A DNA stretch of 64,000 nt, taken from the NCBI RefSeq assembly GCF_035621495.1, contig NZ_CP141821.1, positions 186,001-250,000 of the forward strand. Reading direction: 5' to 3'. The stretch's first letter is position 1, and every line of letters starts with the position of its first letter. Under the pieces are notes generated by a model, which saw only the letters and a program-made list of their open reading frames with translations, was not told the DNA's origin and did no database searches. This DNA comes from Thermococcus sp. SY098. GTDB taxonomy: Archaea > Methanobacteriota_B > Thermococci > Thermococcales > Thermococcaceae. Made by a program: the position numbers and the translations under genes. Below are positions 1 to 64,000 of the stretch, one piece after another.

Positions 1-1152
1 GTTGAATTAGTTGAAAGAAAGGGAATTGGACATCCGGACAGCATAGCCGACGGTATAGCTGAAGCGGTAAGCAGGGCTCTTTCAAGAGAGTACATCAAAA
101 GATACGGAATTATACTCCACCACAACACCGACCAAGTTGAAGTTGTAGGCGGTAGGGCTTATCCAAGGTTTGGTGGCGGAGAGGTCATAAAGCCAATATA
201 TATCCTTCTCTCAGGTAGAGCCGTTGAGTTCATTGATAGGGAAATGTTTCCAGTCCATGAAGTTGCCATAAAGGCTGCAAAAGAGTATCTGAGAAAAGCT
301 GTTAGACACTTGAACGTTGAGGAACACGTTGTTATTGATTCAAGAATTGGTCAGGGAAGCGTCGATTTGGTAAGCGTATTTAACAAAGCAAAAGAAAATC
401 CAATCCCTCTTGCCAATGATACTTCATTTGGAGTTGGATATGCTCCTCTTAGTGAGACAGAGAAGATCGTCCTTGAGACCGAGAAGCTCTTGAACAGTCC
501 AGAATTCAAAAAGAAGTGGCCGGCTGTTGGTGAAGACATCAAAGTTATGGGCCTCAGAAAGGGAGATGAGATAGACCTTACCATTGCCGCCGCTATTGTT
601 GACAGCGAAGTTGCCAACCCAAAGGAGTACATGGAAGTTAAACAGGGAATTTATGACGCTGTTAAGGAGTTGGTTGAAGAACATACAAGCAGAAAGGTCA
701 ACATTTATGTGAACACCGCAGATGATCCAGAAAAGGACATATACTACATAACTGTCACCGGAACATCAGCTGAAGCTGGCGATGATGGCTCAGTTGGCAG
801 AGGTAACAGGGTTAATGGGTTGATTACTCCAAACAGGCACATGAGCATGGAGGCTGCCGCAGGAAAGAACCCAGTCAGTCACGTTGGTAAGATTTACAAC
901 CTCCTTGCAATGCTGGTTGCAAATGACATTGCCAAACAGATTGAAGGAGTTCAGGAGGTTTATGTCAGAATTCTCAGCCAGATTGGAAAGCCAATCGATG
1001 AACCCTTAGTTGCAAGCATACAGATAATTCCAAAGCAGGGCTACAAGGTCGAGAGCTTTGAGAAGGATGCATATGAAATTGCAGATGAATGGTTGGCAAA
1101 CATAACAAAAATACAAAGGATGATCATAGAGGACAAGCTGAATGTTTTCTGA
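1..1152 (+). CDS. mat: S-adenosylmethionine synthetase, archaeal type (5' truncated)
   Basis: The reading frame is open from base 1 and ends with a stop at 1150-1152, so the gene starts before the window; about 384 codons are present of a usual length near 400. The first visible residues hold the GHPDSIADG motif and the middle holds a Gly/Asn-rich stretch ending [14 protein letters not shown], both typical of archaeal AdoMet synthetases, which are only distantly related to bacterial MetK. The enzyme makes S-adenosylmethionine from ATP and methionine in the cytoplasm and so feeds the methyltransferases and radical SAM enzymes in this window (Trm5, RaSEA). The ATG at 244 is internal and not the true start. 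Family assignment is secure. Confidence 0.95.
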
Positions 1153-1190
1153 CTTCCTCTTGACCTTTTAATCTTTGAATAGCAAAATTT

Positions 1191-1412
1191 TCAAACAGCT
1201 GGAGCTCGACCATTCTGCTTGAGGATTCTTAAAAGCTTGGCTTCTTGAGCTAATGCCATAGCCTTCTCTCTCTTAACAACAGCAAGCTTTTTTGAAACAC
1301 CAACTTTTCTTTGGTACATCATCCTAACAAGCTTGGCTTCTTCAAGCATGAGCAACTCTTTATGTTTCTTGACAACTTCCAATTTTTTCTGAATTAACCT
1401 CAAATTCTCCAT
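1191..1412 (-). CDS. Small basic helical protein made of two tandem repeats
   Basis: A 73-residue protein that I do not recognise. The ATG at 1412 follows a good ribosome binding site (CAGGTGA, six bases away). It consists of two similar units of about 32 residues: residues 9-40 start KKLEVVK and contain EEAKLVRMM, and residues 41-67 start KKLAVVK and contain QEAKLLRIL. The duplication is also visible in the DNA, where AAGCTTGGCTTCTT occurs twice. It is rich in Lys, Leu and Ala and should form two long helices, perhaps a helical hairpin or coiled coil. A TATA-like TTTTTTAAG lies near 1450-1460 on its strand. Nucleic-acid binding is possible from the charge but is not shown. Confidence 0.7.
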   Translation of the reverse strand: MENLRLIQKKLEVVKKHKELLMLEEAKLVRMMYQRKVGVSKKLAVVKREKAMALAQEAKLLRILKQNGRAPAV

Positions 1413-1548
1413 AACGGTTCACCTGAAAATCTATTATTCACTCCCCCCTTAAAAAACTTTCGTTTAATACCTAAGTTTACTTCGACAATCAACTTAAATA
1501 AACCATATCTTTAAAAAGCTGAAGGTTAAATTAATTTCAGGTGAGAAA

Positions 1549-2091
1549 ATGATAATTGCAGTGAGCGGAACCCCTGGAGTGGGAAAGACCACAGTTGCAA
1601 AACTTTTGGCAGAAAAACTCGGATACATGTATGTCGACCTCAAGAAATTCGCAATTGGGCATGGGATTGGCGAGATTAAAGGAGATGAGCTTGAGGTTGA
1701 AATTGACGAGCTGGCATATTTCATTGAAAAAGAGCTTAAAGGAAAAAACGTTGTTCTTGATGGACATCTGAGTCATTTTATGCCTGCTGACCAGGTTATA
1801 ATCCTACGCCTGCACCCAAAGATTATTGGGGAAAGATTAAAGGAGAGGGGCTACAGCAGAGAAAAGATAAGTGAAAACGTTGAGGCTGAATTGGTTGATG
1901 TCTGCTTAGTTGAAGCCATTGACGAGCATGAGAATGTAATCGAAGTAGATACCACTGGAAAAACACCGGAGCAAGTCGTTGAAGAAATCTTAGATCTTTT
2001 GAATAAGGGTGTTAAAAAGAGGGTTGGGATTGTAGATTGGACTCAGGTTTATGAGGAAGTCATCCCGTACTTAAATTTAGGGGGTGAGTGA
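1549..2091 (+). CDS. AK6/Fap7-type adenylate kinase
   Basis: A 180-residue P-loop kinase with Walker [10 protein letters not shown] at residues 7-15, a short lid region ([16 protein letters not shown], about 104-119) and a C-terminal helical tail. This is the pattern of the archaeal adenylate kinase AK6 family (Fap7/hCINAP), which in eukaryotes and archaea is linked to 40S/30S subunit maturation through uS11. The ATG follows CAGGTGAGAAA. A promoter candidate CTTTAAAAAG lies about 35 bases upstream. The stop overlaps the ribosome binding site of htpX, so the two genes are probably cotranscribed. Kinase fold certain; the role in ribosome maturation comes from family knowledge. Confidence 0.88.
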
Positions 2092-2092
2092 T

Positions 2093-2971
2093 ATGGGACT
2101 TGGGTTATGGCTAAGGACTGGCGTATTAATGGCGTTCCTCACCGGATTGCTGATGGCATTAGGATACGTGCTCGGCAGTGAGACAGGGATGATTTTTGCA
2201 TTTATATTCGCATTAGCTATGAACTTCTTCAGCTACTGGTACAGCGATAAAATCGTTCTCACTTGGTATAGGGCGAGAATAGTTGATGAAATGGAAGCCC
2301 CAGAGCTTCACCGCATAGTTGAGGATCTTGCGAGAGAAGCTGGAATACCAAAACCAAAAGTTGCCATAGTACCCACAGAAGTGCCAAATGCATTTGCAAC
2401 TGGTAGAGATCCGAAGCATGCGGTTGTTGCGGTAACCCAAGGCTTACTGAGAATCTTGGACAGGGACGAGCTTGAGGGCGTGTTAGCTCATGAGATAAGC
2501 CACATAAGGAACAGGGATATACTTATTCAGACTTTAGCGGCAGTCTTAGCTGGGGCAATCATCATGATAGCCAGATGGGCCGGCTGGATGCTCTGGCTTG
2601 GAGGATTTGGAGGCAGAGACAGGGAAGGTGAATCAGGGAGCATTTTGGGAGCAATAGTTCTGATTATTCTTGCTCCAATAGCTGCAATGATGATTCAGAT
2701 GGCAATAAGCAGGGCAAGGGAGTATTTAGCAGATGAAAGCGGAGCAAAGATAAGCGGCAAGCCGTGGGCATTGGCGAGAGCACTTGAAAAAATTGAGTAT
2801 TATGTCTCAAGGAGACCTTTGAGGGATGGCAACCCAGCGACAGCTCATATGTTCATCATAAACCCATTCAGGGGAGCAAGCCTTGCTGAACTGTTCTCAA
2901 CGCATCCACCGACACAGAAGAGGATTGAAAGGCTCAGGAAGATTGCAGAAGAGATGGGAATGTACTTCTAA
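2093..2971 (+). CDS. htpX: HtpX-type membrane zinc metalloprotease (M48)
   Basis: A 292-residue protease with two N-terminal membrane segments (about 7-28 and 33-50), the zinc-binding HEISH motif near residue 134, two further hydrophobic segments (about 150-172 and 183-206), and the third zinc ligand in AREYLADES just after. HtpX proteases degrade misfolded membrane proteins and act with the catalytic site on the cytoplasmic side. I place the start at the ATG at 2093, five bases after GGGGGTGA, instead of the upstream GTG at 2084, which overlaps the ribosome binding site. It follows the AK6 gene by one base and ends just before a strong hairpin. Confidence 0.93.
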
Positions 2972-2979
2972 CGCAGGAG

Positions 2980-2999
2980 GGGGGAGAAGAATCTCCCCC
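2980..2999 (+). terminator. Perfect 3' hairpin after htpX
   Basis: GGGGGAGA at 2980-2987 pairs perfectly with TCTCCCCC at 2992-2999 over a four-base AGAA loop, nine bases after the htpX stop codon; pyrimidine-rich DNA follows. It could stabilise or end the htpX transcript. Thermococcales usually terminate at T-runs, so the role is inferred from position and structure. Confidence 0.5.
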
Positions 3000-3141
3000 G
3001 TCTCCTATCTTACCACTCCCCTACTCTTTTCTACTATTGGGGAAACTACGTTTTCCTCGCCCTTCCTTAATTGTTTAATTGTGCAACTAAGTCATCGACA
3101 AACATTTAAGCGCTTTTATGAAAATTTATTTGGTGGTTGTC

Positions 3142-4284
3142 ATGAAAGCTGTGAAAGCAACTCTTTTATACGATGGATTGGGCAATGTCAAAAAGAACGT
3201 CTACATTGTTTTTGACAAAGAAATCAAGAAAATCACAAAAGAGAAGCCCAAAGATGCTGAAATAATGGCGGAAGGAGTTGTAACGCCCGCATTTATTGAC
3301 GGACACTCACACATTGGGATGGAGCGCTATGGTGAGCCCTATCAGGAGGGAGAAGCAAACGAGCAGATGGATTCAGTTCTGCCCTTAGTTGACGCTTTGT
3401 ACTCAATTTACATGGACGACAAAGCTTTCAAACACTCAATTGAGTTCGGGGTTCTGTACTCTTCAGTTCTACCAGGAAGCGGAAACATCATCGGAGGAAG
3501 GGCTGTTCTGATTAAAAACTATGGAAGGGATATCGAGGATGCATTTATGAAGTACGTCGGCGTTAAAGCGGCTTTTGGGTACAATCCAAGATCGACTAAG
3601 GAGTGGAAGGGAACAAGGCCGAGCACAAGGATGGGAGCAATTGGAATTCTTCTGAATTGGCTCATAAAGACACAGAAGACGATTACTTTGCTTGACAAAG
3701 GTAAGAAAGAGCCTGAGGAAATTGAACCAACTGTTGAAGCACTAATCCCAGTTTTAAAAGGAGAGGAACCGCTGAGAGTTCACGTACACAAAGAGGACGA
3801 TATAGCAGCATTGCTCATGATAAAGCGCAAGTTTGGACTTAAGATAACCATCGAACATGCGGGTGATGTTCACAGCAAAGAGACGTTTGAAAAGATCAAG
3901 AAAGAGAATGTTCCATTGGTTTATGGTCCATTCGATTCTCTGCCATACAAGGTTGAGCTGAAGCATGAAGACTGGAAGAATGCTAAATACCTCATTGAAG
4001 TGAAGCCCCTCTTTGGGCTTATGAGTGATCACCCGGTAACACTTCAAGCAAATCTTTACCTCCAGCTTAGGCACTTCATAAGGTTGGGGATGAGCAAGGA
4101 AGAGGCGATAAAGATCATAACATACAACAATGCTAAAATCCTTGGAGTAGATGACATTTTAGGAAGCATCGAGAAGGGCAAGTGGGCGTCATTGGTTGTC
4201 TGGAGCGGTGACCCGTTCCACATGGAGAGCTATCCCACGCACGTGTTCGCTGAGGGCGAATTAATTCATGAGTGGGAGGTTTAG
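3142..4284 (+). CDS. Amidohydrolase-family metal-dependent hydrolase
   Basis: A 380-residue protein of the amidohydrolase superfamily (imidazolonepropionase/dihydroorotase-like TIM barrel). Visible metal-site motifs in order are DGHSHIGME (near 53-61), a VHVHKED stretch, IEHAGDVHS and LMSDHPVT. The C-terminal part closes the small beta-sandwich domain (GKWASLVVWSGDPF). The substrate cannot be read from sequence. The ATG at 3142 is preferred over 3118 because GGTGG lies seven bases before it and the extra eight residues are unlike the family. It is transcribed alone, and a perfect inverted repeat lies 15 bases after the stop. Confidence 0.88.
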   Translation: MKAVKATLLYDGLGNVKKNVYIVFDKEIKKITKEKPKDAEIMAEGVVTPAFIDGHSHIGMERYGEPYQEGEANEQMDSVLPLVDALYSIYMDDKAFKHSIEFGVLYSSVLPGSGNIIGGRAVLIKNYGRDIEDAFMKYVGVKAAFGYNPRSTKEWKGTRPSTRMGAIGILLNWLIKTQKTITLLDKGKKEPEEIEPTVEALIPVLKGEEPLRVHVHKEDDIAALLMIKRKFGLKITIEHAGDVHSKETFEKIKKENVPLVYGPFDSLPYKVELKHEDWKNAKYLIEVKPLFGLMSDHPVTLQANLYLQLRHFIRLGMSKEEAIKIITYNNAKILGVDDILGSIEKGKWASLVVWSGDPFHMESYPTHVFAEGELIHEWEV

Positions 4285-4671
4285 TTTCTTTTCTCTTTTC
4301 GTTCACATTTTGTGAACGGATCATTTATGATTTGTGAACTTTCGGAAAAGATTTGGCAGCTTTTTCCAATTCTTATAAACTTTCTGAATTTTGCAATCTT
4401 CTCAATCTTGGAATGAATAACTTTGAACATGGGAGCATATTTTGACACCCCCAATTTTTCTGTTCACTGATGTATCAATTTAACCCGATGTATTTTGTCA
4501 TTTTTACTTTAAAATTCGAAATACATTACATTTTGTCAAAAATGGTGGTTCATTTTTGGGTAATTTTTGGATAAAATTCAAATTCCTTTCGAAAAATGCT
4601 AAATTTTTCCACATAGCTGATCATTATAGGACATGCAAGTGTATTAAAGTACTATCTTTGGGGGTGATACA
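4285..4671. other. 387-base non-coding region with GTTCAC/GTGAAC repeats
   Basis: No credible gene is seen. A perfect inverted repeat CGTTCAC-ATTTT-GTGAACG occupies 4300-4318 just after the amidohydrolase stop. Further half-sites GTGAAC (4334-4339) and GTTCAC (4462-4467) follow, and ATTTTGTCA is repeated near 4495 and 4535. The rest is AT-rich. The first repeat may be a 3' hairpin or, with the other half-sites, part of a control region for the oxidoreductase gene that starts at 4672. Confidence 0.5.
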
Positions 4672-5721
4672 ATGAAATTCTATATCTGCAGGGAGAAAGA
4701 AGAGCCAAAAGAAGAAAGGATTGCAATTGTCGGGACAGGTCCAGCAGGACTTTCCGCTACGGGCTACTTAGCTTGCAAAGGCTACCAGGTGGAAGTCTTT
4801 GACAAGATGCCAGAAGGAGGGGGTATGGTTGCATTTGGGATTCCCGAATCAAGAATTCCAATAAAAAGTGTGAGAGAAGGTGTTAAAGATTTGGAGAGAC
4901 TTGGGATAAAGTTCAATTTCAGAACTAAAGTCGTTTATGATAACTTGAGAGATCTTGGTGATGAGTTCGTTGAGAGAGTTGTTTATTTGGAGGAACTGCT
5001 GGAGGATTTTGACGCTCTATTGATAGCAACAGGGGCTTGGAGGCCGAAAAAACTTAAAATTGATGGCATTGAACTTAAGGGAGTATGGGATGCTCTAACA
5101 TTGCTCTACAAGATAAAACTTGCGAGAATAGGCTACATCCCTTGGAGTGCTGTTCCAGAGATGAGAGGTAAGGAGGTTGTGATAATTGGAGCTGGCTATA
5201 CAGCGGTTGATGTTGCCTTAGAGACAAAAAGTTTGGGGGCTAAAAAGGTGACAATGGTCTACCGCAGAGGACTTGAGGACAGCTATGCGAAGACTGAAAT
5301 AAAGAAATTGATTAGTGAGGGAGTTAGTTTCATAGGGTTTGCCACTCCTGCAAGAATTCTCGGAGAAGATGAAATTAAAGGGGTAGAATTTGTTAAAACT
5401 AAGATAGTGAATGGGAAAGTAATTCCAACAGGTGAGACCTTCCAGCTAAGCACCGACATCTTTGTATACGCTATAGGACAGTTCCCAACACCGCCAATAA
5501 AAGCGCTGATATGTGCAAATGAAAAAATTTTAAGAAATGCTGGAATATTCTTAGCTGGGGATGTTATTGTACCAAGAAACATTGGGACGGCAATACGAGA
5601 AGGTATTAGGGTCGCTAAAGAGATTGAAGAGTGGCTGAAGTCAAAGGAGGAAAGACCAAGAGCACTATTCATAAGAAGCTTTCTCTTCTCCCAAAGATCT
5701 GAGATTTGGCAAAATTGTTGA
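4672..5721 (+). CDS. GltD-like FAD/NAD(P) oxidoreductase without Fe-S domain
   Basis: A 349-residue pyridine nucleotide-disulfide oxidoreductase-fold protein. It has an N-terminal FAD-binding GTGPAGLSATGYLA (about 21-34), a second dinucleotide-binding motif GAGYTAVDVALE in the middle, and a C-terminal FAD contact in FLAGDVIVPRNIGTAIREG. It resembles the glutamate synthase small subunit (GltD/NfnB family) but lacks the N-terminal iron-sulfur domain, so it probably works with a separate ferredoxin-like partner. The ATG follows GGGGGTGATACA. The last 20 residues (from RPRALFI) do not look like the family and may be a drifted tail. Its partner and substrate are unknown. Confidence 0.82.
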   Translation: MKFYICREKEEPKEERIAIVGTGPAGLSATGYLACKGYQVEVFDKMPEGGGMVAFGIPESRIPIKSVREGVKDLERLGIKFNFRTKVVYDNLRDLGDEFVERVVYLEELLEDFDALLIATGAWRPKKLKIDGIELKGVWDALTLLYKIKLARIGYIPWSAVPEMRGKEVVIIGAGYTAVDVALETKSLGAKKVTMVYRRGLEDSYAKTEIKKLISEGVSFIGFATPARILGEDEIKGVEFVKTKIVNGKVIPTGETFQLSTDIFVYAIGQFPTPPIKALICANEKILRNAGIFLAGDVIVPRNIGTAIREGIRVAKEIEEWLKSKEERPRALFIRSFLFSQRSEIWQNC

Positions 5722-5736
5722 ATTCCTACTTCCTTT

Positions 5737-7017
5737 TTACAGATTAATACTTTCCAAAATCTTCTCCTCCCCAAGCGGTAACACTAAAGGCCTTGATAGA
5801 TGCCTCCTTGCATCTGGTGGGACTTCGTAAATTTTCTTTTGCAGCTTTCTTGGCACCTCAACTGGGATTAAAACTTTAGACATTTTGTAACCGCACTTTT
5901 TGCACTTCAGGTAATCTCCCTTGCTCTTCATCGTTCCGCCACATTTTGGGCACTTCGGCTTTCTATACTCAATTTTCTTAGCCAGCTTTACTGGATAAAA
6001 TTTCTCAAGGTTGAGCGTCAAAACACCTTCAAACTCCTTTACTCCTCCTGCTGCTATAATCTCGTCCCCTTCAATCAACATTCTCACGTATCTCCTGAAT
6101 CCTTTCGTCGGCTCAAATGCAGCAACCCTCAGCCTTCCAGTTCCATCGTCAACTTCAAAGAAGACGTGCCTTCCCTTCTCCCAGTAACTCTTTACAACTT
6201 TTGCTTTAATTACAGCATTATCGAATTGTTTAAGCTCTGCAATCTTTTTGAACCTTAAATGTTCATCCGTGCTTTGATTCGTCTTGAAAATCTGATAAAA
6301 TTCGACTGGCTCTTCGATTGTTATGCTCTCAAAAGCCAGAAGAACCTTATTTTTGTCAATTCCTCTAATGCCAACCAGAACAGGGTCTTTACCGCGGGGA
6401 GTAATTAAAACCGAGCCCTTATATGGATCAACATTATCGTATGTGAAGGGATAAAACTGCTTATCCATTTCAAAAACGCTCTCTTTGCTCACCTTTCTTA
6501 GAGTTCCCCAAAGCTCTCTTTTCCTATATGCTAAAAGCTCGTAAGTGGACTCTTTGAGAGGATGCCCAATTGCTGCTAATGCTCCGACTATCCCTCTTCC
6601 AAGTTTAAATTTGTAGATTTCAGCATCAACCTCTTTAGCAACTTTCTCTGCCTCGTCAATACTTACGTGCTCCCAGATAGCCCGGTAAGTAAACTCAGTC
6701 AGCTCTTCTGGAATTTCCCCCTCCAAAAACACCACACCTGGATTCGTGTTCTCATGAGTTAGATCGGCAAGTTCTTCAACAAATTCAAGAACAAGCCTCT
6801 TAATCTTTGGAACATCTTCTTCATCAGCTTCAAAGCTCATTGCAACTGCACCATTCCCTCTCGTCTTGTAGGGAACGTTGGGGTTCAACCTAATCAGCTT
6901 TGGCAAATCTAAAGGCTCCGCTAACTTGGAGATCTCCTTATAGAGCAGAGCCCCTAAATAAGTTGTGCACATGCCATTTGGTGAGTCAGTGTCGTCGAGA
7001 CCTATGTGGAGCATCAT
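5737..7017 (-). CDS. tiaS: tRNA(Ile2) 2-agmatinylcytidine synthetase TiaS
   Basis: A 426-residue enzyme that attaches agmatine to C34 of tRNA-Ile(CAU) so that it reads AUA, a modification unique to archaea. The N-terminus carries the diagnostic [16 protein letters not shown]. The central region includes DPVLVGIRG, then an OB-fold nucleic-acid-binding domain follows, and a C-terminal zinc ribbon (CPKCGG ... CKKCG, about residues 355-378) ends the protein. Starts at 7020 (TTG), 7017 (ATG) and 7014 (ATG) are in frame and no clear ribosome binding site decides; I give 7017. It converges on the oxidoreductase gene with a 15-base gap. Confidence 0.94.
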
Positions 7018-7041
7018 CAAAGCGTAGAAAAGAAGAGAACG

Positions 7042-7590
7042 TTAAAAGCTTTCCCATTCATCCTTAAACAGCTCGTAAAATAAAACATCAGCAAAGCCTT
7101 CCTCTGGGATATGGACGTGCTTTTTTAGCCGTCCCACGAGCTTAAAGCCGTTCTTTTCAAGAACCCTTTGCGAAGCTACGTTGTATTCATAAACCCTTGC
7201 ATAAACCTTCCTTAGATTGAGCCATTTGAAGCAGTACTCCAAGACCAATTCCACTGCTTCCGTTGCATATCCTTTCCCCCAGTACTGCTTGCTCAAAAAG
7301 TATCCTATTTCAGCATGCCCATTCTTATGATTAATCTTATGAACTCCAATCAATCCAACGAGAGAGTCGCTCCTATTTTCAATAACTGCAAAAACTCTGT
7401 GTCTCTCTTTTTCCCTCCTAATTCTCTCGTACCATTCTACCTCATCTTCAAAGTAGAACACAGCATCTGGTGAAGATAAATATCTCCTCACATCTCTGTC
7501 GTTGTACCATAGCCAAACCTTCGGTATGTCCTCTCTCAATAGAACGCTGAGAGAAACCCTCCTCCCAGTTAGGATTATAGGTCTCTGCAT
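7042..7590 (-). CDS. GNAT-family N-acetyltransferase (RimJ/RimL-like)
   Basis: A 182-residue GNAT acetyltransferase. The acetyl-CoA loop is YWGKGYATEAVELVLEYCF, followed by the family ending NVASQRVLEKNGFKLVGR. This is the RimJ/RimL-type subfamily, which acetylates protein N-termini or small amines; the substrate is unknown. I choose the ATG at 7590, which has AAGGTG six bases upstream, over the GTG at 7599. It lies 25 bases from the start of tiaS on the same strand and may be transcribed ahead of it; the HTH regulator gene diverges from it. Confidence 0.87.
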   Translation of the reverse strand: MQRPIILTGRRVSLSVLLREDIPKVWLWYNDRDVRRYLSSPDAVFYFEDEVEWYERIRREKERHRVFAVIENRSDSLVGLIGVHKINHKNGHAEIGYFLSKQYWGKGYATEAVELVLEYCFKWLNLRKVYARVYEYNVASQRVLEKNGFKLVGRLKKHVHIPEEGFADVLFYELFKDEWESF

Positions 7591-7632
7591 ACCATACACC
7601 TTAAATTTTTAAGTTCTTTTTCCTATTTATAA

Positions 7633-8595
7633 ATGATGATGGAAAAGGAGAGATTGATTAGAGTCGTCGAGAGCATCTTGCGAGGCACAGGATTTAGAAC
7701 CGCGAGAATGGAGTTTAAGGGTGCATGCTTTGACTTAGTGGCGAGTAGGTTATTCTTATTGCTTTTTATCAAAGTTTTACAGAACATTGACACGCTCACA
7801 AAAGAGCAGGCTGAGGATTTAAAGCGCCTGGCTAAGTTCTTCCAAGCTTCTCCGCTCATAGTTGGGCTCAAGACAAAAAACGATGAACTTGAGGAAGGGG
7901 TAGTTTACGAGCGCTTTGGAATCTACGCATTGAATCCACAAACCCTCTACGATGTGATAGTTGAAAATGAACTGCCGGCAATCTTCGCTGAAAGAGGGGG
8001 CTTTTACGTCAAAATTAATGGAGAGTATCTCAGATATTTGAGGGAGAAGTATGGATACAGCATTGGTGAACTTGCCGAGCTATTGGGAGTTTCAAGAAAA
8101 AGCCTGCAGAATTATGAAAGAGGAGAACAGGCTGTCAGCTTAGATGTTGCCATTAGATTGGAGGAGATATTCAACGAACCTCTGGCTAAGCCTATTGATA
8201 TCCTCCATGCAAAAGTTGAAGCTAAGCTTGACGTAAAGCCAGAGAACGAGCTTGAAAGGGAAATCTTTGAGCGCTTAAAAGCTCTTGGGATGGGAGTTGT
8301 TAAAATTAAAAAGGCTCCATTCAATGCAATTTCGAAAGAGGAGGAGTTCAAGATTTTAACAGGGATAGACCAGAGAAAAACCAAGACAACGATAAAAAGA
8401 GCTCAGATGGTTAATGAGGTTAGCAAGATAATCCACAGCGATGGAGTCTTCATTTTGGAAAAAACAAAAACTGAAGTTGTTGGAGAAATTCCACTAATAC
8501 CTAAAAAAGCCCTCTCAGAAATTAGGGATGCTGATGAGCTAATTGAGATGATTGAAGAGCTGAAGAAAGAGATAAAGAAAAAGGTCCTCAGCTGA
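7633..8595 (+). CDS. Archaeal HTH-type transcriptional regulator (COG1395-like)
   Basis: A 320-residue protein with an N-terminal alpha/beta domain reminiscent of restriction-endonuclease folds (about 1-125) and a Cro/XRE-type helix-turn-helix at about 135-160 (IGELAELLGVSRKSLQNYER). A C-terminal region of unknown function ends in a Glu/Lys-rich helix. The architecture matches a conserved archaeal family of putative HTH regulators. Three in-frame ATGs (7633, 7636, 7639) follow each other with no strong ribosome binding site. It diverges from the acetyltransferase gene by 42 bases. Its stop shares the palindrome TCAGCTGA with the stop of the opposing HD gene. Target genes are unknown. Confidence 0.82.
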   Translation: MMMEKERLIRVVESILRGTGFRTARMEFKGACFDLVASRLFLLLFIKVLQNIDTLTKEQAEDLKRLAKFFQASPLIVGLKTKNDELEEGVVYERFGIYALNPQTLYDVIVENELPAIFAERGGFYVKINGEYLRYLREKYGYSIGELAELLGVSRKSLQNYERGEQAVSLDVAIRLEEIFNEPLAKPIDILHAKVEAKLDVKPENELEREIFERLKALGMGVVKIKKAPFNAISKEEEFKILTGIDQRKTKTTIKRAQMVNEVSKIIHSDGVFILEKTKTEVVGEIPLIPKKALSEIRDADELIEMIEELKKEIKKKVLS

Positions 8596-9841
8596 AAATT
8601 ACTTTTTTCCAGATTTCCCTAACTTTATTCACGTATTTTGCTGGTGAAGCAATGAGCACAGCCCATCTTGGAGTTTGTCTTCTCTTTAAGGCATTCGCCA
8701 AGGGGGTCACTTTTGTAAGAGGCTGAAGTTCCCCAGTGTGGAGCAATACATTGATTTCCGTGGCTTTTAGTCTTGGTTCACTGAGCATTAGATCGGCAAT
8801 TGAGAATTCAAGAATCACCTCACCTTCCTTGGCTCCAACAGCGTCCGCCAAGTTCCTCTCGATTTCCTGCCTCCTCTTGACGTTTCTGTATGCGCTTAGC
8901 AGTTCTTTCTTCTCCTCTGCAGAGAGCTCATCTGCACTTGCCAGCACAGCTGCTTTGTATATGTCCCTGTATTTAATGCGCCTTGCGATTTCACCGGGAT
9001 AACCCTCAAGGTCTTCAAGCTCGACAATAACTCTGCAGTCAGTCATCCTCCAGAAGTCCCAAAGGTGTCCTTCCTCAAGGGCAAACTCCAGGGCTCTCGT
9101 CAGCATTCCTTCGGCAATTTTAACCGTGTGATGGAAGTAAACCCTTGAATACATCAAAGCTCTGGCAACCATCATCCCCTCTACTGCCTCAATTCCCTTC
9201 TCATCCACCACAAGCTGACCGCTATGGATTTTCAGGACTTTTAAAAGCCTTTCAATGTCAATTATTCCGTGAGCAACGCCAGTATAATGGGCATCTCTCA
9301 TTAGGTAGTCAATCTGATCAACATCAACATCTCCATGGAGCATCTGACCTAAATACTTTTTCTCATACTTGCCTAAAATCAAGTCAGCGACTTCTTTTGG
9401 GGAATAGCCATAACTCTCAATTATCTCTGGAATGAACTCTCTACTCTCTATCTCTCCATCAATGATATCTATTTTTCCAAGAATTATGTTTTGACCAAGA
9501 TGCATGTGGTCGTACTCTTTGACATAGTGCTTGTAAATCTGCTCAAATGTGTGAGAGAACGGCCCATGTCCAATGTCATGTAACAATGCTCCTATTTCAA
9601 GTAAAGTTTTCTCATCTTTATCAAGCTCGACCTCTTGGGCAAGCCTCCTCGCTATGTTATAGGCTCCAAGGGAATGCTCAAATCGGGAGTGGTTTGCTCC
9701 TGGATACACGAGATATGCCAAGCCAAGTTGCCTTATGCTCCTAAGTCTCTGAAACTCTGGAGTCTTTACTAAATCCAGAATGACTCCCTTGATTTTCATG
9801 CTTCCGTGAATGGGATCATGTATAATTTTCCCGTCCACCAT
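8588..9841 (-). CDS. HD-domain phosphohydrolase (dNTPase-like)
   Basis: A 417-residue HD-superfamily protein with metal ligands in HSRFEHSLG (near residue 53) and LLHDIGHGPFSH (near 88), then a conserved DVDQIDYLMRDAHYTG. These motifs define the SAMHD1/dGTPase-like group (COG1078), which usually cleaves deoxynucleoside triphosphates. The start is uncertain: ATG 9841 lies only two bases after AGGTGAGG, while GTG codons at 9847 and 9838 are also in frame. A TATA-like TTTTAAATAG is seen on this strand around 9870. It ends inside the end of the HTH regulator gene (eight-base overlap). Confidence 0.88.
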   Translation of the reverse strand: MVDGKIIHDPIHGSMKIKGVILDLVKTPEFQRLRSIRQLGLAYLVYPGANHSRFEHSLGAYNIARRLAQEVELDKDEKTLLEIGALLHDIGHGPFSHTFEQIYKHYVKEYDHMHLGQNIILGKIDIIDGEIESREFIPEIIESYGYSPKEVADLILGKYEKKYLGQMLHGDVDVDQIDYLMRDAHYTGVAHGIIDIERLLKVLKIHSGQLVVDEKGIEAVEGMMVARALMYSRVYFHHTVKIAEGMLTRALEFALEEGHLWDFWRMTDCRVIVELEDLEGYPGEIARRIKYRDIYKAAVLASADELSAEEKKELLSAYRNVKRRQEIERNLADAVGAKEGEVILEFSIADLMLSEPRLKATEINVLLHTGELQPLTKVTPLANALKRRQTPRWAVLIASPAKYVNKVREIWKKVIFS

Positions 9842-9956
9842 CCTCACCTGAAAGAATTTCAGAAAGAGATTTTAAATAGATTTTGGCAATTTGACAATTT
9901 ATTCCGCTTCGCTGTTGTCTACACAAAAAACTAAGCATCAAAAAGAAAAGAAAAAG

Positions 9957-11246
9957 TCAAATATCCTTGCCAACAATGAAGATTCTTTTTGTCTTGCCAG
10001 GCTTTTGTGGGAGCCCTTCTCTGACTTTTTCTGCTGGGACTGCCTCAATTATGAGCTCAGCCTGTTTTGAATCTTCAACCTCATATCTGACTGGGTTGTT
10101 TCCTTCATATATCAGGCTCCTAATTTCGTCTTCTATGCCCACAGGCTTTTCTCCTACATATCCAACCCTTATGATGGCTTTCGGCTTTGGATTGCTGGGT
10201 GATAGTGGATGGTAGATAATCACAAAGTCAATTAAGAACGGATATCTGTGAACGATGCTAATAATCTGATCGAGATAAAGCGTTGCTCCTGCCAAGCTTA
10301 TTGCATCCTTTATTCTGAGTATGCTTTTTATTTCCCCGTTTTCCACCCTTGCCAGATCTCCAGCATCGTAGTTGAACAGAGGCAGACCTGTCAGCTCGCC
10401 TTCTTTCATTATCTTCGTTACGTATATCTTGTGATATTCTTTGTATTCCTCTTCTTCGATGCTTTCTAAAACTATTATGGACTCAGGGAATGAGAAGTTG
10501 GTTGTCTTTTTCTTTGTTACAATTCTGTATCCCACAGCGCCCTCCTCGGACATTCCGAGTGCGTCTATTATCATTGCATTTGGGAAGTTCTCCAATGTAG
10601 CTTTTGCCAGCTCTTCGGTCAGCGTCTCACCTCCAACGAGGATCACCCTGATATCATTGCGGATATCTTCTGGAAGCTTTAGTCCAAGGAGAAATGCTGT
10701 TGTTGTTAAAGAAAACAGCACAGTTGGCTTTATTGATCTCAGTTCGTTTATCAACAGATCGGGCATGCGGATGAACTGGATAGGAATCTGGAAGTATGCA
10801 ACCTTTGCTCCAAGCTCTTCGACAGCTCCATACCCCATGATGCCTGAAGCAGACGGCAGTGGGGGGAAGAAAGATGCTATCCTGTCTCCTTTTTCAAAGT
10901 ATTCATAAAACCAGGGTATGAATTGCCTTGCAACTCTCCTCTTATCATCTATTGTGTAGGGTATTCTCTTCGGCTGGCCTGTTGTTCCACTTGTCCTTAC
11001 GATGGTGTAAAAGATATCGTAGTTTTTAATGTAACTCGGCCATACCCTTTCAGTATTATAGAGATCTTTTGGAAGTATGTGAAGGTTGTCAATTTCAGAA
11101 GCAAGTGTCTCTGGTGTCATGCTCTCAATATCAATCTTGGAGAATTTTTCTTTCCAAAATTTAGTGGTTTCTGCTGCTTTTTTTGCGGTATACCTTAGTT
11201 CTTCAAAATGTTCCGGAGCGGTTTTGCCAACAACCAGCTTTGACAT
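9957..11246 (-). CDS. PaaK-like adenylate-forming enzyme (ANL superfamily)
   Basis: A 429-residue protein of phenylacetate-CoA ligase/F390 synthetase type. The ATP-phosphate loop is TSGTTGQPKRIPYT (near residue 86), the A5-like motif is DALGMSEEG, the A7/A8 region is YDAGDLARV...LRIKDAISLAGATLYL, and the C-terminal small domain ends with PGKTKRIFIVG, which could supply the catalytic lysine. All parts for carboxylate adenylation and thioester formation seem present. Acid and acceptor are unknown. The ATG follows GGTGGTTTTTT. It is divergent from a second, shorter ANL-like gene 126 bases away, so the two probably act in one pathway. Confidence 0.8.
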   Translation of the reverse strand: MSKLVVGKTAPEHFEELRYTAKKAAETTKFWKEKFSKIDIESMTPETLASEIDNLHILPKDLYNTERVWPSYIKNYDIFYTIVRTSGTTGQPKRIPYTIDDKRRVARQFIPWFYEYFEKGDRIASFFPPLPSASGIMGYGAVEELGAKVAYFQIPIQFIRMPDLLINELRSIKPTVLFSLTTTAFLLGLKLPEDIRNDIRVILVGGETLTEELAKATLENFPNAMIIDALGMSEEGAVGYRIVTKKKTTNFSFPESIIVLESIEEEEYKEYHKIYVTKIMKEGELTGLPLFNYDAGDLARVENGEIKSILRIKDAISLAGATLYLDQIISIVHRYPFLIDFVIIYHPLSPSNPKPKAIIRVGYVGEKPVGIEDEIRSLIYEGNNPVRYEVEDSKQAELIIEAVPAEKVREGLPQKPGKTKRIFIVGKDI

Positions 11247-11340
11247 AAAAAACCACCATCATAAATATCTCTGAAAAATATTTAAGGATTTGGGAACTAA
11301 ATTGATAAGACTTCAATTTTTAATTGGGGATTATACAAAA

Positions 11341-11350
11341 CTTTTAAAAA
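11341..11350 (+). promoter_or_regulatory. TATA box for a probably leaderless transcript
   Basis: CTTTTAAAAA is centred 27-28 bases before the ATG at 11373, and no ribosome binding site lies before that ATG. In Thermococcales the TATA centre lies about 26 bases before the start of transcription, so the mRNA probably starts at or next to the ATG. Confidence 0.55.
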
Positions 11351-11372
11351 CTTGTGAAACAAAAAAGATTTC

Positions 11373-12434
11373 ATGAGATATGCAGAAGTAAAAGAGATGT
11401 ACGATGATCCTTTTCATTTAGATGAGAGCTCCGCAATACAGTATCTAAGGAATATCTTTGAATTTCACTTCCAGAACACGCCATACTGGCATGCTGTTGA
11501 GAAAAAGCGGGGGATAGATTTGGACTCTATTTTTGAAGGCAGCCTTGAAGAAACTGTTGAGAAAATATTCAATTCCAGTCTCTCTATTGAGAGTGACGAA
11601 TTAAGAGAAAACTGGCTTGGATTTTTACCAAGAAACTATAAGGGCAAACTTAGATTCTACCAATCCTCTGGAACTACAGGACCGAGGTCTTTTTGTCACT
11701 GGGATCATGAATATGTGGATCTGCTTGTTTTTTATCTTCGAAGGGCTCTTGACGAAGTTTATCATCTTGATGAAACGTACAATGATTCTCATCAACTGAG
11801 AGCCCTGCTTCACGGACCATACGGCTGGTATCAGGAAGAAATGAGTGAACTGATATGGTCATATGGGGGAATTCTATATTTTGTTGCAACTGAGACTGAG
11901 GGCTTAAAGAAAATTCTTGAAAAAGAAGGTATTAAAGCTGCAATGAAATATTTGGCTCCTCTTGTTAGATATACCCAAAGGGTTCTTGAAAGGGATGAAA
12001 TAAACCTGATAAGAACTGCTGTACAGTTATTGGATATTTTCAAGCCTTTCGGTGAAAATCTTGAAACCATAATGTTGAGCGGTACCAGCACAACGCCTGA
12101 AGTGATTAAACATTATCAGGATTACTTTGAAAATTCGGTATTCATTCCCCTTTATGGGTATTTTGCATTTGGAGATGCCATTGGGATGTACACAGAAAAA
12201 GAAATACGATATTACCCCAACTACCCCTTCACAGTGATCTTACCTCTTGTTCCTGAGAATGGAAGATACAGGATCGCCAAGTACGGGGAAAGAGGACTAA
12301 CGGGTATAATCATTGCCAGACCTGAAATATTGATAGTGAAGATTGAAGATGAGTTCATAACGAGGGTTCCTCCCATAAAACCTTTTGAATGGGACGGATT
12401 TGCCAACCCAAGTAGGGAGGGAGTGTCATGTTAG
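11373..12434 (+). CDS. LuxE/PaaK-like adenylating protein lacking the C-terminal domain
   Basis: A 353-residue ANL-superfamily protein that I recognise only by its core motifs: YQSSGTTGPRSFCHWDHEY (ATP-phosphate loop near residue 91) and a PLYGYFAFGD A5-like segment. It stops shortly after EWDGFANP, about where the small C-terminal domain would begin, so the lysine that drives the adenylation half-reaction in PaaK is missing. Length and layout recall LuxE acyl-protein synthetases (about 370 residues), which activate an acyl group and hold it on the protein. It overlaps the next gene by seven bases, so the two are an operon. The function is inferred, and loss of activity is also possible. Confidence 0.65.
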   Translation: MRYAEVKEMYDDPFHLDESSAIQYLRNIFEFHFQNTPYWHAVEKKRGIDLDSIFEGSLEETVEKIFNSSLSIESDELRENWLGFLPRNYKGKLRFYQSSGTTGPRSFCHWDHEYVDLLVFYLRRALDEVYHLDETYNDSHQLRALLHGPYGWYQEEMSELIWSYGGILYFVATETEGLKKILEKEGIKAAMKYLAPLVRYTQRVLERDEINLIRTAVQLLDIFKPFGENLETIMLSGTSTTPEVIKHYQDYFENSVFIPLYGYFAFGDAIGMYTEKEIRYYPNYPFTVILPLVPENGRYRIAKYGERGLTGIIIARPEILIVKIEDEFITRVPPIKPFEWDGFANPSREGVSC

Positions 12435-13525
12435 GAATGCCTGTATATATTCTTGCTGAAGTTTTACTCGTCATGACACTGGATTTATTAGCGTTTGTGT
12501 TTGTTTTCAGAGCATACTTGAAAACCAGAAGAAAATCTGCTCTGGTTTTCTCATTTGCATGGCTTTCAGATTTTCTAACAATACTCTTCGCAGGGTTTAA
12601 TATGTACGTACTGAATTCATTTTTTATTGCGCTGTTCGGAGCTCTGATTACCTATGGAATACTGATATTTTTAGATGAGGAGAAGGAAGCTTTGCCTCTA
12701 ACGCAAGTTCAAAAAGCCACTGCTCTACCCCCTCTTTTTGTTATATACTTGGTACTTCTGAAGAATTACGTTGGAATAAACGAGTGGACGTTAATTGTTG
12801 GGGGGTCTTGGTTTTTAGCGGGAGGTTTTCTAATTTTTGCAGGCGTTTTCATAAGAAACTTAGTAAATGTATATGAAAAAAGCGTCCGGTATCTCTACTA
12901 TGGTTTTGTCCTGTTTGGACTTCACCTATTACCATATCCATTCTTTGCACGTGAGGAATGGTACGCTCCAATTGGACTTACAGCATCAACGATTCTAATT
13001 GTTTTCTTAACAACGACCATGATACGCTTGGTGTTGTCTCCACGCTTCACGAAGCTATATGAGATCTCTGCCGAATCAAAAGCGAGAAAGATTGACCTAA
13101 CACCCGGGGTCTTGATTGTAAACCAAAACGAATACAAGCAATTGGAGCTAAAACTCAAAGACATGCCAGCGTTGGCGTTTTTGAGAAACATAACAAATGT
13201 TCCAGAGACGTGGGAATACTTCTTTGTCACCACAGTAACTAAGGACGGTTCACAAAAAGTCGTATCCCCAACAGATTTAGCAAAGATAACTGAACTCACA
13301 TACAGATACCTTAAGGCGGCTGCAGATACTAACACTCCGGGTATTGTAATCATTGACTGTCTGGAGTACCTTTTGGTATATAACGAGCCTACTTCAGTCA
13401 TGAAGTTTCTCACCAAGCTGAGAGACCTGATCGTAGTTCACAAAGCAACTCTGATTCTGGTTGCCGAAAAATCTGCATTAGGTGATAAAAACTGGGCATT
13501 ATTAACTAAATTGCTTGGTGGATAA
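12428..13525 (+). CDS. 7-TM membrane protein with cytoplasmic DUF835 domain
   Basis: A 365-residue protein. Seven hydrophobic segments fill residues 1-200 (roughly 5-30, 38-60, 62-82, 95-112, 118-140, 152-172 and 178-203). A soluble C-terminal region from about 230 has the DUF835 features GVLIVNQNEY, VSPTDLAKITELTY and IVIIDCLEYLLVYN. DUF835 is widespread in Thermococcales and has no proven function; the fusion to a 7-TM region suggests a membrane sensor. The ATG follows GGGAGGGAGTGTC. It overlaps the upstream ANL-like gene by seven bases. The cluster as a whole suggests a membrane-linked acyl or signalling function, which is inference. Confidence 0.75.
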   Translation: MLGMPVYILAEVLLVMTLDLLAFVFVFRAYLKTRRKSALVFSFAWLSDFLTILFAGFNMYVLNSFFIALFGALITYGILIFLDEEKEALPLTQVQKATALPPLFVIYLVLLKNYVGINEWTLIVGGSWFLAGGFLIFAGVFIRNLVNVYEKSVRYLYYGFVLFGLHLLPYPFFAREEWYAPIGLTASTILIVFLTTTMIRLVLSPRFTKLYEISAESKARKIDLTPGVLIVNQNEYKQLELKLKDMPALAFLRNITNVPETWEYFFVTTVTKDGSQKVVSPTDLAKITELTYRYLKAAADTNTPGIVIIDCLEYLLVYNEPTSVMKFLTKLRDLIVVHKATLILVAEKSALGDKNWALLTKLLGG

Positions 13526-13530
13526 AAGAA

Positions 13531-13540
13531 CTTATAAGCC
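13531..13540 (+). promoter_or_regulatory. TATA box of the H/ACA RNA gene
   Basis: CTTATAAGCC is centred about 26 bases before the first paired base of the RNA (13561), the standard archaeal distance to the transcription start. It lies only six bases after the DUF835 stop codon. Confidence 0.7.
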
Positions 13541-13560
13541 AATGCAATGAATAATATATT

Positions 13561-13776
13561 GCCCCTGCGCGAGGACCCCGGGGAGAATGAACCGGGGGGC
13601 GATGCGGGGGCAACAGCTCGGTCATAGCGAGGTCCCCACGGGAGAGCCTTCCGCGTTACGGAGCACGATGACCGTGGGTAACCCTGACCGAGCACACTTC
13701 TGCCCGCCTGGGTTAACCCGCTTGAGAATGCCGTTCTATGGCTTCAGTGAAGGCGGGGGTTACGGGCGGGCAACAT
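13561..13776 (+). ncRNA. Three-hairpin H/ACA box guide RNA
   Basis: A GC-rich island in AT-rich DNA that folds into three H/ACA units. Unit 1: lower stem 13561-13568 with 13604-13611, upper stem 13576-13581 with 13592-13597, ACA at 13613. Unit 2: 13616-13624 with 13685-13693, upper 13635-13641 with 13672-13678, ACA at 13694. Unit 3: 13702-13708 with 13765-13771, upper 13717-13721 with 13753-13757, ACA at 13773. In all three, exactly 15 bases separate the upper stem from ACA, the known rule for pseudouridine guides. GA/TGA kink-turn or K-loop elements sit in the apical parts. It should guide rRNA pseudouridylation with Cbf5, Nop10, Gar1 and L7Ae. Pyrococcus has comparable guides; I cannot name the ortholog. 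Confidence 0.9.
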
Positions 13777-13863
13777 ACTCTTTCTTCTAAAAATTAGTGT
13801 TGTGTTACAAGTTCATTAATTATCAAAATAGTAGGGGATAGAAAAAGAAACAACAGATGAGCA

Positions 13864-15522
13864 TCAACCCATCATGTTCATGCCGCCCATTCCACCCATG
13901 CCCTCCATTCCCTGTCCGGAGCCTTCGCTCTTAACTCTTTTTGCAGCTATGACGTCGTCGATTCTGAGGATCATGATTGCTGCTTCGCTTGCGCTCTTGA
14001 TTGCCTGCTTCTTAACCCTCACTGGCTCAATGACACCCCTCTCAAGCATATCAGCAGGCTCACCAGCAAAGACATCAATTCCAATTGCTTTACCTTTAGT
14101 CTTATGTTCGCTGATGACCTTAACAAGCACATCGATTGTGTCAAGTCCAGCGTTCTCTGCCAATGTCTTGGGGATTATCTTAAGTGCCTCAGCAAATGCC
14201 TCAATTGCTAAAGCTTCCTTTCCTCCAACTTGCTTTCCGTACTCATCAAGCCTAATAGAAAGCTCAATCTCAGTTGCACCTCCTCCAGGGAGAATTGCTC
14301 CGTCTTCCATGACATCCTTAACGACTTTAACGGCATCTTCAAGGGCTCTTTCCACTTCATCAATGACATGCTCTGTTCCACCCCTGATGAGGATTGTCAC
14401 TGCCTTTGGATTCTTGCAGCCCTCGACGAAGATCATGCTCTCGCCAGCGATCTTTCTTTCTTCAACGAGCTCCGCATAACCTAAATCTTCTGAAGTCAGG
14501 TCTTTTACATTTGTGACGATCTTGGCTCCTGTTGCTTTTGCTAACTTCTCCATGTCGCTCTTCTTGACCCTTCTCACTGCCAGGATTCCAGCCTTAGCCA
14601 AATAGTGCTGTGCCAAATCATCAATACCCTTCTGGACAAATACAACATTTGCACCAGTAGCAACAATCTGGTCAACCATGTCTTTGATCATCTTTTCTTC
14701 CTGCTCAAGGAATGCATAAAGTTGATCTGGAGCAGTAATATTTATTTTTGCATCAGTCTCAGTCTTTTTAACTTCGAGAGCATCGTTTATGAGTGCAATC
14801 TTTGCGTTTTCAACCCTCTTTGGCATCCTTGGGTGGACCTTCTCTTTGTCAATCACAACGCCTTTAATAAGCTGGCTCTCCTCAACGCTTTCTCCTTCCT
14901 TCTTCTCAATCTTGATGTTATCAATGTCTACCTCAAACTTGCCGTCCTTTTTCTCTGCAACCTGCTTGACAGCCTCAACTGCAAGCCTTGCTAAATGCTC
15001 TCTGTGTGATTCTGCACTCTTACCGGTGATTGCTGTTTTTGCTATCTTCATAAGGGTCTCCTCATTTTCTGGGTCTACTTTTATTGCAATGTCTCCAAGT
15101 ATCTCTTGGGCTTTTTCAACGGCTAAGGTGTAGCCCTTCACAATTATGCTTGGGTGAATGTTTTGATCAATCAACTCTTCAGCTTTCCTGAGAAGCTCAC
15201 CGGCAATGACAACTGCTGTGGTTGTACCATCACCGGCTTCCTCATCTTGGGTCTTAGCAACTTCGACCATCATCTTTGCAGCGGGATGCTGAAGATCAAT
15301 TTTGTCCAAAATAGTTGCACCGTCGTTTGTGATGACGATGTCTCCTAAGCTGTCGACGAGCATTTTGTCCATTCCTTTTGGTCCTAAAGTTGTTCTAACG
15401 GTCTCAGCAACAATCCTTGCAGCCAAGATGTTCAACCTCTGGGCATCTCTACCCACATACCTTTGGGTTCCTTCAGGGAGAATAACTATTGGCTGTCCGC
15501 CCTGTCCAACAAGCTGTGCCAT
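13864..15522 (-). CDS. ths: Thermosome subunit (group II chaperonin)
   Basis: A 552-residue ATP-dependent chaperonin subunit that builds the double-ring thermosome in the cytoplasm. It has the N-terminal [10 protein letters not shown], the ATPase motif [19 protein letters not shown], the second ATP contact [13 protein letters not shown] and the Gly/Met-rich tail [15 protein letters not shown]. The start follows TTAGGAGGAAAAGAAA, and a TATA box (GTTTTTTATA on this strand, 15570-15580) lies about 50 bases upstream. It stands alone, with the H/ACA RNA gene converging on it. Only one subunit gene is in the window; some Thermococcales have two. Confidence 0.97.
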
Positions 15523-15729
15523 TTTCTTTTCCTCCTAAGATTTCAATACGCTCTTCATACGTTAGTGTTCTATAAAAAACTTTTGTCCAAAAATTCATAT
15601 TTTATCTGAAATTTTTGTCAAATTGTCTGAAAAAAGCCGAAGTTAATAGAACAATCACAAAGGAATTAAGATGTGGAAGGTGGATAAGATATTTAACCAT
15701 GAGATACAAACAAAAAAGAGGTTGGGCAT

Positions 15730-16104
15730 ATGGATGAAGTAAAAATTTACGAGATAAGAAAAGACAACATTAGAGCCATGCTTAAAAAAATTGCCGAATA
15801 CAACTTAGCGGATATTGAGGTTGAAAATCGTGCCTCATTTTTAGATGATATGCTGAAAAGTACTGAAGACAGGCTTAGATACGCCCTTCAAAAGCTGGAA
15901 GAGAACGATGCTGATACTGCAAAGTTTATCATAAAGAGCAATGTTGGGATGCTCATAGTAAAAATCGAGGATGTAATAACAATAAGGGTAACAATAAAAG
16001 ATTACAAAAAATTCGTTGATGATTTTAGACTTGCTAAAGATCAAACAGGTGGTGTTGATGGAACTAATAAAGCAGGGAGCAGAAGCAAAAATATACTTGG
16101 CTAA
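15730..16104 (+). CDS. Hypothetical protein overlapping bud32
   Basis: A 124-residue protein that I do not recognise. The first 105 residues look like a real mixed alpha/beta domain: a helical first half, with DDMLKSTEDRLRYALQKLEE near 39-58, then strands MLIVKIEDVITIRVTI. The last 19 residues are low complexity, run inside bud32 in another frame and may be uninformative. The ATG at 15730 follows GAGGTTGGGC, and a TATA-like AAGATATTTAACC lies about 45 bases before it. The 47-base overlap with bud32 means tight cotranscription and suggests a link to Bud32 or the KEOPS complex, which is inference. It does not resemble Pcc1, Cgi121 or Kae1. Confidence 0.6.
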   Translation: MDEVKIYEIRKDNIRAMLKKIAEYNLADIEVENRASFLDDMLKSTEDRLRYALQKLEENDADTAKFIIKSNVGMLIVKIEDVITIRVTIKDYKKFVDDFRLAKDQTGGVDGTNKAGSRSKNILG

Positions 16105-16723
16105 ATTTGAAGAGCTTTATTTTCCCTTTAATAATGAAAAAGTAATTATAAAGCATCGCATTTCAAAACGGTACAGGATAAAGGAGATTGATCAAAAACT
16201 GAGGAAAGAGAGAACTGTTAGGGAAGCAAGAATCCTACACAGGGCTAAGGAGTTTGGGGTTAGTGTCCCCCATATCTACGAGGTCGATTTGAAGGATATG
16301 AAAATTGTCATGGAATTCATTGAAGGAGAGCGTTTGAAAGAGTACTTGGAGAAAATTCCCATAGAGGAACGTTTAAAACTTTGCCGTGAAATTGGAAGAC
16401 AAATTGGAAAACTGCATGAGGCTGGTATTGTTCACGGAGATTTGACAACATCTAACATGATTTTAAGAGATGGAAAAATTTACCTCATAGATTTTGGGCT
16501 GGCAGAGTTTGATAACACACTTGAAGCCCAAGGCGTTGATCTACATCTACTAAAGAGAGCTATGGAAAGCACACACTATAAATGGTTTGAGGAAGGCTTC
16601 GAGGTTGTTCTTGAGGGCTATGGAGAGGTTAGAGGTGAAGAGAAAGCCCAGATGCTGAAAGAGAAGATAGGGGAAATCGAAAGCAGAGGCAGGTATGTAA
16701 GGGAGAGGAAGTGGATTAAGTGA
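16058..16723 (+). CDS. bud32: KEOPS complex kinase/ATPase Bud32
   Basis: A 221-residue small RIO-like kinase. It has the N-terminal IKQGAEAKIYLA, the catalytic loop VHGDLTTSNMIL, the metal-binding YLIDFGLAEF, and the basic C-terminal end RGRYVRERKWIK typical of Bud32. In the KEOPS complex it supports Kae1 in making threonylcarbamoyladenosine at position 37 of tRNAs. I place the start at ATG 16058, after AGGTGGTGTTG; the track-length frame upstream adds 14 unrelated residues. In some archaea bud32 is fused to kae1; here it stands alone, after a small overlapping gene. Its stop lies within eight bases shared with the opposing MutS-like gene. Confidence 0.93.
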   Translation: MELIKQGAEAKIYLAKFEELYFPFNNEKVIIKHRISKRYRIKEIDQKLRKERTVREARILHRAKEFGVSVPHIYEVDLKDMKIVMEFIEGERLKEYLEKIPIEERLKLCREIGRQIGKLHEAGIVHGDLTTSNMILRDGKIYLIDFGLAEFDNTLEAQGVDLHLLKRAMESTHYKWFEEGFEVVLEGYGEVRGEEKAQMLKEKIGEIESRGRYVRERKWIK

Positions 16724-18413
16724 ATGCCCGCCACACCCTCTCAAAAATCTTCTTTTCTTTTCCTCTCTTGGTGCGGTAAAGCTTTTCAACAATCAGCTCT
16801 GGGGTGCTTTTACCCAAAACCCCAAACTTTGGCTGTCTGTCAACAATTAGGTTGAGATTTTCATCCAAGCCTTGAGCTTCGATTCCATCAACTCTCGCAA
16901 ATGGCAGCTCCTTCTTTAAATCCTCGCCCAAATGTGACACAATGATGACGTAGAATCCTTTTTCATAAGCAATCTTCAAGAGCTCCGCTATTATCTTGAC
17001 AGCAGCTCCGGGTTCGGTTATTGCTTCAAACTCATCAATTAAAATTAACTTTCTTCCATCGCTTGTCAGTGCTCTCACAAAGCTCTTTAAAGCTGTTTCA
17101 AAAGCTCCAGCACCGTAAATGGATCGCTTTCGCTTAAAGAAGAAAAGCTCGTCTAAAACCTCGACCCAAGCTTTCTCGGCATTAACTGGAAAGCCCATAT
17201 GAGTTAAGATAACTATTTGAGAGATAAGCTCAAGCAGTGAAGTTTTTCCACCACTGTTTGCACCTGTCAAAATAACGACCCTCTCACCGTTTACACCATT
17301 AAACTCTATTGGAGCCTTTCCAACAACATAACTAACCGGCTGAGGATTCTTAATGAACAGATGCCTCCCATTTATGAAAGCGATTCCTCCTTCAATTAGC
17401 TCTGAGAATGTAAATCCTTCTGTAAATTCTTTTACAGCCCTTAAAAACTCCAGCTCATAGGCTCTGTTTATCTCTTCTTTAAGCTTTGGTATGAGGTGCT
17501 TTATTTCATCAAGAATTTCACGACTCTTTAAATACAACTCAACTTTGAGTTCCCTTTCCAGTTCTCGATGCAAAGCCTCAATGCTCTCTGGAGGGACTTC
17601 TATGGGATAGAGGTTTTCTCGTGAAAACAGTTCAACAGTGAAGTTTAGCTTTTCACTAAGCCTTTTCTCCGCTTCATTTATTTCTTCAAGAATCTCACTC
17701 TCAATTTCGCTGAAGTGCTTAAATATTGCATCATAGTTCCCTTCTCTGAGCTCTTTTAGAAATTCTAATAGCTCCTTGCCAGTCAAAGTTAGGCTGAATT
17801 TCTCAAGCTTTTCTGCTATCTTTTCGTTTAATCTTCTCTCTTCTTTTGCTATCAGTTCGTCAAGATTTTCAATTAGTTCTCTTCGCTTCATTATTTCCTC
17901 TAACTCTCCCAACTTTTTCAAAATTGATTCAGCAACACTCTTTTCTCCAAGAAGGTTAGCAATTTGTGCTAAAGCTTTCAATGTCTCTCTATTCTCCCAA
18001 AGAGGCATGATATAGAGCTCAGGAGCAATTTCACTTATGCTAGGTTCGACGTCAATTCCAATTCCCACGGTGCTTAGGATTAAATCATATCCTTCCAAAG
18101 GCTCTGTTGAGACTTCACACACTCCCAAAGCTTGGGCTTTTTCTAATTCACTTTCGTCAACGACCAAAAGCCTATCGTGCAGAAAATCCTTTTTAAAACG
18201 AATTGGCCTGATTTTTACCAATACCCCTTTCAGTTCTGGTACAATTCTTGAAAAGTTTTCTTTAAAATACTCCTGCCTCCTCAGAATTTCGTCCTTATCA
18301 TTTGTTGGTTCAAATTTATCAAGATAAGCTAAGCTCTCCTTAAGTTGAATCTTTTTCTTTATTTCTTCACGGATGCTTTTGTAGATTGCTCTCGCTTCGC
18401 TGTTGAGCTTCAT
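16716..18413 (-). CDS. MutS-family ATPase without mismatch-recognition domain
   Basis: A 565-residue protein with a MutS-type ATPase at the C-terminal half: Walker A TGANSGGKTS (near residue 388), Walker B LILIDEFEA (near 454) and a following SHLGEDL switch region. The N-terminal half is long charged helices resembling the MutS core/lever, with no mismatch-binding domain I and no Smr nuclease domain. It belongs to the archaeal MutS-related group near MutS2/MutS5; its role in DNA repair or recombination is not established. The ATG at 18413 has no ribosome binding site but a TATA-like TTCATAAAC about 26 bases before it, so a leaderless mRNA is likely. Confidence 0.8.
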   Translation of the reverse strand: MKLNSEARAIYKSIREEIKKKIQLKESLAYLDKFEPTNDKDEILRRQEYFKENFSRIVPELKGVLVKIRPIRFKKDFLHDRLLVVDESELEKAQALGVCEVSTEPLEGYDLILSTVGIGIDVEPSISEIAPELYIMPLWENRETLKALAQIANLLGEKSVAESILKKLGELEEIMKRRELIENLDELIAKEERRLNEKIAEKLEKFSLTLTGKELLEFLKELREGNYDAIFKHFSEIESEILEEINEAEKRLSEKLNFTVELFSRENLYPIEVPPESIEALHRELERELKVELYLKSREILDEIKHLIPKLKEEINRAYELEFLRAVKEFTEGFTFSELIEGGIAFINGRHLFIKNPQPVSYVVGKAPIEFNGVNGERVVILTGANSGGKTSLLELISQIVILTHMGFPVNAEKAWVEVLDELFFFKRKRSIYGAGAFETALKSFVRALTSDGRKLILIDEFEAITEPGAAVKIIAELLKIAYEKGFYVIIVSHLGEDLKKELPFARVDGIEAQGLDENLNLIVDRQPKFGVLGKSTPELIVEKLYRTKRGKEKKIFERVWRAFT

Positions 18414-18499
18414 CTCTTGATGCTTATCGCAAAAGTTTATGAAGATTTTCCCCCGAAATACAACATAAAGTTTAAAATTTTTAATGTGTATTGGTTGTC

Positions 18500-19027
18500 A
18501 TGCTGTTTAGGAAACTCATTAGCCCAAGATATCACCTGAGAATTTGGAAGCTGAAATTTGAGAAAGAGAAAATTAAAGGGGGGTTAAGGCTGAGAAGCAT
18601 TAAGTTCATTGAATTTCACGATAATTCTTACGATGCAGAGCTTAAAATCGACTCCCTTCTTGCCTCTGTGGTTAATGAGAAGTATGTTTACTTGATGAAG
18701 TTTGACAGTGGAGATTTGCTTGTAATCAGCGAAAAGCCCTTAACCAAAGAGGGAATTCTAAAGCAAGACGCTTACTTGGTTCGTGATGAAGCCACACTAA
18801 AAAAGCTCCTTTTAAGTCAGCGATCTAAGAAATCACGAATACTTGTGGAATTCCAGCCATTTATTGTCTGGTTTCCAGTAGCTGTGATTCTGATGTATCT
18901 GTCAAAAAGAATATCTATTCTGGGATTCCTCTTAGCATTCGGTGGGTATTTTGTTATAAAGGAACTCCTCAGGATTTTGGAATACTACATCTTGGGATAC
19001 TGCAGAGATAGGGAAAAGGAGAATTAA
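18500..19027 (+). CDS. Hypothetical protein with two C-terminal membrane segments
   Basis: A 175-residue protein that I do not recognise. Residues 1-110 are soluble and basic at the N-terminus ([20 protein letters not shown]). Two hydrophobic stretches follow (about 117-134 and 140-158), separated by the short SKRIS turn, so it is probably a membrane hairpin with most of the protein in the cytoplasm. The ATG at 18500 is preferred over the TTG at 18491. The stop TAA shares TTAA with the stop of moaC on the other strand. No functional clue is given by its neighbours. Confidence 0.65.
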
Positions 19028-19494
19028 GGATGGTTTCCTTTGATCTTCTCGACAACTCTAATGTCATAAATCCTCGTAACCGGATACTGTCCCTTCTCGT
19101 CTTTTTCCACGGCTTTCACCATGTCCCAGATTGTAAGTAAAGCGACACTAACCCCTGTTAAAGCTTCCATCTCAACCCCTGTCTTGTAGTATGCCCTTAC
19201 TTCACAAGTCGCCTCAATGTAATCTTCTCCAAACTTAAAGCTTATGTCAACACCAGTTAGCGGAATAGGATGGCAAAGGGGTATTATCTCCCAAGTTCTT
19301 TTTACTGCCAAAATTCCAGCTATCTGTGCAGCTGCAAGTACATTTCCTTTTTTAGTTTTACCCTCTTGGATAAGCTTTATTGTCTCCGGTTTGAGCCTTA
19401 TTTTCCCTTTGGCAGTTGCCTTTCTTAACACAACGTCTTTATGGCCAACTTCCACCATTTTAACGCCTTTTTCATCCACATGAGTGAGCTTCAT
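19024..19494 (-). CDS. moaC: Cyclic pyranopterin monophosphate synthase MoaC
   Basis: A 156-residue MoaC, the second enzyme of molybdopterin/tungstopterin synthesis, which acts on the MoaA product to form cyclic pyranopterin monophosphate. Diagnostic segments are [15 protein letters not shown] and [15 protein letters not shown]. Thermococcales need this cofactor for tungsten aldehyde:ferredoxin oxidoreductases. It is not clustered with other moa genes here. The ATG lies 86 bases from the divergent YbjQ-type gene; a TATA box for that gene, and probably one for moaC, lie between them. Full length for the family. Confidence 0.96.
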
Positions 19495-19580
19495 GCAACC
19501 ACCACTTTTTCTACAATGGAAAAGTATTTAAGCTTTGAATTCTTACAATACATCGAAGTCCGAGGTATGGGGGTGATAAT

Positions 19581-19910
19581 ATGGATGAGTTCATTGTCGC
19601 AACCACCGAGCATGTCCCTGGTTACAAAGTCGTCAAGGTTCTTGGCATTGCGCGAGGGGCGACCGTTAGGGCTAAGCACATTGGAAAAGACATCCTTGCT
19701 GGGCTTAGAAATATAGTTGGTGGTGAGGTTAAAGAATACACTGAAATGCTTGCAGAGGCGAGGGAAGTGGCCATTCAAAGGATGATCGAGCATGCGAAGA
19801 GCATGGGAGCAAATGCCGTCATTGGCGTTCGCTTCATGACCTCAAGCATTGCCGCTGGAGCCGCTGAGATTTTTGCATATGGTACAGCAGTTATTCTTGA
19901 GAAAGAGTAA
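19581..19910 (+). CDS. YbjQ-family (UPF0145) protein
   Basis: A 109-residue YbjQ/DUF74 protein, a small alpha/beta fold that forms pentamers and is annotated as heavy-metal-binding. Visible family segments are TTEHVPGYKVVKVLGIARG, the AREVAIQRMIEHAKSMGANAVIGVRF core and the EIFAYGTAV end. The start follows GGGGGTGATAAT, and a TATA box (AGTATTTAAG, near 19525) precedes it. It is separated from the next operon by 117 bases. The function of the family is unproven. Confidence 0.9.
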   Translation: MDEFIVATTEHVPGYKVVKVLGIARGATVRAKHIGKDILAGLRNIVGGEVKEYTEMLAEAREVAIQRMIEHAKSMGANAVIGVRFMTSSIAAGAAEIFAYGTAVILEKE

Positions 19911-19999
19911 CTTACCAGCTTTTCTTGTTAATATTTTTTGTTATTCCAATTAAACTTATATCCATAGTAAGCCTTATAAACAAGCACAGCATAAAGGGA

Positions 20000-20017
20000 T
20001 GTAAAGCTTACTTTACA
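20000..20017 (+). promoter_or_regulatory. Perfect inverted repeat (operator candidate) before the ABC export operon
   Basis: TGTAAAG-CTTA-CTTTACA, with seven-base arms and no mismatch, lies ten bases before the first ATG of the operon and overlaps the expected transcription start. The TATA box CCTTATAAAC is near 19972-19981. A bound dimer there would block initiation. Confidence 0.65.
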
Positions 20018-20027
20018 GGTGGTGACA

Positions 20028-20951
20028 ATGAACCCAATTTTGAATGTTGCAGCTAAGGATATCCAAGAGAGCATTAGAAGTAAGAGACTTGTAATAACTC
20101 TTGCATTCTTTGTTTTGGCTGGTGTGGGCATGGCTTATTGGATAAAAAACTTAATGATGAACCTTTCAGTTGGCGGAGGTGGGTTGGCTGATGAACAGCT
20201 TTTAAGTAATGCGGTTAGAGGAAATCTTCTTTCAAGTGCCAAGAATTTTCTTGCGATACTCTCTATGCTGATAGGTGCTGATGCGATAAACAGAGAAATC
20301 GAAAGCGGAACAATAAAAGCGACACTTGGACATCCTATTTACAGAGACCAGTTCCTCCTTGGGAAACTCCTTGGAAGGGCAGTTACGGTTATGTTTGGCT
20401 TTGCAATTTTTGCTGTGGTGAGCACAGCATCGATGCTCATAATAGGCATTCCTACAAGTTCCGGTGTTCTGTTCACGTTCATAAAGCCGTTACCGTTTTT
20501 TATTATATTTTCCCTCGTCTATCTTTCCCTTGGGATGCTCATTTCAACAGTGATAAAGAAGCCCTCAACGGCAATTATCATTGCCGTTATATTTCCGGTG
20601 TTCCTTGAGATAGTTTATCCAATGCTCGTCTCAATGATCATCGCTTTTAAAACCATTTCTTCAGGGGCTACATCACCTGAAGCAATTCAGGAGATGGTTA
20701 GAAAAGTGTACACTTTCCTCATGATACAGCCCGGCTTTCATTTAGAAAACATCAACAATGCAATATTCTACGGAATGACTTCCTCTCAAATTGCTTCAGC
20801 CGCAGCGTTTTCAATTTCTTTACAAGCTCAAGCTCCACCATATCTCGAAGCGCTGGGCTTGGCATGGAAAAACATAGTCTTACTTTTTGTTATGATGCTG
20901 ATTCCATTTGCCCTTGCCTACTTGAGATTCATGAAAGCTGATTTGAGGTGA
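20028..20951 (+). CDS. ABC-2 type permease (first copy)
   Basis: A 307-residue permease with six hydrophobic segments (about 22-43, 82-97, 117-140, 150-172, 180-203 and 283-302) and the family pattern GADAINREIESGTIKATLGHPIYRDQFLLGKLL after the second segment. It is paired with the ATPase directly downstream (four-base gap). The ATG follows AGGTGGTGACA. It ends in AYLRFMKADLR, nearly the same as the second permease of the operon (AYVRFMTSDLR), so the two are paralogs and may form a heterodimer. The exported substrate is unknown. Confidence 0.88.
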   Translation: MNPILNVAAKDIQESIRSKRLVITLAFFVLAGVGMAYWIKNLMMNLSVGGGGLADEQLLSNAVRGNLLSSAKNFLAILSMLIGADAINREIESGTIKATLGHPIYRDQFLLGKLLGRAVTVMFGFAIFAVVSTASMLIIGIPTSSGVLFTFIKPLPFFIIFSLVYLSLGMLISTVIKKPSTAIIIAVIFPVFLEIVYPMLVSMIIAFKTISSGATSPEAIQEMVRKVYTFLMIQPGFHLENINNAIFYGMTSSQIASAAAFSISLQAQAPPYLEALGLAWKNIVLLFVMMLIPFALAYLRFMKADLR

Positions 20952-20955
20952 TCCT

Positions 20956-21870
20956 ATGTACGCTATAGAGATTGAAAGCTTGACAAAGATGTATGGAAAC
21001 CTAAAAGCTGTTGATGATCTTACATTAAATGTTGAAAAGGGTATTGTATTTGGATTTCTCGGTCCGAATGGTGCTGGAAAGACAACGACGATACTGAGCA
21101 TGCTCGGTCTTATTATACCCGACAGAGGTAGCATACGAATACTTGGACACGATGTGCTTAAAGAACCAATAAAAGTCAAGAAAAGAATTGGCTTTCTCCC
21201 CGAAAATGCAACGGCTTATGACGAACTAACAGCCTGGAAAAATCTTGAGTTTTTTGCAAACTTTTATGATTTTTCAAAGCAGGAAAAAGAAAAACGTATT
21301 GAAGAGCTTTTGAAGCTTGTTGGACTTTGGGATGTAAAGTATAGAAAAGTTAAGACCTTCTCTAAGGGCATGAAGCAGAGGCTTTTGCTTGCTCAAGCTC
21401 TGATCAACGATCCCGAAGTGCTGATCCTTGATGAACCAACAAGCGGGCTGGATCCTGAGGGGGCTCATTTAGTGAAAAGCATAGTTAAAGAAGAGAGAGA
21501 AAAAGGAAAAACAGTCTTCTTTTCAAGCCATATTCTCAGTGAGGTTGAAGAGCTCAGCGATAAGGTTGGAATAATAGTGAAGGGAAAATTAAGGGCACTG
21601 GGAACTCTTGAGGAAATTAAAAAACAGTTCATGGAGCTTGAAGGGTATGAGATAAAGGTGGAAACCAAACAGGAGATTCCAGAAATAGAGCTACCCGAAA
21701 TTATAAGAATTGAATATCCAACCAGAAATCGGGCAATAATTTTTGCAAAAGCAGATATAAGAGAAGAACTGTCAGAGTTTTTAGCAGACAAAGGCATTAC
21801 AATAGTTAGTCTTGAAATAGAAGAGCCAAGCCTGGAGGATATATTCTTAAAGACAATTTACAAGAGGTGA
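20956..21870 (+). CDS. ABC transporter ATP-binding protein (CcmA type)
   Basis: A 304-residue ATPase with Walker A GPNGAGKTT (near 37-45), the signature FSKGMKQRLLLAQAL, Walker B VLILDEPTSGLDPEG and the H-loop SSHILSEVEEL. A C-terminal extension of about 80 residues (from YEIKVETK) is common in ABC-2 exporters and ends in EPSLEDIFLKTI. It energises the two permeases encoded on each side of it. It lies between the first permease (four bases) and the surface protein (five bases). Confidence 0.93.
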   Translation: MYAIEIESLTKMYGNLKAVDDLTLNVEKGIVFGFLGPNGAGKTTTILSMLGLIIPDRGSIRILGHDVLKEPIKVKKRIGFLPENATAYDELTAWKNLEFFANFYDFSKQEKEKRIEELLKLVGLWDVKYRKVKTFSKGMKQRLLLAQALINDPEVLILDEPTSGLDPEGAHLVKSIVKEEREKGKTVFFSSHILSEVEELSDKVGIIVKGKLRALGTLEEIKKQFMELEGYEIKVETKQEIPEIELPEIIRIEYPTRNRAIIFAKADIREELSEFLADKGITIVSLEIEEPSLEDIFLKTIYKR

Positions 21871-21875
21871 GAAAT

Positions 21876-24098
21876 ATGAAGAAGCTTGTATTAAGTGTGC
21901 TCATGCTCTCTCTTCTCCTGTTGTCCTCAGCACCGATGATAACCACACAGCCTTGGGTTGTGATGTTCCAAGGAAAAATTAAAGTTGGAGAAAGCCTCCA
22001 AGTTGGGGATTATCAAATCAAGCTGACCTTAAGCAAAGACAATCTACCATATATGATCATCTACAAAGGGAACGAGATTAAAGCACTTCAAATGGTCAGA
22101 TTCGGAGATATTATTGAAGTTGGAAACCTTAAGATAATCCCAGGAAGTTTTGACGGAGAGCAACTGTTTCTAATAATTCAGTATCAGCCTCAGCTTTCTC
22201 AAGAGATAACTCCCAAAGTAGGACAGAGCTACACAGTTGACGGCTATACCTTTGAGGTTTTAAACATGACAAACGAGAGCATTATTATTAAAGTTGGTTC
22301 GACAGAGTACATTATTAGAAACGGATCTTACGATGTTTATGATAAACTGGCATTTGAATATATTGACGGAAAGCTCCTGTTATATGTGGCAGATATTGGG
22401 GTTGAAAAGACACCCCAATTGGAATATGAAATTCATTATACTTTCGATGCAATAACTGTCAAGGCTGGTGATTCTGTTGAAATACCAGTTGAGATCATCA
22501 ATAGAGCCAGTGATGACATAACATTGCCGTTGAAAATTATTTCTAAGCCATTGAATTGGGATGTCAAACTGATGGATGCACAAAAAGGCTACGAAGTTAG
22601 TGAGATAACCCTAAAGAGCGGAGAGGCAAGATACTTAAATTTAGCTGTTAGTATTCCAGAAGATGCAAGCGGCACGGGCACAATTAAATTCTCCATAGGT
22701 AAAGAACTTGGTGAGATTAGGATACATGTCCAGCAAAGAGAAGAAATCAGGATACAGCTTTCAATCCTTTCTATAGAAAGTGAAGCTGGAGAAAAAGTTG
22801 CGTTTCCAATTACACTTACCAATTATGGCTCAGATAAAAGGATAAATCTCCAAGTGATCGAAAAGCCAGAAAATTGGGATGTCTACTTCCTACTAAATGG
22901 AGTCAGGATAAGATCTTTTCTTCTGCCCGGTGCAACGTCTCAGAGAGCAACTTCTGAAACAATTTCGCTTGTTGCTGAAATTCCAAGAAATGCTGAGCTT
23001 GGAAACCATCAAATAAAATTTGCAATAAACAACGCAACTTACTCCTTCAACATTTTCATATATAAGACACATAAGGGAGAACCTGCAAAACTTATGGTAA
23101 CGGTAAAAGATGAAGAGGGCAATCCAGTCAGAAAAGCAAGAATTCATGTTGGTAACAGCACTGTCTTTACAGATAGCTATGGGAAAGCTGAGATTGAGCT
23201 TAAAGCTGGCAACTACAAAGTTTTTGTGGAGAAGGAAGGTTACGAAAAAGCTATGGAGGAGGTTACACTTGAAAATGGAGAAGAGAAAAATATTGAGATA
23301 ATTCTCAAAAGACTGCCGTACTATTTCACAGTTGAAGGTGAGGGGGATACAATAACAGTAACAACTGGATCAATAGGAACATACACCCTAACAATAAAAA
23401 ACTTAGGAAAGAATGACGACACATATGCCCTATCCCTCCTTGGACTTCCATCAGAATGGTCGGGTGAATTTTACTATGCCCAGAGTCCAGTAAGGAGTAT
23501 TAAGGTAGAAGCTGAGAGCTCGAGAGATGTCATGCTGAGGATCGTTCCCCCATTTAATGCCCAGCCTGGTGAATACAATCTGACAATTGTTGTTAAGAGC
23601 TCATCGGGATTTGAGAAAAAACTTCCAGTGTTAGTAAAATTAATCGGGGAATATAGATTTGAGATGTACCCAGAGACGCCAATGATAAGTGTCAAAGCCG
23701 GAAAAGAGGGCATTGCATATGTTTCTCTTGAGAATACTGGAACTGCACCAATAACGAACATAAAATTTGAAGTGAGTGCCCCCCAAGGATGGGATGTTAA
23801 AGTTGTTCCCCAGGTTATTCCGGAGCTAAAATCGCCTTATATGGAGAAAGGCAACATCAGGGTTGTAGGTATTAGTTCGGAACGAACTCGGCTTACAATT
23901 ACTGTAAAAGTTCCTGAAACCACCCCAGCAGGCACGTACCAGATAACAGTTACCGGAAAAGGAGACCAAGCACAAGCAAGCACCCAGATTACAGTTAGAG
24001 TGACCCAAAGCTCAAAGTCAGCCTACATTGGAATATTAATACTGGTACTGACATTTGGAGCAGTAATATGGATGATGAGGAGGGTCGGTAGGAGATGA
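21876..24098 (+). CDS. Secreted, membrane-anchored NEW3-domain protein of the ABC operon
   Basis: A 740-residue surface protein. It has a signal peptide (residues 1-24) and a unique N-terminal part. Repeated beta-sandwich NEW3-like domains begin near 195, 300, 490 and 605, each with a KAGDSVEIPV-like start and a W-D/E turn such as LNWDVKL, ENWDVYF and QGWDVKVV. A carboxypeptidase regulatory-like domain sits at about 405-475 (VTVKDEEGNPVRKARI ... KVFVEKEGYEKA), and one membrane segment at the C-terminus (about 713-733) is followed by MRRVGRR. The bulk should face the outside. Its place inside an exporter operon suggests it handles or receives the exported compound; the actual job is unknown. 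ATG chosen after AGAGGTGAGAAAT. Confidence 0.82.
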   Translation: MKKLVLSVLMLSLLLLSSAPMITTQPWVVMFQGKIKVGESLQVGDYQIKLTLSKDNLPYMIIYKGNEIKALQMVRFGDIIEVGNLKIIPGSFDGEQLFLIIQYQPQLSQEITPKVGQSYTVDGYTFEVLNMTNESIIIKVGSTEYIIRNGSYDVYDKLAFEYIDGKLLLYVADIGVEKTPQLEYEIHYTFDAITVKAGDSVEIPVEIINRASDDITLPLKIISKPLNWDVKLMDAQKGYEVSEITLKSGEARYLNLAVSIPEDASGTGTIKFSIGKELGEIRIHVQQREEIRIQLSILSIESEAGEKVAFPITLTNYGSDKRINLQVIEKPENWDVYFLLNGVRIRSFLLPGATSQRATSETISLVAEIPRNAELGNHQIKFAINNATYSFNIFIYKTHKGEPAKLMVTVKDEEGNPVRKARIHVGNSTVFTDSYGKAEIELKAGNYKVFVEKEGYEKAMEEVTLENGEEKNIEIILKRLPYYFTVEGEGDTITVTTGSIGTYTLTIKNLGKNDDTYALSLLGLPSEWSGEFYYAQSPVRSIKVEAESSRDVMLRIVPPFNAQPGEYNLTIVVKSSSGFEKKLPVLVKLIGEYRFEMYPETPMISVKAGKEGIAYVSLENTGTAPITNIKFEVSAPQGWDVKVVPQVIPELKSPYMEKGNIRVVGISSERTRLTITVKVPETTPAGTYQITVTGKGDQAQASTQITVRVTQSSKSAYIGILILVLTFGAVIWMMRRVGRR

Positions 24099-25018
24099 AT
24101 GTCCTAAACATTGCAATGAAGGAGTTCTATACGTCAGTAAAGAGCAAGCGCTTTGTGATAATACTTGCTGTTTATCTTCTTTTTGTTTTTCTCATTGCAT
24201 ACTCCATAAAGGGTCATTTCCTTGAACTAACGAAGCCACAAGTTAGCAGAACAAACCTTGAACCTTTCGGTGCTGAGGGAGATACATACATGACACCTCT
24301 ATCGGCTATGTTGCTTCTAAATTTCACCTTCTTCACTATCTTTGGAGCAGTAATGGGTGCTGCATTGGGTGCTGATGCAATAAACAAGGAGGTTGAAACT
24401 GGAACAATCAAAGTCCTTCTTGGACATCCCGTTTATAGGGATGAAGTCATAAACGGCAAATTTTTTGGGAATACCTTGGTTTTGACGATCACAATACTGA
24501 TGGGATACGTTTTTACTATTGCATTCCTTCTTATGATGGGTATTCCTTTAGATGGTGAATCCTTCTTTAGAGGACTGATTGCTTTTATAATAACCCTCTT
24601 ATACACCCTTGTGTTTCTCAGCATTTCAATTCTATTTTCAACGATTTTCAAAAAATTCGAAACTTCAATGCTCGTATCGGTAGGCACTGCAATCTTTTTA
24701 ACCCTTATCTATGGCATAATCGTTACTCTCATAGCTGGGCACTTAGCTGGTGAAATGCCTCCCTATGGAACGCCTGCATTTGAGATGTGGCGCGAAAACG
24801 TTGAGCTCTGGGAGCAAAGACTGCACTATATAAATCCAACTTATCATTATGCAAAACTCATAATTTTGATTTTCTCTGGAGATAGAATAACCAATGCCTA
24901 TGCTCCGTTAAGTGAAGCGTTTTCATTTGGATTCAATAATTTAGCTATGCTCTTGGTGGCACTTCTGTTGCCATTCGCATTTGCCTACGTAAGATTCATG
25001 ACAAGCGATTTAAGATAA
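24095..25018 (+). CDS. ABC-2 type permease (second copy)
   Basis: A 307-residue permease, paralog of the first in the operon: six hydrophobic segments and the matching motif GADAINKEVETGTIKVLLGHPVYRDEVINGKFF. A longer external loop (about 215-250, EMPPYGTPAFEMWRENVELWEQ) differs from the first copy. It overlaps the stop of the surface protein gene by four bases (ATGA), the last gene of the operon. The gene converges on rtcB with a 35-base gap. Confidence 0.88.
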   Translation: MNVLNIAMKEFYTSVKSKRFVIILAVYLLFVFLIAYSIKGHFLELTKPQVSRTNLEPFGAEGDTYMTPLSAMLLLNFTFFTIFGAVMGAALGADAINKEVETGTIKVLLGHPVYRDEVINGKFFGNTLVLTITILMGYVFTIAFLLMMGIPLDGESFFRGLIAFIITLLYTLVFLSISILFSTIFKKFETSMLVSVGTAIFLTLIYGIIVTLIAGHLAGEMPPYGTPAFEMWRENVELWEQRLHYINPTYHYAKLIILIFSGDRITNAYAPLSEAFSFGFNNLAMLLVALLLPFAFAYVRFMTSDLR

Positions 25019-25053
25019 TCGTTGTTGAAAATTAAAAAGATTCCAGAGGGAGT

Positions 25054-27867
25054 TCAGCCTTTGGCAACTCCAATAGGTCTCATCCTTGCAACCAGCTTTG
25101 CAATTCCTGCCTTTGCAACGACATTGACGACGTTGTCAACGTTCTTATAAGCTCCCGGAGCCTCTTCAGCGACAACCCTTAGGCTCGCTGCCCTGATGTA
25201 GATTCCTCTCTGCATGAGCTCATTTCTAAGCCTGTCCCCTCTATACTGCCTTGTAGCGGCTTTTCTGCTGAGAACCCTTCCAGCACCATGGCATGTCGAG
25301 CCAAATGCTTCTTTCATTGCCCCTTCGGTTCCAGCTAAGACATAGCTTGCGGTTCCCATTGAACCAGGAATAAGCACCGGCTGCCCAACGTCTCTGTAAA
25401 TCCTTGGCACCGCCTCATGCCCAGGTGGGAATGCCCTTGTAGCACCTTTTCTGTGAACAACAACCTTAACTTTTCTTCCGTCTACCTCGTGCTCCTCAAG
25501 CTTGGCTATGTTATGGGCAACATCATAAACAATGTGCATCCCAAGATCTTCAGCTTTTTGTCTGAACACTTCTTCAAAGCTCTCCCTTACCCAGTGGGTG
25601 ATCATCTGTCTGTTTGCCCAAGCGAAGTTTGCAGCAGCTTTCATAGCACTGAAGTATCTCTGTCCCTCCTCGCTTTGGAACGGGACGCTGACAAGTTCTC
25701 TGTCTGGCCATGGGACCCTGTATTTTCTGTTGGCTCTTTCCATAATTCTGAGATAGTCGCTTGCAACCTGATGACCCAAACCTCTTGATCCTGTGTGAAC
25801 CATCACAACCACTTGCCCCTCGAAAATGCCGTAAACCTCAGCCACTTCTGGATCGAATACCTTGTCCACAACTTGCACCTCAAGGAAGTGATTTCCGCTG
25901 CCAAGAGAGCCAAGCTGTGGTGCACCTCTTCTCTTTGCTGTATCACTTACGTAAGAGGGGTTTGCTCCTTCCATCCCCCCTCCTTCTTCCAGTCTCTCCA
26001 AGTCTTCATCCCAGCCATAGCCGTTGTCAACTGCCCACTTTGCACCCTCTGCTAAAACGTCATCAAGCTGGGTCCACTGAAGCCTGACCCTTCCTTTGCT
26101 ACCCAATCCGCTTGGAACGTTCTTAAAGAGCGTATCAATGAGCTGCTTGATCTTTGGTCTTACATCCTTCTCGGTAAGGTTTGTTCTGATTAACCTCACT
26201 CCACAGTTGTGTACCACTATTCCATTGGCTATGAAGTTGTGCGCCCTGTGGTAAACCCCGATGTCATATAACAGTTTTGAGTCACTTCTCACTTTACGGA
26301 CTTCAATTACAGGGTCTAAAACGAATCCTCCTTCAAGGCCATATCTCCTGGCAAATGCTTCAAAATCTGGTAGCAACTCTGTGAGTTTCTGATTCCTTTT
26401 TACTAAGTTGCTCTCGTTGATTTCCTTGGAGACTAAGAGTTTTCTACGTAGGTATTCAGCAAAGATTAGTGCATAGGGCTTCTTTGAAGTATATTCATAG
26501 CCCACAAGGGATAAGAAGTTATAAATTTCCGACGTGTTGGCGTATATGGTCAGACGGTACATGACCTTGCCATCATATTCTTTCACTTTCCAGATGTGGG
26601 ATGTAATTCCGAATTCAGATAGCATCTCCCTAATAGACTCAAGGAACCTCTTAAGGTTACCTTCAAGTTCCTTGGACTTGACCACAGTTAGTGAGATTGA
26701 ATTTGGAGTATATTTATGCTTGGGAGTAAGGAGAGCTGGCTTAGTGCCATCCGCCCCAAAAAGTCCGGCCAGGAAGTTTCTCTTAATCCACAAGGGTGCA
26801 TTTTTGATCCAGATAGGAACATCAAATTCCACATCAGTCTTCTTACCAATGGGAGCACCCAATTTGATCAGGAGTAAAGCAAATGCCTTCGAGGTGACCT
26901 TTATTGAATACTCTGTTCCTTCTGTATCAAATTTGCCCCATGCAGTTTTGATTTTTTGTCTTCTTCTCCTGGAGTGTACCTTTGAGGCTCTGATGTTGAA
27001 ATAAAATGCTAAGTCTTTTCTCAACGACTCCAGTCCTTCTCTATCACCGTAGAACACTGTTACAATTCTCTTCCTTCCGTTTTTCTCTTTGTATATGTCA
27101 AATGACCCATCTCCCAAGAAGTAACCAAGGATTCTTGCAAGTACTCCTATTCTTGGATCTCTGAGTGATAGGGGTAGTAGATTCCTGTTTTCGAGGTACC
27201 TTATGAGTTGCTTATCCTCACCCTCGAAGTCCTCATAGGTTAGCAAACTAATGTTCTTTGGCTCTTTATATTCGGGCCCCTCAAATGGGTAAACTACGAC
27301 CAAATTTCCTGGTTTAAGTTCCTCAGCAAGCTTGTATCCATTTTCTGTTAAGACCGGATGATCTCCCGATGCTTTAAGAACTCTTCCACTTGAGAGATAT
27401 ATTTCGTATATCTCCTCATCACTCTCCCTTTCTGCCACGAGCATTATTTTTGAACTGTCGTTGTGTCCCTCCTGAACATTGTATACCTTGAGAGGGATCT
27501 TCTTAAAGTTCTCTGGGAGGTCTTTCACTTTAATTTTGAATCCAAGGTCGCTGATAATTTCAGTCTCCTCGTGGATACAATTCACATCGTAACCAACTCC
27601 ACCTGGGCTGATAACTCCTTCTTTCGCGTCAAAAGCCGCAACACCGCCAATTGGGAAACCATATCCCTGATGACCATCTGGCATGACTATAGAATACTTG
27701 TAAATTCCAGGAAGCATAGCTACATTCGCAGCTTGCTCAAGTGTTCTATCTTGACGCATTTTTTGAATTAAAACATCATCTGCATAGACTCTCCCGGGAA
27801 CCCTCATTCTCTTGTCAAACTTGGGTATCTCCCATCTTATCTGATCTATCCTTTTCAATGGAACCAT
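25054..27867 (-). CDS. rtcB: RNA-splicing ligase RtcB precursor (intein-containing)
   Basis: A 937-residue precursor. Residues 1-96 and 555-937 together form RtcB (about 479 residues); residues 97-554 are an intein. RtcB joins 2',3'-cyclic phosphate and 5'-OH RNA ends with GTP and Mn2+ and ligates tRNA exons. Conserved parts are [19 protein letters not shown], the split site [36 protein letters not shown] and, at the end, [13 protein letters not shown] with the guanylated-histidine region. The intein lies directly before the Mn-binding cysteine, so the enzyme stays inactive until splicing. The ATG follows GGAGGTGGGGGA. It lies 50 bases after archease, its activating partner, on the same strand. 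Confidence 0.97.
26206..27579 (-). mobile_element. RtcB intein with LAGLIDADG homing endonuclease
   Basis: A 458-residue intein. It starts with Cys (CIHEETEI) after GYDVN and ends in [12 protein letters not shown] before CGVRL, the classical Cys1 / penultimate His-Asn / Cys+1 arrangement. Block B is SGDHPVLT near residues 71-78. Two dodecapeptide motifs, [11 protein letters not shown] (near 150) and [11 protein letters not shown] (near 269), mark a LAGLIDADG endonuclease whose two acidic residues are intact. The element looks able both to splice and to home. Inteins at this RtcB site are known in Pyrococcus. The boundaries are exact at codon level: TGT at 27577-27579 and AAC at 26206-26208. 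Confidence 0.95.
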
Positions 27868-27917
27868 TCCCCCACCTCCAATTAAATTAACTCTCTATGT
27901 GATTTAAGAGCTTTGCT

Positions 27918-28352
27918 TTACAGATCCGGCACCAATTGGACAATCCAAGTTCCATCTTCCAACTGCTCAATCTTCATGTCATGATATGTTATTGCCTTAA
28001 CCTCCTCCTTGGGCTCATGTTTTCCATAATCTAAGGGCTCCCCATAAGCTTTGGCTTTGAGCTTGTACCCTTCTTTGGTTTTCTCAATCTTAACTTCAAA
28101 GTCTGAAAATACAAGCCCTTCAGTATCGTGGAGAATTAAGAGCTCCTCAAGGAAGTTGTAGAGCAGAGCATACAAATCCTCACCGCTAACTTCAATCTCT
28201 CTCACTTCTTTTGGTTCGACTTTTTCCACATCTACCATCACGTCAAACAGTGCTATGGCAACATTCTCAAAAGCTTCTTCGAGAGTTCTTCCGTATCCTC
28301 TAATTCCTATATCTGCGGTATGTTCATAATGCTCCCACTTTCTCATTTTCAT
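27918..28352 (-). CDS. Archease, RtcB activator
   Basis: A 144-residue archease. It helps RtcB guanylylation and turnover and widens its NTP use. Family features are the N-terminal [25 protein letters not shown], and the C-terminal [21 protein letters not shown] with conserved metal-binding acidic residues. The ATG at 28352 follows GGAGGTGAGAGA. It is transcribed away from panB (57-base divergent gap) and precedes rtcB, an arrangement known in Pyrococcus. Confidence 0.96.
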
Positions 28353-28409
28353 TCTCTCACCTCCGATAGGTTAATATTCCTTGGGGGTTTATTAGGCTTG
28401 GGTGAGAAT

Positions 28410-29285
28410 ATGAGGGAGATAACTCCAAGGAAGATTATCGAAATGAAGGGAAAAGAAAAAATTTCCATGGTGACAGCTTATGATTATCCTTCAGCACTGA
28501 TAGCAGATAAAGCGGGAATTGACATTATCTTTATTGGAGATTCCCTTGGCATGGTAGTTTATGGCGAGCCAAATACCTTAAATGTCTCTATGGAACAGAT
28601 GATTTACCACACGAGGGCTGTTGCCAAAGCCGTTAAGAGGGCCTTAGTTTTGGCAGATATGCCCTTTATGAGCTATGAAGTGAGCATTGAGGAAGGGCTT
28701 AGAAACGCGGCAAAACTCATCCAAGCAGGTGCCGATGCTGTGAAAATTGAAGGCGGTTATGATCACAAGAAGCTTGTTAAAAAGCTTGTGAGAGCTGGAA
28801 TCCCTGTAATGGGACACACTGGTTTAACACCCCAGCGCTATCTCCGTTTAGGTGGCTACCGCCTGATAGGCGAAACTGAAGAGGAGATAGAGGAAATCCT
28901 TAGAGATGCAAAAGCTTTGGAAAAAGCGGGGGCATTTGCTGTTGTTCTGGAGTTTGTACTTGCAGATGTGGCAAAACTTGTAACGGAAGAAGTTAAGATA
29001 CCAACGATTGGAATTGGCTCTGGACCATATGTTGATGGGCAAGTTCTGGTTTGGCATGATCTTTTAGGAATTTATGAAAATGTTCCACCATTTGTTAAAA
29101 AATATGCCGATTTAAGAAGCATGATTCAGCTTGCTCTTGAAGAATACAGAAGCGAGGTAAAAGAGGGCAAGTTCCCAGAACCAAAACACTACTGGGAGTT
29201 TTTAGATAAGGATGACTTTGAAAAGAAGAAAAAGAGGGCAATTGAAAAACTCATGAGAGACTCATTAGAGTTCTCTGATGACTAA
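28410..29285 (+). CDS. panB: Ketopantoate hydroxymethyltransferase PanB
   Basis: A 291-residue PanB that makes ketopantoate from 2-oxoisovalerate and methylenetetrahydrofolate, or another one-carbon donor, for coenzyme A synthesis. Conserved segments are [43 protein letters not shown] and [21 protein letters not shown]. The ATG at 28410, after GGGTGAGAAT, matches the family; the longer frame upstream does not. The C-terminus is about 25 residues longer than bacterial PanB and charged ([12 protein letters not shown]). The stop shares CTAA with that of the opposite gene. Confidence 0.96.
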
Positions 29286-30121
29286 CGCCGTTCACTCTTA
29301 ATTTTTGAAACTCCCAGGGTTCCTATCATTATCAGCATGAACCCTATTGCATGGTAAACCGTAAAATTCTCCCCAAGAAGTATTGATAGTCCAATGGCAA
29401 CGGCTGGTGCTGGTGTTATTATTGCAGTAGCCTTTGAGAGGTTGATGAGCCTTATTGCTGAGTACCACAAAACCTGAGTTAGCGCAATTATCACTCCCTC
29501 AGCTACAGCAAGTTTTGTAAATTCCAAATCAAAACTTAGAGCCAAAACCAAAAGAATCAGTCCCCCAAATGTGTTTCTGAGGGTAGCTATTAAATATGGG
29601 GAGTACTTCAACTGTTTGGCAATTGTGTGTCCGATTTGCCAGAATAATGGCGTTAGCAAAAGCAATACATCTCCTCTCTTAGGCTCTATAAATCTTCCCT
29701 GAGTTATCACAAGAACTATCCCCAAAAGAATTATCAGCGAAAGGACAAGCTGCTTCTTAGTTATCCTTTCCCTTAGGAATAGGTATGAAAGGACAAACGA
29801 ATACAATACCTCACTCCTTGTTATCAGAGATGCATTTATTGCCGTGCTCATTCTGGCACCATATGAGTACGCAATGTATGCCAAAGCTGTTCCAAAAAGG
29901 CCCACAAGAAAAGCTTTATGAAGATGCCCGGGGATTTCTTTTAGCTCTCTCCATTTGCCTGAGGGCAAAATCATTACCCACAATATTAAAGAGGCAAACA
30001 ATGCAGAAAACGCCGCAAAGCTGAGAGGGTTAACTGGATTTGATTTAATAACAACTGGTTCAATTCCTACAAGGATTAGCGCGATGAAAGCAAACAGTGT
30101 TCCCTTGGCTTCTTGATTCAT
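29282..30121 (-). CDS. EamA/DMT-family membrane transporter
   Basis: A 279-residue protein with ten predicted membrane segments, arranged as two EamA (DMF6) repeats, starting [19 protein letters not shown] and ending [22 protein letters not shown]. Such transporters export amino acids or other metabolites; the substrate cannot be told. The ATG at 30121, after GGTGAGCCAT, is preferred; the upstream in-frame codons add 14 residues. A TATA-like TTTTTAATTAAG on this strand lies around 30176-30187. Confidence 0.85.
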
Positions 30122-30245
30122 ATGGCTCACCAAAGGATTTGGATTATTCCTGCACAATCGCAATACACTCTAAAGCTTAATTAAAAATGCTTAAAGAGTT
30201 TGTGTATGCCCTGATAATTTATGCAGGCGAGAACAAAGTTTGTTA

Positions 30246-30333
30246 TGGCGCCGGGGCGGGGATTTGAACCCCGGAGGGCTTAACGCCCACGGACTCTCCA
30301 GGCCCGCGCCTTCCCAGGCTAGGCTACCCCGGC
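30246..30333 (-). tRNA. tRNA-Ser (GGA anticodon)
   Basis: The complement reads GCCGGGG (acceptor, 30327-30333), TA, a D-arm GCC...GGC, an anticodon arm CGGGC-CTGGAGA-GTCCG with GGA at positions 34-36, a long variable arm (GGGC GTTAA GCCC) typical of class II tRNAs, a T-arm CGGGG-TTCAAAT-CCCCG, and the acceptor 3' strand with discriminator G. CCA is encoded at 30246-30248. It lies 20 bases after the rpsJ stop and probably shares its transcript. Confidence 0.96.
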
Positions 30334-30353
30334 ACTAAAAATAAGAAGAGCAA

Positions 30354-30662
30354 TCATGAGATAAGCTCGATTTCGATTGTTACGTCTTCAGGAACGCGAA
30401 TCCTCATTATCTGCCTCATGGCCCTCTCATCAGCCTCAATGTCAATGAGCCTCTTGTGGACTCTGAGCTCAAATCTATCAAAGGTTGCTGTTCCCTCACC
30501 ATCTGGGCTTTTCCTTGTTGTTATCCTGATTCTCTTTGTTGGGAGTGGTATAGGACCGCTCATCCTAACTCCTGTTCTCTCTGCAATTTGCTTGATTTGA
30601 TCAGCTACCTCATTAAGGGACTTTATATTGGTGCTTGCAAGCTTGATTCTTGCTTTTTGCAT
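30354..30662 (-). CDS. rpsJ: Ribosomal protein S10 (uS10)
   Basis: A 102-residue archaeal S10 of the small ribosomal subunit, starting [20 protein letters not shown] and containing [22 protein letters not shown] and [22 protein letters not shown]. The ATG at 30662, after AGAGGTGGCAAAA, gives the usual length; the GTG at 30671 overlaps the ribosome binding site. It lies between the EF-1A gene (56-base gap) and tRNA-Ser, an order conserved in Thermococcales, so all three are probably one transcription unit. Confidence 0.97.
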
Positions 30663-30718
30663 TTTTGCCACCTCTTAAGAAGCTTCAGTTAAAAGAAAGA
30701 ACTTAGAAAGAAAGGGCT

Positions 30719-32005
30719 TCACTCGCCCTTCTGAATGGATATGACCATACCAGCAGCGACTGTTTGACCCATGTCTCTGATAGCGAATCTACCGAGCTGT
30801 GGAATCTCCTTAACTGGCTCGATGACCATTGGCTTGGTTGGTCTGAGGATAACGATAGCTGAGTCACCGGTCTTAATGAACTGTGGGTTCTGCTCAACGA
30901 TGTTACCTGTTCTTGGGTCAAGCTTTGCAAGGAGCTGTTCAAATCTAACAGCAACCTGTGTGGTGTGTGCGTGGAGAACTGGTGTGTAACCAACGGTAAT
31001 GGCTGTTGGGTGGTTGAGGACGATAATCTGAGCTTTGAATGTGTCCTTTGGTCTGACAACTGTTGGAGCTTTGTCTGGGTGTCCAGCGACGTCACCTCTC
31101 TTGATGTCGTTCTTGCTGACACCTCTGACGTTGAATCCGATGTTGTCACCTGGAAGAGCCTCTTGGAGTGGTTCGTGGTGCATCTCGATGCTCTTGACTT
31201 CACCCTGGATTGGCTTGTGGAAGATTGTGCTGGCTGGCTCGAAGATAACTACGTCACCAACTCTAAGCTTACCTGTCTCAACTCTACCGACTGGAACTGT
31301 ACCGACACCCTTAATTGAATAAACGTCTTGGATTGGGATTCTGAGTGGCTTATCAACGGGCTTTGGTGGCTCTGGGATCTGGTCAAGTGCCTCGATGAGT
31401 GTTGGTCCCTTGTACCATGGCATCTTGTCGCTCTTCTTAACTACGTTGTCACCTTCCCATGCTGATGTTGGGATGATTGGGAAGTTCTTGTAGCCGAGCA
31501 TCTTGAGGAGTTTCTCGACCTGAGCGGCAACTTCCTTGAATCTCTTCTCATCGTAGTTGACCATATCCATCTTGTTGATTGCAACGATGATGTGGTTGAT
31601 ACCGAGTGTTCTTGCAAGGAATGCGTGCTCCTTGGTCTGTGGCATGACACCGTCTGTGGCTGCAACAACAAGAACAGCGGCATCAGCCTGTGAAGCACCG
31701 GTAATCATGTTCTTAACGAAGTCTCTGTGTCCCGGAGCGTCAATGATTGTGATGTATCTGTGTGGGGTCTCAAACTTGGTGTGAGCGACGTCAATTGTAA
31801 TACCTCTTTCTCTCTCTTCCTTGAGCCTGTCCATGACCCAAGCGAACTTGAATGACTTACCCTTTTCACCCATCTCTTCAAACTTCTTAATGATCTGCTC
31901 TGGAATGTTGGCTGTGTCGAAGAGCAGTCTTCCGATCATGGTGCTCTTACCGTGGTCGACGTGTCCGATAAACACAATATTAACGTGTGGCTTCTCCTTT
32001 GCCAT
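30719..32005 (-). CDS. tuf: Translation elongation factor EF-1A
   Basis: A 428-residue GTPase that brings aminoacyl-tRNA to the ribosome. It has the G1 motif [10 protein letters not shown]3 DAPGHRDF, G4 NKMD and the C-terminal beta domains ending in [15 protein letters not shown]. The start follows GGAGGTGGATAAAA, and a TATA box (TTTAAAAACC, 32051-32060) sits about 50 bases before the ATG. Strong codon and ribosome-binding features fit a very highly expressed gene. First gene of the tuf-rpsJ-tRNA-Ser unit. Confidence 0.98.
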
Positions 32006-32075
32006 TTTTATCCACCTCCAAATTTCTGCCTAACCTTATTGACTGGAATAGGTTTTTAAAGCTTTCTGTAACCTC

Positions 32076-32115
32076 GGCTCTCTTGAGCGGGAAACCCGCT
32101 TTTTGCAAGAGAGCC
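32076..32115 (-). terminator. Two-part 3' hairpin after the secreted-protein operon
   Basis: An outer stem GGCTCTCTTG (32076-32085) pairs perfectly with CAAGAGAGCC (32106-32115). Inside it AGCGGG (32086-32091) pairs with CCCGCT (32095-32100), leaving a one-sided TTTTG bulge. It begins directly at the stop codon of the gene ending at 32116 and lies upstream of the tuf promoter. It therefore probably marks the 3' end of that operon and shields tuf. Confidence 0.6.
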
Positions 32116-33029
32116 TCATGAGTCCAAAGGAAGATACAGGAGAGGGTTTAAAAAGTTAACTAATTGCAGTTTTTGCAAAATGGTACTTTCAGAACAAAGA
32201 GCATCCACTGTGTATGCTCTAACTCGTTTTGTGTGGAACTCTCTGATATAAACTGTATTGCCAATAACATTGACGTCTTTTGGAGTGTAGCTTAGTCGCT
32301 TACATGCTAACTTTATCAAGTTCTTGGTATAAACACAAAGACCTCTTCTCTCATCCCCCGAAGGTCTCACAAATGAATAAATCACCGCAACGTATTTTTC
32401 TCCAATCCCAATTTTGACAAATGCCCTCAAGTTCTCTTCTCTCCATGGCTTTGCAACTCTAACTCTCTTTTTGGGTTTGTAGCTTTCTAGCAGGTACACA
32501 TGACCTTCGCTCGTTGCTACATAAGTGAAGTTACCATAATCTCCAACATCAGTCACCACTCCATAATCGAGACAGAAAAATTTGGAGCTTCCATCCATGA
32601 CGTTAATCCAATAAACACAACCATTCGAAAGAATGATTTTGCCGTCTTGATAAGAATTAAACCAGACAGCTTTTGCTATATATGCTTCCCAGCGTTTATT
32701 TAGGGAATAGTCAAGAAATAGTAGCTCAGTACCCGGACCATAAGGGTCTCCTGGATAACTTGCTATTAAGAGAACTCCCTCCGGCAAGCATAAGTACTCT
32801 CCAACAGCTCCATTGAGTTTGTAAGTTTTATTGCTGAGGGTAAAGTTTACATGGTTTCCGAGTGCATCTGTCCATTCTTTGATCTCAATTTTTAGATGAC
32901 ATTTTGGATTGGATATTTAGTATCTTCAAATGATGGAACACTTTCTGGTTTAACTTCGATGATAAGTGCTCTGGAGGAGAACAAAAGTAATATAATTGCC
33001 CCTAAAAGAACAAGCCTCAGTTTCTTCAA
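32116..33029 (-). pseudogene. Frameshifted secreted beta-propeller-like protein
   Basis: The start TTG at 33029 follows AGGTGAAAAG and encodes a signal peptide (KKLRLVLLGAIILLLFSSRA). This frame ends at a TAA at 32892-32894 after 45 codons. The protein continues in another frame, open from about 32910 to 32116, reading KCHLKIEIKEWTDALGNHV and on into strand-rich repeats (YLLESYKPKKRVRV, RLSYTPKDVNVIG) like those of PQQ or WD propellers. A single base added to the AAAA run (TTTT at 32902-32905 on the plus strand) would restore one 304-residue protein. Either a pseudogene, a sequencing error or a programmed -1 shift. It starts four bases after the preceding gene. Confidence 0.75.
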
Positions 33030-33033
33030 CTTT

Positions 33034-33618
33034 TCACCTCCTAACTTCAAACCAATCTTCAGCCTTCAGTGTTTTCTCCTTCCAGTAGGGAAGTGTAATC
33101 CTTGAATATCTCACATTTGGATTGTACGTAACTACCACCCTATATCTGCCCTCCCACGGGAAATACCAGTCCTTTATTTTCCCACCTTCAGGTCTTCTGC
33201 CCCAAGAAAATCTGTAGATACCAACAATTTCCTCACCAGGTTGAAGAACCTTGAGGTTTTCATCCGTTGGAGGTAAGAGCGAGGGTCTTGGACCTGTGTA
33301 TTTAATTTTGGTTCCATTCTCAAAATAAATCTCGATACTGAGGGAAATCCATCTCATGGGAGCTATCCCCCTCACCGGAGCAGCACCAACGTTTTTCAAT
33401 CTGAGGGTTATGTTGAAGATCTCGTTTGATGTCAAAACTTTTGGAGAAACACTAACAGAAAGAGACAAATTGCCTTTATATAACATCTCCTGGGTATTGT
33501 TTTCTACATTCTCAGAATTCATGATATCTACAGAATCTTCAATCTTCTGATTCTTCCCACCAATCAAGAGTACTATAACAAGCAAAAGGAGCACAACAAG
33601 AATTACTACCTTTTTCAC
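33034..33618 (-). CDS. Membrane-anchored extracellular protein, unknown
   Basis: A 194-residue protein that I do not recognise. One N-terminal membrane anchor (KKVVILVVLLLLVIVLLIGG, residues 2-21) is followed by a linker and a beta-rich outer domain (about 55-194). That domain has LSVSVSPKVLTSNEIFNITL and RLKNVGAAPVRG segments, which recall Ig-like/CARDB folds, and it ends in WEGRYRVVVTYNPN...WFEVRR. I place the start at GTG 33618, six bases after AAGGTG. A TATA box GGTTATATAAACG lies about 40 bases upstream. It is followed after four bases by the frameshifted secreted gene; the two probably form an operon. Confidence 0.72.
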   Translation of the reverse strand: MKKVVILVVLLLLVIVLLIGGKNQKIEDSVDIMNSENVENNTQEMLYKGNLSLSVSVSPKVLTSNEIFNITLRLKNVGAAPVRGIAPMRWISLSIEIYFENGTKIKYTGPRPSLLPPTDENLKVLQPGEEIVGIYRFSWGRRPEGGKIKDWYFPWEGRYRVVVTYNPNVRYSRITLPYWKEKTLKAEDWFEVRR

Positions 33619-33756
33619 TTCATCCACCTTATCTAAAAGATACTTTGCCCTTCGTTTATATAACCTTTTCTGACATAGTTAATGGAAAATAATCCCTAAC
33701 TGTTACAGAAATACCACCAAAATTAAATTGTAGAAAAGTCAGAAGAAGAGAAGAAA

Positions 33757-35955
33757 TCAAATCTGTGGGCAGATGTCCTTTTCTGTTGGTGGGTTTGGAT
33801 CGAGTCCCTTTCTCTGTCTGATCTGTCTGATTATCTGGACAGCGAGTTCTTGTGGAACTCTCTCGAATCCTGCATGTTCGGTGCTCCACAAGGCTCTACC
33901 GCTTGTTGCACTTCTGATGGCTCCAGCGAATCCGAACATCTCGGCAACTGGTGCCTTTGCAATGATGGTCATGACTTCACCTTCCTGCCTCATATCAAGG
34001 AGCTGACCTCTTCTCTGGCTAATTTCCCTGCTGACTGGACCCATGTACTCGTACGGAACGTTGATGATAACTTTCTGGTATGGCTCGTAAAGGACTGGAC
34101 CAGCTTTCATCATTGCACAGTGAATGGCTGTTCTAATTGCTGGATAAATCTGGGCTGGACCTCTGTGTACGTTGTCCTCGTGGATTTGTGCATCAACTAA
34201 TCTAACGATAACCTTCATAACAGGCTCTTTTGCAAGTGGTCCCTCATCCATTGCTTGGTGGAAACCATCAATGAGTAAGTCCATAACCTCGTTGAGATAC
34301 TGGATACCCTTGGTGTTGTCAAGGAATAGGTTTCCTCTGTAGACATCAACAATACCTCTGGCGATATCGTAGTCCATTCCGAGTTCAGCAAGCTTCTTTG
34401 CAACAGCTTTTCTGTCCTTTGGTCTTCCCTCTGGAATTTCGCCATCTCTAATTGCCTGATAGATGTTGTCTGGCATTGGCTCAACTACAACGTAGAACCT
34501 GTTGTGCTTGTTTGGTGACTTGCCTTCAACGATTGGGCTGACCTTTGTGATGCTCTCTCTGTAGACGACAATTGGTTCTGAAACATCAACATCAATGCCC
34601 CAGTCTTCTTTAAGCTTGTAGAGCTTGACTTCTAAGTGTAATTCTCCCATACCGCTGAGCAAGTGCTGACCAGTTTCTTGGTCAATCTTAACTTGAAGTG
34701 TTGGATCTTCCTTAGCAAGCTGTCTAAGGGCTTCGATAAGTCTTGGCAAATCCTTAATGTTCTTTGCCTCAATTGCAACTGTAACGACTGGCTCGCTTGT
34801 GTAGTGCAAAGCTTCGAACGGTTCAATTGGTTCTTGAGCGACTGTCTCACCAGCCATTGCATCCCTCAAACCAGTTACAGCGACAATGTTACCTGCTGGA
34901 ACTGCCTCCATGTTAACCCTCTCTGGACCCATGTAGATACCGACCTGCTGGATTCTGGCTTTCCTCTTTGCAGAGATAAGGTATACCTCCTGACCAGTCT
35001 TAACAGTACCGCTCCAGACTCTGCCTGTTGAAACCTCACCAGCGTGCTTGTCAATGATGATCTTTGTAACAACCATGACCATTTTACCTTTTGGATCACA
35101 TTTGAGCATTGCCTGACCGACGTCACTGTTGATATCACCGCGCCAGAGGTGGGGAATTCTGTACTTCTGGGCCTCTAACGGGTTTGGCAAATGCCTAACG
35201 ACCATGTCAAGAACCACAACGTGAAGTGGAGCCTTCTTTCTGAGGGTCTTCAGGTCACCAGCATTTGTGAGGTCAATTATTTCTTTAAATGAAACTCCAG
35301 TCTTTTTCATGAATGGAACACTGAGAGCCCAGTTGTAGTAAGCTGAACCGAATGCAACGCTTCCATCGTTAACGTTAACCAGCCACTGCTTCTTGAACTC
35401 CTCTGGGGCATATCTCTTGATGAGCCTGTTAACGTCTGTGATTATCTTAACGAATCTCTCCTGCATCTGCTGTGGGGTAAGCTTAAGCTCTCTGATGAGT
35501 CTATCGACTTTGTTGATGAAGAGAACGGGCTTAACGTATTCCCTCAAGGCTTGTCTGAGAACTGTTTCAGTCTGTGGCATAACCCCCTCGACAGCGTCAA
35601 CGACGATAATTGCACCGTCAATTGCTCTCATTGCTCTTGTAACGTCACCACCAAAGTCAACGTGACCGGGAGTGTCAATTAAGTTAATCAGGTACTCCTT
35701 TCCCTCGTACTCGTGAACCATTGAAACGTTAGCTGCGTTGATTGTAATTCCCCTTGCCTGCTCCTGCTCGTCGAAGTCAAGAACAAGCTGCTTTCCTGCA
35801 AGCTCCTCGCTAATCATACCCGCCCCTGCCAGCAGGTTATCACTCAATGTTGTCTTACCGTGGTCAATGTGAGCAGCAATACCCATATTCCTAATTCTCT
35901 CGGGCTGAGTCATCAGCTCCTTAATTTTCGCAATCATCTCTTCCCTTCTTCCCAT
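33757..35955 (-). CDS. fusA: Translation elongation factor EF-2
   Basis: A 732-residue ribosomal translocase GTPase. It has the G1 motif [11 protein letters not shown]3 [13 protein letters not shown]4 NKVDRL, and near residue 600 the [11 protein letters not shown] segment whose histidine becomes diphthamide in archaea. The start follows GGTGGTGTAA, and a TATA box (GATTTATAAC on this strand, about 36003-36010) sits 50 bases upstream. The gene stands alone. Full length and fully conserved. Confidence 0.98.
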
Positions 35956-36096
35956 TTACACCACCTTCATGAGCATGTTCATCATTCAGTTAAAAAGTTG
36001 AGTTATAAATCTTTCCATAGGGAAGAATAGAGAAAGTTAAGCCATTATTATTTCCAACTACCCGACTTTTGCTGGGAGCTGTAGTGTCCTGAGTAC

Positions 36097-36128
36097 AGAG
36101 AAACCCCTCGAGTTAAAGGGTTTACTCT
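36097..36128 (-). terminator. Hairpin after surE
   Basis: AGAGAAACCC (36097-36106) pairs with GGGTTTACTCT (36118-36128), with one bulged base and an eleven-base loop, 13 bases after the surE stop. Likely a 3' end structure; no typical T-run follows directly, so termination itself is not shown. Confidence 0.4.
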
Positions 36129-36140
36129 TCAATGACATTA

Positions 36141-36926
36141 TCAAAGTCCCAAGTGCCCTCTCAGGTATTTTAAATCCACATCAGCTGTCATATCTATGTT
36201 TATTGGGGTCACGCTAACTTTTCTCTCGACTTTTACTGCATACATATCAGTCCCTGGTTCGAGTACTTCCTTTGGGCACTGTGTCCCGACAATCCAATAA
36301 TAGGGTGTCCCCTTTGGATCGATCCGTTCTTCAATTGATGGCTGATACATTCTTCTTGCTAAGCGTGTAATCTCCATTGGAGTGTTTTCATTTGCATCAT
36401 AGGGAACGTTGACGTTGAGCATATCAACACCCTTTGGAAGCCCTTTTTCAAGAACTGCCCTAGCAATCTTTTTCAGAAATAACTTTGCCATTGTAAAGTC
36501 TATCTCTTCCCCTGCACCGAATTTGTACTTCTCTCTGTTCACTTCTAAACTTATCGCAATGCTTGGAATTCCGTGGGTTGCTGCCTCAATTGCAGCACTT
36601 GCAGTTCCGGAAATTGTGATTTCGGTACTCATGTTTTCTCCCAAGTTAATCCCGCTAATTGCTAAATCAAAACTTCCAAATCGAGCCAGTGCAAATATTA
36701 CACAGTCAACGGGCATTCCATCTAAGGCATAAGCCGCTTTCACTCCATTTATCGTTACACGTTTCGCCCTCAGAGGTCTGTGCAGGGTCATTGCTCTTCC
36801 GCTTGCACTCCTCTGGAACATTGGTGCAACGACATAAACATCTCCAAGTCCTCTGAGTGCCTCAATTGAGGCTCTTATCCCTCTTGAGTAAATACCATCG
36901 TCGTTTGTTATGAGTATCTTTGGCAT
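36141..36926 (-). CDS. surE: 5'-nucleotidase SurE
   Basis: A 261-residue SurE that removes phosphate from nucleoside 5'-monophosphates and related substrates with a divalent metal. The active-site start ILITNDDGIYSRGI is intact, followed by VVAPMFQRSASGRAMT, GMPVDCVIFAL, SGINLGENMSTEITISGTASAA and VPYDANENTPMEITRLAR. The start codon is ATG 36926. It is separated from the EF-2 gene by 185 bases that hold a hairpin and the EF-2 promoter. Confidence 0.95.
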   Translation of the reverse strand: MPKILITNDDGIYSRGIRASIEALRGLGDVYVVAPMFQRSASGRAMTLHRPLRAKRVTINGVKAAYALDGMPVDCVIFALARFGSFDLAISGINLGENMSTEITISGTASAAIEAATHGIPSIAISLEVNREKYKFGAGEEIDFTMAKLFLKKIARAVLEKGLPKGVDMLNVNVPYDANENTPMEITRLARRMYQPSIEERIDPKGTPYYWIVGTQCPKEVLEPGTDMYAVKVERKVSVTPINIDMTADVDLKYLRGHLGL

Positions 36927-36980
36927 GGATTAATCTTGTCAAATCAACTTATAAATTTGTGGTAGAAAAATAAAAACTGT

Positions 36981-37565
36981 TCAGACTATTACCGAGTTCT
37001 GCTTGGATGGCAACTCTTCTGGAAGAGAGAAGTAAGCCACAATTTCAAGGATTCTCGCTACAAAAATTATCAATAATCCAATGAGTATTATTGCAGTCAG
37101 AGCTCCTATGAAGTACAGCAGTCCAGTTGTTTTAAAGAGCTCAACTCCTGTATGTTCGGCTATCATCTCATAGCTTTTCTTTAAATAGTATGAGCCTAAG
37201 GAAAACATAATCCAGAAAATCACAAAGCCCACAAGAATGCTCCCTATGATTGTCATTATTGCTCCAAAATTCTGCATTTCATGCTCAAATGCTCTTGGAC
37301 CGCCCATTGCTATTATCGATGTTCCAAGAACTGCTATGATGGCGATTATTAACGCAAGAAACGCACCGATCTGGAGAATGAACGAGATGAGGTAGTTCTT
37401 GAAAATTGCTTCATCGCCGGTTTCATTCGAAATTTCTTTCACAGCTAAGAGAATGAGCACAATGCCGACTATGCTTAGGGCACTACCCAGCCTTGGAACT
37501 GCACCGCCTACTAATGCTAAAATCGCGCCAATTCCTCCATACATCTTGGCTTGACTCAGTGTCAT
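36981..37565 (-). CDS. DUF996 membrane protein
   Basis: A 194-residue protein with about five membrane segments, starting SQAKMYGGIGAILALVGGAV, a pattern of the archaeal DUF996 family of unknown function. The ATG at 37565 (MTLSQ), after GGGTGATTATC, fits; the longer upstream frame is not supported. Residues 8-27, 32-45, 68-92, 110-135 and 150-178 are hydrophobic. It diverges from the RaSEA gene by 117 bases. Nothing in the neighbourhood points to a function. Confidence 0.8.
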   Translation of the reverse strand: MTLSQAKMYGGIGAILALVGGAVPRLGSALSIVGIVLILLAVKEISNETGDEAIFKNYLISFILQIGAFLALIIAIIAVLGTSIIAMGGPRAFEHEMQNFGAIMTIIGSILVGFVIFWIMFSLGSYYLKKSYEMIAEHTGVELFKTTGLLYFIGALTAIILIGLLIIFVARILEIVAYFSLPEELPSKQNSVIV

Positions 37566-37682
37566 GATAATCACCCTGGATGAATTACTAAATTTATAAA
37601 TATAATCTTTTCTCTTTTTTAAGTTGAAAATAATCACAGCAACTTTAAAAACCCAAACCTCGATGCCTTGGTAGGTGAGAAA

Positions 37683-38651
37683 ATGAGTTATTGGACAAGT
37701 GAGGACAACGTTGCTGGAAGAAAAGGGGTTGCATTGTTCATAATCCTACCAACCGTTGGGTGTTATCGTTACAGAATAGGGCAAGCCTGCTACATGTGCT
37801 CATATCCTGCATCTGCTCCTAAGAGCCCATGGGATCAAGAGGAGATAATTGAATACGTTAAAGGGGCACTTAAGAAGATTGAAGGAAAAGAAAGAGTTGC
37901 TGTGAGAATTTTTACTTCTGGTTCATTTCTTGACGACGGTGAGCTTAAACCAGAGACGAGAAAAAAGATTTTCAAACTTTTGGCTGAGTATGATAATATC
38001 AAGGAAATTGTGATTGAATCAAGATCGGAGCTTGTGAGATACAATGCCGTTAAGGAACTTGCAGATATTGCCGAAGACAGGCATTTTGAAGTTGCAATTG
38101 GACTTGAGACCGCAAACAATGATATAGCGGATGTATGTATAAACAAGGGCAATACTTTTGAACAATTTGTCAATGCCAGTGAAGAAATAAGAAGTGCTGG
38201 TGCGAAGGTTAAAACATATCTCCTCCTAAAGCCAATTTTCCTAAGCGAGAGGGATGGAATTGAAGATGTAAAAGAGAGCATAAAAAAAGCCGCCCCTTAT
38301 ACTGATACATTTTCTATAAACATCACAAACATACAAAAGGGTACAGTTTATGAAAGACTCTGGGAAAAACGGGAATACAGACCCCCTTGGCTGTGGAGTG
38401 TTGTTAAAATATTAAAATGGGCAAAAATGGCATTTCCGGAAAAAAGAATCCTCAGCGATCCAGTAGGAGCTGGCTCAAAAAGAGGTCCCCATAATTGCGG
38501 GGAGTGTGATAAGATGATTGCCGATGCAATAAGGAAGTTTTCAACAACCCAAGAACTCAAATATCTTGAGGATCTCGAGCATGAATGCATAGCGGAGTGG
38601 GAATATATAGTTCAAGAGGGACTCTTAGACTGGCAGTTACTCACTTATTAA
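37683..38651 (+). CDS. Archaeosine-synthesis radical SAM protein RaSEA
   Basis: A 322-residue radical SAM enzyme of the COG1244 group. The iron-sulfur cysteines are in GCYRYRIGQACYMCSYP (C-X8-C-X2-C); further family markers are RIFTSGSFLDDGE, AIGLETANNDIADVCINKG and, at the C-terminus, GPHNCGECDKMIADAI. Together with ArcS it turns preQ0-lysine into archaeosine at position 15 of tRNA. The ATG at 37683 follows GGTGAGAAA; the upstream TTG at 37668 is less likely. ArcS itself is not in the window. Confidence 0.88.
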   Translation: MSYWTSEDNVAGRKGVALFIILPTVGCYRYRIGQACYMCSYPASAPKSPWDQEEIIEYVKGALKKIEGKERVAVRIFTSGSFLDDGELKPETRKKIFKLLAEYDNIKEIVIESRSELVRYNAVKELADIAEDRHFEVAIGLETANNDIADVCINKGNTFEQFVNASEEIRSAGAKVKTYLLLKPIFLSERDGIEDVKESIKKAAPYTDTFSINITNIQKGTVYERLWEKREYRPPWLWSVVKILKWAKMAFPEKRILSDPVGAGSKRGPHNCGECDKMIADAIRKFSTTQELKYLEDLEHECIAEWEYIVQEGLLDWQLLTY

Positions 38652-38660
38652 ACTTCACAA

Positions 38661-38680
38661 TGTTTTTACATTTGTAAACA
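38661..38680 (+). promoter_or_regulatory. Near-palindrome TGTTT...AAACA after the RaSEA gene
   Basis: TGTTTTTACATTTGTAAACA contains inverted TTTAC-ATTT-GTAAA arms. It lies nine bases after the RaSEA stop and 190 bases before the kor operon. The same arm pair (TTTAC/GTAAA, four-base spacing) recurs at 38829 directly at the kor promoter, which suggests two copies of one operator; alternatively this copy is a 3' hairpin. Confidence 0.45.
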
Positions 38681-38828
38681 TGATTTATGGCAAAATCTCC
38701 TAAAAAAGTGTTCATTTGCATTGTCAAAACTGTTGAATAAACTCTTGAAACTCTCTTTTTAATGCACAAAGATATGTAATCTTTACTTTGGGCGATATCA
38801 CACTTTTGGTTTTCGAAAGCTTTAAATG

Positions 38829-38844
38829 TTTTACATACGTAAAA
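38829..38844 (+). promoter_or_regulatory. Perfect palindrome at the kor operon promoter
   Basis: TTTTAC-ATAC-GTAAAA has perfect six-base arms and follows the TATA box CTTTAAATG (38820-38828) directly, so it covers the stretch between TATA box and transcription start (expected near 38849). This is a repressor position. A similar site lies at 38661. I know of no named Thermococcales regulator for this motif. Confidence 0.6.
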
Positions 38845-38871
38845 ACTTTGAGCAATTTGCAGGTGATGATT

Positions 38872-39129
38872 ATGGCAGATGTCGAAATTAAGACGGAGGG
38901 CTATCTCACCATAGGAAAAACTGACCAGGTGGAAATTGACGTCGATACTTTTCTTTGCAAAGGCTGCGGGATCTGTGTTGAGCTTTGCCCAAGAAAAGTC
39001 TTTGAATGGAGCAAAGAGCTGAGCGAAAAAGGTGTTCATTATCCTGTTCCAGTTCACGCTGATAAATGCGTTAAATGCAAGCTCTGTGAACTCTTGTGTC
39101 CAGATTTCGCCATAGCTGTTAGGTGGTAG
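38872..39129 (+). CDS. korD: 2-oxoglutarate:ferredoxin oxidoreductase, delta (ferredoxin) subunit
   Basis: An 85-residue ferredoxin-like subunit with two 4Fe-4S motifs, CKGCGICVELCP (near 28-39) and CVKCKLCELLCP (near 63-74). It passes electrons from the catalytic subunits to soluble ferredoxin. I start it at ATG 38872, after AGGTGATGATT; the frame upstream is non-coding promoter sequence. First gene of a seven-gene operon; only one delta subunit serves two catalytic sets. Confidence 0.92.
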   Translation: MADVEIKTEGYLTIGKTDQVEIDVDTFLCKGCGICVELCPRKVFEWSKELSEKGVHYPVPVHADKCVKCKLCELLCPDFAIAVRW

Positions 39130-39131
39130 CT

Positions 39132-40319
39132 ATGATTATTCAGGGTGATGAACCAGAGCAGATTAGACTTTTAAGAAAGCTTTACCCTAAGGGGAACTAT
39201 TTCATGCAAGGTGACGAGGCAATAGCGTATGGGGCGATCTTTGCGGGCTGTAGATTCTATGCGGGCTATCCAATAACACCAGCAAGTGAAATTGCCGAGA
39301 CAATGGCAAAAGAATTGCCAAAAGTTAAGGGGTATTACATCCAAATGGAGGATGAGATTGGGAGTATTGCTGCTATCATTGGTGCTTCTTGGACCGGATT
39401 AAAATCGATGACTGCTACAAGTGGCCCTGGATTCAGCCTGATGCAGGAAAATCTTGGCTATGCTATTATGACTGAAACTCCAATAGTTGTAGTTGACGTC
39501 CAGAGAAGCGGACCATCAACTGGACAAGCAACAAAAGGTGCCCAGGGAGACTTTTTCCAAGCAAGATGGGGAACCCATGGAGACCATCCAATTGTTGCTA
39601 TTTCACCAATAAGCGTTGAAGACTCGTTCTGGGAAACAATAAGGGCATTCAACATCTCTGAAAAGCTTAGGATTCCGGTTATTCTGCTTGCTGATGGTAT
39701 AATTGGACATACAAGAGAGCAGATAAGAATTCCAGATCCGGAGGAAGTTGAGATAGTTTACAGAAAGCTCCCCAAAAATGAGGAAGAAGCCAAATATCCA
39801 TTTGGTGATGTTGATGGCTCCCTAATTCCTCCAATGCCTCTCTTTGGTCGCGGTTACTTCACTCATGTAACAGGCTCAACTCACAAAGAGACAGGTTTGA
39901 GGGATGTTTACACTCCAGAGGTTCACATAAAACTTGTAAACCGCTTGCACAAGAAGATTGAGAAGCACGAAAAGGAGATAGAGAAGTGGGAAGAGTATTT
40001 CACCGATGATATGGAAATCCTCGTTGTAAGCTGGGGAGTTTCAGCTCGTCCCTCTCTTGGTGCTGTTCTCAAGGCAAGAGAAGAGGGCATAAAAGTTGGA
40101 CTCTTCATTCCAAAGACCGTACACCCGTTCCCAGGTAAAAAAGTTAAAGAGCTTGCAAAGAAGGTCAGAGCGATTATCGTCCCAGAGATGAACCTTGGGC
40201 AGCTAATCCTCGAAGTGCAGCGCTATGTGAACGATGACGTAATTCTAAAGGGAGTTAACAAGATCGGTGGAGTTCCTTTAACGGTTGAAGAAATTCTCCG
40301 CGAGATAAGGGGTGTGTGA
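39132..40319 (+). CDS. korA: 2-oxoglutarate:ferredoxin oxidoreductase, alpha subunit
   Basis: A 395-residue alpha subunit with GCRFYAGYPITPASEIAE, the MEDEIGSIAAIIGASW segment, TSGPGFSLMQENLGYA and the domain-II end IIVPEMNLGQLILEV. With beta, gamma and delta it oxidises 2-oxoglutarate or a similar 2-oxoacid to acyl-CoA and reduces ferredoxin. ATG 39132 follows AGGTGGTAGCT, two bases after korD. Compared with the second copy (41683) it carries an extra N-terminal stretch of about ten residues. Confidence 0.93.
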   Translation: MIIQGDEPEQIRLLRKLYPKGNYFMQGDEAIAYGAIFAGCRFYAGYPITPASEIAETMAKELPKVKGYYIQMEDEIGSIAAIIGASWTGLKSMTATSGPGFSLMQENLGYAIMTETPIVVVDVQRSGPSTGQATKGAQGDFFQARWGTHGDHPIVAISPISVEDSFWETIRAFNISEKLRIPVILLADGIIGHTREQIRIPDPEEVEIVYRKLPKNEEEAKYPFGDVDGSLIPPMPLFGRGYFTHVTGSTHKETGLRDVYTPEVHIKLVNRLHKKIEKHEKEIEKWEEYFTDDMEILVVSWGVSARPSLGAVLKAREEGIKVGLFIPKTVHPFPGKKVKELAKKVRAIIVPEMNLGQLILEVQRYVNDDVILKGVNKIGGVPLTVEEILREIRGV

Positions 40320-40320
40320 G

Positions 40321-41184
40321 ATGGCCAAGGAGATTTACACCAAATATAAAATGGCAAGATATCTGAGAAAAGAGGCTTTGCCGACAGCTTTATGCCCCGG
40401 ATGTGGTGGTGGCACTGTTCTCAATGCCTTTGCAAATGCAGTTGACCAGCTCAAGATTGACCCAAGGGATTTGGTTGTTGTGAGCGGAATTGGCTGTTCA
40501 GCCTGGATTGCGTCACCGTACTTCTTAGCTGACACCCTTCATACAACCCACGGAAGGGCAATAGCCTTTGCAACAGGTGTTAAGGTTGGTCTGCCAGATA
40601 AAAAGGTCGTCGTGATTAGTGGAGACGGCGATTTAGCTGGGATTGGAGGAAATCATCTCATTCACGCGGCGAGAAGAAATATTGACATAACAGTCATCTT
40701 GGTGAACAACTTCATTTACGGAATGACTGGCGGTCAAGTGGCTCCAACAACGCCTTTTGGTGCCAAAACTACAACAACCCCCTACAGGAACATAGAGCAT
40801 CCTTTGAACATAGCCGAAGTTGTGGCTGAAGCTGGAGCGAGTTATGTTGCAAGGTGGACAACTGCTCACGTTTACCAGCTCATTGAGAGCATAAAGAGAG
40901 CTCTCCAAGTGAAGGGCTTTTCACTTGTTGAGGTCATCTCACAATGTCCAGTCCAGTATGGCAGGAGGAATAAGATGAAAGAACCGGCTGAGATGCTCAG
41001 ATGGTTCCTTAAGAACTCCATACCAATAAGCAAGGCAAAGAGCATGAGCAAAGAAGAATTAGAGGGCAAATTTGTGATTGGAGAATTTGTTAACAGACAA
41101 AGACCAGAGTTTACGGAAGAGCTTAATAATCTGATTGAAGAAGTTGCCGAGCACTTTGGTCTGGGTGATGAAGATGCAGATTAG
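40321..41184 (+). CDS. korB: 2-oxoglutarate:ferredoxin oxidoreductase, beta subunit
   Basis: A 287-residue thiamine diphosphate-binding subunit. It has CPGCGGGT near residue 23, GIGCSAWIASPYF, the ThDP motif VISGDGDLAGIGGNHLIHA with its following VNNFIYGMTGGQ, and SQCPVQYGRRNKM. ATG 40321 lies one base after the korA stop with GGTGTGTGAG as ribosome binding site. Its 3' end overlaps the gamma gene by 11 bases. Confidence 0.93.
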   Translation: MAKEIYTKYKMARYLRKEALPTALCPGCGGGTVLNAFANAVDQLKIDPRDLVVVSGIGCSAWIASPYFLADTLHTTHGRAIAFATGVKVGLPDKKVVVISGDGDLAGIGGNHLIHAARRNIDITVILVNNFIYGMTGGQVAPTTPFGAKTTTTPYRNIEHPLNIAEVVAEAGASYVARWTTAHVYQLIESIKRALQVKGFSLVEVISQCPVQYGRRNKMKEPAEMLRWFLKNSIPISKAKSMSKEELEGKFVIGEFVNRQRPEFTEELNNLIEEVAEHFGLGDEDAD

Positions 41185-41686
41185 GCTTGCCGGTATAGGT
41201 GGGCAGGGTGTTGTTTTGGCAGGTGTAATTTTGGGTGAAGCCGCTGCAATTGAAGGACTAAATGTTGTTCAGACTCAAGATTACAGCTCAGCTTCAAGAG
41301 GTGGACACTCAATAGCTGATGTTATCATTTCAAAGGAACCAATCTACGACTTGATTGTCACCAAGGCTGATGTTCTTGTGGCTTTGGCTCAGCTTGGCTA
41401 TGACACTACAAAAGACTCACTCAGAAAAGATGGGCTTTTGATAATCGATACCGATTTGGTTAAGCCAGATAGAGAGTTTATTGGGGCTCCTTTTACAAGA
41501 TTGGCGGAGGAAAAAACAGGACTGGCTTTGACAGTCAATATGGTGGCTCTTGGTTATCTGGTTGCCAAAACTGGAGTTGTTAAGAAAGAGAGTGTTGAAG
41601 AGGCCATAAGGAGGAGAGTTCCAAAAGGAACCGAAGATATTAATCTGAAAGCTTTTAGGGTTGGTTATGAGGAGGGATCGAAATGA
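41174..41686 (+). CDS. korC: 2-oxoglutarate:ferredoxin oxidoreductase, gamma subunit
   Basis: A 170-residue gamma subunit with AGIGGQGVVLAGVILGEAA, QTQDYSSASRGGHSIADVII and VPKGTEDINLKAFRVGYEEG. It contacts the alpha/beta core and coenzyme A. ATG 41174 follows GGGTGATGAAG; an in-frame ATG at 41168 is also possible. Its end overlaps the next alpha gene by four bases (ATGA). Confidence 0.92.
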   Translation: MQIRLAGIGGQGVVLAGVILGEAAAIEGLNVVQTQDYSSASRGGHSIADVIISKEPIYDLIVTKADVLVALAQLGYDTTKDSLRKDGLLIIDTDLVKPDREFIGAPFTRLAEEKTGLALTVNMVALGYLVAKTGVVKKESVEEAIRRRVPKGTEDINLKAFRVGYEEGSK

Positions 41687-42846
41687 AATATCCATTTCCC
41701 GTTGGCAAAAGTGATTTTATACAGGGTGATGAAGCTATAGCAAGGGCTGCAATTTTAGCGGGGTGTAGATTTTATGCAGGTTACCCAATAACTCCCGCAA
41801 GTGAGATTTTTGAAGCAATGGCTCTCTACATGCCCCTTGTCGATGGTGTATCTATTCAAATGGAAGATGAATTAGCAAGCATTGCTGCTATTATTGGTGC
41901 CTCATGGGTTGGAGCTAAAGCAATGACTGCCACAAGTGGTCCAGGCTTTAGTTTGATGATGGAGAACTTAGGTTATGCCATTATGACTGAAACACCTATA
42001 GTCGTTGTTGACGTTCAGAGGAGTGGTCCCTCGACGGGGCAGCCCACTTTAGCAGCTCAAGGTGATGTTATGCAAGCAATTTGGGGAACTCACGGAGACC
42101 ACAGCTTAATAGTATTAACCCCTGCAACCGTTCAGGAAGCTTTTGATATGACCATTAGGGCATTTAACTTGGCTGAAAAGTACAGAACACCAGCTATTCT
42201 GCTTACGGATGCTGAAGTTGGACACATGCGTGAAAAAGTTGACATACCTAATCCAGAAGATATAGAATTAGTTTATCGCAAGTTGCCCTCAAATGAAGAG
42301 GAAGCAAAGTATCCATTTGGTGATATTCACGGTGATTTAATACCTCCAATGCCGATCTTTGGAAAAGGCTATCGCACCTATGTTACCGGACTTACCCACG
42401 ATGAGAAAGGGAGACCAAAGACAGTAGATGCCGAAATTCACCGCAAGCTTATTGAAAGAATTGTAAACAAGATTGAAAAGAACAAAAAAGATATCATCGA
42501 TTATGAAACTTTTGATCTTGATGATGCTGAAGTAGCAATAATAAGCTATGGAATCGTTGCTCGTTCTGCAATTAGGGCTGTAAAGATGCTCCGCAGTGAG
42601 GGAATTAAGGCAGGCTTGCTTAAGCTCAACGTTGTATGGCCTTTTGACTTTGAGATGATCGAAAAGATAGCAGAGCAGGTAAATGCAATTTACGTTCCGG
42701 AGATGAACCTCGGGCAGGTGTACCATCTTGTCAAAGAAGGAGCAAATGGAAAAGCAAGAGTTGAACTTATTCCGAAGATTGGTGGAGAAGTTCATACACC
42801 TCAGGAGATTGTTAAAGCCGTTAAGAGGTGTGAGAAATGTATCTGA
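41683..42846 (+). CDS. 2-oxoacid:ferredoxin oxidoreductase, alpha subunit (second set)
   Basis: A 387-residue paralog of korA with the same landmarks (GCRFYAGYPITPASEIFEAM, TSGPGFSLMMENLGYA, EGIKAGLLKLNVVWPFDFEM). It starts at the ATG overlapping the korC stop. The long shared blocks show an old duplication of the alpha-beta-gamma block. The end of the protein carries two Cys (CEKCI) absent from the first copy. Substrate preference is unknown. Confidence 0.92.
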   Translation: MKYPFPVGKSDFIQGDEAIARAAILAGCRFYAGYPITPASEIFEAMALYMPLVDGVSIQMEDELASIAAIIGASWVGAKAMTATSGPGFSLMMENLGYAIMTETPIVVVDVQRSGPSTGQPTLAAQGDVMQAIWGTHGDHSLIVLTPATVQEAFDMTIRAFNLAEKYRTPAILLTDAEVGHMREKVDIPNPEDIELVYRKLPSNEEEAKYPFGDIHGDLIPPMPIFGKGYRTYVTGLTHDEKGRPKTVDAEIHRKLIERIVNKIEKNKKDIIDYETFDLDDAEVAIISYGIVARSAIRAVKMLRSEGIKAGLLKLNVVWPFDFEMIEKIAEQVNAIYVPEMNLGQVYHLVKEGANGKARVELIPKIGGEVHTPQEIVKAVKRCEKCI

Positions 42847-43682
42847 AGCTCAGCTATGAAATTAGAGACAAATATCTAAGAAAGGACATGCTTCCAACGA
42901 TTTTCTGTCCTGGCTGTGGTATTGGTTCAGTTTTACAATACACACTGAGGGCAATCGATGAGCTCGGTTGGAGCAAAGATGAGGTAGTTTGGGTGAGCGG
43001 AATTGGATGTTCGTCAAGAGTTCCAGGATTTGTGGACTTTGATGGTCTGCACACAACTCACGGAAGAGCTTTAGCCTTTGCCACTGGAATAAAGATGGCA
43101 AATCCAGATTTGAAGGTCATAGCATTTATGGGAGATGGAGACACAGCAGCAATTGGCGGAAACCACTTCATCCATGCAATCAGGAGGAATTTGGATGTCA
43201 CTGTAATACTCATCAACAACTTCACATATGGAATGACGGGAGGACAAGTAGCACCAACTACACTTAAAGGACTTAGAGGAACCACGGCACCATACGGAAG
43301 CTTTGAAAATCCATTTGACATCGCTGAACTTGCTGTTGCCGCTGGGGCAAACTATGTCGCAAGATGGACTGTCTTTAACTATATTCAGGGTATAAACAGC
43401 ATAAAGAAAGCTTTACAAAAGAAAGGTTTCAGCTTAGTTGAGTTCCTTTCACCCTGCCCAATCAGCTTCGGAAGGAGAAACAGAATGAAAACTGCCCCCG
43501 AGCTGATAAAGTGGTACAACAAGATTACAGTGCCAATAAGCAAAGCAAAGAACATGAGCCCAGAGGAACTTGAAGGTAAGATTATTATTGGTGAATTTGT
43601 TGACAGGGACAGGCCGAGCTTGGATGAGGAATACGAAGCGTACAAGAAAAGGGCAAAGAAGATAATGGGGTGGGAAGAATGA
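42837..43682 (+). CDS. 2-oxoacid:ferredoxin oxidoreductase, beta subunit (second set)
   Basis: A 281-residue ThDP-binding subunit, paralog of korB: FCPGCGIGSVLQY, GIGCSSRVPGFVDFDGLHTTHG, FMGDGDTAAIGGNHFIHA, NNFTYGMTGGQVAPTT, SPCPISFGRRNRM. The active-site neighbourhood differs (CSSRVPGFVD here, CSAWIASPYF in korB), which suggests a different 2-oxoacid. Start overlaps the alpha gene by ten bases. Confidence 0.92.
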   Translation: MYLKLSYEIRDKYLRKDMLPTIFCPGCGIGSVLQYTLRAIDELGWSKDEVVWVSGIGCSSRVPGFVDFDGLHTTHGRALAFATGIKMANPDLKVIAFMGDGDTAAIGGNHFIHAIRRNLDVTVILINNFTYGMTGGQVAPTTLKGLRGTTAPYGSFENPFDIAELAVAAGANYVARWTVFNYIQGINSIKKALQKKGFSLVEFLSPCPISFGRRNRMKTAPELIKWYNKITVPISKAKNMSPEELEGKIIIGEFVDRDRPSLDEEYEAYKKRAKKIMGWEE

Positions 43683-44245
43683 GGAAAGAAGTCCTCATCA
43701 GCGGTTTTGGCGGTCAGGGTGTCATCTTGGCAAGTGTAATTCTCGGAAGAGCTGCAGCAGTTTATGAGGGTCTTTACGCTGTTCAAACTCAGTCCTATGG
43801 TCCCGAGTCAAGAGGTGGGGCAAGCAAGGCTGAAGTTGTTATAAGTGATGAACCAATTGACTATCCAAAAACTTTACGTCCAGATTATGCAGTTTTCTTA
43901 TCACAAGAAGCCTACCAAAAATACCTCACTCATCTAAAGGAGGGCGCCATACTAATCATCGAGAAGGATTTGATCCCACACAGAAATGAAGAAGTCGAGA
44001 AAAAATTGAAGCTCAAAGTTTATGCTTTGCCACTTACTAAAATTGCTGAAGAAACAACAGGACTGAGCTTAACGATGAACATTTTGGCATTGGGGTTATT
44101 TGTTGCATTAACTGAAATTGTAAGCAGAGAAGCAATAGAGAAGGCAGTTTTGGATGCTGTTCCAAAAGGAACAGAGCAGATAAACCTGAAAGCTCTCCAC
44201 AAGGGATTTGAGCTTGGAGAAAAAGCTCTAAAAGGCGAGCTTTAA
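43679..44245 (+). CDS. 2-oxoacid:ferredoxin oxidoreductase, gamma subunit (second set)
   Basis: A 188-residue gamma subunit, paralog of korC, with SGFGGQGVILASVILGRAA, QTQSYGPESRGGASKAEVVI and VPKGTEQINLKALHKGFE. The ATG at 43679 overlaps the beta stop by four bases after GGGGTGGGAAGA. Last gene of the operon; a short hairpin (44261-44281) follows the stop. Confidence 0.92.
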   Translation: MRKEVLISGFGGQGVILASVILGRAAAVYEGLYAVQTQSYGPESRGGASKAEVVISDEPIDYPKTLRPDYAVFLSQEAYQKYLTHLKEGAILIIEKDLIPHRNEEVEKKLKLKVYALPLTKIAEETTGLSLTMNILALGLFVALTEIVSREAIEKAVLDAVPKGTEQINLKALHKGFELGEKALKGEL

Positions 44246-44260
44246 TTTTCTGTTTTTCTT

Positions 44261-44281
44261 AAGTTTTCCTCACGGAAACTT
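44261..44281 (+). terminator. Hairpin after the kor operon
   Basis: AAGTTTTCC (44261-44269) pairs with GGAAACTT (44274-44281) with one bulged base and a four-base loop, 15 bases after the last stop codon and just after a T-rich stretch (TTTTCTGTTTTTCTT). The T-rich stretch plus hairpin may end the transcript. Confidence 0.4.
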
Positions 44282-44309
44282 TATCAATCATGACTTTTAA
44301 TTATTGAAC

Positions 44310-44777
44310 ATGCTAATCAACGAAACTAAGAACAGGGTGTGGCACGGAAAAGTCAAATTGGCGGACACTTTTTTTAAAAGGTTTAAAGGTTTAATGCTTA
44401 CTCCCCACGTCAATTATGCTCTTGTGTTCATTCTGCCAGCCGAAACAAGGGCAAATGCTTCAATACACATGTTTTTCATGCTTCAGAGCATTGATGTCAT
44501 ATTTCTGAACTCAGCAAGAGAAGTTGTAGATTTCAAAAAAGCCAAGCCATGGCGTGTTTACATCCCCAGGGAAGCTGCAAAATACATTATTGAGGGACCC
44601 CACGGAATTATCAAAGCTCTTGAGGTGGCAATAGGAGATAAACTAAGCTGGATAGTGGAAGATGAAAAGGAAAAAGCTGTGCCCTCACCAAGTAATGTTA
44701 TTAATGGAGTGTCATTTAAGAAAATTAACGGAACGATAAGCTTAGCTGAGCCGAAGCCAAAGCTTAAAGAGCCGTGA
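44310..44777 (+). CDS. DUF192 protein
   Basis: A 155-residue DUF192 protein with [19 protein letters not shown], the [15 protein letters not shown] centre and the [15 protein letters not shown] end of the domain, then a C-terminal extension of about 35 residues. The family is small, often secreted and of unknown function; here no signal peptide is visible. No ribosome binding site precedes the ATG at 44310, while TATA-like AT-rich sequence lies about 25 bases before it, so a leaderless mRNA is likely. It overlaps the ribosome binding region of the next gene. Confidence 0.85.
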
Positions 44778-44782
44778 TATTT

Positions 44783-45457
44783 ATGGAGTTTTTAGAGTGC
44801 ATTAAAAAGCGGATCATCCAAGATGATGAGCTAAAAAATGGGCTTTATTCCTTAATCATTTATGGTTCATTTGTAAGGGGAGATTTTCTCGAAAATGTAA
44901 GCGATTTGGACTTTTTTGCAGTGATAATAAAAGACGAGTCAATTATCCCAAAGCTTAAGCAGGTCTTGGAGGATTGCATCAAGGAAGTCAATGCCGTTGA
45001 AGTTGACTTGGCATGGGAATATCTGGAGAATATAGGCGATCCACTGAGAAAAGGAGTTCCTTTCAAGTTTTTGACCATCTATCAAGAAGATTTTCTTGAA
45101 AACCACATCGTCGTTTACGGCAAGGATATAGCAGATGTTCTGCCAAAATATAAATTTGAGGATCTTCTGGACTGGAGAATAGAGCGAATTTTAAAGCTGA
45201 TCAAGAGATCTAAGGGGAATACAAAGCTGATGCATATATTAGCTGGAGAAACCGCAAGACTTTTAGCCCTAATTAATGGAGCAAAAAGCCTCAGAAAGAA
45301 TGATATTATGAACATTCTTGAGAAGATTCAAGATGAGGAGGCAATTGAGATTTATAGGGCCTATCTGGATGGAAGAAAACTTAAGTTTGATGAGAACTTC
45401 CTTGTGAGGTTCATAGAGTCAAGAATGACAAAGACAAAAATGGAAAGGCAATGTTAA
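44783..45457 (+). CDS. Nucleotidyltransferase-domain protein
   Basis: A 224-residue protein with an N-terminal minimal nucleotidyltransferase domain: YGSFVRGDFLENVSDLDFF (near 27-45) gives the GS...D-x-D metal pattern, and a further acidic residue is in VEVDLAWEY. The C-terminal half is helical and may be a substrate-binding or HEPN-like region, though no R-x4-6-H motif is seen. It is larger than MNT antitoxins and has no toxin partner nearby. It follows the DUF192 gene with a five-base gap and its stop shares TTAA with trm5. Substrate unknown. Confidence 0.72.
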   Translation: MEFLECIKKRIIQDDELKNGLYSLIIYGSFVRGDFLENVSDLDFFAVIIKDESIIPKLKQVLEDCIKEVNAVEVDLAWEYLENIGDPLRKGVPFKFLTIYQEDFLENHIVVYGKDIADVLPKYKFEDLLDWRIERILKLIKRSKGNTKLMHILAGETARLLALINGAKSLRKNDIMNILEKIQDEEAIEIYRAYLDGRKLKFDENFLVRFIESRMTKTKMERQC

Positions 45458-46446
45458 TAAACTATAAAGTCAATAGCGATGTTATATTGGTAGGGGGCAT
45501 AAGGCCTAACCTTCCTTCGCTCCAAAAATTTGACTTTTTTCCCGAGCTCTCTTGCAACAGTCTTGATTCTCTCTTCATGTTCCCCAAACAAGTTATCTTC
45601 ATGGGAGAATCCATAATAGTGTACTATCCCCCCGCTCTTTACACTCAGCATAGCCTCTCTTAAAAATTCATGTGCGAACTTTGGAAGGTTCATGATGACC
45701 CTATCGGCTTTAATCTGACCAGCAACTTTTCTGACGTCTCCCAAGATTGGAATTACATTGGGCGTTTTATTCAGTCTCTTATTTTTTTCTAAATATTTTA
45801 CCGCCCAGGGATTGATGTCGCATGCAAAAACGAGCCTAACTTTTTTTGCAAGCAAAATTGAATAAGGGCCAACACCAGCAAACATATCGAAGACTATTTC
45901 TCCCTCTTTAGCTTTTTTAAAGATTCTCATTCTTTCTGTAGCTAAGCGAGGGGAGAAATAAACCTTCGCAACATCCAGCTTAAGCTTTATTCCATTTTCT
46001 CTATGCAATGTCTCTGTCCTCTTTTCCCCCGCTAAATGGATGAGCTCTCTAATCCTAAATTCTCCAGAAACTGCGCTTCCTTTTGCGAAAACAGCTTTTA
46101 TATACTTGTGAACTTTTAAAATTGCCTCTCCAATTTGTTTTCCATACTCCATAAGTTCCTCTGGGAGTTCAATTACTGCTATATCTCCAATTATATCGAA
46201 GGAAGAGGGAAGAAGAGATCTCAGACGGTCGGGAATATTCACAACCTCCCGATAGCTGTGGGGTCTCTTTTCAATCGGTTCAAATTCAGTCTCAACGATT
46301 TCAAATCCCTCAACTCTCTCTTTTATGGGAAAAATTAGGAAATCTCCTTCTCGCTTAACTTTGTAGTTTTTATCCAGAACATCAAGCTCGATAAGCTTTT
46401 TTCTTGCTTTTTCACCTTCATGTTTATGAACTCTAATTCCAAGCAT
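45454..46446 (-). CDS. trm5: tRNA (guanine37-N1)-methyltransferase Trm5
   Basis: A 330-residue class I methyltransferase of the Trm5 family. It methylates G37 with S-adenosylmethionine to prevent frameshifting and starts wyosine synthesis in tRNA-Phe. Motifs are VFDMFAGVGPYSILLAKK (SAM binding, near 200), DINPWAVKYLEKNK and NLPKFAHEFL, with an N-terminal D1 region. Thermococcales have Trm5a and Trm5b paralogs; length and the N-terminal layout favour Trm5b, but I am not sure. The start codon is ATG 46446. A promoter is not obvious. Confidence 0.9.
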   Translation of the reverse strand: MLGIRVHKHEGEKARKKLIELDVLDKNYKVKREGDFLIFPIKERVEGFEIVETEFEPIEKRPHSYREVVNIPDRLRSLLPSSFDIIGDIAVIELPEELMEYGKQIGEAILKVHKYIKAVFAKGSAVSGEFRIRELIHLAGEKRTETLHRENGIKLKLDVAKVYFSPRLATERMRIFKKAKEGEIVFDMFAGVGPYSILLAKKVRLVFACDINPWAVKYLEKNKRLNKTPNVIPILGDVRKVAGQIKADRVIMNLPKFAHEFLREAMLSVKSGGIVHYYGFSHEDNLFGEHEERIKTVARELGKKVKFLERRKVRPYAPYQYNIAIDFIVY

Positions 46447-46498
46447 TTTTCATCAAATTCAGAAGGGAAGTGCAAATTTAAAAGAATTGTGAACGAAA

Positions 46499-46508
46499 AC
46501 TTTTTAAA
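46499..46508 (+). promoter_or_regulatory. TATA box of tRNA-Glu
   Basis: ACTTTTTAAATGG is centred around 46504, about 30 bases before the tRNA 5' end, matching archaeal promoter spacing for a short-leader tRNA gene. Confidence 0.6.
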
Positions 46509-46534
46509 TGGACTTAGGGCTTAAGATATTGGAC

Positions 46535-46612
46535 GCCCCGGTGGTGTAGCCCGGTCAAACATGCGGGCCTTTCGAGCCCGCGCCCCGGGTTCAAATCCCG
46601 GCCGGGGCACCA
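46535..46612 (+). tRNA. tRNA-Glu (TTC anticodon)
   Basis: Acceptor stem GCCCCGG (46535-46541) pairs with CCGGGGC (46602-46608). The D-arm is GTGT...ACAT, the anticodon arm CGGGC-CTTTCGA-GCCCG with TTC at 34-36, and the T-arm contains GGGTTCAAATCCC. Discriminator A is at 46609 and CCA is encoded at 46610-46612. No intron is seen. Confidence 0.97.
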
Positions 46613-46668
46613 AAACTGCTTGCTTTTTGCTCTTTCGGAAATATTAATAAAAACACACAAAGTAAATT

Positions 46669-48717
46669 TTACTCCACAAAGAACTCTGCAAGAAGATCTA
46701 TGTATTCCTCATTTACACCACTTAGGTATTTGCTTACTTTTTTTCCTGTTTGATTTCTGTCTTTTCCAGCAAGAATTATCACAATTTGCTTTTCTGTCCA
46801 GACATCTCTTTTAATAAATATCCCCTGCTCCCCTTGGATAACCCTCTCCTGCTCTTCTAAGCTTAGTGCTTGTTGTACATATTTTCCCACTCCATCGTAT
46901 GCTTTTGGACCCCCAAGGATTATTATAAATCTCGAGCTCTTGAACTTCTCAAACTCCTGAGGTCTTGCTCTAATAACCATTACTCCAAAGCTTTCTAAGG
47001 ATTTCTTGAGTTCTTTTCCTTTTATCTCCCAATCAATGTCATTTGCAAGTATAACTGTTTGTACAATTGGGGCAAATGTCTTAATGGGTCTAAATTCCGA
47101 AGTCCATTCAATCAAGTCCTTTAAGACTTTGAACTCTTTCTTCCCACCAGCTTCAACTTCAAAGGAAACATATGCACTCCTGAATCCGTCTCCTCTATGT
47201 TTCTGATCTCTTGTTATTATTGCTCCCATGTAGTCAGTTGAAAGCGCCACTATGTCAATGATATCGGGATTTATTGCTTTCAGCAATCTAATTCTTTCGA
47301 TAATCTCCTGAGATGCAGTTAAATTGAGCGTTTTAAAACCAACAGGAATTGAAATTTTGTCGTCTAAGATTTTTGAACCAATGATTTTGTCAATCAGTGT
47401 GAAATCTAGTGCGGATACGCTTTTTAGATAATTTGAATTCCCAAAAAGCTCTTCTTGAAGTTCGGCAAACTCCTTAATGTCATCTTTAACATCAAGCTTT
47501 AAACTCCGAATCCTATCCTTTGCAAACTTTAAGCTTTTAGGAGGCAGCAAATATTGCCATCCAAAAGCAGTTCTTGTCTCATTTGTGAATTCAAGAAGTG
47601 AAGTACTCTTGATGATTTCTCTGTTCTTTATTCCGATCTTGGCAGATGAAGGTATAAATGGCAAAATTGAGGGTATCTCCGCTAAGTAGGGCATTCCCAA
47701 TTCAATTGCTTTCAGCTTTACCTCCTCGATGAAGGGTAAAAGCTCAAGTCCCAAAGCTGTTGCTATACTGCCGTTTTTGTACGCTTCAAATCCTCCAATA
47801 TGTTTACTCGAACCTAACTTTATGAGTTTGTTGTTAAATACCGTCCCATCATACAAAGTACCGTGGGTCACTATTAGTCCAGCATTGTTTGCTCTAAGAT
47901 ATCTGAGAAGCTTGTATATGTCCTTCATTGAAATTTCCCACTCTTTCATCCACAAGTTAGATAAAATAATCACATCTGGCTTGAACTCTTCTAATGCAGA
48001 GGACAGTTCATTGGAAGTTATCACCGCAATGTTGTATTCATCAGCGAGATATTGCCAGTTGTGGAAACTCAGGAAATCGGGGTGTTTACCAAAAGGTCTG
48101 AGTATGGAGAGAACATCTTTGTAGTCACTCATGTTATAATGATATCTTTCAAAGGAGAGATTGACCATCAAATCCAAATCCTTGAGATTTTGAACCATTC
48201 CCCAAAGTTTTAGGGAAGGATCAACTATAAGTATCTTTTTGCCCCCAGGATTCGGAACAAAATATATCCCTACAGGACTTTCAACAATGTTTCCCTCTTT
48301 GTCCTCAATAACTGCCTTGAATTCAACTAAACTTCCTGGAGGTTGAGGGGGTATAGCTACCTTTCCATAAAATGTCGTGAAATTGAATTTCTGGGTTAAG
48401 AACCTACTTGTTATTATGTTATACATAGTCTCATTTTCGTTTACCGTAGCTTCTGAAGCATAGAGCCACTTCCAATTTCCTCTGTTTACCCTATAGTAAA
48501 TTCCCATCTTTACAATTCCAATGTCATCTATACCGTAAAGATAAACTGTATATGAAATATTTGGGGAAACAGTAAGGAATTTTGGATAAAGGTTTCCAAC
48601 AACTATAACTGGAGGACGTGGATTTTTTACAAGAGCAACAACCTCAGCATGAGTAGGAGGCAAGGCAGTCAATATCATTATCATCAACAAAAATAATGGG
48701 ATATGTATCCTCCTCAT
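46669..48717 (-). CDS. Large secreted protein with C-terminal surface-binding-like region
   Basis: A 682-residue protein that I do not recognise as a whole. A signal peptide (residues 1-24, ending THA) is followed by a beta-rich domain (about 40-160) and a large mixed domain in which KILIVDPSLKLWG, YNIAVITSN and PDVIILSNLW segments suggest an alpha/beta Rossmann-like or GATase-type fold. A C-terminal part has FIIILGGPKAYDGVGKYV and QIVIILAGKDRNQTGKKV, resembling cell-wall-binding repeat features. It diverges from the FecCD-type permease gene by 98 bases. The ATG follows GGTGATGAAAA. A role in surface binding or nutrient capture is possible but unproven. Confidence 0.65.
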   Translation of the reverse strand: MRRIHIPLFLLMIMILTALPPTHAEVVALVKNPRPPVIVVGNLYPKFLTVSPNISYTVYLYGIDDIGIVKMGIYYRVNRGNWKWLYASEATVNENETMYNIITSRFLTQKFNFTTFYGKVAIPPQPPGSLVEFKAVIEDKEGNIVESPVGIYFVPNPGGKKILIVDPSLKLWGMVQNLKDLDLMVNLSFERYHYNMSDYKDVLSILRPFGKHPDFLSFHNWQYLADEYNIAVITSNELSSALEEFKPDVIILSNLWMKEWEISMKDIYKLLRYLRANNAGLIVTHGTLYDGTVFNNKLIKLGSSKHIGGFEAYKNGSIATALGLELLPFIEEVKLKAIELGMPYLAEIPSILPFIPSSAKIGIKNREIIKSTSLLEFTNETRTAFGWQYLLPPKSLKFAKDRIRSLKLDVKDDIKEFAELQEELFGNSNYLKSVSALDFTLIDKIIGSKILDDKISIPVGFKTLNLTASQEIIERIRLLKAINPDIIDIVALSTDYMGAIITRDQKHRGDGFRSAYVSFEVEAGGKKEFKVLKDLIEWTSEFRPIKTFAPIVQTVILANDIDWEIKGKELKKSLESFGVMVIRARPQEFEKFKSSRFIIILGGPKAYDGVGKYVQQALSLEEQERVIQGEQGIFIKRDVWTEKQIVIILAGKDRNQTGKKVSKYLSGVNEEYIDLLAEFFVE

Positions 48718-48815
48718 TTTTCATCACCAGTAAAATTGTTTAGACTTCATAGTATTTAGCCTTTTGTTGAGTTAGATTTTTAAGAAAAAGATGGACAAAT
48801 AATCCAGGTGGAAAT

Positions 48816-49814
48816 ATGAAAAAATTCATGACTCTGGTGTTGTCCTCACTCATCCTTATCTTTACCGGCATAGCTTTTGGATCAGTTAATTTGCCTTTTT
48901 CTAAGATTTTGGGTACATTCACCCTTGAAAATTTAAAATTGGCAGTATATAACCCCAAGAAACTTGGCACAACTGAGACGATAATACTTCAGATAAGAAT
49001 GCCCCGTGTGTTACTTGCATATCTTGTGGGACTCAGCCTTGCCTCTGCTGGAACAGCTTCCCAAGCTCTGTTTAAAAATCCTCTTGCAGATCCTTACATA
49101 TTAGGAATAAGTGGTGGAGCTGCTGTAGGTGCCGCCTTGGCGGCTTTGTATTTTCCAACACACATGGGGGTTTTTGCCCTTATTGGTGCTTTGATCTCAG
49201 TTGCTATTGTTTACAATATTTCAAAAGTTGATGACCACATACCGGTGGATACTCTTTTATTGGCAGGAATCGCCTTTGGGTTTTTTGCTCATGCTGTAAC
49301 TTCGTACCTCCTTTATGTTGGAAGAGAAAGAATCCACATGGCAATTTTCTGGCTCATGGGGACATTCAACGGGGCAACGTGGGATGATGTCAAACTTGTT
49401 CTTTTTTCATCTATTGTGGGATTTTCATTTTTGATGCTTAGGTGGAAAGAGTTAAACCTTCTGCTTTTTGGAGAAGAGAGCATAGCACTCGGCTTGGATT
49501 TGAACTTCTATCGAAAAATTATAATATTTGTGATCTCCATGCTTACAGCGTTTGCTGTTGCAACAAGCGGAATAATTGGATTTGTTGGACTCATAAGTCC
49601 CCATGCCATGCGTTTAGTGTTTGGACCAAACCACAAAAACCTCTTACCAGCAGCAGCTCTCTTTGGAGGGTCATTAATGGTATTTGCAGACTTACTGGCA
49701 AGGATAGTACTAAAACCTGCTGAAATACCTGTAGGCATAATAACGGCTCTGTTTGGGGCGCCTTTCTTCATTTACCTCCTTATGAAGCGTAAAAGGGGGG
49801 AACTTTATGCTTGA
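48816..49814 (+). CDS. FecCD/BtuC-type ABC importer permease
   Basis: A 332-residue permease with about ten membrane segments. Family marks are RMPRVLLAYLVGLSLASAGTASQALFKNPLADP, GISGGAAVGAALAAL, LGLDLNFYRK and GIIGFVGLISPHAMRLVFGPNHK. Such permeases import iron-siderophore, heme, cobalamin or similar compounds. The start follows CAGGTGGAAAT. It overlaps the ATPase gene by eight bases. No substrate-binding protein gene is adjacent. Confidence 0.93.
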   Translation: MKKFMTLVLSSLILIFTGIAFGSVNLPFSKILGTFTLENLKLAVYNPKKLGTTETIILQIRMPRVLLAYLVGLSLASAGTASQALFKNPLADPYILGISGGAAVGAALAALYFPTHMGVFALIGALISVAIVYNISKVDDHIPVDTLLLAGIAFGFFAHAVTSYLLYVGRERIHMAIFWLMGTFNGATWDDVKLVLFSSIVGFSFLMLRWKELNLLLFGEESIALGLDLNFYRKIIIFVISMLTAFAVATSGIIGFVGLISPHAMRLVFGPNHKNLLPAAALFGGSLMVFADLLARIVLKPAEIPVGIITALFGAPFFIYLLMKRKRGELYA

Positions 49815-50523
49815 AGTTAATGTTTCATTCTCATATGGTTCACGAAGAATCCTTCATGATGTGGAGTTTTCTGCTCAAAAGAACTCTCTCCTTGCTATCA
49901 TTGGCCCCAACGGTGCGGGCAAGTCCACTTTGCTGAAGTGCATGGTGGGTATTCTTAAGCCTGAGGGGTATGTGAACTTTAATAACATTAACTTGATTGA
50001 GTTAAAACCTAAAGAACGGGCAAAGTTTATCACCTACGTTCCTCAAACCTCTGTTCCGGAATTTGCCTTCACGATTGAAGAGTTTGTTGAAATGGGCACA
50101 TATGCAACAAGGGGCGATATAAAAGAAGCCCTAAGGAAAGTTGGGATGTGGGAAAGAAGAAAAGAATTTGTGACGAACTTAAGTGGCGGTGAATACCAGC
50201 TTGTCCTCATTGCGAGGGCATTGGCTCAAGGAAGCGAGATAATTCTTTTAGACGAGCCTACATCTCACTTGGATATCAACCACGCCCTGCTTGTAATGAA
50301 CCTCCTAAAGGACATCAAAGAGGAGAAGATAGTTATAGCTGTGATGCATGACCTAAACTTGGCATTACAGTACTCTGATGAAATTATCCTACTAAACAAA
50401 GGGAAAGTTGAGTGGAGGGGGAATACAAAAGACCTCAAACCAGAAGTTTTGGAAAGAGTGTATAGTGTCAAAGCCAAGATACTTGAGGTCGAAAGTAAGC
50501 CAATAATTCTGGTAGAGATTTAA
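49807..50523 (+). CDS. FecE/BtuD-type ABC importer ATPase
   Basis: A 238-residue ATPase with Walker A GPNGAGKST, Q-loop TYVPQTSVPEF, signature NLSGGEYQLVLIARALA, Walker B IILLDEPTSHLDI and H-loop VMHDLNLAL. It powers the permease encoded just before it (eight-base overlap). The stop shares TTAA with the opposite gene. Substrate not shown; FecCD transporters need an external binding protein, which must be encoded elsewhere or be one of the secreted proteins here. Confidence 0.94.
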   Translation: MLEVNVSFSYGSRRILHDVEFSAQKNSLLAIIGPNGAGKSTLLKCMVGILKPEGYVNFNNINLIELKPKERAKFITYVPQTSVPEFAFTIEEFVEMGTYATRGDIKEALRKVGMWERRKEFVTNLSGGEYQLVLIARALAQGSEIILLDEPTSHLDINHALLVMNLLKDIKEEKIVIAVMHDLNLALQYSDEIILLNKGKVEWRGNTKDLKPEVLERVYSVKAKILEVESKPIILVEI

Positions 50524-51035
50524 GGACTTAGTACTTTCAAAAGCTCATGGGAGATTTCTTCTCTTATCTTTTCCCTGTTCCCAACTGTTAGGACATAGAG
50601 CTTTCCCCTGTTTTTGAATCTATGCACCCATCTCCTATGCAGAGTTGCCAGCAGAGGCTTTTCACTCCTCAAAGCTTCCTCTATAACCTTTGCAAACTCC
50701 TTGCTCTTGAACTCCATCGCACCAATTTCGTCAATTATTATGACATCTGCATTTCGGATGGCCCTTCTTATTGCAGAAACCCCTATTTTGTCTAAATCTT
50801 CAACATTCACGACGTACTTTCCAACCCTGGGATAGCCTTCTCCAACCCATGCCAAAATACCCTCCTCGTTAGTATCAAGCGCTCTGATCTTAAATCCAAC
50901 TCTCTTTCCCTGTTCTCTAACTTCCTGTGTGACCATCCCGCCTATCCTAAAGCCACTTTTTCTGAGATCTTCTGCAATTTTAAGAACAATGGTCGTTTTC
51001 CCAACTCCAGGCACTCCCGTTACAAAAATCTTCAT
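50520..51035 (-). CDS. Nucleoside-triphosphatase THEP1
   Basis: A 171-residue THEP1-type NTPase with Walker A GVPGVGKTT (near 7-15), Walker B VIIIDEIGAMEF and the following KPLLATLHRRWVH. The family hydrolyses several NTPs and is linked to nucleotide-dependent signalling or RNA metabolism in archaea. ATG 51035, after GGTGGTGCC, is chosen; an upstream frame adds eight residues without support. It converges on the ATPase gene and lies 61 bases from the CWB2 gene end. Confidence 0.88.
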   Translation of the reverse strand: MKIFVTGVPGVGKTTIVLKIAEDLRKSGFRIGGMVTQEVREQGKRVGFKIRALDTNEEGILAWVGEGYPRVGKYVVNVEDLDKIGVSAIRRAIRNADVIIIDEIGAMEFKSKEFAKVIEEALRSEKPLLATLHRRWVHRFKNRGKLYVLTVGNREKIREEISHELLKVLSP

Positions 51036-51096
51036 GGCACCACCAGACTCTTTTAACATTGCTAAAGATTAAAAAATTGTGGAAATCAAAGATGTG

Positions 51097-52350
51097 TCAG
51101 CCGTTGTTTTCTTCGCCACTCTCATTATGGTGGTCTTCGTGGTGTCCCTCTTCATGATGGTTCTCTTCCTTGTGCTCCTTGCCTTCTCCGTGGTGCTTTT
51201 CTTTTTCCTCCCATCTTGCCCTTATGAGCTCTTTTTCACCGTGATACCTTGTTTTTATCATATCTCTAAGCTGAGCTAAAAGTTGCTTAGCTAACTCATA
51301 GTCCCCATTATCATATGCTTGTTCTACTTGTTCCAATAGGCTCTTCTCCTCCGTTACATTGAATCCAAGCTCTTCAAGTCTCTCAATTATGTCTTCAAGT
51401 TTTTCCAGCTGTATCTTAAGCTTCATAGTTTCATTTTTGTGCATCATTACCTGCATCTCTTCACTGCCCATTTTTATGACGACCTCTGCAAGTGATTTGG
51501 CTGCAATGGCAAGTCCGTACGCTTTTCCATATTTCGTTTCATTATATGCCTCTTTAGCTTCTTGGAGATGATCCTTTGCCTTCTCGAGGAGTTTTTCGGC
51601 GGCAGGAATAGAGGTGTTTGCAATTAATGATTCAGCAAGGGCTGTTCTGTTCTCTGCAATTTGAATAGCAAGCAAGGCATCTTCTGCGGATATGGTTACA
51701 TTTTCACAAGTTACATTGGCGTTAAGCTTTTCACGAACTCTTTCCCTGACCTTTTCTGTAATATTCCCTGAGTATGGAGTGTTTATTATAATGACCCCCG
51801 TTATGTTTAGCAAATTGAGTATTTGAGTCTGATTTTCAAAATTGTCCTTATCCACATAGATTATGATTGTCCTTCCTGTTATGTTTTCAGCTTTTCTAAT
51901 TGCCGTTACATCTTCTCCGTAAACGATGACAACTTTAACATTTTTCATCAATTCGGAGTAGTTTTCAAATAGGTACTGAAGTACTGCAAGGTTGGTTTCA
52001 TATCTGTTTGCTCCCCATCTCCTGACATATGGTATTCCAAGATCTTGGAGGTCACTTAGATATTGATCAACTACAGCATTGGGGCCTCCGATTACAAGAA
52101 CTAAGTCGGGAGCTCTTGCAACTATCTCCGACGTAACATTTGGATCGTAGATTCCCCACGGTGTTACGACCACAGATGCATTTAGGTACTCAGCAATTTT
52201 CTCAGCCAGAGCATGGTCAGCTTCATTATCACTCACTAATATTACTAAATTTAAGCTGGTTGCTGTTTCACTCTGAGCCCTTGATAAGGGTGTTGCACTC
52301 GCTAAAACCAAAAACCCAAACAAGAGGGCAAGTATTTTTCTTCCCATCAT
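51097..52350 (-). CDS. Secreted CWB2-type protein with coiled coil and His-rich tail
   Basis: A 417-residue secreted protein. It has a signal peptide (1-25, ending SRA) and a cell-wall-binding repeat 2 domain (about 30-230) with the typical VIGGPNAVVDQYLSDL and VRRWGANRYETNLAVL. A long helical/coiled-coil part (about 245-380) contains KLQIQLEKLEDII-type heptads and an EQAYDNGDYELAKQLL repeat. The tail from about 385 is packed with His and Glu (KHHGEGKEHKEE, HHEEGHHEDHH). The tail should bind metal ions such as zinc, nickel or copper at the cell surface. It sits next to a FecCD importer, which makes a joint metal role plausible. Starts at ATG 52350 after GAGGTGAAAGCGC. Confidence 0.8.
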   Translation of the reverse strand: MMGRKILALLFGFLVLASATPLSRAQSETATSLNLVILVSDNEADHALAEKIAEYLNASVVVTPWGIYDPNVTSEIVARAPDLVLVIGGPNAVVDQYLSDLQDLGIPYVRRWGANRYETNLAVLQYLFENYSELMKNVKVVIVYGEDVTAIRKAENITGRTIIIYVDKDNFENQTQILNLLNITGVIIINTPYSGNITEKVRERVREKLNANVTCENVTISAEDALLAIQIAENRTALAESLIANTSIPAAEKLLEKAKDHLQEAKEAYNETKYGKAYGLAIAAKSLAEVVIKMGSEEMQVMMHKNETMKLKIQLEKLEDIIERLEELGFNVTEEKSLLEQVEQAYDNGDYELAKQLLAQLRDMIKTRYHGEKELIRARWEEKEKHHGEGKEHKEENHHEEGHHEDHHNESGEENNG

Positions 52351-52648
52351 GCGCTTTCACCTCACTTATTTTTACTAAAAACGTTGTATTTAAGCTTTTT
52401 TCACGAAATCGTCAATTAACATTCACGTTTGTTTATAAAAAAGTCCCCATATCACTTTTTGTCCTTTTTATCGTTAACAACCGTTTTTAATCGTTTATTA
52501 TTGTTTAACCTCGAAAATAATGTTCGTTTTTAGAATTTTAGTGGTTAGCTACAGCAAATCTCAGATATATTCGCCACATCTTTGATTTTTAAATTTATAA
52601 AGAACAAAGCTTAAATCGGAAATTTGAGAAGTTCATTAGGTGATGAAA
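52351..52648. other. 298-base AT-rich divergent promoter region
   Basis: No gene is seen. It carries promoters for the CWB2 gene (TATA-like CTTAAATAC near 52389 on the minus strand) and for mtnA (TTTATAAAG near 52593-52601). CGTTT occurs repeatedly: CACGTTTG near 52423, CCGTTTTTAATCGTTTATTATTG near 52485 and GTTCGTTTTTAG near 52525. This could be a regulator-binding cluster or chance in AT-rich DNA. Confidence 0.35.
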
Positions 52649-53713
52649 ATGAAGCTTAAGTACAAGCCAGAGGAACTTACAAAGCTCCCAAGGAGTGTTG
52701 AGTATAAAGATAAGAAAGTTTACCTCATTGATCAGAGGCTTTTACCCCGGGAGTTTAAGGTCATACCTCTAAGCACTGTTGAGCAGGTTGCAAAAGCCAT
52801 AAAGACAATGCAGGTGAGAGGTGCTCCAGCTATAGGAGCAGCTGCTGCTTTTGGTTTAGCCTTATATGCCGAGAGGAACAAGGCAGAAACAAAGGACAAG
52901 TTTTTTGATGGGTTTTACAGGGCATATGAGATCCTGAAAAACACCCGTCCAACAGCGGTGAACCTCTTCTGGGCATTGAATAGAATAAAAAAACTTGTCG
53001 AAGAACATAGAGAGGACAGCTTAGCTGAAATAAAGCGTTTGATAGTCAGGGAAGCTCAGAAAATAGCGGATGAAGATGTTGAAGCAAACCTAAGGATGGG
53101 ACACATTGGAGCTGAAATTCTGCCAGAGGGAAATGTACTAACTCATTGTAACGCCGGAAGCTTGGCAACTGTTCATCTCGGCACTGTTGGTGCTGTTCTA
53201 AGAGTTATGCACAAAGAAGGAAAGCTCAACTTACTGTGGGTTGACGAGACAAGACCGGTTTTGCAAGGTGCTCGCTTATCTGCGTGGGAGTATCACTATG
53301 ATGGTATCCCACTCAAGCTCATTGCCGATAATATGGCTGGCTTTGTGATGCAGCAGGGGAAGGTCGATGCCATAATTGTTGGTGCCGATAGAATCGTTGC
53401 AAACGGCGACTTTGCAAATAAGATTGGAACTTATACTTTGGCTGTATTAGCTAAGGAGCACGGGATTCCATTCTTCACAGTTGCACCGCTATCAACAATT
53501 GACATGAGCCTTAAGAGCGGCAAGGAGATACCAATTGAAGAGCGCAGCAGGGAGGAAGTGCTGACATGCGGCGGCTGTAAGATCGCTCCAGACGTTGATG
53601 TCTACAACCCAGCTTTTGATATTACGCCTCACAAGTATCTGACGGCAATAATAACAGACAGAGGCGTTGTTTATCCTCCATTTGAGAGGAACTTAAAGAA
53701 GTTGTTTGAGTAA
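52649..53713 (+). CDS. mtnA: S-methyl-5-thioribose-1-phosphate isomerase-type protein
   Basis: A 354-residue protein of the MtnA/eIF2B-alpha family with RGAPAIGAAAAFG, THCNAGSLATVHLGT, VDETRPVLQGARLSAWEY, VGADRIVANGDFANKIGT and CKIAPDVDVYNPAFDITP. It isomerises methylthioribose-1-phosphate to the ribulose form, recycling the methylthioadenosine left from S-adenosylmethionine use. ATG 52649, four bases after GGTGAT, is chosen over the ATG at 52643 that overlaps it. Related ribose-1,5-bisphosphate isomerases exist in the same family, but the motifs favour MtnA. Confidence 0.92.
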   Translation: MKLKYKPEELTKLPRSVEYKDKKVYLIDQRLLPREFKVIPLSTVEQVAKAIKTMQVRGAPAIGAAAAFGLALYAERNKAETKDKFFDGFYRAYEILKNTRPTAVNLFWALNRIKKLVEEHREDSLAEIKRLIVREAQKIADEDVEANLRMGHIGAEILPEGNVLTHCNAGSLATVHLGTVGAVLRVMHKEGKLNLLWVDETRPVLQGARLSAWEYHYDGIPLKLIADNMAGFVMQQGKVDAIIVGADRIVANGDFANKIGTYTLAVLAKEHGIPFFTVAPLSTIDMSLKSGKEIPIEERSREEVLTCGGCKIAPDVDVYNPAFDITPHKYLTAIITDRGVVYPPFERNLKKLFE

Positions 53714-53770
53714 TCTTTTCTATTCATAAAATTTTATAAACCTTTTAGATTAGTAATTCTTGGTGATGTG

Positions 53771-54973
53771 ATGAAAAAACACTTCATAGCCTTGATGCTC
53801 CTTCTGATGATTAGCATTGCATCTGCACAGACAAACAATTTGATGTGGATCACCCAAATTGAAGGTAGACCTGTTTATTTTGCCTCTTCGGACAGTAGTA
53901 TCGTTATTGGGAGCTTTATTTACAATGGAAGCTGGACAAGCTGAGTTTACATGATTAAAAATGGGATCATCCTTTGGAGCAATGAATATGAAGGCAGAAG
54001 GATAACTGGAATCCTTATGAGTGGTGAGTTGGTTTACATTGCTCTACCCAATTCCGTGGAGATTTTTGACTCAAGTGGAAACTTTGTCGGAAACTTCACT
54101 CCAAAGGGTAGAATTCTGGGTATTCAAAAAACTATCAAAGGGGTCGTGGTAAGGACATCTACGGGTTTCTACGTCCTTAATGGGAGCAGAGTCATTGAAA
54201 AGCATGAGGTGGGAGTTCCAGTTGCATACGTAAATCTTGAGCAGAAAAAACTCCTTAGTCTTACATCATATACCCCAAAACTCACCTGTTATGATTTGAA
54301 TGGAAATAAGCTCTGGGAAAGAAACTTTTCAAAGAACAGAATCCTTACGATTGTTGCTGACGAAAACGGCATAGCAGTCAGTCATGGGCATGCCAAAGAA
54401 GAGCTAGCTTATGGGTATATTCAGATTGGCTACGTTAGCTACATGAACTGGGAGGGTGATCTCATATGGACGCAGAAGATAAAAGCAGAAATTGCTGGTT
54501 GGGCGCGCTTCTTAGCAATGGACAATGAAAGAATTTTAGCTGGTGCTGGTGTTGTTCACTTGCTTGACAGGAAAAACGGAAAAATCATCACTAGGATTGA
54601 AACACACGAAGACAGTGCAAGGGTGTTCTTAAAAAACGGTGTTGGTGTTTTAATAACCCAGAATATGTGGAGGAACTATGGGCTTGTTTATCTGCTTAAG
54701 GAGGATAATGGACGGGTCTTGTGGAGTTTAAAAACCGATCCGATACTTGGAGGATACTTTGATGGCAGATACATATATGTCGGCGTTCCAGTTGAAGAGA
54801 AAAGGAGTGAAGTTAGGGTATATTCCGTAGAAGAATACATTCCAAAACGCCAAACCATTTTACCATCTCAAATGAACTTCCAAGGAGAAGATTATTGGTT
54901 TAAGAAAGAGCTTCTCGCAGTAGCTTTTGTCCTGATTCTAATCATCTTTCTGATAAAGAGAAAAAGAGGTTAA
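53771..54973 (+). pseudogene. Secreted propeller-like protein with in-frame TGA
   Basis: A 400-codon frame broken by one TGA at 53942-53944 (codon 58). Before it: ATG 53771 after GGTGATGT, a signal peptide (KKHFIALMLLLMISIASA), then MWITQIEGRPVYFASSDSS. After it the same frame continues without shift for 343 codons with repeated beta-strand units (VEIFDSSGNFVGNF, LTCYDLNGNKLWERNF, LLDRKNGKIITRIE) like a PQQ propeller, and ends in one membrane segment (ELLAVAFVLILIIFLIKRKRG). The part after the stop could begin at ATG 53951 but would lose its signal peptide. A TATA box (ATTTTATAAACC) precedes it. Nonsense mutation, sequencing error, or readthrough. Confidence 0.8.
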
Positions 54974-55014
54974 AAATTAAAAACGATTCAGCATAATTTC
55001 CCATGGTGATGCTC

Positions 55015-56151
55015 ATGCAGTTCTTCAGCTTAAAGACGAGGATAGTCTTAGGAGAAGGAAGCTTAAGCTACATAAAGAGCGTTGCAAAAAAGCACAGCAG
55101 AGTTTTAATATTCTCAAGCAAATCAATGAGGGTTCACGGGTTTTTAAATGAGGCAATGAACTATGTGGAAGATGCAAATGCAGAGGTTGAAGCAATAACC
55201 GGAGTTCCAGCAGAGCCGAGCTATGAATACGTCGAAAGTATAATGCCAAAGGTCAGAGAGTTCCAGCCCGATTTGATCATTGCCCTTGGTGGGGGGAGTG
55301 TAATTGACGTGGCAAAGGCAGTTAAGGTTTTCTATGATGCCCCAGAGCTTAAGTTTGAGGAGGTAGCTTTTATCAGCCGCTTCGAGAAGCCAAAGCCGAT
55401 CCCTAAGCTCAAGACTCCGTTAATAGCAATCCCTTCAACGAGCGGAGCCGGGAGTGAGGTTTCAGCAGCAAGCGTTCTTAAAAAAGGAGATATCAAATAC
55501 AACTTGGTAAACTTTGAAATTGCTCCAGAGTTTGCAATTCTCGATCCAAGGTTGCCGAGGACAATGCCAAAAGAAGTTGCGAGGAACTCTGGTTTAGATG
55601 TTCTGGTTCACGGAATTGAGGCTTATACAACAACCGCAGCGACACCCTTCAGCGATGCAATGGCGATCAAAGCCATAAAGCTCGTCTACAAGTGGTTACC
55701 GCTCTCAGTTCAAGGTGATGAAAAGGCAAGAGAAAATGTCCACTACGCAGCGACAATGGCTGGAATAGCTTTTCTTAATGCCCGTTTAGGATTGTGCCAC
55801 AGCTTAAGCCATAAAGCAGCTTGGATTGCTCCTCACGGCTTATTAAATGCAATATTCTTGCCTCATGTTATGGAGTTCAACATGAGGAGCGAATATGCAA
55901 GAAAACGCTATGCAGAGATAGCAAGAGAGCTGAACCTAAGAACTGCCCAAGAGCTGATTGAAGTCATCAAAGAGTTCAATGAGATGCTTGGAGTTCCAAA
56001 GCTGAGTGAACTTGTAAGTGAAGAAGAATTCCTTTCAAAGCTTGACGAAATGAGCGAAAAAGCCTACCACGATCCACTGATAAACTTCAATCCAGTTGAG
56101 CCAAGCGCTGAGGAAATAAAAGAGCTGTATGAAAAGGCTTTTTACGATTGA
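55015..56151 (+). CDS. Iron-containing alcohol dehydrogenase
   Basis: A 378-residue group III alcohol dehydrogenase. Cofactor binding is by ALGGGSVIDVAKAVKVF, and TPLIAIPSTSGAGSEVS follows. Iron ligands lie in GLDVLVHGIEAY, LGLCHSLSHKAAW and APHGLLNAIFLPHV. It should oxidise alcohols or reduce aldehydes with NAD(P)H, as known for Thermococcus enzymes. I choose ATG 55015, five bases after GGTGAT; the ATG at 55003 precedes the ribosome binding site. Its stop overlaps the HepT-type gene on the other strand by ten bases. Confidence 0.92.
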   Translation: MQFFSLKTRIVLGEGSLSYIKSVAKKHSRVLIFSSKSMRVHGFLNEAMNYVEDANAEVEAITGVPAEPSYEYVESIMPKVREFQPDLIIALGGGSVIDVAKAVKVFYDAPELKFEEVAFISRFEKPKPIPKLKTPLIAIPSTSGAGSEVSAASVLKKGDIKYNLVNFEIAPEFAILDPRLPRTMPKEVARNSGLDVLVHGIEAYTTTAATPFSDAMAIKAIKLVYKWLPLSVQGDEKARENVHYAATMAGIAFLNARLGLCHSLSHKAAWIAPHGLLNAIFLPHVMEFNMRSEYARKRYAEIARELNLRTAQELIEVIKEFNEMLGVPKLSELVSEEEFLSKLDEMSEKAYHDPLINFNPVEPSAEEIKELYEKAFYD

Positions 56152-56555
56152 AGGATTTCTTTTACCCTTTTTACAAATCTTCTCACGGCGTCAAGGGAAT
56201 TTATTACCTCAAAGATCTCCTCCTCATCAATATCATAGTACTCATGGGCGATAGCATTACGGTAGAACACAAGACTCTCCAGCACAGTTTGAAGATTTTT
56301 GTCAATGATTCCAGCTTTTCCGAGCTCTTTAAAAATCGCTCTATATGTCTTTGGAATTCCCAACCCATATGCGAGGATTAATTCCTCCCCCAAGTCTATT
56401 ACCCTATTTAAAATAGCAAAGATAAGCATTGAAGAAGCATAGAACGTTTTTCTATCCCTTAGATCATCAACGTTCTTAATCTCCATGCTATCTAAATCAC
56501 TAAGAAACCTCTCTATATCGCTGATGATCTTTCCAATTCTCTCGATGTCAAACAT
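56142..56555 (-). CDS. HepT-type HEPN toxin
   Basis: A 137-residue HEPN/DUF86 protein with the RNase motif R-x4-H-x-Y, seen as RNAIAHEYY near residues 97-105. In HepT proteins this motif cuts RNA, and the tyrosine is the site of poly-AMPylation by the paired MntA antitoxin. Downstream of, and overlapping by eight bases, the MNT nucleotidyltransferase gene: the standard order of a HepT/MntA pair. All helical. The motif looks intact, so the toxin is probably active. Confidence 0.85.
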   Translation of the reverse strand: MFDIERIGKIISDIERFLSDLDSMEIKNVDDLRDRKTFYASSMLIFAILNRVIDLGEELILAYGLGIPKTYRAIFKELGKAGIIDKNLQTVLESLVFYRNAIAHEYYDIDEEEIFEVINSLDAVRRFVKRVKEILQS

Positions 56556-56913
56556 TACTTAGCACCCTCTTCAGATGCCTTTCTAAAAGGGGTTTAAAAT
56601 CCCAGTACTCCTTGAATGCCCTTGCTTTTATTCTATGGAGCTTTTTTTCATCTCTAACGAACAACGGCTTTCCTTCACTAAGAACTCTGAAGCGGATATA
56701 TATCGGCAAATCCCAGAAAATTGAAATATCAATCTTTCGTGAGGAAAGACTCAAAATTTCACGCCTTTGGGCTTTGGTTATTCTGGGTTCAGTTATCACG
56801 CAAATATCATAATCGGAGTATGGTTTAGCTTTTCCAGTAGCCCGAGAACCAAAGAGATAAACAGCAATGACCCATGGATACAGCTTTAATTCTTCGACAA
56901 CTTCCTCAATCAT
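56548..56913 (-). CDS. MntA-type nucleotidyltransferase antitoxin
   Basis: A 121-residue minimal nucleotidyltransferase with the motif GSRATGKAKPYSDYD (GS-x10-D-x-D, near 25-39), as in MntA enzymes that AMPylate HepT. I place the start at ATG 56913. It has no ribosome binding site but a TATA-like CTTTATTAAT 26 bases upstream, which indicates a leaderless mRNA; the TTG at 56952 would add residues coded by the promoter. The C-terminus overlaps hepT by eight bases. The promoter region is shared with the helicase gene. Confidence 0.82.
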   Translation of the reverse strand: MIEEVVEELKLYPWVIAVYLFGSRATGKAKPYSDYDICVITEPRITKAQRREILSLSSRKIDISIFWDLPIYIRFRVLSEGKPLFVRDEKKLHRIKARAFKEYWDFKPLLERHLKRVLSNV

Positions 56914-56934
56914 CAGTTGCAAATTGATATCAAA

Positions 56935-56945
56935 ATTAATAAAGG
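56935..56945. promoter_or_regulatory. Shared TATA region between mntA-type gene and Lhr helicase
   Basis: ATTAATAAAGG (plus strand) is nearly symmetric and reads as a TATA box on both strands. Its centre, 56939, is exactly 26 bases from the ATG of each divergent gene (56913 and 56965). Neither ATG has a ribosome binding site. Both mRNAs are therefore probably leaderless and start from one core promoter region. Confidence 0.5.
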
Positions 56946-56964
56946 TTACCAATTATCCACTAAC

Positions 56965-59742
56965 ATGCACATCCTCCTCAGAAAAGCCATTGGAGAAAAG
57001 TTTGGCAGGCTTAATGAACTCCAAGTTAGGGCTTTTAGGGAGATTAGCGCAGGAAAGAGTGTTTTAATTATTGCCCCCACGGGAAGCGGAAAAACTGAAG
57101 CTGCTGTTCTGCCCGTTTTAGATGCAATTTTGAAGAATGGTTTAAAACCAATCTCCGCCCTCTACATCGCTCCCATCAAAGCTCTGAACAGGGATCTGCT
57201 CGAGCGTTTGGAATGGTGGGGAGCTAAAACTGGGATTAGAGTTGAAGTAAGACACGGCGATACTTCCGCATATAAAAAAGCAAAGCAGACAAAAAACCCT
57301 CCACATCTTTTGATAATCACCCCCGAAACTCTTGGAGTTATTTTGACAATGAAATCGCTCAGAGCTTATCTGAAAAATGTCAAATTCGTCATTGTTGACG
57401 AAATAGCAGAGCTTGTTGATAATAAGAGAGGAGTACAGTTAATTTTGGGTCTTGAGCGCTTAGCTGAGATTGCAGAATTCCAACGAATCGGACTAAGCGC
57501 AACGGTTGGAAATGAGGAAGAAATTGAGGAATGGCTGAAAGCCGATGCAATTGTAAAGCCTTCGCTCAGGAAGGAGTATTCGGTAAAAGTCTTCTTTCCT
57601 TCTCCTGATGAAAGAGATTTAAAGCTTGCTGAAAAGTTAAAGCTTCCCGTAGATGTGGCAACTCGTTTGAGGGTTCTCTGGGATATTGTGGAGAAGCATA
57701 AACGGGCTTTGATTTTCACAAATACAAGGCAGTTTGCTGAAATCTTGGCTCATCGCTTAAAAGCTTGGGGCAAACCAGTCGAAGTTCATCATGGGAGTTT
57801 GTCAAAAGAAGCGAGGATACAAGCTGAGAGGTTCCTAAAAGAGGGGAAAATCAAAGCTTTGATATGCACTTCTTCTATGGAGCTCGGCATAGACATTGGA
57901 GATGTGGATGTTGTCGTTCAATACATGAGTCCGAGACAAGTAAACAGACTAATTCAGCGCATAGGGCGAGCAAGGCATAGATTGGGAGAAGTTAGCAGGG
58001 GCTACATAATCACAGCTAATGTTGAGGATTATCTTGAAAGTCTAATAATAGCCCAGAGAGCTATTGAGGGAAAGCTTGAGAGAGTTAAGCCGTATGAAAA
58101 TGCTCTCGATGTCTTAGCTCACTTCATTGTAGGCTTGCTGATTGAATACAAGCATCTGCCAAAGGATAAGCCATTTGAGATTGCCAAGAGAGCTTACCCA
58201 TACAGAAACTTAAAATGGGAAGATTATGAGGGAGTTTTAAACATCCTGCAAGAGGCTCATCTGATAGGCTATGATGAAGATAAAGGCATTCTCTTCTTGA
58301 GGAGAGGGGCTTATGCTTATTACTACGAAAATCTCTCAACGATTCCCGATGAGGTATCTTACAGAGTTTTTGACGTTTCAAGCGGGCATATAATAGGTCG
58401 TTTGGACGAGAGCTTTGTCATGGATTTGGAGGAGGGAACGGAGTTCATAATGAATGGCAAAAGTTGGATTCTCCTTGGTATTGATGAAGAAGCAAAGTTG
58501 CTCAAAGTGAGAGAGAGCAAAAGCCTTGAGAGTGCGATTCCGAGCTGGGAAGGTGAGATGATCCCCGTTCCTTTGGAAGTTGCTTTGGATGTTGGAAGAC
58601 TGAAAAGGGAGTTGCTGTTTGACTTTGAGAGAGCGAAAAGGATTATTAAAGATGTTGAATTTAACGAGGAAGAGCTGGGAAAAGCCAAGGAAATTCTCAA
58701 AATGCAAGAGCCTTTAAGCACAGATAGAGATGTTGGCATTGAATCCCTGTCAAAGGCTCTTGTAGTCCATGCGGACTTTGGGAATCAGGTTAATGAAGCC
58801 ATTGGAAGGTTTGTGTGGAGTTTCCTCTCAATGAGGTATGGTAAAGTTTTCACAATGAGAGCACAAGCCCATGCAATTGTGTTTAAAACTCCATTCCAGC
58901 TCAATCCGAGTGAAGTGAAAAGCTATCTCCTCCAAGACGGCAGAGCTTTACCCTTTGTGATTTCAAAAAGCTTAAGGGGGAGCATAATTTACAGGTGGAG
59001 AATGCTGAACGTGGCAAAGAGGATTGGCGCTTTGAGGAGAGAGGCTAAAATAAGAAAAGTTGAAAAGCTTTTTGAAGGCACGATAATTGAGAAGGAAACC
59101 CTAAATGAGCTTTTCCATGACAAGCTCGACATCGAGAATGCAACTGAAATTTTGGACAAAATAAAAAGCGGCATGATTAGAATTAAAACCACCTTAAATT
59201 CTGAACCGTCACCCCTAGCAGAGATGAATATAAACATCGGCGGAGAGTTCCTAATCAGCGGAGAGCTTGAAAGAGACGAGATCCTTGAACTGTTCAAGCA
59301 AAGGTTGTTGGATACTGAAGTTATGCTGATCTGTATAAACTGTGGCTGGAGCTCAAGAACGAAGGTTTCCCGCTTGAGAGAGCGCTTAAAGTATCTGGAG
59401 TGTCCCAAGTGTTCTTCAAGAATGATTGCCGTTGCTCATCCAATTGATGCAGAGGAATTCCTCAAAGCTTTTAAAAAGCTTAAAAGAGGTGAGAAGCTGG
59501 AAAAAAGCGAAGAGAGAGCCTACGGAAAGCTAATAAAGGCAGCCGATTTGGTTCAAAGTTACGGTTTCGATGGGGTTTTGGCTTTAGCGAGCTACGGGAC
59601 GGGGCCAGATACAGCTGCAAGACTTTTGAGCCAGTACAGAGGTGAGGCTCTGCTGGTTGCTCTGATGGAGCGTGAGAGAGAGTTCATAAGGACGAGGAGA
59701 TTCTGGGTGGACAAAGAGGAAAGGAAAGCAAAAGAGGAGTAA
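56965..59742 (+). CDS. Lhr-family large DNA/RNA helicase
   Basis: A 925-residue superfamily 2 helicase. Motif I is APTGSGKTEAAVLP, motif II VDEIAEL, motif III SATVG, and motif VI QRIGRARHR. The Lhr-specific winged-helix and C-terminal domains follow. Near the end four cysteines (CINC ... CPKC) form a zinc ribbon not present in the minimal Lhr core. Motif II reads DEIA where Lhr proteins normally have DEIH. Archaeal Lhr helicases unwind DNA or RNA:DNA hybrids and are linked to repair. It could be the aLhr1- or aLhr2-type; I cannot decide. Start ATG 56965 by promoter geometry; no ribosome binding site. Confidence 0.88.
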   Translation: MHILLRKAIGEKFGRLNELQVRAFREISAGKSVLIIAPTGSGKTEAAVLPVLDAILKNGLKPISALYIAPIKALNRDLLERLEWWGAKTGIRVEVRHGDTSAYKKAKQTKNPPHLLIITPETLGVILTMKSLRAYLKNVKFVIVDEIAELVDNKRGVQLILGLERLAEIAEFQRIGLSATVGNEEEIEEWLKADAIVKPSLRKEYSVKVFFPSPDERDLKLAEKLKLPVDVATRLRVLWDIVEKHKRALIFTNTRQFAEILAHRLKAWGKPVEVHHGSLSKEARIQAERFLKEGKIKALICTSSMELGIDIGDVDVVVQYMSPRQVNRLIQRIGRARHRLGEVSRGYIITANVEDYLESLIIAQRAIEGKLERVKPYENALDVLAHFIVGLLIEYKHLPKDKPFEIAKRAYPYRNLKWEDYEGVLNILQEAHLIGYDEDKGILFLRRGAYAYYYENLSTIPDEVSYRVFDVSSGHIIGRLDESFVMDLEEGTEFIMNGKSWILLGIDEEAKLLKVRESKSLESAIPSWEGEMIPVPLEVALDVGRLKRELLFDFERAKRIIKDVEFNEEELGKAKEILKMQEPLSTDRDVGIESLSKALVVHADFGNQVNEAIGRFVWSFLSMRYGKVFTMRAQAHAIVFKTPFQLNPSEVKSYLLQDGRALPFVISKSLRGSIIYRWRMLNVAKRIGALRREAKIRKVEKLFEGTIIEKETLNELFHDKLDIENATEILDKIKSGMIRIKTTLNSEPSPLAEMNINIGGEFLISGELERDEILELFKQRLLDTEVMLICINCGWSSRTKVSRLRERLKYLECPKCSSRMIAVAHPIDAEEFLKAFKKLKRGEKLEKSEERAYGKLIKAADLVQSYGFDGVLALASYGTGPDTAARLLSQYRGEALLVALMEREREFIRTRRFWVDKEERKAKEE

Positions 59743-59768
59743 CTCACAGATTACTAATTTCCTAAATA

Positions 59769-61163
59769 TCATAAGCATTTCTTCCCAATAAGCCTTTTGA
59801 AGTCTTTCAAATCCCAGACGAGCCAGTTTTCGGCTCTTAGCTTTTCTTTAGCTTTCACATTCTTCGCCACAACGCCGTAAAGTTTCTCCCATCCCTCCAA
59901 TCCCCCGAGTTCACTTTTCCTCTCTAGATCTTCCAAAATCCCCTTAGCTTCTCTTTCGCTCAGCTCCTTCCATTTCACCTCAACGAAGAGAGCCGTCTTC
60001 TCCCTTTCGTTTAACCCAACGAGGTCAATCTCCTCGTTTTTGTGCCACCACCTTCCAATTTTCATGAACCCGAAAGGCAACTCTTTCCGTTTATTCAGCT
60101 CAATAAGAAACTGCTTTGCAATTTCCTCAAAAACCCAGCCGAGGTAGCTGTTGAAGTCTTCCATCACGAGCTCAACGAGCTCTTTTTTCTGTCCAGTCTC
60201 TATCAAATCTGAGTTGGGATAAACATAGCGGAACCAAAAGGCAAAATACGGGTCAGTTATGTAGTATCTCCCCTTCCTGGTCTTCCAGCTTGCTGTTATG
60301 GGAATTTCTCTTCGCACTAAGTCGAGGTCAATGAGAACACTTAAGTATTTCCCTACAGTGGACCTCTCTAAACTCGTTTCGTTTACGATTTCATTGAGCG
60401 TAGTTTTTCCCCTTGCTATCGCCTCCATTATGGCGAAGTAATTTCTCGGCTCTTCAAGCTCCTCCCTTAGGATGAAAAGTGCATCTCCATAGAGGAACGA
60501 ATCCGGTCTGAAGTAATCCAGCAGATTCTCTTCAACGCTTTTTTCATCATTGAACTCAAGAAGATAGGCTGGGGTCCCTCCCAGTATTCCGTAGACCTTT
60601 ACAAACTCCTCAAGTGGATACCGCGGAAAGAATTCCTTCGCACTGAAAAAACTCAGGGGTTTGAGCTTAATCTGTGCAGTTCTTCTGCCGTAGAGGGGGC
60701 TTTTATAACCGAGGAGCTTTTCCATCATGGAAACGCTGGAGCCGCAGATTATGAGGAATATCTTTCCCTGCAAGAGCTTTAAATCCCAGTATTCCTGCAA
60801 TATCGAGGGCAAGGCCTTGTTTCCTTTCATGATGTAGGGAAACTCATCAATAACGATAATAAACCTATCTTTGAGAGATTTTTGATAAAGATACTCGAAA
60901 AACGCGTCCCAGCTCTGAAGTGGATTTTTCCTCAGAAATTCATCGTTAAAATAATCAGCTAACTTTTCCGAGAAGCGTTTTAGATTCTCAGTTTCACTCG
61001 TTTCCCTTGCGAGAAGATAAAGCCCTCCATGTTTTTTTATGAACTCAAGCAGCAGAGCTGTCTTTCCAACCCTCCTTCTTCCGTATACAACTATAAATTC
61101 TGCTCTTCCCCTTTCCAACCTCTCCTCAAGCAACCTAATCTCGGTTTCCCTATCGATGAACAT
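59769..61163 (-). CDS. Archaeal AAA ATPase with DUF234 domain
   Basis: A 464-residue protein of the archaeal ATPase/DUF234 family. It has Walker A GRRRVGKTALL (near 28-38), Walker B FIIVIDEFPYI (near 101-111), a winged-helix region (LNEIVNETSLERSTVGKYLS) and a C-terminal DUF234 nuclease-like domain with IDLVGLNEREKTALFVEVKWKE (D...E-x-K pattern). The family is abundant in Thermococcales, often variable between strains, and its task is unknown. The ATG follows GGTGAGTATATAAT, and a perfect palindrome lies just upstream. It converges on the Lhr gene with a 26-base gap. Confidence 0.85.
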   Translation of the reverse strand: MFIDRETEIRLLEERLERGRAEFIVVYGRRRVGKTALLLEFIKKHGGLYLLARETSETENLKRFSEKLADYFNDEFLRKNPLQSWDAFFEYLYQKSLKDRFIIVIDEFPYIMKGNKALPSILQEYWDLKLLQGKIFLIICGSSVSMMEKLLGYKSPLYGRRTAQIKLKPLSFFSAKEFFPRYPLEEFVKVYGILGGTPAYLLEFNDEKSVEENLLDYFRPDSFLYGDALFILREELEEPRNYFAIMEAIARGKTTLNEIVNETSLERSTVGKYLSVLIDLDLVRREIPITASWKTRKGRYYITDPYFAFWFRYVYPNSDLIETGQKKELVELVMEDFNSYLGWVFEEIAKQFLIELNKRKELPFGFMKIGRWWHKNEEIDLVGLNEREKTALFVEVKWKELSEREAKGILEDLERKSELGGLEGWEKLYGVVAKNVKAKEKLRAENWLVWDLKDFKRLIGKKCL

Positions 61164-61183
61164 ATTATATACTCACCAGTAAA

Positions 61184-61197
61184 TTACTTGCAAGTAA
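61184..61197 (-). promoter_or_regulatory. Perfect palindrome in the promoter of the DUF234 ATPase gene
   Basis: TTACTTGCAAGTAA is a perfect 14-base palindrome 20 to 34 bases before the ATG at 61163; flanking AGTAAA and ACT extend it imperfectly to 61179-61200. The TATA box CTTAAATAG is at about 61199-61207, so the site lies between TATA box and transcription start, where a repressor would act. Confidence 0.6.
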
Positions 61198-61290
61198 ACT
61201 ATTTAAGATTTTCGAAATTTTGACTGTTCTCCAAGGCAATCGCAAAATCTCTGACAAGGAAGTCTTATTGAAAAAAAGAAAAACAAAACT

Positions 61291-62343
61291 TCAGCTCTTT
61301 CCAAAAATGTCATTCACGGCAGTTAAGAACTCGCTCGCTTTAACGACGTCTCTCACATCTATATGCTCATTCTTCGTGTGGGAAATATCCAGGTTGCCGG
61401 GTCCAAAGACTATGGTCTTTGTTCCGTTGTACATGAAGTTTATTGCATCTGTCCAGCTCCTCATTCCTCCAAATTCATCCAAGCCAGTTGAATCCATTGC
61501 CTTCTTGGCTATCTGCACAATCTCCTCGTTCTCATCGAGCTCATAACCATCCCATATCTCTGTGTATTCATATCTCAGCGTGTACTCCTCAAGTATTGGA
61601 TCAAATAAGTCAAGAATATCCTCAACTTCCTGCTCCGGTAACAGACGAGCTTCAAGACGACCCTTACATAGAGCTGGGATTAGGTAATACGGGTTTTCAC
61701 AGACAAGCTCCTGCAGTCCAACATGGGGATCAAAGTATTTACCCTTCTGATTAAACGGTTCCAGAGCTTTAAGCTCCTCCAACATCTTGTAAGCCAATTC
61801 AATGGCATTTTCTCCACTTTCAGGACAAGCTCCGTGGGCTTCTTTTCCATCAACCTCAAAGTAAGCCTCAATGTTTCCGGCATGGGCTATGTGGACTTCA
61901 AGGTCAGTTGGTTCCAAAACAATTGCCATCTTTGGTCTGTACCGTTCCATGAACAGGGCAGATCCTCTTCCTCCTTTCTCCTCATCGCTGACAAAGACAA
62001 TTCCAACGTTTAAGTCTTTACCTTCCTTCTTTAGGCTCTCAAGCATGAGCAAAATGCTCGCCAAACCTCCTTTCACATCGCTCGCTCCAGTTCCATAGAC
62101 GATGTTGCCTCTTATGAATGGTTGAACCCTTATGTCAATTGTATCCATGTGCACTTCATAGAAGAGCTCGGCATCTGGGTTAACGATGAGGTTTATTATC
62201 TCGCCATCGCTCTCTATATGGACATCATAACCGAGTTTGTGGAGGAACTCCATGATATGCAACGCCAGTCTGTCTTCCTTTCCGGAAGGGGAAGGGATTC
62301 TCAGCAGATTAATCAAAATTTCCTTGGCTCTCTCAGCTTTCAT
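61291..62343 (-). CDS. M20-family metallopeptidase/deacylase
   Basis: A 350-residue M20 enzyme (ArgE/DapE/LysK-type). The two-zinc ligands lie in FYEVHMDTID, the bridging Asp in GTGASDVKGGLAS, the catalytic Glu in VSDEEKGGRGS, and AHGACPESGENAIEL starts the dimerisation lid. It removes an acyl or amino-acid group from an amino acid; the exact substrate, such as acetylornithine or LysW-lysine, cannot be read. The gene stands alone. A TATA box (GTTTATAAAGG on this strand) lies about 30 bases before the ATG. Confidence 0.87.
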   Translation of the reverse strand: MKAERAKEILINLLRIPSPSGKEDRLALHIMEFLHKLGYDVHIESDGEIINLIVNPDAELFYEVHMDTIDIRVQPFIRGNIVYGTGASDVKGGLASILLMLESLKKEGKDLNVGIVFVSDEEKGGRGSALFMERYRPKMAIVLEPTDLEVHIAHAGNIEAYFEVDGKEAHGACPESGENAIELAYKMLEELKALEPFNQKGKYFDPHVGLQELVCENPYYLIPALCKGRLEARLLPEQEVEDILDLFDPILEEYTLRYEYTEIWDGYELDENEEIVQIAKKAMDSTGLDEFGGMRSWTDAINFMYNGTKTIVFGPGNLDISHTKNEHIDVRDVVKASEFLTAVNDIFGKS

Positions 62344-62423
62344 TCAAATCACCTAACCATTAGTAGTGGTGAGCCTTTATAAACTCTCCCTAACTTTTTA
62401 AACCTTGGCGCTAATTTTCAAAT

Positions 62424-62496
62424 GGGCGATGAAGAGTTTTACCCTTGCTGACGAGACTCGCTCCCTCGGATGAGGACGCGGTCCCCCCTGGAGCCC
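62424..62496 (+). ncRNA. Candidate C/D box guide RNA (or structured leader)
   Basis: A GC-rich 73-base stretch before the MBL gene. The TATA box CTTTTTAAACC (62394-62404) is 26 bases before GGGC (62424-62427), which can pair with GCCC (62493-62496). Box-like elements in order: CGATGAA (62427), CTGA (62448), GGATGAG (62468), CTGG (62488). Spacers of 13-14 bases lie before CTGA and CTGG. These fit a C/D guide, except that the last box is CTGG, not CTGA, and the middle spacer is long. It could instead be the 5' leader of the MBL gene. Confidence 0.4.
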
Positions 62497-62513
62497 CTTT
62501 TGAGGTGATGAAC

Positions 62514-63203
62514 ATGATTCCCATCGAGATTCCGCCGAACACTGTAATGCTCAAAGGCATTGGCTGGGACTCAAACATATACTTAGTTAGAGACGAAAAT
62601 GAAGCGCTGATAATAGACACTGGAACTGGAGTTTACTGGCACAAATACATAGATGTCTGGCTCAATGAGAACTATTTGAAAGGTGTTGAAAAAATTACAA
62701 TTTTCAATACCCATGAGCATTTTGACCATGTTGGTGGGAACATGGCTTTTATGAGATATTTTGAGGAAAAGGGTTTTGACGTTTACTTTGCTGCTCATAA
62801 ATATACGGCTGAAGCATTGGAAAGCGGAGATGACTATGTGATACTTTCATTCTACCATGGAAGAAGCTACACCCCTCATGAAGTCCACCTAAAGCTGAGT
62901 GGTGGGGATACTTTACGAGTTGGCAACCTTGAGCTGATTGTAATTCACACTCCCGGACATACAAGGGGAAGTACTTGCCTGTATGAACCGAAGGAAAAGC
63001 TGCTCTTCACTGGAGACACAATTTTCAACAAGACTGTTGGAAGGACGGATTTTCCTACAGGAAGCTTAGAGATGCTCAAAAAGTCTCTCCAGAAGCTTGA
63101 AAAGCTTGACGTCTATCTTGGTTTGCCGGGTCATGGGAGGGTAATTAAAAACTGGAAAGAAAATCTTGAGTACGTAAAGCACCTTCTGGAGGACTTCGAA
63201 TGA
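62514..63203 (+). CDS. Metallo-beta-lactamase-fold hydrolase
   Basis: A 229-residue MBL protein with the metal motif THEHFDHVGG (H-x-H-x-D-H), HTPGHTRGS, FTGDTIF and LPGHGR. It belongs to the glyoxalase-II-like branch, which hydrolyses thioesters such as S-lactoyl derivatives; substrate unknown. ATG 62514 follows GAGGTGATGAAC. Upstream in-frame codons are GC-rich non-coding RNA-like DNA. It overlaps the DUF504 gene by four bases (ATGA). Confidence 0.9.
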   Translation: MIPIEIPPNTVMLKGIGWDSNIYLVRDENEALIIDTGTGVYWHKYIDVWLNENYLKGVEKITIFNTHEHFDHVGGNMAFMRYFEEKGFDVYFAAHKYTAEALESGDDYVILSFYHGRSYTPHEVHLKLSGGDTLRVGNLELIVIHTPGHTRGSTCLYEPKEKLLFTGDTIFNKTVGRTDFPTGSLEMLKKSLQKLEKLDVYLGLPGHGRVIKNWKENLEYVKHLLEDFE

Positions 63204-63463
63204 GAAAGGGCTCAGTAAAAGAGGCATTGGCAAAGATAAAGTACGATCCAAGAGAAAACGAGAGCGATTACTACATAGTGATTGAGCACCGGGGAGCTTA
63301 TGGAAACATCAAGAAAATCCCTGTAGAAATTATTGAACTTGGGCACGGCTACTTCTTTATTGGCGAAACGCAGATTCCTTATCATAGGATTTTGGCGGTT
63401 GTTAGGAAAGATGGGAAAATCGTGTGGAGGAAGAGGGGACTAAGCGAAGAGCTTAAATTCTGA
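63200..63463 (+). CDS. DUF504 protein (UPF0248 family)
   Basis: An 87-residue DUF504 protein that starts with KEALAKIKYDPRE and contains IVIEHRGAYGNIKKIPV, IPYHRILAVVRKDGKIVWRKRG. The family is conserved in archaea and without known function; the basic patches hint at RNA binding. Cotranscribed with the MBL hydrolase (four-base overlap). The C-terminus is complete. Confidence 0.9.
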   Translation: MRKGSVKEALAKIKYDPRENESDYYIVIEHRGAYGNIKKIPVEIIELGHGYFFIGETQIPYHRILAVVRKDGKIVWRKRGLSEELKF

Positions 63464-63538
63464 AGTTTTATATAGTATGTTTCTCATCAAGAAGTTAGGT
63501 TTTTAATCAATCAAAATCTCCCCTCATCTGGTGATGGC

Positions 63539-64000
63539 ATGATAGACGCTCACGCTCATTTTGAGTTTTATAAGCGAGATGCACCAAAAATTATAGAGGA
63601 GTGCAAAGCTGAGCTTAAAGCCGTTGTTGACTCAATAACGGAGTACAGAAAAGCTCATGTATGGAAAAGCTGGGAGATGCTGAAGCCTTACTTCGGCTTT
63701 ATCTTCCCAACGCTTGGCTATCATCCAAACGAAGCGAGGCGAGGGAATTGGGAGAAGGTTGGGAAGGTTGAGGAGTTCATATGGGAGCATAAAGATGAAA
63801 TCGTTGCAATCGGTGAAATCGGCTTGGACTACCACTACGCTGAAAATGAAAAGCAGAAAGAAAACCAGATGCAAATTTTCAGGCACTTCCTTGAATTAGC
63901 ACTTGAAATTAAAAAGCCTGTAGTCATTCATGCCAGGGAGTCTGAAAAAGAGGCATATGAAATTGTTCAGCGCTATGGTGTAAAAGCATACTTCCACTCT
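63539..64000 (+). CDS. TatD-family metal-dependent hydrolase (3' truncated)
   Basis: 154 codons are visible of a gene that runs past the window. The ATG at 63539 follows GGTGATGGC. It begins IDAHAHFEF, contains PTLGYHPNEA and AIGEIGLDYHY, and continues KKPVVIHARESEKEA, all TatD-like metal-binding motifs (nuclease or phosphodiesterase type). Archaeal members are only partly studied. No frame break is seen in the visible part. Confidence 0.88.
   Translation, partial: MIDAHAHFEFYKRDAPKIIEECKAELKAVVDSITEYRKAHVWKSWEMLKPYFGFIFPTLGYHPNEARRGNWEKVGKVEEFIWEHKDEIVAIGEIGLDYHYAENEKQKENQMQIFRHFLELALEIKKPVVIHARESEKEAYEIVQRYGVKAYFHS

Follow-up and report, generated by a model that had tools for sequence, protein, structure and literature searches.

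How are two divergent genes transcribed when their start codons lie only 52 bases apart? This question is raised by a locus in the window analysed here, a 64-kb stretch of a Thermococcaceae genome (single contig of 2.03 Mb, bases 186001-250000), in which mntA (A of its ATG at 56913, minus strand) and the helicase gene aLhr2 (A of its ATG at 56965, plus strand) point away from each other. We consider it probable, at about 70%, that the 51-bp gap between them holds one bidirectional core promoter, leaderless in both directions, which would have arisen through insertion of a toxin-antitoxin cassette.

The gene identities proposed in the first-pass annotation of this DNA hold up against NCBIfam and Pfam: the genes are a type VII MntA/HepT pair and the Lhr-family helicase aLhr2 (Table 1). 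MntA and HepT both pass the curated NCBIfam cut-offs. A GSX10DXD motif (GSRATGKAKPYSDYD) can be read from the window MntA protein and RNAIAHEY, an instance of RX4HXY, from the hepT product, and a sequence comparison of HepT with solved chains gives HEPN toxins as the nearest. In class I systems, which carry these two motifs, MntA adenylylates and neutralises HepT, as shown for pairs that include that of Thermococcus cleftensis CL1 (PMC7641770). The window pair, a predicted antitoxin and toxin, resembles those systems in its class I domains, signature motifs and gene order, mntA then hepT, and differs in its neighbour, aLhr2, and in the predicted sharing of a promoter with that gene. The helicase has the Lhr domain order and is orthologous to the aLhr2 of T. 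barophilus (TERMP_00533, PMC8301817). It is the same gene: the proteins of the window and of T. barophilus MP are 97% identical, and that strain shares the insertion and the promoter. Neither a toxin-antitoxin module nor the promoter is mentioned in the main text of the aLhr2 neighbourhood analysis (PMC8301817). In our set of genomes the window genome is G000 and T. barophilus MP, among its closest relatives there, is G015, identified through its second contig, which matches plasmid NC_015471.1 at 100%; G027 was also among the relatives compared.

Alternative start codons were considered and rejected. The longest aLhr2 frame begins at TTG 56917, but it is ATG 56965 that opens the conserved MHxLLxK. 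For mntA, TTG 56952 is not a start codon in G015 or G027, and another TTG, 9 nt before the ATG and kept in relatives, would be 14 nt from the TATA, upstream of any likely transcription start. Beyond aLhr2, a convergent archaeal ATPase gene (ATPase_2 and DUF234; 59769-61163, minus strand) ends 27 bp past the aLhr2 stop.

Table 1. Genes and predicted promoter elements of the locus, in window positions
Feature	Position	Strand	Basis or remark
Iron-containing alcohol dehydrogenase (ADH)	55003..56151	+	Pfam Fe-ADH/ADH_Fe_C; ancestral upstream neighbour of aLhr2; last codons form the left insertion edge
hepT, HEPN RNase toxin, type VII module	56142..56555	-	NCBIfam NF047751, 71.4 bits (cut-off 60); Pfam PF01934
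mntA, adenylyltransferase antitoxin	56548..56913	-	NCBIfam NF047752, 74.2 bits (cut-off 60); ATG 56913 is the gene caller's choice
aLhr2, Lhr-family SF2 DNA/RNA helicase, 925 aa	56965..59742	+	Pfam DEAD, Helicase_C, WH_Lhr, DEAD_assoc
Inserted segment (mntA-hepT and new intergenic DNA), ~0.8 kb	56148..56963		Edges approximate to a few bases
Predicted BRE+TATA of aLhr2 (ATCAAAA TTAATAA), ATCAAAATTAATAA	56929-56942	+	Weight matrix 7.5 bits; spacer 22 nt to ATG
Predicted BRE+TATA of mntA (GGTAACC TTTATTA), GGTAACCTTTATTA	56937-56950	-	Weight matrix 7.5 bits; spacer 23 nt to ATG
Predicted shared TATA octamer, TTAATAAA / TTTATTAA	56936-56943	both	Overlap of the two best sites

Promoters were predicted with a BRE+TATA weight matrix trained on 270 upstream regions, with genes called in 464 kb of the genome. 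The motif learned consists of C-R-A-A-A followed by (T/C)TTWWAA, with two bases under little constraint between them. Distances from the motif to the start codon are bimodal, with a leaderless peak at 22-24 nt and a larger peak at 31-36 nt for genes with short leaders. Leaderless mRNAs account for ~14% of T. kodakarensis mRNAs (PMC4247193) and for 117 genes in T. onnurineus (PMC5316973). A scan of the locus for terminators and for sigma-70 promoters, the latter not the right promoter type here, gave nothing above shuffled sequences.

At the locus, the best predicted site on each strand uses the same bases: the TATA cores (56936-56942 on the plus strand, 56937-56943 on the minus strand) are offset by 1 bp. 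The earlier proposal of one core promoter for both directions is supported to this extent. Both sites are modest, below median strength, with ~22% of the genome's transcription-unit promoters scoring lower, and they keep 7.3 bits (aLhr2) and 7.2 bits (mntA) when the locus is left out of matrix training. The left flank, ATCAAAA, fits RRAAA and the right flank, GGTAACC on the minus strand, fits poorly, with equal total scores. As the first-pass annotation had noted, neither ATG is preceded by a ribosome-binding match, here of at least 4 bases, compared with 76% of called genes. Both genes are thus predicted to be leaderless, as that annotation had also proposed, lacking such a site and having a TATA ~23 nt before the start codon, within the leaderless peak. 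Starts located at the ATGs would be 51-52 bp apart.

The symmetry once claimed for this element needs qualification. The TATA region had been described as symmetric and centred on 56939, exactly 26 bases from both ATGs. The ATG positions are correct, but 56939 is simply their midpoint; such a point exists for every pair of positions, and the equality is arithmetic and no evidence. TTAATAAA is not self-complementary, so its symmetry is approximate, although a perfect 6-bp dyad, ATTAAT, lies at 56935-56940. Conservation of the spacing, which had been suggested as a check, does hold: the 51-bp gap keeps its length in G015 and G027 and differs there by 1-2 substitutions, and gap divergence among the three genomes is 2-4% compared with ~12% at aLhr2 four-fold sites. 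However, only these three close genomes carry the arrangement, and its conservation is therefore weakly informative. The short flanking palindromes TTGATATCAA and GGTTACC were considered as operators and rejected; they are broken in G015 and/or G027.

We propose that the gap is arranged as BRE-TATA-BRE and that TBP would bind the shared octamer. With TFB on the left A-rich element (56929-56935), RNA polymerase would be directed rightward and would start at or next to the aLhr2 ATG; with TFB on the right element (56944-56950), it would be directed leftward and would start at or within a base of the mntA ATG. The base at -1 of mntA is G rather than a pyrimidine, and the sequence would better suit initiation one base further upstream (T/G). 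The two events would be mutually exclusive, and both mRNAs would be leaderless and translated as such.

How did a helicase gene come to have such a promoter? In the sister species G005, G010 and G019, as in many other relatives, ADH directly abuts aLhr2. Their DNA is 92-94% identical to that of the window up to the end of ADH and again from the aLhr2 ATG, and between these points it is unalignable, from which it follows that the insertion removed the original aLhr2 promoter, within ~50 bp of replaced DNA. In the sister species this ancestral promoter, CAAAACTCTTTTAA, scores 11.9 bits with a spacer of 21; it differs from the shared site and is stronger. The whole segment, like MntA orthologues at this place, is confined, among 81 Thermococcaceae genomes, to 3 (G000, G015 and G027), which cluster on the aLhr2 tree (support 87/99), consistent with a single insertion. 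We propose that the mntA-hepT cassette entered between ADH and aLhr2 in an ancestor of a small clade that includes T. barophilus, apparently once, and that the helicase would since have been transcribed from the edge of the cassette in the same leaderless register as in its relatives. No donor was found for the cassette: the best other MntA, in G083, is 53% identical and belongs to another family, and the fragment seen has no HepT-like ORF of at least 60 aa after it. The fate of the toxin gene varies. It is intact in the window genome and G027, and in T. barophilus MP a one-base insertion near codon 50 (about window position 56405) causes an early stop and loss of the RNase motif, although a sequencing error is possible; mntA and the gap with its shared promoter are intact in that strain.

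Other genomes show further occupants of the same slot. In 14 other Thermococcaceae genomes (loci L028, L031, L063, L069, L073, L074, L076, L077, L079, L081, L085, L086, L089 and L092) a VapC (PIN) gene, or what remains of one, lies directly before aLhr2 on the same strand, preceded in L028 by an AF2212-like antitoxin gene; even in genomes where vapC has otherwise decayed, its final 33 bp persist. These genes and remnants indicate that toxin-antitoxin modules have entered the slot on more than one occasion. In L013 (G039), an ORF that looks TnpB-like occupies the slot, from -1311 to -57 relative to the aLhr2 ATG.

Evidence for the aLhr2 side of the promoter comes from the relatives. The gene is present in all 81 genomes searched, although some matches are partial in fragmented assemblies, and a scan of genome contigs with aLhr2 yielded nothing further except MAGs and distant Methanoperedens-type relatives. 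All 70 upstream regions read agree on the start codon, that of MHxLLxK. Of the 67 relatives that lack the cassette, 60 have their highest-scoring promoter-like site at 21-25 nt from the aLhr2 ATG; in the remaining 7 the best score falls within the coding end of ADH, yet TTTTTAAA is still in register. These 67 relatives share kinship and are not independent, and they represent about half a dozen distinct upstream contexts, including the end of ADH, a divergent transporter gene and the end of VapC. Since the register is the same despite these differing contexts, leaderless transcription of aLhr2 is very probable throughout the family. In the window, the shared site is the sole promoter-like site within 150 bp of aLhr2, and other plus-strand sites within 400 nt of its ATG would give leaders of ~130 nt or more. 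Because the ancestral promoter was replaced, aLhr2 very probably depends on the shared site, and this replacement, as judged from the alignments, is the best reason to think that the shared TATA drives the helicase.

Could the match nevertheless be largely an accident of an AT-rich gap, with transcription of aLhr2, mntA or both beginning at sites that escaped recognition or arriving by read-through? The AT content of the gap is 73%, and among 5000 dinucleotide shuffles of it an equally good site arises singly in 3% on the plus strand and 1% on the minus strand. However, both strands together reach at least 7.4 bits in leaderless register in just 0.18% of the shuffles, and chance composition would not predict that aLhr2 keeps its register across unrelated upstream contexts. 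Read-through into aLhr2 is impossible from the antisense mntA-hepT and unlikely from ADH, which is 0.8 kb off across antisense genes. We regard an accident of composition as very improbable.

The case for mntA is weaker than that for aLhr2. It is built on one motif match, its register, the missing ribosome-binding site and the habit of other Thermococcus MNT genes: in most distant homologues the best site precedes an ATG by 21-23 nt. The mntA site is the only minus-strand site of at least 5 bits within 140 nt of its ATG, but an equal score of 7.5 bits is reached inside aLhr2 at 57062-57075, 148 nt upstream of the mntA ATG. The TATA may then serve aLhr2 only, with mntA-hepT transcribed from that internal site behind a leader of ~125 nt, or as weak divergent noise. 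The poor mntA BRE would fit such an arrangement, as would the view that most divergent transcription from promoters of this kind is noise (PMC6640164). However, a ribosome-binding site would be expected on an mRNA with so long a leader and mntA has none, most related MNT genes are in the leaderless register, and a 7.5-bit site within several hundred bp is unsurprising by chance when ~0.1% of positions in this genome score 7-8 bits. On balance, we find it unlikely that aLhr2 alone uses the element.

Two-way TATA elements are a general property of this genome's promoters. In a sample of 864 kb that includes the window (G000:C1:1-180000 and 186001-870000), 25 of the 117 divergent pairs with a site of at least 5 bits on both strands share a TATA core, and 19% of 212 promoters of at least 7 bits reach 7.4 bits on the reverse strand with the same core, compared with 3.7% of control positions. 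The pair described here is the only one of the 25 in which both spacers are 20-25 nt; another pair, 58 bp apart, has spacers of 26 and 23. Symmetric promoters of bacteria and archaea are reported by Warman et al. in 2021 (Nat Microbiol; cited in PMC12825309) to give mutually exclusive two-way initiation. In P. furiosus, bidirectional promoters have a BRE-TATA-BRE arrangement with starts ~50 bp apart, both strands are transcribed in vitro at similar levels, and the reverse BREs are also weaker (PMC6640164). The predicted promoter resembles that of PF1918 in its one TATA, in its candidate BREs on both flanks, of which the right one fits poorly, and in its start spacing (49 bp measured for PF1918, 51-52 bp predicted here), and symmetric TBP binding is the cause in P. 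furiosus and the likely one here (PMC6640164). The second P. furiosus transcript is mostly antisense and non-coding, and most of this divergent transcription is treated as noise (PMC6640164), whereas here there are coding genes both ways with ATGs at the predicted starts. Bacterial divergent promoters differ in that they rely on a -10 element and their starts are usually separated by 18 bp (PMC10268837). By analogy with the published two-way promoters, competing use of the shared element is plausible. The mechanism is already known in these archaea, and the locus is a neat example of it rather than a new mechanism; what appears unusual is the leaderless register on both sides together with the history of promoter replacement.

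Does sharing a promoter connect the toxin to the helicase? The first-pass annotation had suggested that the arrangement couples a HEPN RNase module to a nucleic-acid helicase. A role in RNA metabolism has been linked to aLhr2 in Thermococcales (PMC8301817), and toxin-antitoxin modules occupy the same slot in other Thermococcus genomes, which would fit such a reading. However, the pairing is confined to one clade, apparently through a single insertion, and most relatives lacking the module have leaderless-register promoters at aLhr2 all the same. Moreover, in T. barophilus MP hepT is broken and the rest intact, and the other occupants of the slot (VapC/AF2212-like, TnpB-like) are unrelated. Finally, because TATA sharing between divergent genes is frequent in this genome, sharing does not imply functional coupling. 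Functional coupling of RNase and helicase is thus unlikely, and we give very little credence to the divergent arrangement being a selected regulatory link between them.

Why, then, would the cassette persist? A two-way promoter that belongs to a toxin-antitoxin cassette and replaces that of a helicase may act as a retention device: the cassette could not be cleanly deleted without silencing the helicase and would thus be difficult to lose. This idea is speculative, and we are inclined to doubt it. If true, it would explain why the promoter and mntA survived the decay of hepT in T. barophilus MP, and why other Thermococcus genomes retain, before aLhr2, the final 33 bp of an inserted vapC that has otherwise decayed.

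Altogether, the locus offers a compact natural test of whether one archaeal TATA can serve two protein-coding genes by competition, and of whether the insertion of a selfish module rewires host promoters. The sister species represent the state before the insertion and T. barophilus MP, for which gene-deletion tools exist (PMC5852573), the state after it. If one TATA serves both directions, mutating a single base of either BRE should tilt output towards the antitoxin-toxin pair or towards the helicase.
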